Part shown: positions 1 to 64,000 of the stretch, in pieces
Layout of the letters: each line of letters starts with the position of its first letter
Numbering within the stretch: position 1 is the stretch's first letter
NCBI GenBank assembly: GCA_903813345.2
Contig: CAIIXF020000002.1
Location: 25,000,455-25,064,454 of the forward strand
DNA: 64,000 bases
Reading direction: 5' to 3'
Origin: Owenia fusiformis
Lineage: Eukaryota; Annelida; Polychaeta; Sabellida; Oweniidae
Notes under the pieces: model-generated
Database searches by the model: none
Seen by the model: only the letters and a program-made list of their open reading frames with translations
What the model was told of the DNA's origin: nothing
Translations under genes and position numbers: made by a program

Positions 1-115
1 CAAAAAATTGCAAATCGCCTTGACGTAACCGTCATGCTATAACACCGTGAAAAGCCTCAGTCTATAATTGGAAAGGTGCCCATCAAGGAAAAATAGGTGT
101 ACTTAACTCAACGCC

Positions 116-554
116 TCAATGAAAGATGACAGAGCTTAATGTATATGAGGATGATGGAGCTGAGCTGAAATCCAAGAGAAAAGAGGCAAAAACTACTACA
201 GCAAGAATTCGGGCTTCTTTCCAAATTCACCTTACGAGAAGTGCTGCTACGAGGATGGTCTCTGAAGAATAGGAAGTAAAATTCTGCAAAAGTAGGTAAT
301 GATTTCCTGCAAAAAAATCTCAAATAATCTTTCCCCCGAAACCACTCCAGCATGCATTAGTAAAAAGTTATTGAAATAAGAATTGTTATACCTAGAGAAA
401 GCCATACCTGCATTGCGTTGACCCCAAGTCTGTCTCTTAATATTTCTGATAGATAAACGCTCAGCTCGTTAGAATCTAATATCGACGATCCTACGAAATC
501 CAATCCATGGTTAAGTATAAAGAAAATAATGCAGAAGATCCAGGCGGTCTTCAT
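116..554 (-). CDS. Small predicted secreted protein, copy A (exon 1 firm, exons 2-3 tentative)
   Basis: Not a family I recognise. Exon 1 (554 down to 408) encodes 49 residues, starting MKTAWIFCIIFFIL, which looks like a signal peptide, and ending DRLGVNAMQ just before a GTATGG donor. The same exon design recurs at 2372-2512, which supports it as real coding sequence. Plausible downstream exons are 283-231 (acceptor TTTTGCAG, donor AAG/GTGAAT, encoding NFTSYSSETILVAALLV) and 164-116 (acceptor GGATTTCAG, ending in TGA). Together the three give an in-frame product of 82 residues with a Ser-rich tail. Exons 2 and 3 rest only on splice-site and frame consistency. A small secreted or single-pass protein is possible; function unknown. 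Confidence 0.4.
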
Positions 555-2371
555 GGTGAATTCCTAAATGTCAAAGCAAATAAAATTTGTAAATAAATAA
601 ATAGTCACATCCCTATTTCCTTGACGAACCTCATCTAACAAGGAAGTACAATTTGATTGGTCTATTCCATTGTTGTTTTTATTAAAAATTACTGAAACGG
701 AATGACATGGTCACAAAAGGACCTTTAAAACTCATATTGAGCATCGATGTCTTACGGGTAAATTCTAATATGTCGTTTTTTCTATAACTTTAAGTTATAC
801 AGTAGTTTTAATAAATTCCAAATAAAGTGTTACTTGAAATAAGATGATCTAATTGAAAGACAACTCCTAACATGATTCTTCAGGAAAACGAAAGGTGAAC
901 CAAATTTGGTGGAAATTTGTTTCAGGTCAAGTTCAAATGCTAAATGAAATCCAATTTGAAAGTGCCAGAGCGCCTAGTCACGCCATAAATGTAGGTTTGT
1001 TTTACGTTTTGCTATCCCAAGCATTTAATCTAAACTACTATTGATAGGAAAGGACGTATCTTGTACTTTTATAAGTATTAAACACTATAAAATATGAGAT
1101 ACTTTGAAAGCATACCACCTGCATTGCTTCCACTCCTCATATCAAGAAGTATACCGTTGCTTTGAAAAGTTGACTTTTTGAATACATTTGTTAGAGTCCT
1201 ATCTTTATCCGTTTGTTGTACAGTTTTGAACCTTTTCTTGGGAGGATTTCCCGATATAGCTTCACCATCGACATGTTGGATGAAAATACTTTTAAAGTGT
1301 GCGCCAAAGTTTAAAACTGCGCAGGCGCAGCGCTCTCGCTAACCTATATGTAGAGATTACAGGGTACAGGCTTCAGAGGTAAGCCAGGGAGGTGAACAAT
1401 CATCGTCCCGTGGTGATTTCCTGTATTATCGTAACCAGGCAAGTTTCACCATTGAAATTGAAAATTACTATTAGATATACTTTGTAGATATGCATCGGTC
1501 AAATGGCTCATTTTGAACATATAAAAAGTATTTGTGTTTTGTTTCCCAGGGAACTGTATTCCCATGTAGTACACACATAAATAGTATACATTAGTACTTG
1601 AATAGCCTGGTATATATAATATTGAAGGGCATGCTAATTGTACACACGGGTACATGCATGAAGGCCTAATACTGATATAGCTTGCATACCTAAATAAAAA
1701 ATAAACTCTTCTAATCCCCTTATGTAAACACGGCGGTATACGTAGCCCGATTTATCGGGGACTTTAACTTTTTTATATGCTCATGAATAAAGTGATGCGA
1801 CGTCCTGTCCACTGTGTATTTTATTAAAATGACGTCTCTGTCGGGGTATACAATCTACAAAATGTTTCCTTAGCAGGGATAGATGGTATACCTTTCATAT
1901 ATTTTAGGGAAAAGAATGTCCCAGCATTGAAATAATAATTCTTATTATTATATCACTGTCATATACCATGTCAATTATTCAAGTAGTGGTCGTTATAAAT
2001 CGAAGCTTAAATTTGAAATCCATGCATGTGAACCATATGACGAAGCATGTCACTCAGCCAATCATATTCATGTCAATATATGCCAACTTGCATTTGGGTA
2101 ACTATGGGTGTTTTGCCTATTAATAATGAAAATAAAAATTTCCTCTGACGGAAGCTCATTTATTTTGTTATAAGAATGTGGGTTCCACTAGTATTGTTAT
2201 ACTTGGCCTCTGGATAATCTCAATATCCTGGCCTCATATAGGAAAATCTCTATGTATCCCAAACTGAAATTTCTTCTTTCGACTGGAATACCTACCCAAA
2301 ATCACGATGACACAAAAGTTCTAATAGTTCTAAAAATAAGATCTGTGCTTAGAGATACCTGAAAACCATAC
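555..2371. other. Intergenic; possible degenerate third copy at 1120-1340
   Basis: No convincing gene. On the minus strand, 1122-1340 is an open frame of about 65 codons with no ATG (contains GNPPKKRFKTVQQ) that ends at a GCAATGCAG/GTGGTA junction. That resembles the AATGCAATGCAG/GTATGG exon ends of the two neighbouring copies, but the reading frame that would give AMQ is closed by a stop. It may be a decayed relative or an unrelated fragment. The rest is AT-rich sequence without recognisable features. Confidence 0.25.
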
Positions 2372-2512
2372 CTGCATTGCATTGACTCGAAGTCTGTCCT
2401 TTGATATCTCAGAATAGATATATTTTTCAGATTCTAATATCGAAGAATCTGCTAAATCCAGAGTATTGTAAATAATGCAAGACATGATACATACGATCCA
2501 GGCGGACCTCAT
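2372..2512 (-). CDS. Small predicted secreted protein, copy B, first exon
   Basis: Paralogue of the exon at 408-554. It encodes 47 residues beginning MRSAWIVCIMSCIIY (signal-peptide-like) and ending DRLRVNAMQ before a GTATGG donor in phase 0. Shared positions with copy A include the start M-x-x-AWI-x-CI, the LD-x-x-x-SSIL core and the DRL-x-VNAMQ end, so the protein sequence has been kept while the flanks diverged. Later exons should lie between about 555 and 2371 but I could not identify them, so this copy may be a pseudogene. Family and function unknown. Confidence 0.4.
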
Positions 2513-3519
2513 GGTTAACTCATTGATAGCAAAGTAAACAGAATTAGTAAAATATATATATTCAAATATTAACAGTCACAACAGCGTTACAGTCACATAC
2601 CTTTTTCTATGACAAATGGTGCAAATATGTTCCGTTTAACCATAATTTATAGTTTGAAAGAAAATCATTTCTTGTCAGCGAGACTAACATATTAATAATT
2701 TTATAATAAATTAACGCAAACGTAATGTTAATAGCTGAACGTCTTCATACCAGGAAATATATTTTGATTGGTTGACGCCAACATTTTATATTAATGAGAA
2801 TGCAAACCCGGAGGCCTAAACATTACATTTTATGATTTAAAGTGTTTATGTTTTCATATTGAAACAACCATGACATGATAATGAAGTTGATATCACCAAT
2901 TTAATCAAATGTTTTAAATGTTCTCATATGTATAAAAATGATCCAAGTGAACTAAGCATGTATATGTACCTTTTGTCACATGTAGTTACACAGAAATGTT
3001 GACATTAACTCAAAATGAATCAGAAAATGTGCTAAACACGCTGGACAAAGTTAATGAATTTTTGAAAATCATCATTGCAATGTATGCAATGTAAAACATG
3101 TTTAAACGTATTTTTTAAATCACGCAATATTTTCTTCTCTATTTCGTTCTCGAACGCATCATCAAAGTGATTTTAAATACAATGTGCCAATTCCTCAAAG
3201 TGTTTTGATAGTCTTGATTTTCTTACTACTTTATGAAAAATATAACAGCGATATCTTAGTATTTGTCAATGATTGTCTATCGTTAATCAAAATTTACAAG
3301 TGTTAACATACCTGTAGATGACCTGTATAATATATATATATATAAATATATTTGTGAATAGAAAGAACATGTATGATTAGGGGTCTGAATGAATATGAAA
3401 TAATTAATAGTACTAATGAAATGAAATGCTTTCCAACTATTGGCCCTCTCGCTGTTGATATATTAATACTTTTTTGAACTATGGTAAACTATTCGATGCA
3501 AAATGTTGTCCCTAATATA
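2513..3519. other. Intergenic, AT-rich, no gene seen
   Basis: AT-rich sequence with a short (TA)n run near 3330-3350. No open frame, RNA gene or repeat family that I can support. Confidence 0.5.
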
Positions 3520-4385
3520 CACTCCCCTCCATAAGTTTGTCAACCTTAGCTCCCCCATTGAACTACGTGTTAAAGCTTCTTTACATTTGAATTTTTATTT
3601 ACTTAACCTGCAATGAAATAACTTATGATATTGCTTAAAACGTAACTTGACTTTATTAACAATACCTCCAAATGTTCCCAATGTTTTTCCTCAACTACAA
3701 TAGGTCGAGAATTGATGATAAATTTGATGAATTTTTGAAAATCGTCATGCCCATGTAAACCCATGGTAAATGGTGGGTTCGGGGGCAAATCAGAAATCGG
3801 GATATCTATTCAGTTAAAAAATTCAGCAAAAATATTTTTATATAGAAAATCGAATTTTCTAACTTTTTTTGTGCACTAAGTTTTCAGTTCACTTGATGAA
3901 TACTAAAGTTACAGAGCTTCAAAGTAATTTTTGAAAATCATTTTCGCCTCCTGTGTTATTTCAATTGGAGAGTTTTTTGAAAAACAATTTTGACTTTAAA
4001 GCCCTATAACTTTGTTGAACCTGAAGAATCGTATCACTTTTTTGTTAAATAAAGTTAGCCTACCTTGCCTACCTAACTCGTATTTTTGCAAGGACTCGGA
4101 TGGATGGATATTCTGTCATATGACTTGCGGCAAACCTACCCTTTCCCATTGGTTAACATTGGAATGTCGATTTCCAAAAATTCATCAAATCATCAATTTT
4201 CGACCTTTTGTAATTGAGGAAAAAAATTGGAAAATTTGGAGGTATTGGAAAAAGTCAAAATACGTTTCCATTAATAGTATAAGTATTTTCATAGCAGGTT
4301 AAGTAAATAAAAATTCAAACGCAAAGAGGCTTTAACACGTAGTTCAATGGGGGAGCTAAGGTTACCAAACTTATGGAGGGGAGTG
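3520..4385. mobile_element. TA-flanked inverted-repeat (MITE-like) element
   Basis: Imperfect inverted arms of about 270 bp (3520-3790 and 4110-4385) begin CACTCCCCTCC and carry a shared CCCCCATTGAAC block. The dinucleotide TA lies on each side (3518-3519 and 4386-4387), as expected for Tc1/mariner-type target duplication. Open frames of 61 and 96 codons inside are the two arms read outward, so their resemblance is explained by the inverted repeat. No transposase is visible, so it is non-autonomous. A relative lies at 19808-20000. Confidence 0.6.
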
Positions 4386-4387
4386 TA

Positions 4388-5258
4388 CCTAAATATGATA
4401 AGACACTATACCTAATACTTGATTACATTTTCAAAACACGATCTTATTTTATGATCACCCTGTATTGATACTTTTCAAGTATAATAAGCTACCAGAGGTC
4501 ATATATTGTCCCTATTATACATAACTATGATAAAACACGATCTCTTATACTTGATAAAATTTTCAAAGCACGTTTGGATACTTGAAGTTGGCAATGATAT
4601 TATTTACGAGGATATTTCACTCGAGAGTGATCATTTTACTTCGATACTGTTCTGCTTCATGTCCATGATTGTACACTTGATCCATATTAAAAACGCATCA
4701 TTCAATAGAAGATAATTAAATACACATAAGAACACATGTCATGCTTATGCAGGGGTGTAACTGTAAATGGTTCATCTAGGGTACGGTTCAAACCGGCCCA
4801 TGGTCATCGGTGTTTGCTTAACATCACATCACAGTTTTGGTGTCCATGTTTAGTGCAATTGGCACGACTTCAGACATGAATCTCTCTCATGTTGACATAA
4901 ATATTTATATTTATTCAACATATATGTCAACTTAAAAGTTAAGAGCATTGTTGGCCTTATCTTGCGATAAAGAAACACATGTCCTGTCGATGTTTTCACA
5001 AAATCTCCACACATCGAATGTGTTAATAGGAGTAATGCGACTTTAAAAACTCGAAGACTTCTGATTTTGTAAAAAGTACATGCTATGATTAGAGAATAGT
5101 TTTAAATCACTGTATATTTACCAAAGAGAGTACTAGTGATACTATCGGCCTTAGTGCAAAGGAAATCCACGAATCAAATTATCCGAAGTACTTCGACAAA
5201 GTGAAGAATACTAATAATTAACTAGGACGGATTCTATCTGAAAAGATATATATGCAAC
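4388..5258. other. Upstream region of the SLC28 gene
   Basis: Should contain the promoter and 5' UTR of the transporter gene. A short ATG frame at 5250 overlaps the main start out of frame and stops quickly. A TATATATA stretch lies at about 5245, too close to the ATG to call a TATA box. A 69-codon open frame at 4506-4715 has no recognisable features. Confidence 0.35.
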
Positions 5259-5869
5259 ATGTCAGAATTTGTAAATGAAATAGTTTGGGTCCCAATGGAT
5301 GACCGTGCTGTAGGTAATGGCAAAGTGGCATCTGTATATGATAATATTAACTCAAATGAAGACCGAAGTAGTCCATCAAGTTCACAGAATGAAACCCCAG
5401 TGTCTTACGAGGATCTTAATGTTGAAAAGGACAACGATCTTCTATTGAATGGAGGAGCTGATGCTTATCCTATTAATGCTAGTGAAAAGAAAAAACATTC
5501 ACAAGAAGATACTAAACTTGATTTAGAAGAAGATGAACTCGAGGACTTTGAGGATTTAGAGTTCGAACCTAATAAATGTATGCATGGCATCGAAATAGCT
5601 CAAACTGCAATAAGTGGTATTTTTAAGAAATATGGAAAGCATCTTAGGCGGTTTGCCAAATACGGGTTCCTTGTTCTGTTCTTCGTCTATTTTGGGTTCG
5701 CTGTGGCGTATAATCCGACCAAAGCCAAGGCGCTTATCGTCATCACATGTCTCGTTGTTTTGGGTTTTCTATACGGTGAGATAAGAGACAGGTTCGGGGA
5801 AAAAATCTATAACTGTTGCTGCAAACCAATCGAAAAACCTTTATCATCGAAATGGAAATATATCAAATG
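5259..5869 (+). CDS. SLC28A3-like: SLC28 exon 1: cytoplasmic N-terminus and first membrane segments
   Basis: Encodes 203 residues plus two bases of Trp204. The start is the first in-frame ATG. The first 110 residues are hydrophilic, with an acidic stretch (LEEDELEDFEDLEFE), as in vertebrate CNTs. Two hydrophobic helices follow (near 133-150 and 155-170), then a Cys-rich turn (YNCCCKP) and KYIKW. The donor ATG/GTAAGA leaves TG, which is completed by the G at the start of exon 2. Confidence 0.9.
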
Positions 5870-8800
5870 GTAAGAATAAAGGAAAATCGTTGTCAAATTG
5901 TTTATATTTTCGAGTAAATATGTTTGCAATTATTGCTGTTTTCTCAGTTCATATTCAACATGTTATTTACAATCATACTCAAATTCATTCTACTTAATAT
6001 GTTTATAAATAGCGTTCAAATGTTCATTATTTAATAGTTAAAATTGAAGATTGTGATTCGACTAAGTTGATTTACCCACAATTTACAAATGGTATTATAA
6101 ATAAGCATACTTTTGTCACCCCTGCATTCACAATTTTATTCTTATTTTTTTGTTTTATATATTCTGTGGTAATACCTTTGCACCACATGCATTTTATTCT
6201 ATAGGGTCGTTTATATAGCCCTGAGTCTTGTTTCAGCGGGAGGGGTCGTTTATATAGCCCTGATAATATAAATCATAGCCTTCCTTATATTTGATGTGGG
6301 ACGGCAACCAGAACGTCTTGTTTCAGCAGGAGGTTTTGCGTTTCCGTACTTGGTCGAGTTCTTGTTTTAATTGTATATATTCTCTGGTAATACCCTTGTA
6401 CCACATGTATTTTATTCTATAGGGTCGTTTATATAGCCCTGATAATAGAAATCATAGCCTTCCTTATATTTGATGCGGGGCAGCAACCAGAACGCCTTGT
6501 TTCAGCAGGAGGTTTTGCGTTTCCGTACTTGGTCGAGTTCTTGTTTTAATTGTATATATTCTCTGGTAATACCCTTGTACCACATGTATTTTATTCTATA
6601 GGGTCGTTTATATAGCCCTGATAATAGAAATCATAGCCTTCCTTATATTTGATGTGGGGCAGCAACCAGAACGTCTTGTTTCAGCAGGAGGTTTTGCGTT
6701 TCTGTACTTGGTGGAGTTCATGTTTTAGTTTTATATATTCTCTGGAAATACTCTTGTACCACGTGCATTTTATTCTGTAGAGTCGTTTATATAGCCCTGA
6801 TAATAGAAATCATAGCCTTCCTTATATTTGATGTGGGGCAGCAACCAGAACGTCTTGTTTCAGCAGGAGGCTTTGCGTTTCCGTACTTGGTCGAGTTCTT
6901 ATAATTGTATATATTCTCTGGTAATACCCTTGTACCACATGTATCTTATTCTATAGGGTCGTTTATATAGCCCTGATAATATAAATCATAGCCTTCCTTA
7001 TATTTGATGTGGGAAAGCAACCAGAACGTCTTGTTTCAGCAGGAGGTTTTGCGTTTCCGTACTTGGTCGAGTTCTTGTTTTAATTTATATATTCTCTGGT
7101 AATACCCTTGTACCACAAATATTTTATTCTATAGGGTCGTTTATATAGCCCTGATAATAGGAATCATAGCCTTCCTTATATTTGATGTGGGGCAGCAACC
7201 AGAACGTCTTGTTTCAGCGGGAGGCCTTGCGTTTCTGTACTTGGTCGAGTTCTTGTTTTAATTGTATATATTCTCTGGTAATACCCTTGTACCACATGTA
7301 TTTTATTATATAGGGTCGTTTATATAGCCCTGATAATAGGAATCATAGCCTTCCTTATATTTGATGTGGGAAAGCAACCAGAACGTCTTGTTTCAGCAGG
7401 AGGTTTTGCGTTTCCGTACTTGGTCGAGTTCTTGTTTTAATTTATATATTCTCTGGTAATACCCTTGTACCACAAATATTTTATTCTATAGGGTCGTTTA
7501 TATAGCCCTGATAATAGGAATCATAGCCTTCCTTATATTTGATGTGGGGCAGCAACCAGAACGTCTTGTTTCAGCGGGAGGCCTTGCGTTTCTGTACTTG
7601 GTCGAGTTCTTGTTTTAATTGTATATATTCTCTGGTAATACCCTTGTACCACATGTATTTTATTATATAGGGTCGTTTATATAGCCCTGATAATAGGAAT
7701 CATAGCCTTCCTTATATTTGATGTGGGAAAGCAACCAGAACGTCTTGTTTCAGCAGGAGGTTTTGCGTTTCCGTACTTGGTCGAGTTCTTGTTTTAATTT
7801 ATATATTCTCTCACTGGTAATACCCTTGTACCACATGTATTTTATTCTATAGGGTCGTTTATATAGCCCTGATAATAGAAATCGTAGCCTTCCTTATATT
7901 TGATGTGGGGCAGCAACCAGAACGTCTTGTTTCAGCAGGAGGTTTTGCGTTTCCGTACTTGGTCGAGTTCTTACTTTAATTGTATATATTCTCTGGTAAT
8001 ACCTTTGCACCACATGTATTTTATTCTATAGGGTCGTTTATATAGCCCTGATAATAGGAATCATAGCCTTCCTTATATTTGATGTGGGGCAGCAACCAGA
8101 ACGTCTTGTTTCAGCAGGAGGTTTTGCGTTTCCGTACTTGGTCGAGTAATACCCTTGTACCACATGTATTTTATATGTTATGTGGTAATACCCTTGTACC
8201 ACATGCATTTTATTATATAGGGTCGTTTATATAGCCCTGATAATAGGAATCATAGCCTTCCTTATATTTGATGTGGGAAAGCAACCAGAACGTCTAGTTT
8301 CAGCAGGAGGCTTTGCGTTTCCGTACTTGGTCGAGTTCTTATAATTGTATATATTCTCTGGTAATACCCTTGTACTGCATGTATTTTATTCTATAGGGTC
8401 GTTTATATAGCCCTGATAATAGGAATCATAGCCTTCCTTATATTTGATGTGGGGCAGCAACCAGAACGTTTTGTTTCAGCAGGAGGTTTTGCGTTTCCGT
8501 ACTTGGTCGAGTTCTTGTTTTACTTTTATATATTTTGTGGTAATACCTTTGCACCACATGCATTTTATTCTGTAGAGTCATTTATATAGCCCTGATAATA
8601 GAAATCATAGCCTTCCTTATATTTGATGTTGGAAAGCAACCAGAACGTCTTGTTTCAACAGGAGGCTTTGCGTTTCCGTACTTGGTCGAGTTCTTACTTT
8701 AATTGTATATATTCTCTGGTAATACCCTTGTACCACGTGCATTTTATTCTATGGGGTCGTTTATATAGCCCTGATAATAGGAATCATAGCCTTCCTTATA

Positions 8801-11800
8801 TTTGATGTGGGGCAGCAACCAGAACGTCTTGTTTCAGCAGGAGGTTTTGCGTTTCCGTACTTGGTCGAGTAATACCCTTGTACCACATGTATTTTATATG
8901 TTATGTGGTAATACCCTTGTACCACATGCATTTATTATATAGGGTCGTTTATATAGCCCTGATAATAGGAATCATAGCCTTCCTTATATTTGATGTGGGG
9001 CAGCAACCAGAACGTCTTGTTTCAGCAGGAGGTTTTGCGTTTCTGTACTTGGTGGAGTTCATGTTTTAATTTTATATATTCTCTGGAAATACCCTTGTAC
9101 CACATGTATTTTATTCTATAGGGTCGTTTATATAGCCCTGATAATAGAAATCATAGCCTTCCTTATATTTGATGTGGGGCAGCAACCAGAACGTCTTGTT
9201 TCAGCAGGAGGCTTTGCGTTTCCGTACTTGGTCGAGTTCTTATAATTGTATATATTCTCTGGTAATACCCTTGTACTGCATGTATTTTATTCTATAGGGT
9301 CGTTTATATAGCCCTGATAATAGGAATCATAGCCTTCCTTATATTTGATGTGGGGCAGCAACCAGAACGTTTTGTTTCAGCAGGAGGTTTTGCGTTTCCG
9401 TACTTGGTCGAGTTCTTGTTTTACTTTTATATATTTTGTGGTAATACCTTTGCACCACATGCATTTTATTCTGTAGAGTCATTTATATAGCCCTGATAAT
9501 AGAAATCATAGCCTTCCTTATATTTGATGTTGGAAAGCAACCAGAACGTCTTGTCTCAACAGGAGGCTTTGCGTTTCCGTACTTGGTCTAGTTCTTACTT
9601 TAATTGTATATATTCTCTGGTAATACCCTTGTACCACGTGCATTTTATTCTATGGGGTCGTTTATATAGCCCTGATAATAGGAATCATAGCCTTCCTTAT
9701 ATTTGATGTGGGGCAGCAACCAGAACGTCTTGTTTCAGCAGGAGGTTTTGCGTTTCCGTACTTGGTCGAGTAATACCCTTGTACCACATGTATTTTATAT
9801 GTTATGTGGTAATACCCTTGTACCACATGCATTTATTATATAGGGTCGTTTATATAGCCCTGATAATAGGAATCATAGCCTTCCTTATATTTGATGTGGG
9901 GCAGCAACCAGAACGTCTTGTTTCAGCAGGAGGTTTTGCGTTTCTGTACTTGGTGGAGTTCATGTTTTAATTTTATATATTCTCTGGAAATACCCTTGTA
10001 CCACATGTATTTTATTCTATAGGGTCGTTTATATAGCCCTGATAATAGGAATCATAGCCTTCCTTATATTTGATGTGGGGCAGCAACCAGAACGTCTTGT
10101 TTCAGCAGGAGGTTTTGCGTTTCTGTACTTGGTGGAGTTCATGTTTTAATTTTATATATTCTCTGGAAATACCCTTGTACCACGTGCATTTTATTCTGTA
10201 GAGTCGTTTATATAGCCCTGATAATAGGAATCATAGCCTTCCTTATATTTGATGTGGGGCAGCAACCAGAACGTCTTGTTTCAGCAGGAGGTTTTGCATT
10301 CCCGTACTTGGTCGAGTTCTTGTTTTAATTGTATATATTATCTGGTAATACCCTTGTACCACGTGTATTTTATTCTATAGGGTCGTTTATATAGCCCTGA
10401 TAATAGGAATCATAGCCTTCCTTATATTTGATGTGGGGCAGCAACCAGAACGTCTTGTTTCAGCAAGGGTTTTGCGTTTCCGTACTTGGTCGAGTAATAC
10501 CCTTGTACCACATGTATTTTATATGTTATGTGGTAATACCCTTGTACCACATGCATTTTATTATATAGGGTCGTTTATATAGCCCTGATAATAGGAATCA
10601 TAGCCTTCCTTACATTTGATGTGGGAAAGCAACCAGAACGTCTAGTTTCAGCAGGAGGCTTTGCGTTTCCGTACTTGGTCGAGTTCTTATAATTGTATAT
10701 ATTCTCTGGTAATACCCTTGTACTGCATGTATTTTATTCTATAGGGTCGTTTATATAGCCCTGATAATAGAAAGCATAGCCTTCCTTATATTTGATGTGG
10801 GACAGCAACCAGAACGTCTTGTTTCAGCGGGAGGCCTTGCGTTTCTGTACTTGGTCGAGTTCTTGTTTTAATTGTATATATTCTCTGGTAAAACCTTTGT
10901 ACCACATGTATTTTATTCTATAGGGTCGTTTATATAGCCCTGATAATAGGAATCATAGCCTTCCTTATATTTGATGTGTGGCAGCAACCAGAACGTTTTG
11001 TTTCAGCAGGAGGTTTTGCGTTTCCGTACTTGGTCGAGTTCTTGTTTTACTTTTATATATTTTGTGGTAATACCTTTGCACCACATGCATTTTATTCTGT
11101 AGAGTCATTTATATAGCCCTGATAATAGAAATCATAGCCTTCCTTATATTTGATGTGGGAAAGCAACCAGAACGTCTTGTTTCAACAGGAGGCTTTGCGT
11201 TTCCGTACTTGGTCGAGTTCTTACTTTAATTGTATATATTCTCTGGTAATACCCTTGTACCACGTGCATTTTATTCTATAGGGTCGTTTATATAGCCCTG
11301 ATAATAGGAATCATAGCCTTCCTTATATTTGATGTGGGGCAGCAACCAGAACGTCTTGTTTCAGCAGGAGGTTTTGCGTTTCCGTACTTGGTCGAGTAAT
11401 ACCCTTGTACCACATGTATTTTATATGTTATGTGGTAATACCCTTGTACCACATGTATTTTATTCTATAGGGTCGTTTATATAGCCCTGATAATAGGAAT
11501 CATAGCCTTCCTTATATTTGATGTGGGGCAGCAACCAGAACGTCTTGTTTCAGCAGGAGGTTTTGCGTTTCCGTACTTGGTCGAGTTCTTGTTTTAATTG
11601 TATATATTCTCTGGTAATACCCTTGTACCACGTGTATTTTATTCTATAGGGTCGTTTATATAGCCCTGATAATAGGAATCATAGCCTTCCTTATATTTGA
11701 TGTGGGGCAGCAACCAGAACGTCTTGTTTCAGCAGGAGGCCTTGCGTTTCTGTACTTGGTCGCGTTCTTGTCGTCTACAAACCCTTCTAAGGTCAGTACT

Positions 11801-14800
11801 CGCTACATCATTCAGGAACTTCATTTATTTTTGTGTATTAAGCAATGCTAGGAAAAATAACGGATTTATATAATAAAACATTGGTAAAATTTACTATTTT
11901 ATTTGGACGTGTAGTTTGCAAATAATAGGGAGTTTAAGCTTGCAATGTTTTTCAGAAGCAAAACGTGAACAGAAAATATCTAAGCGATGCATTTGTATGG
12001 GCGATACGTATAGGTTGGCATTTTGACTTTATATGCAAGCTTAAACTCCCTAATGACTATTAAAAAATATACTCCAAAATTTTACTTTTCAAAATATTTG
12101 ACTTGGATTCAGGAATTAATTTCTGGATATAAATCTAAGACCAAAATCTGAAAAAATTATATTTGCATGTATTTGACTTGGAACTTGTTATCCTCTTATC
12201 ATAATGGACAAATTGACACGTTATGTGATAAGATTGTTTCTATCATTTTACATCCTTTTATGATTTACTGCCAACTTATTATTACTGAGTGCACCACTAA
12301 ACATGTGTTATATAAATAGTTTGACATGTTACAACCATTAACTTGTACACTTTTAGGTAAGATGGCGCCCAGTATTATGGGGACTTGGACTCCAGTTAAT
12401 ATTCGCTATTATCATCCTGCGATGGCCGGCAGGGTATGTCGCTTTCAAATTCATAGGTATGTAATATGATGAAAGGTACAAACTATAAATGATATAACCT
12501 ATGTAATGCACACCATTCCCTTGATTTTTTTATGTAACAACCGTTTAATATACCTCTAAGAGTATCAATCCATTTAATGCAAAACTATGAATTAATGATT
12601 TTTTTCGCAGGTGACCAGGTGCAAGAGTTTTTAAGTAACAGTGACGAAGGTGCGAAATTTGTGTTTGGCGAAAAGACATACCTTGACCATCCGATTGCTA
12701 TGAAGGTTGGCCCAATCTCAATATGCTTTGATTTTCAAAGGAAATTATACAACATTTATGTTTTTACTCATTTTTATGGATCATTCTTTATGTTAGGATG
12801 CATATGCTCTCCCTTATAGTAAATGACAGTATAACAAACATCCCTGGATGACATGACATTGACTGATATTGAGATGTATATGAACGTTTAATAATTATTT
12901 TATATAACTTTTTCATTTACCATAACGATTGGATTTAATCTTGCATATCTACATTGTAAATGTAGATACACATCCCCATATATATTAAGTCAATGGCACC
13001 CTTGCTGAAATCCTCATTTCGCATGATCAGAAGAACTCACGTTGATCGAGTTTTGGTAGAAACAATTTTCAATACTAAAAATATGAGTTCTTAAACAGGG
13101 CATTGAAGCTTTACTAAGTCCTTTTGAAAGTTTGGGTTAGCTCTACTAATTATAATTGCTTTGATGAAATAGATCATTCCAAAAATGTGCCACTCTGCTG
13201 CAACAAAAACAAGATACTATGGACAGATTTATGCAATGATTTTAAATAGTAATACAAGGTTCCCAAAAAAAGGTTACCTGGTAAAAAATTTAAAAAAAAG
13301 TTTATGACAATTAAATGTTCTGTCATATGGCTAAATTTCAAGCATATTCCTTCATTATTCACAAAGGTTCATCCGTTTATCTCGGGTATAATTGTCTTTG
13401 GACAACCTGTATGATGAACCTTTGTAATTTCAAAAATGTTCGATGGGTATAACCATTATGTCAAATATAATCCAAGTCTCTTGAAATCATCGATATATGA
13501 TAGCATTTATAACAACAACAATTAACCATTCCAATGATTATATATAGTAGCCGAGACAACTCAAGTCCCAAGTCTGTATATTTACTCTCATTTCTTCACA
13601 TTTAAGAGTTAAGTCACCACATTTTGCATACATATTCCCAGGAGAAATCATAACATAGAATTTTATTGGTTTTAATCTTAATTTATTAGTTAAAAATAGG
13701 GAAACATTTGATTTTGATTGGTCTTTAATCAAAATTTGCCATTTTGTAACAAATGCAACATTTTGACGAAATTAATAAAAGTCTACTTTTGATGAAATAA
13801 CTCCAGAATGACCAAATGTTTTCTTATTGAGCACAAATGTTTTAGGTAGTTGAGACATTTCCGAGAAAAATGGTATGCAGAAACATGATATTTTAAATAA
13901 CACGGGTCTAAAAACGACCCCTGAAGATGCCTGCATTATTTGAGATTTTGACCTGGAAAACGGATGGGGTAGGGGAGTGGCATACCTTTTGAGCTTATTC
14001 CAGTTACCATTTTAACTAGAAAAACAGCAACTCCACGGAGTAGCAAATCCCACCGAACGGCAGTTGAGTAACCAAAGATTAAGAAAATGAAAATGAAAAA
14101 TGGCAGCCATTCTGAAGATCAGCCGCCATCTTAAATTTTTTTCTCGAACAGAGCTACTGTGTTTCTAGGCATCAGCATATAAAATTTGAACCGAATCTGT
14201 TCACTGGTATTTGACTTATCAAAGATTACGTTTTTTCTTATGAAAAATGGCTACCATTTTTAAATTCAGCCGCCATCTTGAAAAAAAATTCTTGAACAGA
14301 TCTACTGTGTCCCTAGGTATCATCATATAAAAAATGAGCCAAATCTGTTCACTGGTATTTAAGTTATAAAAGATAACGTTTTTTTACGAAAAATGGCGTC
14401 CATTTTGAAATTCAGCCGCCATCTTGAAAATTCTTTCTCGAACAGATCTCATTTGTCCCTAGGCATCATCATATAAAATTTGAGCCAAATCCGTTAACTG
14501 GTATTTGAGTAATCAAAGATTACCTTTTTTACGAAAAATGGCTGCCATTTTGAATATCAGGCCGCCATCTTGAAAATTCTTTCTCGAACAGATCTATTGT
14601 GTCCCTAGGCATTATCATATAAAATTTGAACCAAATCCGTTCACTGGTATTTGAGTTATCAAAGATTACGTTTTTTTTACGAAAAATGGCCGATATTTTG
14701 ACAATCAGTGGCCATTTCGAAAATCCCATCTTGAGCGAAGCTCCTTTGTCCCTAGGCATAAGCATATAAAATTTGAACCAAATCCGTTCACTGGTATTTG

Positions 14801-17800
14801 AGTTACCAGAGATAATGTTTTTTTACGAAAAATGGCCGCCATTTTGAAATTCAGCGGCCATCTTGAAAATTGTATCTTGAACAGATCTACTGTGTCCCTT
14901 GGCATCACCATATACAATTTGAACCAAATCCGTTCACTGGTATTTGAGTTATCAAAGATTAAGTTTTTTTACGAAAAATGGCGGCCATTTTGATATCTAG
15001 CCGCCATCTTGAAAATTTTTACTCGAACATATCTACTGTGTCCCTAGGCATCAGCATATAAAATTTGAACCAAATCCGCGAACTAGTATTTGAGTTATTA
15101 AAGATTACATTTTTTACGAAAAATGGCGGCCATTTTGAATTCAGTGGCCATATTGAAAATTCCTTCTCGAGCAGAGGTCCTACACCCATAAGGCATAAGC
15201 CTATAAAATTTGAATCAAATCCGTGAAACGGTATTTGAGTTATCGCCCGGACAAACAGTCGGACGGACGGACAGACGGACGGACGGACGGCTTTCCTATA
15301 TCCCTCTCGAACTTCGTTCGGTGGGATAATCAAATGAATGATGACATATTTGGTATCATCTTAAAGCTTGGAATGTGTGCTTCAATTTGGTACCCATATT
15401 ATGACATCAGATGATATATTATGACATCACAGTGGTACCAAACCGACCTTAAATGGAAAAAGAAGCACCAAAATGCGGCAAAATAATGGTGCGACTCCAA
15501 CATATTATTTTGACAATTCAATTGCCACTATCAATGAATCCATTTTTCATTGAGGTACACTTCCAATGCATGATCTGATGACTAGCAAAAAATAACTAAT
15601 ATGATAGTTATTGTCAATAAGATTAGAGACACCATATTGTATCTGTCATTTATAACTTGGAGTTTTATTATTAATAACGTCAAAATGTTGCATTTGTTGC
15701 ACAAAATGGTAAATTTTGATTATAGACCAATCAAAATAAAATGTTTCCCTATTTTTACCAAGTAAATTATAATCAAAACCAACGAAATTCTACGTTAGGA
15801 TTTCTCCAAGGAATTTGCATGCAAAATGTGGCGACTTAACTCTTAAAAGTGAAGAAATGAGAGTAAATATACAGACTTGGGACTTGTGTTGTCTCGGCTA
15901 CTATATATTATTATATTATTTCTTCCCACTAGGTTCTCCCAGTCATAATTTACTTCAGTGCAGTAGCTGCTGTTCTCTACTACTGGGGTGTCATCCAGTG
16001 GATCATAGGCAAAATGGCCTTCATTATGCAATTCACGATGGGTACGACTGCAGTGGAATCGTTCAGCTGTGCAGCTAATATCTTCATTAGCATGGTGAGG
16101 GCTCAGATATATAAAAAATAATATGCTCTTTAAGAGACAATGTCATGAATAAGTCATCTTTCACCCTCATGCGAGTCCTATGTTTATTTGTATGGATTGA
16201 ATTTGACCTTTAATGTTTAAATGTTCACGCCGTGCCTATTTTCATACAGTCCAATCGCATACAATTTGTTTATTTAAATTTTTTTCCAAAACAGTATTAA
16301 ATATGTACATGGAAAATTATGACACGGATATATATTTGATAATTTGGTATTATCATCATTACTGTTAACTTCGTATTATTTGGGAAAATTTTCTTGAATA
16401 CATTGGGAAAAGGTGATCACTAATCTGAAATATACACCATTTTAACTGATATGGAAAAGCATTAAAAGTACTTGGGAGACATTTTGAAAAATGTATGCCT
16501 TTCTGAGTTTAGCATGGCTAACCAAAGTGCAACTTATAATTAATAGAAGAACTCATCTTCAGTATGTCATTACAGATGGAAGCTGCTGTAATGATTAAAC
16601 CGTTTGTCCCCATACTGACTGATTCGGAACTTTTTGCTGTCATGGTTGGAGGAATGACAACAGTTGCGGGGCTTGCCATTGCAATTTATATCGAGTTTGG
16701 GGTAAGAAATTCAAAACAAGGTCCAGCAGTTTACAATTATGTGTATACAATGTGTATACAATGATTTTGTATATATACTATTGTAAACTATATGTTTGAT
16801 CGAATTATATATTAATATATATTAATGAAATTGAATAACTTGAGAAATTGAAAGCCATTTACAGAGTAGTCTTAGTACACCCGCCAACAATAGAACGATA
16901 TTCCGATTGACTATTGAAACTAAGAACATGGAGTTTGAACATCCTTTGCAAAATCTGCTGCATTTATAGGCGCCAGCTCAGCACGTTCTAAGTGCAGCCA
17001 TCATGTCAGCCCCTGCAGCAATGGCGCTGGCAAAGGTGAACTGGCCCGAGACAAAAGTCTCTAAGACAAGGAACGCCAATGATGTGAATCTACCACCTGG
17101 GTAAGACAAATACGAAGTAAAAATTTGTAAAAGTGTGAGTACCATGATCCAACTTTAAATTCTGAAAACTTTGCACAAACTGCGTTCGTGACCAACTATT
17201 GTATACATTGTGTTTTTTTTATCAAATATACCTGTTCATATAGACACGTCGCAAAAAGCTGGCGAATTTATGTTTTTACGGTATCGCATAAATGTAACTT
17301 TAATTCTCTGGAATATAAGATAATAATCGTATTTAAGTTATATATCATTTTAAAGCTGCTTTAATTAAGTTTTTAAATCAAGCACACTTTTTTCACAATT
17401 CTCGTGCGTTCTTTTTTAGAAAGGAGTTTTTAACCTAAAAATCTGCCAAATATCCGCTGTCGACACGTTTCATTTTGAATAATTTTTCGTCTTCAAACGC
17501 TCATAGCTCAATGAATATTTGACTTTATTTTCGTCTTGATAAAGGAAGATGGAAGTGTTATTTCAAAGGATCAATTCTAGTAAGCGTCCCATTTTGTGAC
17601 GTCATATAGTTGAAACATATAATCTGTCGACAGCGACCTTTTTGCTCATTTTTGTTACATTCAACATTTTAAGGTGAACATTAAAGAAAAAATACGAGAC
17701 CAATTTTTAATAAACCATACATGATTATTTTGCTCATAAACTTAAGTTTATCAATAAATAGTTGATTTTGCTCATAAACTCCAGTTTATTAATAATTAAA

Positions 17801-20468
17801 TAGTTGATTTTGTTCGATAACGTATGTCTTTTCTGCTGTATGTGGAAAAGTGGAGGACGAAAGGTTTTCAAAATTCATTGAAATAGGGCGAATTTACGCC
17901 ATTACCTATTTTCAAACACAGCAACACATACATTTATTGGCCCTAACCCATTGTTAATACATATACGATATCAGATTTATTCGCCTTAAACATTTTGATA
18001 TATAGAGGCAAATGTGGAGGACGAAATGATTTCCATATGTGAACATTTTTCTCAAAACGTCACATTCTGTGGCTTTAAAAAGTAAAAATGTGTAACAATA
18101 CTTGCGCGAACTTTTTTGCGACGTGTCATAGGATTTCGCTAGTTGAATAATTTTTTTCTTATTTGTTTTTATGCTCATACATTAACAAGCTGACATGTTT
18201 TGTAATTAGTCGAATACATTTATAAAACGCAGTCAGGGATGACCATTATTTGGTAGTGACATAAAAGGTGTTCATATGTTCATGTTACAGGGTGTTAAAA
18301 ACGCAACCCAAAGAAATCGGTATATCTTCAATAAATACTAATCCAGTAATGTTCATTTTTTCAGGAAAGAAAGAGGAAACTGTTAATGTATTGCTCCTTT
18401 AGTTTATAAGTCGTTAAACATGTTGTCTTGGACACTACACCCCCAATCCGCAACATTATCTTGCAGCGCTGTAAACAGTGCTAAACAGTGCAGTTCGAGT
18501 ACTGCGCTGTACAGCGATGTACAATGCTATTCTAGTATCACCTGTTTTGAACAGCGTAGTACAGTACTGTTTTTACAGCCCTGTACAGTACTGTTTTTGA
18601 AAACAGCGATGTACTGTACTGTTTTTACAGCGCTGTCCAGCACTGTTAAGTAAACAGCGCTGTTTGAGATTGGCAGTGTAGCTCAAAACACATCCGTACT
18701 AGAAAATACGAAAAACACCACCAATTCACCACACATTGAATAAAATAATTTGTGTCAAATCTGAACGGCCAAAACATTATAGTAAGAAAGTTATGCGATT
18801 TTCGTATTTTTCTCATACTAATGTGTTTTGAGCAGGTGTCCAAGGCATTTTGTTACACAACTAACTAGTAACAGTTTCTATACATATAGTCTCCTCTTTC
18901 TTTCCTGAAAAAATGAATACAATTGGATAGGTATTTTCTAAGATAAAGCGATTTCTCTGGGTCGCGTTTTTTGAACACCATGTATAAGAATATGAATTTG
19001 AGGCATTCATACGGAAATCATTTTGGTGATTTATATATTGTATGGATTTATAGGTCAGAGAAGAATTCTTTGGAAGCAGCATCTAATGGCGCAGAGCAGT
19101 CAAAGAAACTCATCGCGACAATAATTGTTGTTCTCATATCGTTCCTTGGCATAGTGTCATTTTTGAACAAATGCCTGTCATACTTTGGTGGCCTTGTCGG
19201 ACATCCAATACTTAGCTTTCAGGTAAAATTACCTTTCCAATAAAACATTTCAATTCGTTCCTAGAAAATACAAATTTTAGTTTAAATACCATTTTAGTTT
19301 AAATACCATTTTAGTAAAATGTGAAATAGTGGTAGACTGCCCGACTAATCGTTCTATTTTTCTAGGAATGATTAAATTATAAGATATGCGGTAATCATCT
19401 AAACTCCATGGCCATGATAGCGGTATTTTTCTAGGATAAACACAAATCAAAAAAATAATGTTTTCTCGGTCATTTCTTGAAAATTATCAATTTCATTGTC
19501 ATAATCTCTTATTGTTTAAACTGTTTTGTAGAACATCTGCAGCTATGTATTTTATCCACTTGCTATCCTCTTGGGATGCGACCCCAATGACGCTGGGAAA
19601 GTTGCAAGTCTCATTGGAATTAAAATATTTGTCCTCGATGCCGTAGCTTTCATGCAACTTGGAGAATACAGAACGCTGCATATAATAACAGTATGTAAAG
19701 TTTATGTTTTAGAAATGTCAAGTTTTGAATAATTAAAGAATTTGACTGTTATATAAAAGCGGATGGCACAAGCGTAATTCAACTATATGTACAGGCCACA
19801 TTTGATATCCCTCCAAAAGTTTTTCTATTTTAGCCCACCTCCCATTTGATAACGTATTACATCCTCTTTATGTTTGACTTTACATCTACATAACCTGTTA
19901 TGAAAAAAGTTTTTTCTTCGCATATTATGCTTATAAGAATTCAAACATAAAAAGAATTCAATGGGGGGGGGGTTAAGTTTGCCAAACTTTTGGAGGGAGT
20001 TATGTACATGCATACTTTCACGTACTTTCTCCAACAGGAACGTTCCGCGATGCTGACCACATATGCTTTGATAGGATGGAGCAACTTAGCCGCAATGACT
20101 GTGTATATGGGTTTGATGAGTACTCTGCTTAGCCCAAAAAGGAAGGGGATATTGACAGTGATCGGACCAAGGGCTATGATAATTTCAAACATGGCGTCCT
20201 TTTCAACTGCTTGCATCGCTGGTAAAAATTATTATTTTTAAAATTTTTCAATTTTACTTCATATAAGATTACCTTCCTACTATATTACTACATATAATAA
20301 TTGTAAACATTTTTTATTACAGGACTTTTACATACGGGTGGAGACGAATATCTAGGTGGACCAGCTGCCAATATCAACTCTACTATGAACACAACTCTAT
20401 TCAACAACACAATTACTAATATAACAACACAGTTACCTGACATTCAGATGGTAACAGGAGAACTTTAA
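5259..20468 (+). CDS. SLC28A3-like: SLC28-family concentrative nucleoside transporter, 11 exons
   Basis: Sodium/proton-coupled nucleoside uptake carrier of the plasma membrane by family. Exons: 5259-5869, 11650-11791, 12357-12456, 12611-12705, 15933-16094, 16576-16701, 16970-17100, 19054-19222, 19532-19690, 20038-20221, 20323-20468. All introns are GT-AG, the phases agree, and the CDS is 2,025 nt (674 residues), close to vertebrate CNT3. The order matches CNTs: acidic N-terminal tail (about 75-105), several membrane segments, WRPVLWGLGLQ (254-264), TMGTTAVE, the HP1 motif (371-377), LEAASNGA (462-469), the GWSNLAAM helix (578-585) and a C-terminal tail rich in N-x-S/T sites, fitting an extracellular end. 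Several positions usually conserved for substrate binding are changed, so specificity may be altered. Exon 2 sits at the end of a large array of its own partial copies. Confidence 0.93.
6150..11791 (+). repeat. 179-bp tandem array built from partial copies of SLC28 exon 2 (about 31 units)
   Basis: Unit starts recur about every 179 bp (for example near 6421, 6600, 6780, 6957, 7136), up to the genuine exon 2. Each unit holds about 50 bp of intron 1 (CTGGTAATACCCTTGTACC and the acceptor TATTTTATTCTATAG) followed by the first 120 or so bases of exon 2, coding V-x-YIALIIGIIAFLIFDV and ERLVSAGGFAFLYLVEF. All upstream copies stop soon after (FLF-stop) and lack the SSTNPSK end and the GTCAGT donor. 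Some carry a TAA in the helix (near 6261 and 6981). The first copy (about 6172-6240) has an internal deletion. Variant units with a shortened join (TCGAGTAATACC) recur at roughly 8147, 8870, 9769, 10495 and 11395. Confidence 0.9.
11650..11791 (+). CDS. SLC28A3-like: SLC28 exon 2, the only spliceable copy
   Basis: One base completing Trp204 plus 47 codons, from VVYIALIIGIIAFLIF to LSSTNPSK. Acceptor ATTCTATAG/G, donor AAG/GTCAGT. It differs from the upstream decoys by Ala in LVAFL (decoys have Glu, LVEFL) and by retaining the last seven codons and the donor. The encoded membrane segment and PERLV turn match the equivalent CNT region (LIFD-x-x-x-RPE-x-L in vertebrates). Confidence 0.9.
11926..12052. 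mobile_element. Small MITE in SLC28 intron 2
   Basis: Perfect 19-bp terminal inverted repeats: TAGGGAGTTTAAGCTTGCA at 11926-11944 and its complement at 12034-12052. 127 bp in all, no coding capacity. Confidence 0.6.
12357..12705 (+). CDS. SLC28A3-like: SLC28 exons 3 and 4
   Basis: Exon 3 (12357-12456) encodes VRWRPVLWGLGLQLIF and the helix ending at GYVAFKFI. A split Gly285 joins it to exon 4 (12611-12705), encoding DQVQEFLSNSDEGAKFVFG and ending HPIAMK. Donors are GTATGT and GTTGGC; acceptors are TTTTAG and TTTCGCAG. The GLGLQ and FVFG motifs are CNT hallmarks and fix the frame. Confidence 0.9.
13541..15907. mobile_element. 2.4-kb foldback element in SLC28 intron 4
   Basis: Inverted arms of about 250 bp (13541-13790 and 15660-15907), with tips TATATAGTAGCCGAGACAAC and its near complement ending CTACTATATA. 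Matching short frames in the two arms (containing KCGDLTLK and NIQTWDL) are mirror images of each other, not genes. The right tip ends only 25 bp before exon 5, so the element supplies sequence next to the branch-point region. The interior carries a second, satellite-bearing element. Confidence 0.6.
14047..15327. mobile_element. Pearl/CvA-like element with about eight core repeats
   Basis: Left end ATCCCACCGAACG (14047-14059) is the exact inverse of CGTTCGGTGGGAT (15315-15327). Between them lie about eight tandem copies of a roughly 147-bp core (marker GTCCCTAGGCATCA and AAAATGGCGGCCATTTTG), from about 14095 to 15245, then a (GGAC)n microsatellite (15249-15290) and a CGAAC-TTC-GTTCG hairpin. 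Core repeats, then an ACGG microsatellite, then a 3' hairpin is the layout known for bivalve pearl/CvA elements, thought to be Helentron-related. No protein encoded. Confidence 0.6.
15933..17100 (+). CDS. SLC28A3-like: SLC28 exons 5-7: transport core, first half
   Basis: Exon 5 (15933-16094) encodes VLPVIIYF through MQFTMGTTAVESFSCAANIF. Exon 6 (16576-16701) begins MEAAVMIKPF, the HP1 site that is usually TEAPLLI in animal CNTs: the Glu is kept but the Thr and Pro are replaced. It continues VMVGGMTTVAGLAIAIYIEFG. Exon 7 (16970-17100) encodes SAAIMSAPAAMALAKVNWPE and a hydrophilic loop ending PPG (split Gly456). Exons 5 and 6 end in phase 0 and exon 7 in phase 2. Introns 5 and 6 contain nothing recognised. 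Confidence 0.9.
17243..18127. mobile_element. 885-bp inverted-repeat element in SLC28 intron 7
   Basis: Terminal inverted repeats GACACGTCGCAAAAA (17243-17257) and TTTTTTGCGACGTGTC (ending 18127). The similarity extends weakly inward for another 15 bases or so. No transposase frame; interior AT-rich. Confidence 0.5.
18288..18981. mobile_element. Nested foldback element in SLC28 intron 7
   Basis: Diverged inverted arms (18288-18431 and about 18834-18981) share GGTGTT, ACGCAACCC / GGGTCGCGT and an almost exact TTTTTTCAGGAAAGAAAGAG block. A second, inner inverted pair (about 18675-18720 and 18790-18835, CTCAAAACACAT) lies inside. The arm block looks like a splice acceptor plus GKERG-coding sequence, where vertebrate CNTs have GKER before LEAASNG, so the element may have captured exon sequence. 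It ends about 70 bp before exon 8. Confidence 0.5.
18465..18670. repeat. Cluster of ACAGCGCTGT / ACAGTACTGT palindromes
   Basis: In about 200 bp the 10-bp self-complementary motif ACAG-N-N-CTGT and close variants recur more than ten times, often joined by TTTTT or AAAA spacers. It occupies the loop of the surrounding foldback element. Confidence 0.7.
19054..20468 (+). CDS. SLC28A3-like: SLC28 exons 8-11: transport core, second half, and C-terminus
   Basis: Exon 8 (19054-19222) carries LEAASNGA (HP2, Glu463 kept); the usual TNVAANLIAF stretch that follows in vertebrate CNTs is replaced by IATIIVVLISF. Exon 9 (19532-19690) encodes NICSYVFYPLAILLG and the GIKIFVLDAVAF helix. Exon 10 (20038-20221) has GWSNLAAMTVYMG: the Asn matching the substrate-binding Asn is present but the following Ser positions are Ala. 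Exon 11 (20323-20468) encodes a tail with NST, NTT, NNT and NIT sequons, then TAA. All junctions are GT-AG. Confidence 0.9.
19808..20000. mobile_element. Short MITE in SLC28 intron 9, related to the 3520-4385 element
   Basis: The right end, reversed, reads ACTCCCTCCAAAAGTTTG, then a poly-C run and CATTGAA, matching the arm of the element at 3520. The left end is TCCCTCCAAAAG. TA dinucleotides flank both sides. It stops about 38 bp before exon 10. Confidence 0.5.
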
Positions 20469-20501
20469 ATATAATTCCTGATTGAGCGTACATTAGGTAT
20501 T

Positions 20502-20845
20502 CAACGGATTTGAAATGCAGATGCATACATGATAAAATGATTAGGGTTTGATGATAATGAAATCAAACCTTGTACAGATCCCGTATCCAACGGATTTGAA
20601 ATGCAGATGTGTACATGATAAAATGATTAGGGTTCGATGATAAGGAAATCAAACCTTGTACAGATCCCGTATCCAACGGATTTGAAATGCAGATATGTAC
20701 ATGATAAAATGATTAGGGTTTGATGATAATGAAATCAAACCTTGTACAGATCCCGTATCCAACGGATTTGAAATGCAGATGTGTACATGATAAAATGATT
20801 AGGGTTCGATGATAATGAAATCAAATCTTGTACAGGTCCCGTTGA
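20502..20845. repeat. 86-bp tandem repeat, four copies, just after the SLC28 stop
   Basis: Copies start CAACGGATTTGAAATGCAG at 20502, 20588, 20674 and 20760, an exact 86-bp period with few changes. Each copy contains an inverted repeat GGTTTGAT ... ATCAAACC able to form a hairpin. The array begins 34 bp after TAA, so it probably lies in the 3' UTR. Confidence 0.85.
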
Positions 20846-23800
20846 ATATTGAATGATGTGGTTCTTATTCGAGAGAGTTGGAATGAGTATGAATATTACC
20901 GCACTTTTACCATAGAGATATTATATGTTAATGATATACCTCTATCAGTTTACTTGACCCAGAAATATGTAGTTGTCAGAACGCTGCCCCTGTCTACATT
21001 ACATTTTGTTTGACAATATCAAATTGACGGAAATGATATGTAATGTGTCAATGCCAATTCACTCGCAAACAATATTATGTTTTTCATGGATATATAGTTC
21101 ACATTTCGGAAAACAAAAAATATTAGTAGTTGATTGTGCACAACTCTACATTATTCTAATAGCAGTATCTTTACAGTAGGCAAATATCATCTATGGCAAC
21201 CGTTAGAGATACAGGTGGGGGTTTAACCTCTGCTGGGGGCACCTTCCAAATAATAATCGGATATAGTAAGAGCATGGGCAAAGCCCCATTACATAGCCCC
21301 CGCGATCCGAGGAAGGTAGACTACTGATGATGTATCTCGGTAGCCAGTATTGATGAGCATTTTGTGTTTTATTTATGAACTCCATCAAAAGTAAAAGATT
21401 GGTTATAACATTTGGTTTAAATATTAGGTAGAATATCAACGACTATCAGTATAAACTATATTTGGGCATGTTTCCTTTGCACAAATTGTTTTTGTATAGG
21501 GATTTATTTCATAATACTACTGTTTTCCCAGGGAAATATGAAGGAATAAAAATCGTATTGAATCATATTACATGAAACAATCGTATTGTCCCTCGTAATA
21601 AAACCCATATTCAATCCCTCCCAGTAAATAACCTATATACTGTATATCAATTTATCCCATAGTTGAGATCAAATCTGTAGAATAACACGTGTATATATTT
21701 ATGATATTTTGCAAATGCATGGAAAGCGATATATGTGGAATACGAAGAATTTTCCACAGATATCACTTTTTCCACGGATTTGAAAACTTCCGCCAATTTG
21801 ATTTCATGACGTCACAAATATGGTTATGATTAATGTTTTGGCTATAGTCCAAATGACAAAATAAAACTGAATGTTGTTTTAAATTTCTTTATAAGATGAA
21901 CTATGGTGTGATTTGACCTCAGCTATTGGATAAATAGAACCTCCTATGATTTTTTCGTAATCCACTCGTTGATATCAATATCTGCACTCATTCGCTACGT
22001 TCACTCGTCCAGATATTGATATCATCTCGTTGATAAAAATGATATCTCTCAAAATCATAGGATATCCTATACATATAAATAAATCATATGACTTAAATAT
22101 CTGGTGTCACCTTTTATTATGTTATGTTAAAAACGATTACACCATAGCCTCGTGATATTCAAGCATTTTCTAGAGACCACTTCAGAGGTCAACATGTCTA
22201 CGATAAGGTGAAAGCTAGTTCAAGAAATCATGCTCGCATAAAATATGAGAGAACGTACGACACTTGATCATTGGTAAAAACATGATACATTGTCGTGTCA
22301 TATAGTTTGTTTTGAATGCGAAAATGTTTAAATGTGTAGATGATGGTAAATGGCCATGCCATTTTGTTGTATCAAGGTCAATACCGCTTTATTTTCGTTG
22401 CATGGACATTGCAATAATATAAGTTTTTACTATCATACTAAAATTGCTACTAGATATAGTATTTCGTCAGTAATATCTGTATGGATTTCCGATATTGACA
22501 CGTTCTCTTATCTAAAGTGTAGTAAATGAAATGAATGCAATTCCAAAGATATGAATATAGATGGTGGTGATTAAACAAGTTAGCTTTTCCCTAAACTTTG
22601 ATAGAATTACCCAGTGAAACATTCATATGGTTACGATAGTTAAATTCAATTTGTCTATCAGGTGACCAAACTTCCTTCATCCATTACAAAGATATTAATT
22701 GACTTCAAAGATACATACACAATGTTATCCCACAATGAGCGATTTATATGTAACCATTCTCATGACAAATAAGTCAGAGTTGTTGAATTTTCTTGCCAAA
22801 TCACACGACCCCTGTGCGCATTATTGTCCATTTGAAAGTGTTTATGTGCATGTTGTTCCTTAGTACTCTCAAGGATATTAACGAATACTGACACATTATG
22901 TTTATTATGAAATTTTTATTGTAATGATAAATTATTACATTGTACGACGCTGATATATCCTCATACCAAAAGATACTACTATCTTATAATGTTAAACGTA
23001 CTGCAATCATATTTGGCGCCATCTATAAAATACACTTTACGCTACAACATTTACAACGAGGGAAGCTGCTACATTTTTCATATCTCCTACACAATTGCGT
23101 TGTTTCCCAAAGCCTGCGTTGTAAAACACATTAATGTATAACTATCTATTTTAGTAGACTAGCATTTCCATATGTTGATATAAAGAAGGTTTTCCGTAAG
23201 AAAAAATGCGAATTCTGATATAGATTTTTGTTAGAAACAGTTACACAATTTTAAAATTGGCCTCAACTAACAAATGTTGCAGACGTGTGTACCTATTGTT
23301 ATGCTCATATGCTTACCTAAACCAATAAAAAGCAAGCTATATTCAACGTCACGTATACACAAAAGCTATTCACCTTGTTCATTTAATTCACATTAATTCC
23401 AAATAAATGGCAAGATATCGGAAATAGCGCCAAAATATCAACTTTAAACAAGTCAATATTGACTACATTGTCTACTATAATCCAACTTTGTTGCTTTGTA
23501 GTCATGTCACTTGGTATCATATACGAGATATCGTATATCGAGTGCCCAATAAAAAGTGAATTGCTTTTTGACAAGTATTTTCTCAGCAATAAATGAACTG
23601 ATTTCGAAATGTTTATTGAATAAGCGTAAGATGTCACTATAGAGTCTGCAGAATATACAAGATATCTAGGTAAGTCGCAATTTATATTATTATCTTCGAA
23701 GTAAAAACAACATCTCAAGATCCAATATAGACGGAAAAGTCACTTATTTCAGTCTGAACGAACCCATTTTTGTAGGCTTTTGTATAATTCCTCCAATGAT

Positions 23801-24551
23801 ATTACAACTCATGACATAAATATCATGTCCTTCAATGTATGTCTGATGTAGTACATTATATGTGTTACATAATTCCATCCAGTGCCCAGAAATTCCTTTA
23901 AAATTTAATAGACCTGACACCCGGACAAGTTTTTAGGACTCAGTCTGATCGACAGTTGCCAACATCTGATAGCTAGCATTAATAAAGGTCTCTGCTCAGC
24001 TCTAATATAAGTTTTTTGTCATGCGTTTTGAATTTATCAGTACTCACATGATATGTAACGGGTCTCTGTTATCGTAATAACACTTGCTTATGATAAAAAA
24101 AATTCCAATGGATTTGTTTAATCTGCCGCGAAATATTTGTCAAAAAGCTGTTCACATTTTTGGACATCCGATATATTGTAATGTTCAGCATGAACGTATT
24201 GGAAAACGTCGCATTCATAAAATAATATAAGTATAGTCATCTATTATCAAATATAGATCTAAAAGTATAGGTAAATACTGTAGTTATAAATGTTCCAGTA
24301 TTTAATATATACCTTTGCGCACAACGGACAGCTATCCATATTTCGATTTGCGTCCATATGTATGTGACAATGAAAAAATGGAATGTGTTCTTAAAATGTA
24401 TATTGCTTTCACATTCACCTCGTGATGTCACTTTTATGTCCATTTACTCCGTATCTCCCGGAAGTGTTGCCGATCAGCTCTGCACGTAAGACATGCTTCG
24501 TCCTGATTGTATAATGCACCTAGAAATTTCCTTTTGTTTTGATCGTATATT
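20846..24551. other. Intergenic between convergent SLC28 and TMEM272-like genes
   Basis: No gene recognised. A candidate poly(A) signal AATAAA lies near 21546. A perfect 14-bp inverted repeat GATATCAATATCTG / CAGATATTGATATC lies at 21971-21984 and 22010-22023. A 111-codon minus-strand frame at 23383-23718 has no recognisable domain or splice context and is probably chance. The two genes point toward each other across this interval. Confidence 0.4.
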
Positions 24552-27500
24552 TCAATCACCATCTGAGGAAGTTGTGCATTTGTGACACACCACTAATATA
24601 AACATCAGTATGAATATCAGACCCATAACTCCATAGCAAATCATTATTTGAAAAAATGCAAACATATACGCTGTATATTCGCACCAATTGCTAGGATCGT
24701 GTAACAGTTGATGAAAGTAGGGTTTATATATTCCTAATACCCATATATTACCACACACGAACCATATAAATAGAAATAAACTCAGCACGAAGTCTGTGAA
24801 TTTAGATGACCTTGACATAATGACGTCGCCATTTCCGTCTTCTCCGCTGTCAAAATCGTCAATTTTGTCAGATCTTCTAGATCGAACTTGACGCCACAAT
24901 ATAACAATCATTTTCAAAAGCCCAAAACAACCTCCAACTAGGAGGTAAATAGGAATTTTGGGTTCAACGGGGCACTCTTTTAGATATTTTACACCTGAAA
25001 ATATATGCAAAAGACAATAAAATGTTAAATTGCTTCTATAAACTTATATAAAGAGAGCTGGTGTTCTCGATCAGAATTTGTTATGACACAATTATACCGG
25101 ATACGGTAATGTATACTGAAGAAAATTTAACCCTGATCAACAAAATGTCGAAATGATTGAAGTAATTACTTCACAATTTATCCTGTTGTGCATACTAAAA
25201 AAATAAAAATTCAATTACGATCGATCATGTTGTTAACATTAAAAAATGCACATAGGCCATACAAATGTTGAATTCGATTAATGACGTGATCTTGAAATCA
25301 ATAATGTAGAAATACAGAGATGACGACGGGCATTGGAGAAATAACAAGGAATATATAAAAAATATGAAAAATTCACCACACACGAATGACAAATACCCGA
25401 TCAGAAATATGTCTCAAATACACACTTAGTCAGTTCCAAATAAGAAAAGTGGGAAGGGTCGAAGTCAGGTAGTTGTTTCAGCTTTACTGTGTATTAATTT
25501 CAATGAGTATTATCCATCATTTTTGCCAATCCTGATTGATTACGTTGTGGTAGGGGAAGGGTTTAGAAGAAAGGACTGACGTCCTTGTATTATAGACTTG
25601 GGTAATGTTTACGGAAAGAAGTCAATCAATCTCTGGACAGTTCCTGGAATAATATCTCATACTTTTGGTAGAGAAATATCGATGACGGCATGATTAGAGT
25701 GCTAGAAAAAAGTTGATAGGAATAAAACAAGATTTTTCAATTTGTGGAATATATCCGATGCTTGAGATAATGATTATATTGGGGTTTATTACTTCGTTAT
25801 AGGTTTTAATGCCGTTGTCGTTCTTAAGGAAATGTCAAATGAGTTATAAGTTATTGTAATTATAGTGATGGGATTTGATGGTTCGTTAACCAAACTAGTC
25901 TTACATTGGAGATTTTCATTTGTAGCTAAGTCTTTCAAGTTATTTTTGTAATTTATATGTACATACCCATTGAGATCATTGTAACTGGCAATATCATAAA
26001 CGCTCCCACACAGACGGACGCCAATACTAAAAAATAAAATGTTATCAATAAGATATAATTCGAGGATTATCGATACCTATTAAATATTATATCACTTCGT
26101 TATTTTAACCTTCACCTCTAATGTACAAACAGTTATTATTTAATGCATTGTGCAAGTGCAAAACAAAACATTTTACTACTGTAGAGGATGACACACAATA
26201 AACGATCAAAATTTCTTCAATGATGTAAAACAAAAAACATTAAGTCAACGAAAAAAATCAACAATCGAGACTTATTATCTACCAAACAATCAGAAATCAA
26301 AACGTACTATCCAGCATAATAATCAATAATTGATCAATTTTATATATTTTAATGCAACAACCAACAACCAGAGATTTTTGTTCCTAAAAAACGAACAGTC
26401 AAGATTATATGATTGTATATAATAGTTACAAATAAAGTAGTTCAACCAAAAAAAAAAACATCCAAAATTAATAAAAGTATTATTTCAACAGAACACCTAG
26501 TTTTCGAGTAGTAATCAAAAGTAGAAACAAACAAACAAACAAAAAACAAGCAAACAAACAAACAACAACAAATATGTTGTTTCAACCAAACAACTGTAAC
26601 ATTTAACAGCTATGACTTTTATTTCAACTGACCAAAATTATTATGTAATTAATTTTCATTAGTTATGCTTCAACCAGACACAGCCATGAAACATTATTTG
26701 TTCATCCTAAAGACCAACATTTAGGACCGATTGAAGTCAACAATACCACTAACCAAAAATAACAGCCTCACCTTTCAAGAATTATCATACCTTTTCTATC
26801 ATAAGACGACGAAGAAATGTATCCAACTTCATTAACGCATTATGTATATGTATATAATGCGTTCATGAAGTTGGATACATTTTTAACGCATTATATGTAT
26901 ATAATATAATGCGTTCATGAAGTTGGATACATTTTTTCGTCGTCTTATGATAGAAAAGGTATGATAATTCTTGAAAGGTGAGGTTGATATGTTTTGTATA
27001 GGCACGGTGAAAATTCACAAAACTACCAAACAGGACGGGAATAGTAAAAAGACGAGTATCAATCCAAATGAAAAATAGTAGAACCAGTTTTACAATAATT
27101 AAACGTTATACCTGTACTATTAACAATTTCGGTTGCTTTCTTTAAAAAATCACAAGTACTCTCAGCTTCCGAGTTTGCTTCTTTTATTTGCAGAACAATT
27201 GAGCCGTAGGACGGTTCGTAGGGATCAGATGACCAATCACTAGCGCATAAGCTTTTTTCGTCGTCATAAGCCTGGAAATATAAAAGCGAAGAGTCAATTT
27301 AAGATACTAAGTGTCGTCCGCTCCGGGCTTGACTCTAAGTTTAATGCAATGTTAGCGAGGACAATAGCCCCATGTACATGTAGGGAGGAAGTTGCAACTC
27401 ACATATACTAATTTCCGCATGTACACTCGATGGTAGTATATGATTTTTGTTGTACACAGTTCACTTATCACATATACCATAATATTATTTCACTTACATT

Positions 27501-28730
27501 TCCTCAATTTCTTAATTAAAACAATAATAAAACATCTTACATTCGTAATTTGCTTTCAAACGTTCCCTCTTTTTCAAAGTAAATATTTAGCTTGATAACA
27601 GGATTTGAGATGATGAAGGTATCATAACACAAGATGAGGGTGTATGCCAGACACCTTTTCCTTTGCCTCTGGCCTTATACATTTACTAAAAGAACATAGA
27701 CTAATTTGGTCCTAACCGTAAACACAAATCTGGTTTTTAGAACGCCAAAGTATAGGTCACTAACATCTGCTCATCATTGAAGATGATAAATTAGTCGAGG
27801 CTGCATTTGATAACAGGTTCCAAACAATACATTAAACTATGAATAAGAACGTTTGCTGAAAACATCCGGATTGCCCTCCTTGCCTGTCGGAAATACTATC
27901 TTTGTAAACTGATCATAAATTTCAGCCACTCCGTGCACTGTGGAAGATAGGCAATGATTAATCTACACGACAGGCTCATAACTTGCATTGTACTGAGAGT
28001 GTGTATGTCTATACGGAAAGCTAGATATCATTTGAGACTATAGATGGGAACTATTCTCCAAAATAAATAACGAATGATTATGTCTTTTTGGCACACTGTT
28101 ATTACAATCCTGATATATTCAAATCTGGTATTTGTCAGTCCCAAAATTTGTTAAACGTTTTATAGTATATTTTATCACAAATAAATGTAACAGCTAATGC
28201 ACCTGTTTTTATACCCAGATAGATCGATTGAGAGTAAGTGCTTAACTATCTTTTATTGAAGAAGTGTATCTTCATCTTTGTACGTTTGGTCAATTCGAGG
28301 AGGGTTAACCGGAAGCAAGCATAGAAAAGAAATTACCGCTATCCTTTTTGGAAAAGTATATCCTACAATATAGCTTAGTTTGGTCCCTAAACGCAATCAT
28401 AGGACAAAAAGGAAATTAAAACAAAACAAAATATATTTCTAGAGGGGAACTAAAGAAGCACCCTTGCAATTTATAATTTTATACAACAGAGGCATAAATA
28501 ACAGATGAACATGCTTATTTAATAAGCAAATAAGTATAAAGTTTGCATCAATCAGAGACAGTTGGCTTCGATATACAATCCTAAAAAGTAAAGTCTCGCC
28601 AAATTATCAAATTCAAGCGTCAATTTGAGGACTGTTTTCTTACGAGCCATTTTTGCAATCGTTCCTTCTCGTTCTTCCTCGCCTGCATTTCTCGCCGGTA
28701 TTGTACTCTCCTCCATCCATACAAAGGCAT
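24552..28730 (-). CDS. TMEM272-like: TMEM272-like four-pass membrane protein, four exons
   Basis: Function of the family is uncharacterised. Exons in transcript order: 28730-28644, 27271-27112, 26026-25967, 24994-24552. All introns are GT-AG and in phase; the product is 249 residues. It starts MPLYGWRRVQYRREMQ, followed by a basic stretch, an acidic/Ser-rich segment and YGSIVLQIKEANSE. Membrane segments lie near 83-102 (ending LPVTMISMG), 116-135 (IPIYLLVGGCFGLLK), 171-192 (FVLSLFLFIWFVCGNIWVLG) and 209-239. The CPVEP-x-IPIYL-x-VGG motif (110-124), the Asp/Glu-rich loop after RSRR, and NWCEYTAYMFAFFQ are typical of TMEM272-like proteins. The first ATG with good family-like sequence is at 28730; upstream exons (5' UTR) cannot be excluded. 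The introns carry repeats. Confidence 0.85.
26440..26600. repeat. A-rich and (CAAA)n low-complexity tract
   Basis: Poly-A run near 26449-26458 and (CAAA)n / (CAA)n at about 26525-26575, within intron 2 of the TMEM272-like gene. No other signal. Confidence 0.8.
26766..26983. mobile_element. 218-bp near-perfect palindromic MITE
   Basis: The first 48 bases (CCTCACCTTTCAAG onward to GACGACGAA) are matched exactly by the complement at the far end. The match continues with one mismatch through ATGTATCCAACTTCAT. The centre contains a duplicated TTCATGAAGTTGGATACAT segment and AACGCATTAT runs. It lies in intron 2 of the TMEM272-like gene. Confidence 0.75.
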
Positions 28731-31700
28731 AATTGTTGAAAGTAACTATATTGTCATATAGTTTCAGTTGATTTCCTTTGTACTTTACATCTATCCAGTG
28801 TGTACTTAGCTCCTTTCAACCAGTTCACATACATACGCATATTGTTTGTCAAACACTGCATCCAATGATGTTTCCTCGGCGTCTGTTGAACGGAAGAACA
28901 AAGTCTTCATCCGTATTTTGATAGTGCTGAATGAAAGTGGTCCTTATTTCTCATGAATACCATTACATAGGACATCGTCGCACTTGATGTTCATAGATTT
29001 AGTTAGATTAACCCGTCATTAAACACCCATGTTCAATTCTCCACTGAGATTTCTAACTTGAGTTCGACTATGGTGAATAAGTTAGCGAAGTCAAAAGACT
29101 CTCCAAGACATAGTTTATTCGTGTTTCCGGAGTGTTGTGCAACTTGATTACAAAATCTGTCATTATTTTCATTTTAACTGAGCACAATTGGTCGTGGATG
29201 TCAAAATCAGAGTTACAATGCAAGCTTTGCAACTTCCGCTTTAAATATTTAGCACTTAAAACCACAAAAAGTCAACATCGTCATCACGGAATTTCTTTCT
29301 AGTTTGAACAATGCGACCTCCAATTCAAAAATGAAAAATCAAACGACTTAAGTAACGAAGATTTCATGTCCTCTAAGAACCAATTAAATTACGAAATTGT
29401 TCCATTCAAGTCAGACTAAATGAAGATTTTCAAAGACTTGTTCCTAGATTAATTGTGTGATAGTTGTTAATTGAACTGTGCCAAAAGTGCCAATCATCAT
29501 GCGACCCCTTGAATTCTCTTGGCCAACATGTAAGGAGACGGTATACATTTTTAAAACAGTTTCTACGACGAGAATATATAAATACTCGATTCAATGAGCT
29601 ACTAGATTAGTATAACTTGCTTGCGTTGTTCAATACACAAACATACAATAATTACGGCTTTGCAGAGTTTCAAAAGGAGTGATTAACTTCGTATTTAGTG
29701 TAATCATAGATATGAAGTGAAGGCAGCTTTTTACGATGTCTATAAGGTTATACTTCCGTCATACTGTTTATCCACTTTAAACATTATACCTCCGAAAATG
29801 CACAACTACGTGTATACGCCCGAAATCAAGCAATTGCTGAGACTAAACAGACCATCACAATCAGATGTATTTTAAATGGATATATCCCTCAATTTAGATT
29901 AGGAACCGATCGAAGAAATCAATTTGGAACCATTAACTGGAACAGATTCTATTTTAACTGTATTATCGCCAAATTATGTCCCAGGATTAACTCCCTAGTC
30001 GCCTATATCAACTGAAATCAGTAATGAACTGACAGTTGTTTACTGGTTTGTGTAACTTGTGTATCAAGTTTAATTCTTGAAAAATTATTCACTCGATGTG
30101 CATGCAAATGATTCAGGCCAATATGATAGACACCAACTCTTGTTGTGCTATTTAGGCCAAAGTCATCAAGCACCAACCTCAAACAAACATGATACATAAT
30201 ACTGTAACAATACTACATATTATTTTTGTTGCATCAGCGTCCCACTTGCAAGGGGACATTATTTACGCAACGATGTATGATATATCGGACCTCCAGTTAC
30301 TCAACGTTAACATTCCTTCTGACGGAAAATAGGAGTGGTTGTTGGATTAAGAGGATGCATCACCCCAAAAGTAGACCATGATACTTGTTGATACAACATG
30401 TAACCACGACGTCGTGAGTTCGAGTCCCGTGCGCTCTTTGCGTTTATTGATTTAACTGTTTTTTCGTTAATTGATTCAACTGCTTGTCTTAACTGTTAGT
30501 TCGTTTGTTCATTTAACTGTTTGTTTTTTATTCATTTAACTGTTTGTTTCTTGGACATATTTTCTAAGTTGAATACACAATGTAAAATAAGAAACTGAGA
30601 CCAATTACTTGCCTGGGAGAACAGGCAGAAAACGTGACGTTTATCAAAGTTTAAATTACTACTGCATTGAATCAACATGATACTATCCTTTTAACAATAA
30701 GGGAGTTGTTATATTGCTGAAGAAAGCCGAATAATTAGATGTCACCACTTGTTTTATTTGTTTTGGTTGGGTCAGACTGCCACAGGCTTCAATGTTAAAA
30801 CCTTGCAATAATCACTTAATTTTAGGATTTACCAAAAAGCGTTTGTTAAATCTGTCTAAAAATAGAAGGGAAAACTATTGAATGGCCCTGAATAGTATAG
30901 TTTCCATATAGCTTTTGAAATCTCGCTAAATCTCGTTTTTCGTGAGATTTTAAGAGACTTGCATATTAGACCTCTAATGACTTACATTACCTTCTTTTAA
31001 ATGGTATATTTGAATTCAGTGGAATGTTTTCTCTTAAAATAGCTTTGATTTACACAGTTATATAATTTGAATAATTTTCTATGACAATTTAAAAAAAGTT
31101 GGGCCAAATGTCCATAGATGCAATGCTAAAATTCTTTAAAATCGTGGATTATTTGTATGTCAATCAACATTAGCATGTTTAATCACAACATGTTCATAAA
31201 CAGGGTCATCATGTGGTATATCATTCAAGTTTTATACAGATTCAACAAACACACTTTGATAAATCATGAAATTAAGCCACTTTTCCAAGATTTTAGCATG
31301 TAAGTGAATGGAGCTCTAGCCAGAGCTAAAAGCTGAATAAAAGATGGCAGCACGAGATTTCATTGATTTTTCTGCTATTTAGAAACTATCCTATTACAAC
31401 GACAAAAATTACAAAACAAAAACTCACCGACAAACGTAAAAATGACAAGTAAGATTTCTGTGTACTGACAAAAAACAACACCAGTATTTACCAACGGATG
31501 CAATAATATCGAATAATGATTGTATAACAATAAAGGCAAGACAAATGCTATTCTAGAAAAGTAACAATATCAGGTAAGATTTGTTTTAACGAGAAAAAGC
31601 AAAACAAATGCTAACAAAAGAACTTACAGTATCAAATAAGATTTGTTTTAGGGACAAACATAACACAAATGCTAACCAACAAACAATATCCAGTAAGATT

Positions 31701-31889
31701 AATATTGGTTTCGTATTCATATTTATTCCAGACATGATTCGTAACAATTCTAATCAACAGTTCAATTCCGAAATGTGTCAAATATATGATTTAATGGCAT
31801 TCTACGATATTGGCTTCATACATAGTGACACCCGAAACCCCCATCTCTATTAATCTATCATTATTTTCCTTATGGGGAAGTACAATAAT
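28731..31889. other. Region upstream of the TMEM272-like gene, no gene seen
   Basis: Probably contains the promoter or 5' UTR of the TMEM272-like gene at its left edge. At 30415-30435 the sequence GTGAGTTCGAGTCCCGTG resembles a tRNA T-arm/B box, but no full tRNA fold is visible, so at most a tRNA-derived SINE remnant. A run of repeated TTTAACTGTTTG-type words follows (about 30450-30550). Otherwise AT-rich and featureless. Confidence 0.35.
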
Positions 31890-33920
31890 TAGACTCCAGA
31901 TGAAAATCTGGAGTCTATTGCTTTTGCCAGTTTTCTTATTAGACTCCAGATGTCAATCTGGAGTCTATTGTTTTTGCCAGTATTCTTATTATTATTATTC
32001 CGACCCAGTTTTCTCGATAGCCATAAGGTTTCCAATAAAGATCATTATTCAGTCAATTTATGTTCAGTATCTAGTTCCTCGGAAATTGGGTCAAATTTTT
32101 ATCTAGGTCAAAGGTCAAGAACTAGGTCAAATCTTACATTTTCAACATTCTGTCATTTATCTTCGTCATTGTTTATCGTAACTCCTAAATCTTTTTTTCA
32201 TCATGTAGCTTAGAAAAAGCCAAAGCAAAGATATGACATTAGATTTTTGATTACGCTTATCGATTTTGAAATATGGCGTCCAGAAAGTAGGTCAAAATAA
32301 CGAGTTCTCCAAATTTAACATCTGAGTTAAGAATTAAGGGTAGAATTTACCCAGGAATCCGGATCTGCAAACCAAATTTCGATCCGACTTCCGGTTCGAA
32401 AGTTATGGCGTTTTGAAATTTCGAGAAAAATCGTTCTGATGATATCCTTATAGAAAGTCAAGAGTAGGGACGAAAATATAGAAAAAATCATCCATCCTTC
32501 CTTCCTATCCTGTCTGATCATTTCCTTCCTATCTATCCTTCCTTCCTATCCTTTCCTTCCTATCGTATCCTTCCTTCCTATTCTATATCCTATCCTATCC
32601 TAGAACTGGGTCAAATCTTACATTTTCAACCTTCTGTCAATTATCTTCGTCGTTATTTATCGAAACGTCTTCATCTTTTTTTCATCATGTAGCTTAGAAA
32701 CAGCCCTTTCATATGTGTGCCATCCGTTTTTTGATTACTCTTACCGATTTTGAAATATGGCGTCCAGAAAGTATGTCAAAATAAAAATGTCTCCAAATTC
32801 AAGGTATGAGTTATCAATTAGGGGTAGAATTTTTTCAGGAATCTGAATCTGAAACCAAATTTTGATACGACTTCCGGTTCGGAAGTTATGGCGTTTTAAA
32901 AGCTCAAAAATCGCTAAATTTGGTGCCCATGTTAAGTCAATGGGAAAAAAAGAATTTTTTGAAGTGAGAAATACGAAATATAGACTGAGTTCAGCTTAAT
33001 TTAATGAAAGACTTCATAAGAACGGGACCTCAAAAGCCATCTAGCTTCAGAATTTGGACACCAAAATTCCTAGGTCAAAATCTAGGTCAAATTCAAAGGT
33101 TTTCCTTATTTTTGAGATTCTGACACTACACTTCAATCATATTCTTCGAAATTGTGTATACATGTAGCCAAGAGTGTGCTAATAGTGTTAGCCTTTTGCC
33201 GTCAGAAAGTATTTTGACCCACTTTTGAGATATGGTGTCCGAAAAGTAGGTCAAAATAAAAAAAATTCCAAATTTAACATATGAGTTATGAATTAAGGGT
33301 AGAATTCTGTCAGGAATTCGAATCTGCAAACCAAATTTCGATCCGACTACCGGTTCGGAAGTTATGGCGTGTCCGAAAAGTAGGTTAAAATAAAAAAGCT
33401 CCAAATTTAACGTATGAGTTATGAATTAGGGGTAGAATTTTGTCAGGAATCCGAATCTTTCAATCGAATTTCGATCCGACTTCCGGTTCGGAAGTTATGG
33501 CGTTTTGAAATTTCGGAAAATCGATCTGATGTTATCCTGATAGAAAGTCAAGAGTAGAGAAGAAAATGTTGAAAAATTCATCCATCCTTCCTATCTGATC
33601 TTATCCTATCCTTCCTTTCTATCCTTTCTTCGTATCTTTTCTATCCTTTCTTCGTATCTTTTCCTTCCTATCCTTCCTATCCTATCCTTTCTTCCTATTC
33701 TATTCTATCCTATCCTTCTTTCTTATTCTATCCTATCGTTCTTTCCTATTCTATCCTATCCTACCTTCCTATTTTATTTATCCATCTCTTTGTAGATGAC
33801 TCAGCTTATTCTGGATGACTCGGCTTATTCTGGATGACTCGGCTTATTCTGGATGACTCGGCTAAAAAAAGTCTAGATCTGGAGTCTGAAATTGAACTTC
33901 GTTCAATTTCCAAAATCTAG
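31890..33920. mobile_element. Helentron-like array unit 1 (composite)
   Basis: Begins with two palindromes (31890-31917 and 31940-31967). It carries AGGTCAAAGGTCA at 32105-32117 and a TATCC tract at about 32490-32605. A second body then restarts without a 5' end (AGAACTGGGTCAAATC near 32602), with a second tract at 33580-33785. The 3' end is ATCTGGAGTCT, hairpin ATTGAACTTCGTTCAAT, CTAG at 33917-33920, then TT. Looks like two units fused by internal deletion. Confidence 0.55.
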
Positions 33921-34081
33921 TTATTATTATTAGACTCCAGATTGAAAATCTGGAGTCTATTGTTTTTGCCTGTTTTCTTTATTAGACTCCAGATTGAAAA
34001 TCTGGAGTCTATTGTTTTTGCCTGTTTTCTTTATTATTAGACTCCAGATGTCAATCTGGAGTCTATTGTTTTTGCCAGTAT

Positions 34082-36342
34082 CACGGGATGTCATCGCCTG
34101 ATTTGGTCAATGTTAGGGAGCAGGTCGTTTTTACAATAAATTTCAATATTTTCACACAAAATATTTTTTTACTGAAAAACTGCTCATTCGCAGAGAAAAT
34201 GTACTAGCACATGCAATGACAATGTCAATCACGCTTCTGTACGAAATTCGGCGGAAGTCTTTTATAATCTAATACGAAGTTACTAAAAAAGGCGCGAACG
34301 CCCTACACTCAAAATGATCGTTTTTCCATTATAACTTTTTAACGTAATTTAACGAAGGCTTCTAATTATTATCCAAGATAGTCTAAATACCGATTAAAAT
34401 ATTTCTTACTTCAAACAGATACGCCGTCTTTTATTCAATTTTTTAAAAAATAATAAAAAATAACTCTTGTCAATGTTAGGGAGCAGTCAATGTTAGGGAG
34501 CAAAATGATTTTATCAGAATATTAAAAATGTAGCAAATGGCCATTTAAAATATGTATGGCATTTATAAACTAAACAATATTGTTTGAATGATTATTTTAA
34601 ACCCCTTGCCTTAACAAAATTTAACAAAATCGATAAAAAAAATTGTTTTGCATTTTTGTTATCTTCAGAAAATGGACTCTCAAAGATTTTTGACGAAGGA
34701 AAGTTAATTATTATCATGGATAATCTCAGTACATATTGAAATATTTCTTACTTCAAACAGGTACACCTTTCTTTAATTTTTTTAAATAATAAAAAATAAG
34801 TATGATCAATGTGGCGGAGCAAACAATGCAGTGGGGCGAAATGGTTTTATCAGAATATCAGAGTAATTGGCCTATCGAATCCGAACTTGCCCCAATGAGT
34901 CCAACGGAGTCCCATGGTTGATGACTTTGCCCCATCAAGTCCCAACGTGCCCCATCGAGCCCCATGGAGTCCCATCAAATCCCACCTTGCCCCATTGGTG
35001 TATGTTGGGCTTCACATAACATGTGACCTGATCGGAAATCCCACGATGCCCCATGGAAAGAATGAACATGTTCATTCTCGATGGGGCAAGATGGGACTCC
35101 GTGGGATTTTGCCCCATCCTGCCCCATCGAATCCCATCGAGTCCAACGTGGGACCTCATGGGACTCGATGGGGCAAGATTATATGCAAGTTGGGGCAAAA
35201 TCCGACGGAGTCCCATTGATTCCCACGGACTTCATGGGGCAAAATCCCAAAAGGTCCCACTAGGTCCCACGCCATGTTAACTCTATGGAGGTCCCAACTT
35301 GTCCCATTGGTGTATACCGGGCTTTAGAGTATCATTAGCAAGTGGTACACATATAACAGAGATCGGTTATATACTGCATTGTCTGAGTATTGACAAATTG
35401 AAGTATACGTGTAAAAATCTACTATCATACATGTAACTGCGCAATGAGCCCTTCATAGCGTTTGTGCCAGCTATCAGGTGATACCCGGTCGTAAAGATAA
35501 GTGCGAGACTAACTCTCTTACTTTAATACTAGGAAAATATCAAATCATAGAACTGAAGGATGTCGGAGATTTCTCAAGCCTATATATCAGTTCAGATAAT
35601 TTATCATCCACAATTTAGGATTGTGAACTGATGACATCATCAAAAAGTGTATATAACGATACATCCATTCATTTACAGTTAGAGGTCAACGAATAAAGAA
35701 GGAATGGTTCGCATCTAAATATTTCTAAAACGAACGCAAACAGGATTTAGCTGAAAATAAAAAATGCAAAATAACCTTTTCAATGATTTTCTTACAATTT
35801 TAACGCTTTCCTCCCCAAAGGGTATCAAATAATCATACAAACAAAATTGTTCAGTTTATAAATGCCATACATATTTTAAATGGCCATTTGCTACATTTTT
35901 AATATTCTGATAAAATCATTTTGCTCCCTAACATTGACTGCTCCCTAACATTGACAAGAGTTATTTTTTATTATTTTTTAAAAAATTGAATAAAAGACGG
36001 CGTATCTGTTTGAAGTAAGAAATATTTTAATCGGTATTTAGACTATCTTGGATAATAATTTGAAGCCTTCGTTAAATTACGTTAAAAAGTTATAATGGAA
36101 AAACGATCATTTTGAGTGTAGGGCGTTCGCACCTTTTTTAGTAACTTCGTATTAGATTATAAAAGACTTCCGCCGAATTTCGTACAGAAGCGTGATTGAC
36201 ATTGTCATTGCATGTGCTAGTACATTTTCTCTGCGAATGAGCAGTTTTTCAGTAAAAAAATATTTTGTGTGAAAATATTGAAATTTATTGTAAAAACGAC
36301 CTGCTCCCTAACATTGACCAAATCAGGCGATGACATCCCGTG
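34082..36342. mobile_element. 2,261-bp foldback DNA element with 5-bp target duplication
   Basis: Near-identical inverted arms of about 500 bp (34082-34600 and 35830-36342) begin CACGGGATGTCATCGCC. The flanking direct repeat AGTAT (34077-34081 and 36343-36347) is present once at the same spot in other array units (for example TTTGCCAGTATTCTT near 31975 and 40115), which shows the empty site. The left half contains a diverged direct duplication (34330-34560 and 34650-34880). The interior has a GGGGCA/TGCCCC-rich block. Flanking frames are short; no transposase was seen, so non-autonomous. A CAC tip with 5-bp duplication recalls Transib-type ends, but the rest of the tip does not fit well. Confidence 0.75.
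34855..35330. repeat. GC-rich CCCCAT / ATGGGG palindromic block
   Basis: Dense words such as TGCCCCATCGAGTCCCAT on one side and ATGGGACTCGATGGGGC on the other form an imperfect palindrome inside the foldback element. The phrase CCATTGGTGTAT ... GGGCTT occurs at both ends (about 34993 and 35304). Its overlapping open frames on both strands come from the low-complexity composition. Confidence 0.7.
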
Positions 36343-38242
36343 AGTATTCTTCTTCTTCTTCTTATTATTATTTTTCTTTAAGAGTTTTTTCAATAACTAT
36401 AAGGTATCCAGTAAAGACCATTATACAGTTCATTTAGGTTCAGTATCTAGTTGGTGGGAAATTGGGTCAAATTTTTATCTAGGTCAAAGGTCAAGAACTA
36501 GGTCAAATCCAGTACTTTGTCACTTTTTTCGATTTTCTTGGTCGTCCTTCAATATTTTTGATCCGGGTTTTTTTCATTGTGTTCCTCATAAAAAAGTAGA
36601 AAATCTAGGGTCGATTTAGTTTTTTGGTATCTCAAACCGATTTCGAGATATCAGTGTCCGAAAACGAGGTCCAAAAAAAAGTTCTTCGAATCCAATGTCC
36701 AGGATATCAGTCTTATAGGAAATTTTCTCAGGATTCCGAATCTGAAAACCAAATTTCGATCTGACTTCCGGTTCAGAAGTTATGGCGTTTTGAAAATTCA
36801 AAAATCGCTAAATTTGGTGCCCCATGTTAATTCAATGGGAAAAAATATTTTTTTGAAGTATAAAATACGAGATATAGACTAAGCACAGCTAAACATAATG
36901 GAAGCCCATAGAAGAAAGGGACCTCAAAACCTTCTTTTCGTAAAAATTTGGACACCAAAATGCCTAGGTCAAAATCTAGGTCAAATTCAAAGTTTTTCCT
37001 TATTTTTGCGATTCTGACATTACAGATTAATTATATTCTTCGAAATTTTGTATACATGTAGCCAAGAGTATGCTAATAGTGTTAGCCTTTTGCCGTCAGA
37101 AAGTATTTTGACCCACTTTTGAGTTATGGTGTCCGAAAAGTAGGTCAAAATAAAAAATTCTCCAAATTTAACGTTTAAATTATGAAATAAGTATAGAATT
37201 TTCTCAGGAATCCGAATCTGCAAACCAAATTTCGATCCGACTTCCGGTTCGGAAGTTATGACATTTTGAAAGCTCAAAAATCGTTAAATTTGGTGCCCCA
37301 TGTTATGTCAATGGGATAAAAGATTTTTTTTGAAGTGTAAAATACGAGATATAGACTAAGTACAGCTTAAAATAATGAAAGCCTATGAAAGAAGGGGACC
37401 TCGAAGGCTACCCAACTTCAAAATTTGGACACCAAAATCCCTAGGTCAAAATCTAGGTCAAATTCATAGTTTTTCCTTATTTTTGCGATTCTGACACTAT
37501 ATTTAAATGATTTGCTTCAAAATTTTGTTTACAGGTAGGAAAGAGTGTGCTAATAGTGTAAGCCTTTTGCCGTCAGGAAGTATTTCGACCCACTTTTAAG
37601 ATATGGTGTCCGAAAAGTAGGTCAAAAAAAAAGTTCTCCAAATTTAACATATGAGTTATGAATTAAGGGTAGAATTTTCTCAGGAATTCGAGTCTGCAAA
37701 CCAAATTTCGATCCGACTTCTGGTTCAGAAGTTATGGCGTGTCCAAAAAGTAGGTCAAAATAAAAATTCGCCAAATTTAATGTATGAGTTATGAATTAGG
37801 GGTAGAATTTTGTCAGGAATCCGAATGTTTAAATCAAATTTAGATCCGACTTCCGGTTTGGAAGTTATGGCGTTTTGAAATTTCGGAAAATCGATCTGAT
37901 GGTATCCTGATAGAAAGTCAAGAGTAGAGAAGAAAATATTGAAAAATTCATCCATCCTTCCTATCTGAACCTATCCTATCCTATCCTTCCTTCATATCCT
38001 TTCCTTCCTATCCTCTCCTATCATATCCTTTCTTCCTATTCTGTTCTATCCTATCCTTCTTTCTTATTCTATCCTATCGTTCCTTCCCATTCTATCCTAT
38101 CCTTCCTTCCTGTTTTATCCATCCATCTTATTCTGGATGACTCAGCTTATTCTGGATGACTCGGCTTATTTTAGATGACTGGGCTTAAAAAAGTCTGGAT
38201 CTGGAGTCTGAAATTGAACTTCGTTCAATTTCCCAAGTCTAG

Positions 38243-40003
38243 TTATTATTATTTTTCTTTAAGAGTTTTTTCAATAACTATAAGGTATCCAGTAAAGACC
38301 ATTATACAGTTCATTTAGGTTCAGTATCTAGTTGGTGGGAAATTGGGTCAAATTTTTATCTAGGTCAAAGGTCAAGAACTAGGTCAAATCCAGTACTTTG
38401 TCACTTTTTTCGATTTTCTCGGTCGTCCTTCAATATTTTCGATCCGGGTTTTTTTCATTGTGTTCCTCATAAAAGATTTTTTTTGAAGTGTAAAATACGA
38501 TTTAGTTTTTTGGTATCTCAAACCAATTTCGAGATATCAGTGTCCGAAAACGAGGTCCAAAAAAAAGTTCTCCGAATCCAATGTCCAGGATATCAGTCCT
38601 ATAGGAGATTTTCTCAGGATTCCGAATCTGAAAACCAAATTTCGATTTGACTTCCGGTTCAGAAGTTATGGCGTTTTGAAAATTCAAATATCGCTAAATT
38701 TGGTACCCCATGTTAATTCAATGGGAAAAAAATTTTTTTTGAAGTGTAAAATACGAGATACAGACTAAGCACAGCTAAACATAATGGAAGCCCATAAAAG
38801 AAAGGGACCTCAAAACCTTCTTTTCATAAAAATTTGGACACCAAAATGCCTAGGTCAAAATCTAGGTCAAATTCAAAGTTTTTCCTTATTTTTGCGATTC
38901 TGACACTACAGATTAATTATATTCTTCAAAATTTTGTATACATGTAGCCAAGAGTGTGCTTATAGTGTTAGCCTTTTGCCGTCAGAAAGTATTTTGCCCC
39001 ACTTTTGAAATATGGTGTCCGAAAAGTAGGTCAAAATAAAAAATTCTCCAAATTTAACGTTTGAGTTATGAATTAAGTATAGAATTTTCTCAGAAATCCG
39101 AATCTGCAAATCAAATTTCGATCCGACTTCCTGTTCAGAAGTTATGACATTTTGAAAGCTCAAAAATCGCTAAATTTGGTGCCCCATGTTATGTCAATGG
39201 GAAAAAAGATTTTTTTGAAGTGTAAAATTCGAGATATAGACTAAGTACAGCTTAAAATAATGAAAGCCTATGAAACAAAGGGACCTCGAAGGCTACCTAA
39301 CTTCAAAATTTGGACACCAAAATCCCCAGGTCAAAATCTAGGTCAAATTCATAGTTTTTCCTTATTTTTGCGATTCTGACACTATGTTTCAATGATTTGC
39401 TTCAAAATTTTATATACAGGTAGGAAAAAGTGTGCTAATAGTGTTAGCCTTTTGCCGTCAGAAAGTATTTCTACCCACTTATGAGATATGGTGTCCGAAA
39501 AGTAGGTCAAAATAAAAAGTTCTCCAAATTTAGCATATGAGTTTTGAATTAAGGGTAGAATTTTCTCAGGAATCCGAGTCTGCAAACCAAATTTCGATCC
39601 GACTTCCGATTCGAAAGTTATGGCGTTTTGAAATTTCGAGAAAAATCGATCTGATGGTATCCTGATAGAAAGTCAAGAGTAGAGAAGAAAATATTGAAAA
39701 ATGCATCCATCCTTCCTTTGTGATCCTATCGTATCATTCTTATCTACCTTTCCTTCATATCCTCTCTTTCCTATCCTTCCTATTCTATTCCTTCTTCATA
39801 TTCTATTCTATCATTCTTTCCTATTCTATCCTATCGTTCCTTCCTATTCTAGCCTATCCTTCCTTCCTTTTTCATCCATCCATCCATCTTTTTCTGGATG
39901 ACTCAGCTTATTTTGGATGACTCGGCTTATTCTGGATGACTCGGCCAAAAAAAGTCTAGATCTGGAGTCTGAAATTGAACTTCGTTCAATTTCCAAAGTC
40001 TAG
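38243..40003. mobile_element. Helentron-like array unit 3
   Basis: No 5' palindrome. It starts ATTATTTTTCTTTAAGAG, has AGGTCAAAGGTCA near 38362, core repeats of about 475 bp (joints near 38670, 39145 and 39620), a TATCC slot at 39700-39890 and a standard 3' hairpin/CTAG. At about 38470-38500 a piece of the core (TTTTGAAGTGTAAAATACGA) replaces the expected sequence, a recombination scar. Confidence 0.55.
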
Positions 40004-41953
40004 TTATTATTATTATTAGACTCCAGATTGAAAATCTGGAGTCTATTGTTCTCGTCAGTTTTCTTATTCTTCTTATTAGACTCCAGATGTCAATCTGGAG
40101 TCTATTGTTTTTGCCAGTATTCTTCTTCTTCTTCTTATTAGACTCCAGATGTCAATCTGGAGTCTATTGTTTTTGCCAGTATTCTTCTTCTTATTATTAT
40201 TATTTTTCTTTAAGAGTTTTTTCAATAACTATAAGGTATCCAGTAAAGACCATTATACAGTTCATTTAGGTTCAGTATCTAGTTGGTGGGAAATTGGGTC
40301 AAATTTTTATCTAGGTCAAAGGTCAAGAACTAGGTCAAATCCAGTACTTTGTCACTTTTTTCGATTTTCTCGGTCGTCCTTCAATATTTTTGATCCGGGT
40401 TTTTTTCATTGTGTTCCTCATAAAAAAGTAGAAAATCTAGGGTCGATTTAGTTTTTTGGTATCTCAAACCGATTTTGAGATATCAGTGTCCGAAAACGAG
40501 GTCCAAAAAAAAGTTCTTCGAATCCAATGTCCAGGATATCAGTTTTATAGGAAATTTTCTCAGGATTCCGAATCTGAAAACAAAATTTCGATCTGACTTC
40601 CGGTGCAGAAGTTATGGCGTTTTGAAAATTCAAAAATCGCTAAATTTGGTGCCCCATGTTAATTCAATGGGAAAAAATATTTTTTTGAAGTGTAAAGTAC
40701 GAGATATAGACTAAGCACAGCTAAACATAATGGAAGCCCATAAAAGAAAGGGACCTCAAAACCTTCTTTTCATAAAAATTTGGACACCAAAATGCCTAGG
40801 TCAAAATCTAGGTCAAATTCAAAGTTTTCCCTTATTTTTGCGATTCTGACACTACAGATTAATTAGATTCTTCGAAATTTTGTATACATGTAGCCAAGCG
40901 TGTGTTAATAGTGTTAGCCTTTTGCCGTCAGAAAGTATTTTGACCCACTTTTGAGATATGGTGTCCGAAAAGTAGGTCAAAATAAAAAATTCTCCAAATT
41001 TAACGTTTGAGTTATGAATTAAGTATAGAATTTTCTCAGGAATCTGAATCTGCAAATCAAATTTCGATCCAACTTCCGGTTCGGAAGTTATGACATTTTG
41101 AAAGCTCAAAAATCGCTAAATTTGGTGCCCCATGTTATGTCAATGGGAAAAAGGATTTTTTTGAAGTGTAAAATACGAGATATAGACTAAGTACAGCTTA
41201 AAATAATGAAAGCCTATGCAAGAAGGGGACCCCGAAGGCTACCTAACTTCAAAATTTGGACACCAAAATCCCTAGGTCAAAATCTAGGTCAAATTCATAG
41301 TTTTTCCTTATTTTTGCGATTCTGACACTATATTTATAAGATTTGCTTCAAAATTTTGTATACAGGTGGGAAAGAGTGTGCTAATAGTGTTAGCTTTTTG
41401 CCGTCAGAAAGTATTTCGACCCACTTTTGAGATATGGTGTCCGAAAAGTAGGTCAAAATAAAAAGTTCTCAAAATTTAACATATGAGTTATGAATTAAAG
41501 GCAGAATTTTCTCAGGAATCCGACTCTGCAAACCAAATTTCGATCAGACTTCCGGTTCGAATATTATGGCGTTTTGAAATTTCGAGAAAAATCGATCTGA
41601 TGGTATCCTGATAGAAAGTCAAGAGTAGAGAAGAAAATATTGAAAAATGCATCCATCCTTCCTTTGTGATCCTATCGTATCCTTCTTATCTACCTTTCCT
41701 TCGTATCCTCTCCTTCCTATCCTTCCTATTCTATTCCTTCTTCCTATTCTATTCTATCATTCTTTCTTATTCTATCCTATCGTCCCTTCCTATTCTAGCC
41801 TATCCTTCCTTCCTTTTTCATCCATCCATCCATCCATCTTTTTCTGGATGACTCAGCTTATTTTGGATGACTCAGCTTATTCTGGATGACTCGGCTAAAA
41901 AAAGTCTAGATCTGGAGTCTGAAATTGAACTTCGTTCAATTTCCCAAGTCTAG
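40004..41953. mobile_element. Helentron-like array unit 4
   Basis: Three 5' palindromes (40017-40045, 40077-40104, 40139-40166) with different loops. DR1-like motif near 40314; slot of TATCC plus CATC repeats at 41650-41840; three GGATGACTC words; terminal hairpin and CTAG at 41953. Very close to units 3 and 5. Confidence 0.55.
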
Positions 41954-43693
41954 TTATTATTTTTCTTTAAGAGTTTTTTCAATAACTATAAGGTATCCAG
42001 TAAAGACCATTATACAGTTCATTTAGGTTCAGTATCTAGTTGTTGGGAAATTGGGTCAAATTTTTATCTAGGTCAAAGGTCAAGAACTAGGTCAAATCCA
42101 GTACTTTGTCACTTTTTTCGATTTTCTTGGTCGTCCTTCAATATTTTTGATCCGGGTTTTTTTCATTGTGTTCCTCATAAAAAAGTAGAAAATCTAGGGT
42201 CGATTTAGTTTTTTGGTATCTCAAACCGATTTCGAGATATCAGTGTCCGAAAACGAGGTCCAAAAAAAAGTTCTTCGAATCCAATGTCCAGGATATCAGT
42301 CTTATAGGACATTTTCTCAGGATTCCGAATCTGAAAACAAAATTTTGATCTGACTTCCGGTTCAGAAGTTATGGCGTTTTGAAAAGTCAAAAATTGCTAA
42401 ATTTGGTGCCCCATGTTAATTCAATGGGAAAAAATATTTTTTTGAAGTGTAAAGTACGAGATATAGACTAAGCACAGCTAAACATAATGGAAGCCCATTA
42501 AAGAAAGGGACCTCAAAACCTTCTTTTCATAAAAATTTGGACACCAAAATGCCTAGGTCAAAATCTAGGTCAAATTCAAAGTTTTTCCTTATTTTTGCGA
42601 TTCTGACACTACAGATTAATTATATTCTTCGAAATTTTGTATACATGTAGCCAAGAGTGTGATAATAGTGTTAGCCTTTTGCCGTCAGAAAGTATTTTGA
42701 CCCACTTTTGAGATATGGTGTCCGAAAAGTAGGTCAAAATAAAAAATTCTCAAAATTTAACGTTTGAGTTATGAATTAAGGGTAGAATTTTCTCAGGAAT
42801 CCGAATCTGCAAATCAAATTTCGATCCGACTTCCGGTTCGGAAGTTATGACATTTTGAAAGCTCAAAAATCGCTAAATTTGGTGCCCCATGTTATGTCAA
42901 TGGGAAAAAGGATTTTTTTGAAGTGTAAAATACGAAATATAGACTAGGTACAGCTTAAAATAATGAAAGCCTTTGAAAGAAGGGGACCTCGAAGGCTACC
43001 TAACTTCAAAATTTGGACACCAAAATCCCTAGGTCAATATCTAGGTCAAATTCATAGTTTTTCCTTATTTTTGCGATTCTGACACTATGTTTAAATGATT
43101 TGCTTCAAAATTTTGTATACAGGTAGGAAAGAGTGTGCTAATAGTGTTAGCCTTTGCCGTCAGAAAATATTTCGACCCACTTTTGAGATATTGTGTCCGA
43201 AAAGTAGGTCAAAATGAAAAGTTCTCCAAATTTAACATATGAGTTATGAATTAAGGGTAGAATTTTCTCAGGAATCCGAGTCTGCAAACCAAATTTCGAT
43301 CCGACTTCCGGTTTGAAAGTTATGGCGTTTTGAAAGCTTAATTTCGGAAAATCGATCTGATGGTATCCTGATAGAAGGTCTAGAGTAGAGAAGTCGAAAA
43401 TATTGAAAAATTTATCCATCCTTCCTATCTGATCTTATCCTATCCTATCCTTCCTATCTATCCTTCCGTCGTATCTCCTATCCTGTCCTATCATATCCTT
43501 TCTTCCTATTCTGTTCTATCCTATCCTTCTTTCTTATTCTATCCTATCGTTCCTTCCTATTCTATCCTATCCTACCTTCCTATTCTATTCATCCATCTTT
43601 TTCTGGATGACTCAGCTTAATCTGGATGACTCGGCTAAAAATGGTCTAAATCTGGAGTCTGAAATTGAACTTCGTTCAATTTCCAAAGTCTAG
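41954..43693. mobile_element. Helentron-like array unit 5
   Basis: Same subtype as units 2-4 (start TTTCTTTAAGAG), no 5' palindrome. TATCC slot at 43415-43600 and standard 3' end at 43693. Confidence 0.55.
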
Positions 43694-45473
43694 TTATTAG
43701 ACTCCAGATGAAATCTGGAGTCTATTGTTTTCGTTAGTTTTCTTATTATTCTTTTTCTTCTTATTATTAGACTCCAGATGTCAATCTGGAGTCTATTGTT
43801 TTTGCCAGTATTCTTATTCTTATTAGACTCCAGATTGAAAATCTGGAGTCTATTGCTTTTGCCAGTTTTCTTATTATTATTATTATTATTCTTTCTTTCC
43901 GCGTTTTCTCAGCAACTAGAGGGACTTACTTAAATCTGCTAACATAGTCAACTAGGTAATGACTTCTAGTTTCTGGGAAATTAGGTCAAATGTTTATCTA
44001 GGTCAATGGTCAAGAACTGGGTCAAATCGTCACTTTTCGCTATTTTACAAGTTTTCTCAGTCGCCCTTGGGTATTTTCGCTCCGGGTTTTTTTCATCATG
44101 TTCCTTCGAAAAAAAGCTAATTCCGTAAGGCAAATCGTTTTTTGATTACTCTTACCGATTTTGAGATATGGCGTCCGAAAAGTAGGTCAGAACATAAAAA
44201 GTTCTCCAAATTCAACGTGTGAATTATTAAATAAGTGTAGAATTATCTCAGGAATCCGAATCTGCAAACAAAATTTCGATCCGACTTCCGGTTCGGAAGT
44301 TATAGCGTTTTGAAATCTCAAAAATCGCTAAATTTGGTGCCTATGTTAAGTCAATGGGAAAAAAGGCTTTTTCGAAGTGTAAAATACAAGATATAGACTG
44401 AGTTCAGCTTAACATATTGAATGCCTATAAAAGAAGGGGACCTCAAAAGCTACCTAGCTTCAAAATTTGGACACCAAAATGCCTAGGTCAAAATCTAGGT
44501 CAAATTCATAGTTTTTCCTTATTTTTACAATTCTGACACTACACTTTAATAATTTGCTTCAAAATTTTGTATACAGGTAGCAAAGAGTGTACTTATAGTG
44601 TTAGCCTTTTGCCGTCAGAAAGTATTTTGACCCACTTTTGAGATATGGTGTCCGAAAAGTAGGTCAAAATAAAAATTTCTCATAATTTAACATATGAGCT
44701 ATGAGTTAAGGGTAGAATTTTCTCAGGAATCCGAATCTGCAAACCAAATTTCAATCCGACTTTTCGTTGGGAAGTTATGGCGTTTTGAAAGCTCAAAAAT
44801 CGCTAATTTTGGTGCCCCATGTTATGTCAATGAGAAAAAAGATTTTTTTGAAGTGTAAAATACCAGATAAAGACTGAGTACAGCTTAAGATTCTGAAAGT
44901 CTATAAAAGAAGGGGACCTGGAAGGCTATCTAGCTTTAAAATTTGGACAGCAAAATCCCTAGGTCAAAATCTAGGTCAAATACATAGTTTTTCCTTATTT
45001 TTGCGATTCTGGCACTACACTTTTAGGATTTGCTTCAAAATTTTGTATACAGGTAGCAAAGAGTGGGTTAGTAGTGTTAGCCTTTTGCCGTCAGAGAGTA
45101 TTTTGACCCACTTTTGAGATATGGTGTCCGAAAAGTAGGTCAAAATAAAAAATTCTCCAAATTTTACATATGAGTTATGAATTAAGGGTAGAATTTTCTC
45201 AGGAGTCCGAATCTTTAAACCAAATTTCAATCTAACTTCTGGTTAGATAGTTATAGCGGTTTGAAGTCTCGAAAAGTCGATATGATGATATCCCCATGTT
45301 AAGCCAATGGAGTCGAAGATAAAAAATTGAGAGTTGTCTAAATGTCTAAATTCTAGCTGACTCGATCAGCTTATTCTGGATGACTCAGCTTACAAGTATT
45401 CTGGATGACTCAGCTTAAAAAAAAGTATTAAATCTGGAGTCTTAAATTGAACTTGTTCAATTTACATGTCTAG
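43694..45473. mobile_element. Helentron-like array unit 6
   Basis: Three 5' palindromes (43698-43724, 43768-43795, 43824-43852) then a different body subtype (TTTCCGCGTTTTCTCAGC). The DR1-like site is degenerate here (AGGTCAATGGTCA, about 43999). No TATCC slot; only a few GACTCAGCTT words (45360-45415). The 3' hairpin is shortened (TTGAACTTGTTCAA). Confidence 0.5.
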
Positions 45474-47066
45474 TTATTATTATTCTTCTAAACACGTTTT
45501 CTCCTTAACCATAAGGTATCCAATAAAGACCATTATACAGTTCATTTGGGTTCAGTATCTAGTTGTTTGGAAATTGGGTCAAATTTTTATCTAGGTCAAA
45601 GGTCAGGAACTGGGTCAAATCCAGTACTTTGTCACTTTTTTCGATTTTCTCAGTCGTCCTTCAGTATTTTCGATCCGGGTTTTTTTCATTGTGTTCCTCA
45701 TAAAAAAGTAGGAAAGCTAGGGTCGATTTAGTTTTTTGATATCTCGAACCGATTTCGAGATATCAGTGTCCGAAAACGAGGTCCGAAAAAAAATTCTCCG
45801 GATCCAATGCCCAGGATATGAGTCTTATAGGAAATTTTCTCAGGATTCCGAATCTGAAATCCGAATTGAAATCCAACTTCCGGTTCAGGAGTTATGACGT
45901 TTTGAAAGTTCGAGAAAAATCGATCTGATGGTACCCTCATAGAATGTCAAGAAAAGTGAAATAAAATTGAAAAAATACCAGTCCAGTCCATTTCCAGGTC
46001 CAAGTCAAGGTTAAGTCCAGGTCCAAGTCAAGGTCAAGTCCAAGTCAAGTCTAGGTTCAAATCCAGTCCAGGACCTAGATCAAAATCTAGGTCTATCCTA
46101 TCCTTTCTATCTAGATGATCTTATTCTGGATGATTCTCCCTTCCTATCTATCCTTCCTTCCTATTCTATCCTATTCTTCCTTCTCATTCAATCCAAGTCC
46201 AGGTCCAAGTCCAGGTCCAAGTCAAGTCTAGGTCTAAATCAAGTCCAGGGCCTAGGTCAAAATCTAGGTCAAATTCAAGGTTTTTCCTTATTTTTGCGAT
46301 TCTGACACTACACTTTAATTATATTGTTCGAAATTTTGTATACGTGTAGCCAAGAGTGTGCTCATAGTGTTAGCCTTTTGCCGTCAGAAAGTATTTTGAC
46401 CCACTTTTGAGATATGGTGTCCGAAAAGTAGGTCAAAATAAAAAGTTCTCCAAATTTAATGTTTGAGTTATGAATTAAGAATAGAATTTTCTCAGAAATC
46501 CAAATCTGCAAACCAAATTTTGATCCGACTTCTGGTTCCGAAGTTATGGCGTGTCCAAAAAGTAGGTCAAAATGAAAATTCGCCAAATTTAACGTATGAG
46601 TTATGAATTAGGGGTAGAATTTTGTCAGGAATCCGAATCTTTAAATCAAATTTCGATCCGACTTCCGGTTCGGAAGTTATGGCGTTTTGAAATTTCGGAA
46701 AATTGATCTGATGGTATCCTGATACAAAGTCAAGAGTAGAGAAGAAAATATTGAAAAATTCATCCATCCTTCCTATCTGATCCTATCCTATCCTATCCTA
46801 TCCTTCCTATCTATCCTTCCTTCCTATCCTCTCCTATCATATCCTTTCTTCCTATTCTGTTCTATCCTATCCTTCTTTCTTATTCTATCCTATCGTTCCT
46901 TCCTATTCTATCCTATGTCCTATCCTACCTTCCTATTTTATCCATCCATCTTATTCTGGATGACTCAGCTTATTCTGGATGACTCGGCTTATTTTTAGAT
47001 GACTGGGCTTAAAAAAGTCTAGATCTGGAGTCTGAAATTGAACTTCATTCAATTTCCAAAGTCTAG
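45474..47066. mobile_element. Helentron-like array unit 7
   Basis: Subtype starting TTCTAAACACGTTTTCTCC. Its slot contains a GTCCAGGTCCAAGTCAAG tract (45985-46250) and a later TATCC tract (46770-46950). Nearly identical to unit 16 (61206-62818). Confidence 0.55.
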
Positions 47067-48490
47067 TTATTATTATTATTATTCAGAGCACGTTTTCTCA
47101 ATAACCGTAAGGTTTTTAGTAAAGTCAGTCATTTGGTCAATTTAGGTCCAGAATCTAGTTCCTCGGAAATTGGGTCAAATTTTTATCTAGGTCAAAAGTC
47201 AAGAATTAGGTCAAATCCAGTACTTTGTCACTTTTTTCGATTTTCTCGGTCGTCCTTCAATATTTTCGATCTGAGTTTTTTTCATTGTGTTCCTTATAAA
47301 AAAGTAGGAAACCTAGGGTCGATTTAGTTTTTTGATATCTCAAATCGATTTCGAGATATCAGTGTCCGAAAACGAGGTCAAAAAAAAGTTCTCCGGATCA
47401 AATGTCCAGGATATTGATCTTATAGGAAATTTTCTCAGGATTCCGAATCTGAAAACGAAATTTCGATCCGACTTCCGGTTCGGAAGTTATGGCGTTTTGA
47501 AAACTCAAAAATCGCTAAATTTGGTGCCCATGTTAAGTCAATGGGAAAAAATATTTTTTTGAAGTGAAAAATACGGAATAAAGACTGAGTTCAGCTTCAT
47601 ATAATCAAAGCCTCTAAAAGAAGGGGACCTCAAAAGCCATCTAGCTTTAAAATTTGGACACCGAAATGCCTAGGTCAAAACCTAGGTCAAATTCATAGGT
47701 TTTCCTTATTTTTTCGATTCTGACACTACACTCTAATTATATTCTTCGAAATTGTGTATTCATGTAGCCAAGAATATGCTTATAGTGTTAGCCTTTTGCC
47801 GTCAGAAAGTATTTTGACCCACTTTTGAGATATGGTGTCCGAAAAGTAGGTCAAAATAAAAAGTTCTCCAAATTTAATATATGAGTTATGAATTAAGAGT
47901 AGAATTCTGTCAGGAATCCGAATCTGCAAACTAAATTTCGATCCGACTTCCGGTTTAGAAGTTATGGCGTGTCCGAAAAGTAGGTCAAAATAAAAAATCT
48001 CCAAATTTAACGTATGAGTTATGAATTAGGGGTAGAATTTTGTCAGGAATCCGAATCTTTCAATCGAATTTCGATTTGACTTCCGGTTCGGAAGTTATGG
48101 CGTTTTGAAATTTCGGAAGTTATGGCGTTTTGAAATTTCGGAAAATCGATCTGATGGTATCCTGATAGAAAGTCAAGAGTAGAGAAGAAAATGTTGAAAA
48201 ATTCATCCATCCTTCCTATCTGATCTTATCCTATCCTTCCTTTCTATCCTTTCTTCGTATCTTTTCCTTCCTATCCTATCCTTTCTTCCTATTTTATCCT
48301 ATACTTCTTTCTTATTCTATCCTATCGTTCTTTCCTATTCTATCCTATCCTACCTTCCTATTTTATTTATCCATCTATTTCTAGATGACTCAGCTTATTC
48401 TGGATGACTCGGCTTATTCTGGATGACACGGCTAAAAAAAGCCTAGATCTGGAGTCTGAAATTGAACTTCGTTCAATTTCCAAAATCTAG
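47067..48490. mobile_element. Helentron-like array unit 8
   Basis: Body subtype with GTCAGTCATTTGGTC. DR1-like site changed to AGGTCAAAAGTCA (about 47190). A short tandem slip of AAGTTATGGCGTTTTGAAA occurs near 48090-48140. TATCC slot 48205-48370; standard 3' end. Confidence 0.5.
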
Positions 48491-50491
48491 TTATTATTAT
48501 TAGACTCCAGATTGAAAATCTGGAGTCTATTGTTCTCGTCAGTTTTCTTATTAGACTCCAGATGAAATCTGGAGTCTATTGTTTTCGTCAGTTTTCTTAT
48601 TCTTATTATTCTTCTTATTATTCTTATTCTAACCCAGTTTTCTCAATAACCATAAGGTTTTCAGTAAAGTCAGTCATTTGGTCAATTTAGGTCCAGAATC
48701 TAGTTCCTCGGAAATTGGGTCAAATTTTTATCTAGGTCAAAGGTCAAGAACTAGGTCAAATCCAGTACTTTGTCACTTTTTTCGATTTTCTCGGTCGTCC
48801 TTCAATATTTTTGATCCGGGTTTTTTTCATTGTGTTCCTTATAAAAAAGTAGGAAAGCTAGGGTCGATTTAGTTTTTTGATATCTCAAACCGATTTCGAG
48901 ATATCAGTGTCCGAAAACGAGGTCCAAAAAAAAGTTCTCCGAATCAAATGTCCAGGATATCAGTCTTATAGGAAATTTTCTCAGGATTCCGAATCTGAAA
49001 ATCAAATTTGAATCAGACTTCCAGTTCGGAAGTTATGGCGTTTTGAAAGTTCAAAAATCGCTAAATTTGGTGCCCATGTTAAGTCAATGGGAAAAAAGAT
49101 TTTTTTGAAGTGAAAAATACGAAATATAGACTGAGTTCAGCTAAATATAATGAAAGCTTTTAAAAGAATGGGACCTCAAAAGCCATCTAGCTTTAAAATT
49201 TGGACATCAAAATGCCTAGGTCAAAATCTAGGTCAAATTCAAAGTTTTTTCTTATTTTTGCGATTCTGACACTACAGATTAATTATATTCTTCGAAATTT
49301 TGTATACATGTAGCCAAGAGTGTGCTAATAGTGTAAGCCTTTTGCCGTCAGAAAGTATTTTGCCCCACTTTTGAGATATGGTGTCCGAAGAGTAGGTCAA
49401 AATAAAAAATTCTCCAAATTTGACGTTTGAGTTATGAATTAAGTATAAAATTTTCTCAGGAATCCGAATCTGCAAACCAAATTTCAATCCGACTTCTGGT
49501 TCGGAAGTTATGACATTTTGAAAGCTCAAAAATCGCTAAATTTGGTGCCCCATGTTATGTCAATTGGAAAAAAGATTTTTTTGAAGTGTAAAATACAAGA
49601 TATAGACTAATTACAGCTTAAAATAATGAAAGCCTATGAAAGAAGGGAACCTCGAAGGCTACCTTATTTCAAAATTTTGACACCAAAATCCCTAGGTCCA
49701 AATCTAGGTCAAACTCGAAGTTTTTCCTTATTTTTGCGATTCTGACACTACAGATTAATTATATTCTTCAAAACTGTGTATACATGTAGCCAAGAGTGTG
49801 CTTATGGTTTGCCTTTTGCCGTCAGAAAGTATTTTGCCCCACTTTTGAGATATGGTGTCCGAAAAGTAGGTCAAAATAAAAAATTCTCCAAATTTGACGT
49901 TTGAGTTATGGATTAAGTATAAAATTTTCTCAGGAATCCGAATCTGCAAACCAAATTTCGATCTGACTTCCGGTTCCGACGTTATGGCGTGTCCGAAAAG
50001 TAGGTCAAAATAAAAAATCGCCAAATTTAACGTATGAGTTATGAATTAGGGGTAGAATTTTGTCAGGAATCCAAATCTGCAAATCAAATTTCGACCCGAC
50101 TGCCGGTTCCGAAGTTATGGCGTTTAGAAATTTCAAGAAAAATAGATCTGATGGTATCCTAATAGAAAGTCAAGAGTAGAGAAGAAAATATTGAAAAATG
50201 CATCCATCCTTCCTTTCTAATCCTATCCTATCCTTCATATCTACCCTTGCTGCGTATCCTCTCCTTCCTATTCTATCCCTTCTTCCTATTCTATTCTATC
50301 CTTCTTTCCTATTCTATCCTATCGTTCCTTCCTATTCTATCGTATCCTTCCTTCCTTTTTCATCCATCCATCCATCTTTTTCTGGATGACTTTGCTTATT
50401 TTGGATGACTTGGCTTATTCTGGATGACTCGGCTAAAAAAATGTCTAGATCTGGAGTCTGAAATTGAACTCGTTCAATTTCCAAAATCTAG
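48491..50491. mobile_element. Helentron-like array unit 9
   Basis: Two 5' palindromes (48501-48529, 48552-48578). CTAACCCAGTTTTCTC subtype, DR1-like site near 48737, core repeats, TATCC/CATC slot 50195-50380. The 3' hairpin has lost two bases (TTGAACTCGTTCAA). Confidence 0.5.
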
Positions 50492-52400
50492 TTCTTCTTC
50501 TTCTTCTTCTTCTTCTTATTATTATTATTCTAAACCAGTTTACTCAATAACCATAAGGTCTTCAGTAAAGTCAATCATTTGGTCAATTTAGGTTCAGTAT
50601 CTAGTTCCTCGGAAATTGGGTCAAATTTTTATCTAGGTCAAAGGTCAAGAACTAGGTCAAATCCAGTACTTTGTCACTTTTTTCGATTTTCTCGGTCGTC
50701 CTTCAATATTTTTGATCCGGGTTTTTTTCATTGTGTTCCTTATAAAAAAGTAGGAAACCTAGGATCGATTTAGTTTTTTGATATCTCAAACCGATTTCGA
50801 GATATCAGTGTCCGAAAACGAGGTCCAAAAAAAAGTTCTTCGAATCAAATATCCAGGATATTAGTCTTATGGACAATTTTCTCAGGATTCCGAATCTGAA
50901 AACCAAATTCGAATCAGACTTCCGGTTAGGAAGTTATGGCGTTTTGAAAGCTCAAAAATCGCTAAATTTGGTGCCCATGTTAAGTCAATGGGAAAAAAGA
51001 TTTTTTTGAAGTGAAAAATACGAAATATAGACTGAGTTCAGCTAAATATAATGAAAGCTTTTAAAAGAATGGGACCTCAAAAGCCATCTAGCTTTAAAAT
51101 TTGGACATCAAAATGCCTAGGTCAGAATCTAGGTCAAATTCAAAGTTTTTTCTTATTTTTGCGATTCTGACACTACAGATTAATTATATTCTTCGAAATT
51201 TTGTATACATGTAGCCAAGAGTGTGCTAATAGTGTTAGCCTTTTGCCGTCAGAAAGTATTTTGCCCCACTTTTGAGATATGGTGTCCGAAAAGTAGGTCA
51301 AAATAAAGAATTCTCAAAATTTGACGTTTGAGTTATGAATTAAGTATAGAATTTTCTCAGGAATCCGAATCTACAAACAAAATTTCAATCCGACTTCTGG
51401 TTCGGAAGTTATGACATTTTGAAAGCTCAAAAATCGCTAAATTTGGTCCCCCATGTTATGTCAATGGGAAAAAAGATTATTTTGAAGTGTAAAATACAAG
51501 ATATAGACTAATTACAGCTTAAAATAATGAAAGCCTATGAAAGAAGGGAACCTCGAAGGCTACCTAATTTCAAAATTTGGACACCAAAATCCCTAGGTCA
51601 AAATCTAGGTCAAATTCATAGTTTATCCTTATTTTTGCGATTCTGACACTACACTTTAATTATATTCCTCGAAATTGTGTATACATGTAGCCAAGAGTGT
51701 GCTTATAGCGTAAGCCTTTTGCCGTCAGAAAGTATTTTGACCCACTTTTGAGATATGGTGTCCGAAAAGTAGGTCAAAATAAAAAGTTCTCCAAATTTGA
51801 CGTTTGAGTTATGAATTAAGAATAGAATTTTCCCAGAAAACCAAATCTGCTAACTAAATTTCGATTCGACTTCCGGTTCCGAAGTTATGGCGTGTCCGAA
51901 AAGTAGGTCAAAATAAAAATTCGCCAAATTTAACGTATGAGTTATGAATTAGGGAAAGAATTTTGTCAGGAATCCGAATCTGCAATTCAAAGTTCGATCC
52001 GACTTCCGGTTCGGAAGTTATGGCGTTTTGAAATTTCAAGAAAAATCGATCTGATGGTATCCTGATAGAAAGTCAAGAGTAGAGAAGAAAATATTGAAAA
52101 ATGCATCCATCCTTCCTTTCTGATCCTATCCTTCCCTTCCTATCTACCCTTGCTTCGTATCCTCTCCTTCCTATCCTTCCTATTCTATTCTATCCTTCTT
52201 TCCTATTCTATCCTATCGTTCCTTCCTATTCTATCGTATCCTTCCTTCCCTTTTCATCCATCCATCCATCCATCCATCCATCCATCTTTTTCTGGATGAC
52301 TTAGCTTATTTTGGATGACTTGGCTTATTCTGGATGACTCGGCTAAAAAAAGTCTAGATCTGGAGTCTGAAATTGAACTCGTTCAATTTCCAAAATCTAG
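50492..52400. mobile_element. Helentron-like array unit 10
   Basis: The junction with unit 9 is an expanded (TTC)n run. Same subtype as unit 9, DR1-like site near 50637, slot 52105-52290 with an expanded (CATC)n, shortened 3' hairpin. Confidence 0.5.
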
Positions 52401-53796
52401 TTATTCTTATTCTAACCCAGTTTTCTCAATAACCATAAGGTTTTCAGTAAAGTCAGTCATTTGGTCAATTTAGGTCCAGAATCTAGTTCCTGGGAAATTG
52501 GGTCAAATTTTTATCTAGGTCAAAGGTCAAGAACTAGGTCAAATCCAGTACTTTGTCACTTTTTTCGATTTTCTCGGTCGTCCCTCAATATTTTCGATCC
52601 GGGTTTTTTTCATTGTGTTCCTTATAAAAAAGTAGGAAACCTAGGGTCGATTTAGTTTTTTGATATCTCAAACCGATTTCGAGATATCAGTGTCCGAAAA
52701 CGAGGCCCAAAAAAAAGTTCTCCGAATCAAATGTGCAGGATATTAGTCTTATAGAAAATTTTCTCAGGATTCCGAATCTGAAAACGAGATTTGGATCTGA
52801 CTTCCGGTTTGGAAGTTATGGCGTTTTGAAAACTCAAAAATCGCTAAATTTAGTGCCCATGTTAAGTCAATGGGAAAAAATATTTTTTTGAAGTGAAAAA
52901 TACGGAATATAGACTGAGTTCAGCTTCATATAATCAAAGCCTATAAAAGAAGGGGACCTCAAAAGCCATCTAGCTTCACAATTTGGACACCGAAATGCCT
53001 AGGTCAAAATCTAGGTCAAATTCATAGGTTTTCCTTATCTTTTCGATTCTGACACTACACTTTAATTATATTCTTCGAAATTGTGTATACATGTAGCCAA
53101 GAATATGCTAATAGTGTTAGCCTTTTGCCGTCAGAAAGTATTTTGACCCACTTTTGAGATATGGTGTCCGAAAAGTAGGTCAAAATAAAAAATTCTCCAA
53201 ATTGAATATATGAGTTATGAATTAAGGGTAGAATTCTGTCAGGAATCCGAATCTGCAAACCAAATTTCGATCCAACTTCCGGTACGGAAGTTATGGCGTG
53301 TCCGAAAAGTAGGTCAAAATAAAAAATCTCCAAATTAAACGTATGAGTTATGAATTAGGGGTAGAATTTTGTCAGGAATCCGAATCTGCAAACCAAATTT
53401 CGATCCGATTTCCGGTTCGGAAGTGATAGCGTTTTGAAATTTCGAGAAAAATGGATCTGATGGTATCCTGATAGAAAGTCAAAAGTAGAGAAGAAAATAT
53501 TGAAAAATTCATCCATCCTTCCTATCTCATCCTACCCTATCCTTCCTATCTATCCTTCCTTCATATCTTTTCCTTCCTATCCTTCCTATCCTATCCTATC
53601 CTTTCTTCCTATTCTATTCTATCCTATCCTTCTTTCTTATTCTATCCTATCGTTCTTTCCTATTCTATCCTATCCTACCTTCCTATTTTATTTATCCATC
53701 TCTTTCTAGATGACTCAGCTTATTCTGGATGACTCGGCTAAAAAAAGTCTAGATCTGGAGTCTGAAATTGAACTTCGTTCAATTTCCAAAATCTAG
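52401..53796. mobile_element. Helentron-like array unit 11
   Basis: Same subtype. DR1-like site near 52518, TATCC slot 53510-53700, full hairpin ATTGAACTTCGTTCAAT and CTAG at 53796. Confidence 0.5.
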
Positions 53797-56117
53797 TTAT
53801 TATTCTAACCCAGTTTTCTCAATAACCATAAGGTTTTCAGTAAAGTCAGTCATTTGGTCAATTTAGGTCCAGAATCTAGTTCCTCGGAAATTGGGTCAAA
53901 TTTTTAGCTAGGTCAAAGGTCAAGAACTAGGTCAAATCCAGTACTTTGTCACTTTTTTCGATTTTCTCGGTCGTCCTTCAATATTTTCGATCCGGGTTTT
54001 TTTCATTGTGTTCCTTATAAAAAAGTAGAAAACCCAAGGTCGATTTAGTTTTTTGATATCTCAAACCGATTTCGAGATATCAGTGTCCGAAAACAAGGTC
54101 CAAAAAAAGTTCTCCGAATCAAATGTCCAGGATATTAGTCATATAGGAAATTTTCTCAGGATTCCGAATCTGAAAACTAAATTTAGATCGGACTTCCGGT
54201 TCAGAAGTTATGGCGTTTTGAAAGCTCAAAAATCGCTAAATTTGGTGCCCATGTTAAGTCAATGGGAAAAAAGATTTTTTTGAAGTAAAAAATATGAAAT
54301 ATAGACTGAGTTTAGCTAAATATAATGAAAGCTTTTAAAAGAATGGGACCTCAAAAGCCATCTAGCTTCAAAATTTGGACACCAAAATGCCTAGGTCAAA
54401 ATCTAGGTCAAATTCAAAGTTTTTCCTTATTTTTGCGATTCTGACACTACAGATTAATTATATTCTTCGAAATTTTGTATACATGTAGCCAAGAGTACGC
54501 TAATAGTTTTAGCCTTTTGCCGTCAGAAAGTATTTTGACCCACTTTTGAGATATGGTGTCCGAAAAGTAGGTCAAAATAAAAAGTTCTCCAAATTTAACC
54601 TTTGAGTTATGAATTAAGAATAGAATCTTCTCAGAAATCCGAATCTGCAAACCAAATTTCAATTCGACTTCCGGTTCCGAAGTTATGCCGTGTCCAAAAA
54701 GTAGGTCAAAATAAAAATTCGCCAAATTTAACGTATGAGTTATGAATTAGGGGTAGAATTTTGTCAGGAATCCGAATCTGCAAATCAAATTTCGATCCGA
54801 CTTCCGGTTCGGAAGTAATGGCATGTCCGAAAAGTAGATCAAAATAAAAAATCTCCAAATTTAACGTATGAGTTATGAATTAGGTATAGAATTTTCTCAG
54901 GAATCCGGATCTGCAAACTAAATTTCGATCCGACTTCCGGTTCGGAAGTTATGGCATGTCAGAAAAGTAGGTCAAAATAAAAAATCTCCCAATTTAACGT
55001 ATGAGTTATGAATTAGGGGTAGAATTTTGTCAGGAATCCGGAACTGCAAACCAAATTTCGATCCAACTTCCGGTTCGGAACTTATGGCGTGTCCGAAAAG
55101 TAGGTCAAAATAAAAAATCTCCAAATTTAACGTATGAGTTATGAATTAGGGGTAGAATTCGGTCAGGAATCCGGATCTGCAAACCAAATTTCGATCCGAC
55201 TTCCGGTTCAGAAGTTATGGCGTGTCCGAAAAGTAGGTCAAAATAAAAAATCTCCAAATTTAACGTATGAGTTATGAATTAGGGGTAGAATTTTGTCAGG
55301 AATCCGGAACTGCAAACCAAATTTCGATCCAACTTCCGGTTCGGAACTTATGGCGTGTCCGAAAAGTAGGTCAAAATAAAAAATCTCCAAATTTAACGTA
55401 TGAGTTATGAATTAGGGGTAGAATTCGGTCAGGAATCCGGATCTGCAAACCAAATTTCGATCCGACTTCCGGTTCAGAAGTTATGGCGTGTCCGAAAAGT
55501 AGGTCAAAATAAAAAATCTCCAAATTTAACGTATGAGTTATGAATTAGGGGTAGAATTCGGTCAAGAATCCGGATCTGCAAACCAAATTACGATCCGACT
55601 TCCGGTTCGGAAGTAATGGCGTGTCCGAAAAGTAGGTCAAAATAAAAAATCTCCAAATTTAACGTATGTGTTATGAATTAGGGGTAGAATTTTGTCAGGA
55701 ATCCGAATCTGCAAACCAAGTTATAGCGTTTTGAAATTTTGAGAAAAATCGATCTGATGGTATCCTGATAGAAAGTCAAGAGTAGAGAAGAAAATATTGA
55801 AAAATTCATCCATCCTTCCTATCTCATCCTATCCTATCCTTCCTATCTATCCTTTCTTCAAATCTTTTCCTTCCTATCCTTCCTATCCTATCCTATCCTT
55901 TCTTCCTATTCTATTCTATCCTATCCTATCCTTCTTTCTTATTCTATCCTATCGTTCTTTCCTATTCTATCCTATCCTACCTTCCCTTTTTATTTATCCA
56001 TCTCCTTCTAGATGACTCAGCTTATTCTGGATGACTCGGCTTATTCTGGATGACTCGGCTAAAAAAAGTCTAGATCTGGAGTCTGAAATTGAACTTCGTT
56101 CAATTTCCAAAATCTAG
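53797..56117. mobile_element. Helentron-like array unit 12 with expanded 133-bp monomers
   Basis: Same subtype; DR1-like site near 53913. Between about 54820 and 55710 the half-core from GTGTCCGAAAAGTAGG to TTCCGGTTCGG is repeated about six times at a 133-bp spacing (for example GCGTGTCC at 55087, 55220 and 55353). TATCC slot 55800-56000; full 3' end. Confidence 0.55.
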
Positions 56118-57877
56118 TTATTATTATTTTTCTTCTTATTCTTCCTCCTTACAAGATTTCTCACCAACTAGAAGAACTTACTTTAAGCTGCTTACATGAT
56201 CAACTAGGGAATGTATCTGGGATTATGGGAAATTAGGTCAAATTTTTATCTAGGTCAAAGGTCAAGAACTAGGTCAAATCCAGTACTTTGTCACTTTTTT
56301 CAATTTTCTCGGTCGTCCTTCAATATTTTCAATCTGGGTTTTTTTCATTGTGTTCCTCATAAAAAAGTAGGGGAAAACAGGTCGATTTAGTTTTTTGATA
56401 TCTCAAACCGATTTCGAGATATCAGTGTCCGAAAACGAGGTCCAAAAAAAAGTTCTCCCAATTAAATGTCCAGGCTACTGGTCTTGTAGGAAATTTTCTC
56501 AGGATTACGAATCTGAAAACCAAATTTCGATCCGACTTTCGGTTCGGAAGTTATATCGTTTTGAAAGCTCAAAAATCGCTAAATTTGGTGTCCCATGTTA
56601 ATTCAATGGAAAAAAAGATTTTTTTGAAGTGTAAAATATGAGATATAGACTAAGTACAGCTAAACATAATGGAAGCCCATAAAAGAAAGGGACCTCAAAA
56701 TCTTCTTTTCTTAAAAATTTGGACACCAAAATGCCTAGGTCAAAATCTAGGTCAAATTCCAAGTTTTTCCTTATTTTTGCGATTCTGGCACTACACTTTT
56801 AGGATTTGCTTCAAAATTTTGTATACAGGTAGCAAAGAGTGTGCTAATAGTGTTAGCCTTTTGCCGTCAGAGAGTATTTTGACCCACTTTTGAGATATGG
56901 TGTCCGAAAAGTAGGTCAAAATGAAAAATTCTCCAAATTTTACATATGAGTTATGAATTAAGAGTAGAATTTTCTCAGGAATCCGAATCTGCAAACCAAA
57001 TTTCGATCCGACTTCCGGTTCCAAAGTTATGGCGTGTCCGAAAAGTAGGTCAAAATAAAAATTCACCAAATTTAACGTATGAGTTATGAATAAGGGGTAG
57101 AATTTTGTCAGGAATCCGAATCTTTAAATCAAATTTCGATCCGACTTCCGGTTTGAAAGTTATGGCGTTTTGAAATTTCGAGAAAAATCGATCTGATGTT
57201 ATCCTGATAGAAAGTCAAGGAAAAAAGATTTTTTTGAAGTGTAAAATACGAGATATAGATAGAGTACAGCTTAAGATAATGAATTCCTATAAAAGAAGGG
57301 GACCTCAAAAGCTACCTAGTTTCAATATTTGGACACCAAAATGCCTAGGTCAAAATCTAGGTCAAATTCATAGTTTTTCCTTATTTTTGCGATTCTGGCA
57401 CTACACTTTTAGGATTTGCTTCAAAATTTTGTATACAGGTAGCAAAGAGTGTGCTAATAGTGTTAGCCTTTTGCCGTCAGAGAGTATTTTGACCCACTTT
57501 TGAGATATGGTGTCCGTAAAGTAGGTCAAAATAAAATGAGTTATGAATTAAGGGTAGAATTTTCTCAGGAATCCAAATCTGCAAACCAAATTTCAATCCG
57601 ACTTCCGGTCAAAAATTCCTACTTACCTACCTACTTACCTACTCGGCTACCTACTTAGCTACCTACTCAGCTACCTACTCAGCTACTTACTCAGCTACCT
57701 ACTCCACTACTTACTCAGCTACCTGCTCAGCTGCTTACTCAGCTACCTACTCAGCTACTTACTCAATTACTTAATCATCTACTTACTCAGCTTCCTACTC
57801 AGTTACTTACTCAGCTCTTTACTCAAGTAAATCAATCTGGAGTCTTAAATTGAACTTTGTTCAATTTACAAATCTAG
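56118..57877. mobile_element. Helentron-like array unit 13
   Basis: Start CTTACAAGATTTCTCACC. DR1-like site near 56252. The slot holds a CTACTCAGCTAC tract (57605-57835) in place of TATCC. 3' hairpin TTGAACTTTGTTCAA, then CTAG at 57877. Confidence 0.5.
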
Positions 57878-59871
57878 TTATTAGACTCCAGATTTCATCT
57901 GGAGTCTATTGCTTTTGCCAGTTTTCTTATTATTAGACTCCAGATTTCATCTGGAGTCTATTGCTTTTGCCAGTTTTCTTATTATTAGACTCCAGATGTC
58001 AATCTGGAGTCTATTGTTTTTGCCAGTATTCTTATTATTAGACTCCAGATTGAAAATCTGGAGTCTATTGCTTTTGCCAGTTTTCTTATTATTATTATTA
58101 TTTATCTTTCTTTCTTTCTTTCCGTACACTTTTTCTCAGCAACTAGAAGAACTTACTTTAACCTACTTACATGGCTAACATAGCCCATCGATCTAGTTTC
58201 TGGGAAATTAGGTCAAATTTGTATCTAGGTCAAAGGTCAAGAACCAGGTCAAATTTAGGTCAAATCAACATTCTGTCAATTATCTTCGTTGCTTATTGTC
58301 GTTACTCCTTCATCTTTTTTTCATCATGTAGCTTAGAAAAAAACAAATCGAGAGTGTGCCATCCATTTTTTGATTACTCTTAGCGATTTTGAGATATGGC
58401 GTCCAGAATGTAGGTCAAACCTATAAAGTTCTCCAAATTTAACATATGAGCTATGGAACAAGGGTAGAATTTCCTCAGGAATCCGAATCTGCAAACCAAA
58501 TTTCGATCCGACTTCCCGTTTGAAAGTTATGGCGTTTTGAAATTTCGAGAAAAATCGATCTGATGTTATCCTGATAGAAAGTCAAGGAAAAAAGATTTTT
58601 TGAAGTGTAGAATACGAGATATAGATTGAGTACAGCTTAAAATAATGAATTCCTATAAAAGAAGGAGACCTCAAAAGCTACCTAGTTTCAATATTTGGAC
58701 ACCAAAATGCCTAGGTCAAAATCTAGGTCAAATAAATAGTTTTTGCTTATTTTTGCGATTCTGGCACTACACTTTTAGGATTTGCTTCAAAATTTTGTAT
58801 ACAGGTAGCAAAGAGTGTGCTAATAGTGTTAGCCTTTTGCCGTCAGAGAGTATTTTGACCCACTTTTGAGATATGGTGTCCGAAAAGTAGGTCAAAATAA
58901 AAAATTCTCCAAATTTAACATATGAGTTATGAATTAAGAGTAGAATTTTTTCAGGAATCCGAATCTGCAAACCAAATTTCGATCCGACTTCCGGTTCCAA
59001 AGTTATGGCGTGTCCGAAAAGTAGGTCAAAATAAAAATTAGCCAAATTTAAGGTATGAGTTATGAATTAGGGGTAGAATTTTGTCAGGAATCCGAATCTT
59101 TAAATCAAATTTCGATCCAACTACCGGTTCGGAAGTTATGGCGTTTTGAAATTTCGGAAAATTGATCTGATGGTATCCTGATAGAAAGTCAAGGAAAAAA
59201 TATTTTTTTGAAGTGTAAAATACGAGATATAGATTGAGTACAGCTTAAGATAATGAATTCCTATAAAAGAAGGGGACCTCAAAAGCTACCTAGTTTCAAT
59301 ATTTGGACATCAAAATGCCTAGGTCAAAATCTAGGTCAAATTCGTAGTTTTTCCTTATTTTTGCGATTCTGGCACTACACTTTTAGGATTTGCTTCAACA
59401 TTTTGTATACAGGTAGCAAAGAGTGTGCTAATAGTGAGAGCCTTTTGCGGTCAGAAAGTATTTTGACCCACTTTTGAGATATGGTGTCCGTAAAGTAGGT
59501 CAAAATAAAAAGTTCTCATAATTTAACTTATGAGTTATGAATTAAGGGTAGAATTTTCTCAGGAATCCAAATCTGCAAACCAAATTTCAATCCGACTTCC
59601 GGTCAAAAATTCCTACTTACCTACCTACTTACCTACTGGGCTACCTACTTAGCTACCTACTCAGCTACCTACTCCGCTACTTACTCAGCTACCTACTCAG
59701 CTACTTACTCAGCTACCTGCTCAGCTGCTTACTCAGCTACCTACTCAGCTACTTACTCAATTACTTAATCATCTACTTACTCAGCTTCCTACTCAGTTAC
59801 TTACTCAGCTCTTTACTCAAGTAAATCAATCTGGAGTCTTAAATTGAACTTTGTTCAATTTACCAATCTAG
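57878..59871. mobile_element. Helentron-like array unit 14
   Basis: Four 5' palindromes (57882-57908, 57934-57960, 57986-58013, 58039-58067), the most in the array. DR1-like site near 58227 followed by two more AGGTCA-type words. CTACTCAGCTAC slot at 59605-59825, almost the same as in unit 13. Confidence 0.55.
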
Positions 59872-61205
59872 TTATTATTATTATTCTTCTTAACACGTTT
59901 TCTCCTTTACCATAAGGTATCCAATGAAGACCATTATATAGTTCATTTGGGTTCAGTATCTAGTTGTTTGGAAATTGGGTCAAATTTTTATCTAGGTCAA
60001 AGGTCAGGAACTGGGTCAAATCCAGTACTTTGTCACTTTTTTCGATATTCTCAGTCGTCCTTCAGTATTTTCGATCCGGGTTTTTTTCATTGTGTTCCTC
60101 ATAAAAAAGTAGGAAAGCTAGGGTCGATTTAGTTTTTTGATATCTCAAACCGATTTCGAGATATCAGTGTCCGAAAACGAGGTCCGAAAAAAAGTTCTCC
60201 GAATCCAATGTCCAGGATATTAGTCTTATAGGAAATTTTCTCAGAATTCTGAATCTGAAAACCGAATTGAAATCCGACTTCCGGTTCAGGAGTTATGACG
60301 TTTTGAAAGTTCGAGAAAAATCGATCTGATGGTACCCTTATAGAATGTCAAGAAAAGTGAAAAAAAATTGAAAAAATACCAGTCCAGTCCATTTCCAGGT
60401 CCAAGTCAAGGTCCAGTCCAGGTCCAAGTTCAGTGTTTGTCCAAGTCAAGTCTAGGTCCAAGTCCAGTCCAGGGCCTAGGTCAAATTCAAAGTTTTTCCT
60501 TATCCTTTCTATCTAGATGATCTTATTATGGATGACTCCCTTCGTTCCCATCATTTCCTTCCCATCTTTTCCTTCCTATCCTTCCTTCCTATTCTATCCT
60601 CCTTTCCTATTCTATCCTATCGTTCCTTCCTATTCTATCCTATCCTCCTTTCCTATTCTATTCTATCGTTCCTTCCTATTCTATCCTATCCTTTCTATCT
60701 AGATGATCTTATTCTGGATGACACTCCCTTCCTATCCTTTCCTTCCTATCCTCCTTTCCTATTCTATCCTATCGTTCCTTCCTATTCTATCCTATCCTTT
60801 CTTATCCATCTTTCGTATTCGATCCTATTTTTCCTTCCTATTCTATCCTATCCTTCCTTCCTATTCAATCCATCCATCTTTTTCTTGATGACTCGGCTTA
60901 TTCTGGATGACTTGGCTTATTCTGGATGACTCAGCTTATTCTGGATGACTCGACTTATTCCTGACAACCCGGGTTATTCCGGATGACTCGGCTTATCATT
61001 GGTGACTCAGCTTATTCTGGATGACTCGGCTTATCATTGGTGACTCAGCTTTGTTCTGGATGACTCTGCTTATCATTGGTGACTCAGCTTATTCTGGATG
61101 ACTTGGCTTATTCAAGATGACTCGGCTTATTGTGGATGACTCGGCTTAAAAAAAAGTCTAGATCTGGAGTCTGAAATTGAACTTCGTTCAATTTCCAAAG
61201 TCTAG
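59872..61205. mobile_element. Helentron-like array unit 15, core deleted, 19-bp repeats expanded
   Basis: Same 5' subtype as unit 7 but lacks the core repeats. The slot contains GTCCAAG words (60390-60480), TATCC tracts (60560-60880) and then about 14 copies of a 19-bp GGATGACTCGGCTTATTCT-type repeat (60885-61150). Confidence 0.55.
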
Positions 61206-62818
61206 TTATTATTATTCTTCTAAACACGTTTTCTCCTTAACCATAAGGTATCCAATAAAGACCATTATACAGTTCATTTGGGTTCAGTATCTAGTTGTTT
61301 GGAAATTGGGTCAAATTTTTATCTAGGTCAAAGGTCAGGAACTGGGTCAAATCCAGTACTTTGTCACTTTTTTCGATTTTCTCAGTCGTCCTTCAGTATT
61401 TTCGATCCGGGTTTTTTTCATTGTGTTCCTCATAAAAAAGTAGGAAAGCTAGGGTCGATTTAGTTTTTTGATATCTCGAACCGATTTCGAGATATCAGTG
61501 TCCGAAAACGAGGTCCGAAAAAAAATTCTCCGAATCCAATGCCCAGGATATGAGTCTTATAGGAAATTTTCTCAGGATTCCGAATCTGAAATCCGAATTG
61601 AAATCCGACTTCCGGTTCAGGAGTTATGACGTTTTGAAAGTTCGAGAAAAATCGATCTGATGGTACCCTCATAGAATGTCAAGAAAAGTGAAATAAAATT
61701 GAAAAAATACCAGTCCAGTCCATTTCCAGGTCCAAGTCAAGGTTAAGTCCAGGTCCAAGTCAAGGTCAAGTCCAAGTCAAGTCTAGGTCCAAATCCAGTC
61801 CAGGACCTAGGTCCAAATCCAGTCCAGGACCTAGATCAAAATCTAGGTCTATCCTATCCTTTCTATCTAGATGATCTTATTCTGGATGATTCTCCCTTCC
61901 TATCTATCCTTCCTTCCTATTCTATCCTATTCTTCCTTCTCATTCAATCCAAGTCCAGGTCCAAGTCCAGGTCCAAGTCAAGTCTAGGTCTAAATCAAGT
62001 CCAGGGCCTAGGTCAAAATCTAGGTCAAATTCAAGGTTTTTCCTTATTTTTGCGATTCTGACACTACACTTTAATTATATTGTTCGAAATTTTGTATACG
62101 TGTAGCCAAGAGTGTGCTCATAGTGTTAGCCTTTTGCCGTCAGAAAGTATTTTGACCCACTTTTGAGATATGGTGTCCGAAAAGTAGGTCAAAATAAAAA
62201 GTTCTCCAAATTTAATGTTTGAGTTATGAATAAAGAATTTTCTCAGAAATCCAAATCTGCAAACCAAATTTTGATCCGACTTCTGGTTCCGAAGTTATGG
62301 CGTGTCCAAAAAGTAGGTCAAAATGAAAATTCGCCAAATTTAACGTATGAGTTATGAATTAGGGGTAGAATTTTGTCAGGAATCCGAATCTTTAAATCAA
62401 ATTTCGATCCGACTTCCGGTTCGGAAGTTATGGCGTTATGGCGTTGAAATTTCGGAAAATTGATCTGATGGTATCCTGATAGAAAGTCAAGAGTAGAGAA
62501 GAAAATATTGAAAAATTCATCCATCCTTCCTATCTGATCCTATCCTATCCTATCCTTCCTATCTATCCTTCCTTCCTATCCTCTCCTATCATATCCTTTC
62601 TTCCTATTCTGTTCTATCCTATCCTTCTTTCTTATTCTATCCTATCGTTCCTTCCTATTCTATCCTATGTCCTATCCTACCTTCCTATTTTATCCATCCA
62701 TCTTATTCTGGATGACTCAGCTTATTCTGGATGACTCGGCTTATTTTTAGATGACTGGGCTTAAAAAAGTCTAGATCTGGAGTCTGAAATTGAACTTCGT
62801 TCAATTTCCAAAGTCTAG
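61206..62818. mobile_element. Helentron-like array unit 16
   Basis: Near copy of unit 7 along its whole length, differing mainly by a 24-bp duplication of a GTCCAAATCCAGTCCAGG-type word near 61790 and small indels (for example near 62230). Confidence 0.55.
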
Positions 62819-64000
62819 TTATTATTATTATTATTATTATTTTTCTTTCTTTCCGCGTTTTCTCAGCAACTAGAGGGACTTTCTAAAATCTGCTAACATA
62901 GTCAACTAGGTAATGAGTTCTAGTTTCTGGGAAATTAGGTCAAATGTTTATCTAGGTCAAAGGTCAAGAACTAGGTCAAATCGTCTCTTTTTGCTATTTT
63001 ACAAGTTTTCTCAGTCGTCCTTTGGTATTTTCGCTCCGGGTTTTTTTCATCATGTTCCTTAGAAAAAAAGCTAATTCCGTAAGGCAAACCGTTTTTTGAT
63101 TACTCTTACCGATTTTGAGATATGGCGTCCGAAAAGTAGGTCAGAACATAAAAAATTCTCCAAATTCAACGTGTGAATTATCAAATAAGTGTAGAATTAT
63201 CTCAGGAATCCGAATCTGCAAACAAAATTTTGATCCGACTTCCGGTTTGGAAGTTATAGCGTTTTGAAATCTCAAAAATCGCTAAATTTGGTGCCCATGT
63301 TAAGTCAATGGGAAAAAAGGCTTTTTCGAAGTGTAAAATACAAGATATAGACTGAGTTCAGCTTAACATATTGAATGCCTATAAAAGAAGGGGACCTCAA
63401 AAGCTACATAGCTTCGAAATTTGGACACCAGAATGCCTAGGTCAAAATCTAGGTCAAATTCATAGTTTTTCCTTATTTTTGCGATTCTGGCACTACTCTT
63501 TTAGGATTTGCTTCAAAATTTTGTATACAGGTAGCAAAGAGTGTGCTAATAGTGAGAGCCTTTTGCCGTCAGAAAGTATTTTGACCCACTTTTGAGATAT
63601 GGTGTCCGTAAAGTAGGTCAAAATAAAAATTTCTCATAATTTAACTTATGAGTTATGAATTAAGGGTAGAATTTTCTCAGGAATCCGAATCTGCAAACCA
63701 AATTTCAATCCGACTTTTCGTTGGGAAGTTATGGCGTTTTGAAAGCTCAAAAATCGCTAATTTTGGTGCCCCATGTTATGTCAATGAGAAAAAAGATTTT
63801 TTTGAAGTGTAAAATACCAGATAAAGACTGAGTACAGCTTAAGATTCTGAAAGTCTATAAAAGAAGGGGACCTCGAAGGCTATCTAGCTTTAAAATTTGG
63901 ACACCAAAATCCCTAGGTCAAAATCCAGGTCAAATACATAGTTTTTCCTTATTTTTGCGATTCTGGCACTACACTTTTAGGATTTGCTTCGAAATTTTGT
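62819..64000. mobile_element. Helentron-like array unit 17, cut by the window end
   Basis: Body subtype of unit 6 (TTTCCGCGTTTTCTCAGC), with AGGTCAAAGGTCA near 62957. No 5' palindrome; the 3' end lies outside the window. Confidence 0.5.

Follow-up and report, generated by a model that had tools for sequence, protein, structure and literature searches.

The name "mirage" was introduced for tandem repeats spanning an exon-intron boundary in the amphioxus Adh3 gene (Canestro et al., 2002, NAR 30:2871, as described in PMC3087553). Mirages have also been described in the amphioxus globin genes BflGb6 and BflGb9 (PMC3087553) and in TnC and PGBD5 (PMC3902484). For Adh3 and the globin genes, RT-PCR suggests that regular splicing is unaffected by the repeats (PMC3087553), and mirages have been proposed by the amphioxus authors to be a source of new introns (PMC3087553; PMC3902484). 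Exon-intron boundary minisatellites are likewise found in human segmental-duplication genes, where units of ~30 bp are present in ~4 copies; the number of copies varies, and new introns or alternative splice patterns can arise from these repeats (PMC2812944). A further related system is that of decoy or poison exons such as the decoy exon of OGT, reportedly intronic cryptic exons that are able to engage the splicing machinery and lower the amount of productive mRNA (PMC12017769).

The window analysed here, a stretch of 64,000 nucleotides from the annelid Owenia fusiformis, contains a tandem array of 31 partial copies of exon 2 of an SLC28/CNT transporter gene, located in the intron just upstream of that exon. 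As in the amphioxus mirages, AG and GT splice signals are present in many but not all of the repeats, the authentic gene is intact and the inner units are homogenised. Unlike the amphioxus examples, the array belongs to an annelid, comprises 31 decoys in 5.5 kb (compared with 3-6 units in BflGb6) and contains multi-unit higher-order blocks. It shares with the human boundary repeats the position of the unit across an exon-intron junction but has a much longer unit, and it shares with OGT the presence of intronic cryptic exons, although the OGT decoy is reported to be a regulated element shown by experiment, whereas variation among the Owenia decoys is drift-like. The human repeats have RNA support; the Owenia array is described here from its DNA sequence. 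The mirage class itself is already known, and the novelty lies in the phylum, in the size of the array (5.5 kb with 31 decoys) and in the repeated occurrence of mirages among transporter genes. The view of the sequence-only reading that such exon-derived satellites are rarely described was half right, as amphioxus mirages have been on record since 2002, and several genes of this genome can now be placed beside them.

Anatomy of the array and its host gene

The SLC28/CNT gene is complete in the window on the forward strand, with 11 coding exons between positions 5259 and 20468 according to a manual splice model. All junctions are GT-AG, and the intact reading frame encodes 674 amino acids with all three CNT Pfam domains. 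PDB matches of the product are of the SLC28 type (E about 1e-121), the nearest solved structures being Na+/nucleoside cotransporters and human SLC28A3-type chains. Coding exon 1 (5259-5869) ends in the donor ATG|gtaagaat in phase 2 and is followed by the 5.8-kb intron 1 (5870-11649), nearly all of which is array. The authentic exon 2 (11650-11791, 142 nt) is the final copy and the only one in which the exon is completed and followed by the donor AAG|gtcagt. Coding exons 3-5 (12357-12456, 12611-12705 and 15933-16094), 6-8 (16576-16701, 16970-17100 and 19054-19222) and 9-11 (19532-19690, 20038-20221 and 20323-20468) complete the gene, all on the forward strand and supported by the intact frame, the Pfam domains and the PDB relatives. 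The authentic exon and its reading frame are therefore kept at the edge of the array.

The array extends over 6150-11649 on the forward strand with a modal unit of 179 bp, as delimited by TRF, unit parsing and alignment. TRF reports a single array at 6243-11771 (period 179, 30.7 copies, 90% match), and anchoring on the exon start yields the real exon 2 and, ahead of it, 31 partial copies, all of them within intron 1. These results bear out the sequence-only reading, which had proposed about 30 tandem exon copies with a 179-bp unit inside the gene's own intron. Exon starts of the decoys fall at 6205, 6244, 6423, 6602, ... 11282 and 11471, with a spacing of 176-189 bp except for the first copy, which is truncated to 39 nt (6205-6243, forward strand); its acceptor is intact, and it continues into copy 2, in which the context of the acceptor is degraded. 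By alignment to the end of intron 1 and to exon 2, each unit was found to cross the exon-intron boundary of its host gene, consisting of the ~58 nt that close intron 1, including the acceptor region (...TATTTTATTCTATAG|GGTCGTT), and ~121 nt from the start of the 142-nt exon 2. The copied share of the exon is thus about 85%, not the two thirds previously estimated. Within the array, the exon part of one unit is joined directly to the intron part of its successor, and the last 21 nt of exon 2 and its donor are absent from the decoys. For a 21-nt piece of the unit, 36 matches were counted in the window, compared with 0 expected by chance. A TTGT microhomology is present at both breakpoints, at 6150 in the intron (55 nt upstream of the exon start) and at 11768 in the exon (118 nt into exon 2). 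These anatomical features, as read from the DNA, place the array in the mirage class. Further copies of the 179-bp unit were not found outside this locus in a DNA search of the genome, and a protein search of the CNT paralogues revealed one exon 2 per paralogue and no exon-2 array.

Other repeats are also present in the window. Intron 4 of the SLC28/CNT gene contains a 146-bp tandem array of 7.9 copies that is not exon-derived (14095-15244; GAAAAATGGCGGCCATTTTGAAA...), and four copies of an 86-bp repeat (20497-20842, 95%) lie immediately downstream of the stop codon of the gene, in what is presumably the 3' UTR. A large field at 31500-62700 combines 476-bp and 133-bp arrays, ATCCT-rich repeats and 19-mers (CTTATTCTGGATGACTCGG) in a recurring order and resembles a composite satellite. 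No RNA families were found in the window.

Splice signals and reading frames of the decoy copies

Splice sites were scored with a simple position matrix based on general vertebrate-type frequencies, not on annelid ones. A usable AG is retained in 28 of the 31 decoy acceptors, with scores of 4.1-6.7 compared with 6.4 for the real exon 2; 16 of the 31 score identically to the real acceptor, and the other acceptors of the gene range from 2.1 to 10.4. The earlier statement that every unit carries a good 3' splice site therefore holds except for copies 16 and 21, which lack the AG (ATGG), and copy 2, whose context is poor. On the donor side, 26 of the 31 units contain a donor-like G|GTAA ~143 nt into the copy and ~36 nt before the next acceptor, located by motif position as CTG/GTG|gtaat(a) or gtaaa(a) between 6384 and 11613 on the forward strand. 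These sites score 3.3-4.5 by the matrix, within the range of the ten real donors of the gene (3.4-10.3; exon 9, 3.4; exon 10, 4.5; exon 2, 8.6). The best of them, in copy 27 (exon end at 10887), has a 9-mer identical to that of the real exon-10 donor. The sequence-only reading was correct in that the exon end is missing from all decoys but went too far in denying them a 5' splice site. Similarly, its claim that only the final copy can splice onward is accurate insofar as this copy alone has an exon end and a strong donor, but overlooks the moderate donors of the 26 units. Most units could in principle act, judging from these signals, as complete poison exons of ~143 nt.

Translation of most copies gives VVYIALII..LVSAGGFAFPYLVEFLF-stop, which agrees with the LVEFLF-stop reported earlier; that ending is not, however, shared by every copy. 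Copies 2 and 6 reach a stop after 9 codons, copies 12, 16, 21 and 30 at GAG|TAA, copies 14, 19 and 28 are open for 60 amino acids, and copy 25 is frameshifted. At three positions where the real exon 2 encodes L, L and A, most decoys encode F, P and E, and proline is not found at the corresponding position in the aligned CNT paralogues. When splicing was modelled, decoy inclusion led in nearly every case to a premature stop at 203-288 amino acids. All of the ~143-nt cassettes were found to stop early, and an exon extending from decoy 31 to the real exon-2 donor would be 321 nt long with an in-frame stop. In the models, a 114-nt cassette can be formed in copies 12, 16, 21 and 30 through a weak CGA|gtaata site (8145, 8868, 9769 and 11395); it would add 38 amino acids in frame and give a 712-amino-acid product; copies 16 and 21 are the two without an acceptor.

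Variation among copies and junction-spanning arrays in other genes

Amino-acid-changing and silent variation was compared across 108 nt of the exon part in 30 aligned decoys, a test of little power. The 24 distinct single-site alleles comprise 14 amino-acid-changing changes, 1 stop and 9 silent changes. The resulting ratio of 15:9, a calculation that the sequence-only reading had put forward, does not depart significantly from the expected silent fraction of 0.25-0.27 (p 0.13-0.26) and is compatible with drift. In-frame stops within the first 108 nt were observed in 2 copies, compared with 2.4 expected under drift. Segregating sites make up 16 of 39 positions in the intron part and 27 of 113 in the exon part (p 0.06), and nucleotide diversity (pi) is lower in the exon part (0.043) than in the intron part (0.093). 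Constraint, or gene conversion involving the real exon, could underlie this lower diversity, which is suggestive at most. Conservation of splice signals above drift, which would mark regulatory decoy exons, was not detected in this comparison of low power. The ratio, the stop count and the loss of acceptors fit drift, and the copies look neutral.

Self-comparison revealed higher-order duplications. A 1046-bp block at 8187-9232 is repeated at an offset of 901 with 98.9% identity (8187-10133, forward strand), and similar blocks relate 8378-8928 to 10905-11455 and 6902-7454 to 7259-7811, the multi-unit blocks being 98.9-99.5% identical. Such near-identical blocks are, at the level of the DNA, a mark of recent turnover and are what a minisatellite undergoing unequal exchange would show. 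Within this one genome, the 99%-identical blocks described here and a pair of paralogues on C5 with 18 and 16 decoys may reflect concerted evolution and length change of the units.

These C5 paralogues (L066 and L067, C5:17492500-17500500 and 17544500-17552500, minus strand) are recently duplicated CNT genes, each with an acceptor-side mirage ahead of the real exon. The 54-bp unit consists of the acceptor and the first ~23 nt of the exon. Because this unit corresponds to 18 codons and its main copies are stop-free in frame, retention or use of an upstream acceptor would add in-frame blocks of 18 amino acids. A CNT gene on C6 (L068, C6:2732500-2741000, minus strand) contains a donor-side mirage with a 73-bp unit, comprising the exon end, a strong donor (CAG|GTAGGC) and ~28 nt of intron, so that the real donor is followed by 8 decoys. 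Among the SLC6 genes, junction-spanning arrays were found in 2 of 8 gene regions. One has about 4 short copies of an acceptor followed by GAFLIPYA (L076, C2:28508026-28508159), and the other is an older donor-side array of ~81% at the GGLIGLASYN exon (L075, C6:5611821-5612209). The remaining arrays in those CNT and SLC6 genes are clear of any exon. A randomly placed unit would cross a junction with a chance of roughly 18-34% in these CNT genes, so a special force directing repeats to junctions is not needed. An ENT-family locus (PF01733; L080, 847-973) contains a 52-bp repeat of 2.4 copies with ATTACAG|GGTG, possibly a small junction repeat. Separately, an erythrocruorin-linker-like gene cluster, a marker that points to an annelid, was noted at C6:27033687-27048438, with three PF16915 matches (best E 5e-7). 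Searches for GFP-family genes, which a lancelet would be expected to carry, and for the mollusc haemocyanin domain gave no matches, although the control genomes gave none either; a lancelet is unlikely. A match to mitochondrial COX1 was likewise not found.

Proposed origin, probable splicing outcome and significance

What kind of element is this array? It is very probably an unusually long mirage, that is, a neutral minisatellite whose unit lies across an exon-intron junction and which is spliced out as intron. The founder would have been a single tandem duplication, probably between the two TTGT microhomologies, that copied the acceptor and the start of the exon; amplification and partial homogenisation would have followed by unequal exchange in single-unit and multi-unit steps. 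Since the right breakpoint lies within the exon, the exon end and strong donor could be present in the last copy only. The layout of the decoys follows from that position, and selection for decoys is not required. The strong exon-2 donor, AAG|gtcagt, would pick the last acceptor through exon definition, and the array would thereby be removed as an ordinary intron. With 28 acceptors scoring near the real one and moderate donors in most units, some degree of aberrant inclusion is plausible; decoy use is probable at a low level, and at most at that level if the array is a neutral mirage.

The same signals can be read as functional. If decoys were spliced at an appreciable rate, either as ~143-nt cassettes that run from the acceptor to the CTG|gtaata donor or through use of their acceptors as alternatives to the real one, nearly every product would stop prematurely, and copy number would lower the transporter through NMD or truncation. 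The acceptors of 28 units, the moderate donors of 26 and the modelled stops at 203-288 amino acids are all consistent with such a role. However, neither splice signals nor frame show a sign of conservation, the exon-2 donor (8.6) is far stronger than that of the decoys (4.2), and amphioxus mirages with similar signals appear from RT-PCR to leave splicing undisturbed (PMC3087553). This reading, and with it the tuning of expression by copy number through truncated product or NMD that was suggested from the sequence earlier, is unlikely. It is quite unlikely that junction-spanning minisatellites act genome-wide as length-variable splicing modifiers, with decoy acceptors or donors and in-frame stops tying transporter output to copy number.

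Choice of one copy in place of exon 2, as in a Dscam-type cluster of alternative exons, would draw on the tandem exon-like copies with acceptors and on the possible 114-nt in-frame insertion in copies 12, 16, 21 and 30. It is nevertheless extremely improbable, as the 3' end of the exon is found in 0 decoys, the frame closes in most copies, replacement of exon 2 truncated the product in all modelled cases, and P and E are placed in a membrane segment of the decoys. The copies do not each possess an open frame and a right-phase donor of their own. Tandem arrays are prone to assembly error, and the copy number is taken from the assembly, so the true locus might carry one or few copies. Graded differences between copies, shared variants and nested higher-order blocks are unlike collapsed or stuttered reads, and comparable arrays occur in several genes; an assembly artefact is thus very unlikely, although the precise number of copies may be inaccurate.

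The interpretation as a neutral, spliced-out mirage raises the question of how the correct acceptor is chosen. As 28 usable, near-identical acceptors share the same exon start and a single strong donor is available, a correct outcome must depend either on exon definition or on the 21 nt at the end of the exon that the decoys lack. Mirages were earlier viewed as possibly a general cephalochordate phenomenon. The occurrence of several in an annelid, one of them with 31 decoys, suggests a broader tolerance of the spliceosome for near-identical competing splice sites, and the proposed role of mirages in intron gain can now be approached outside chordates.
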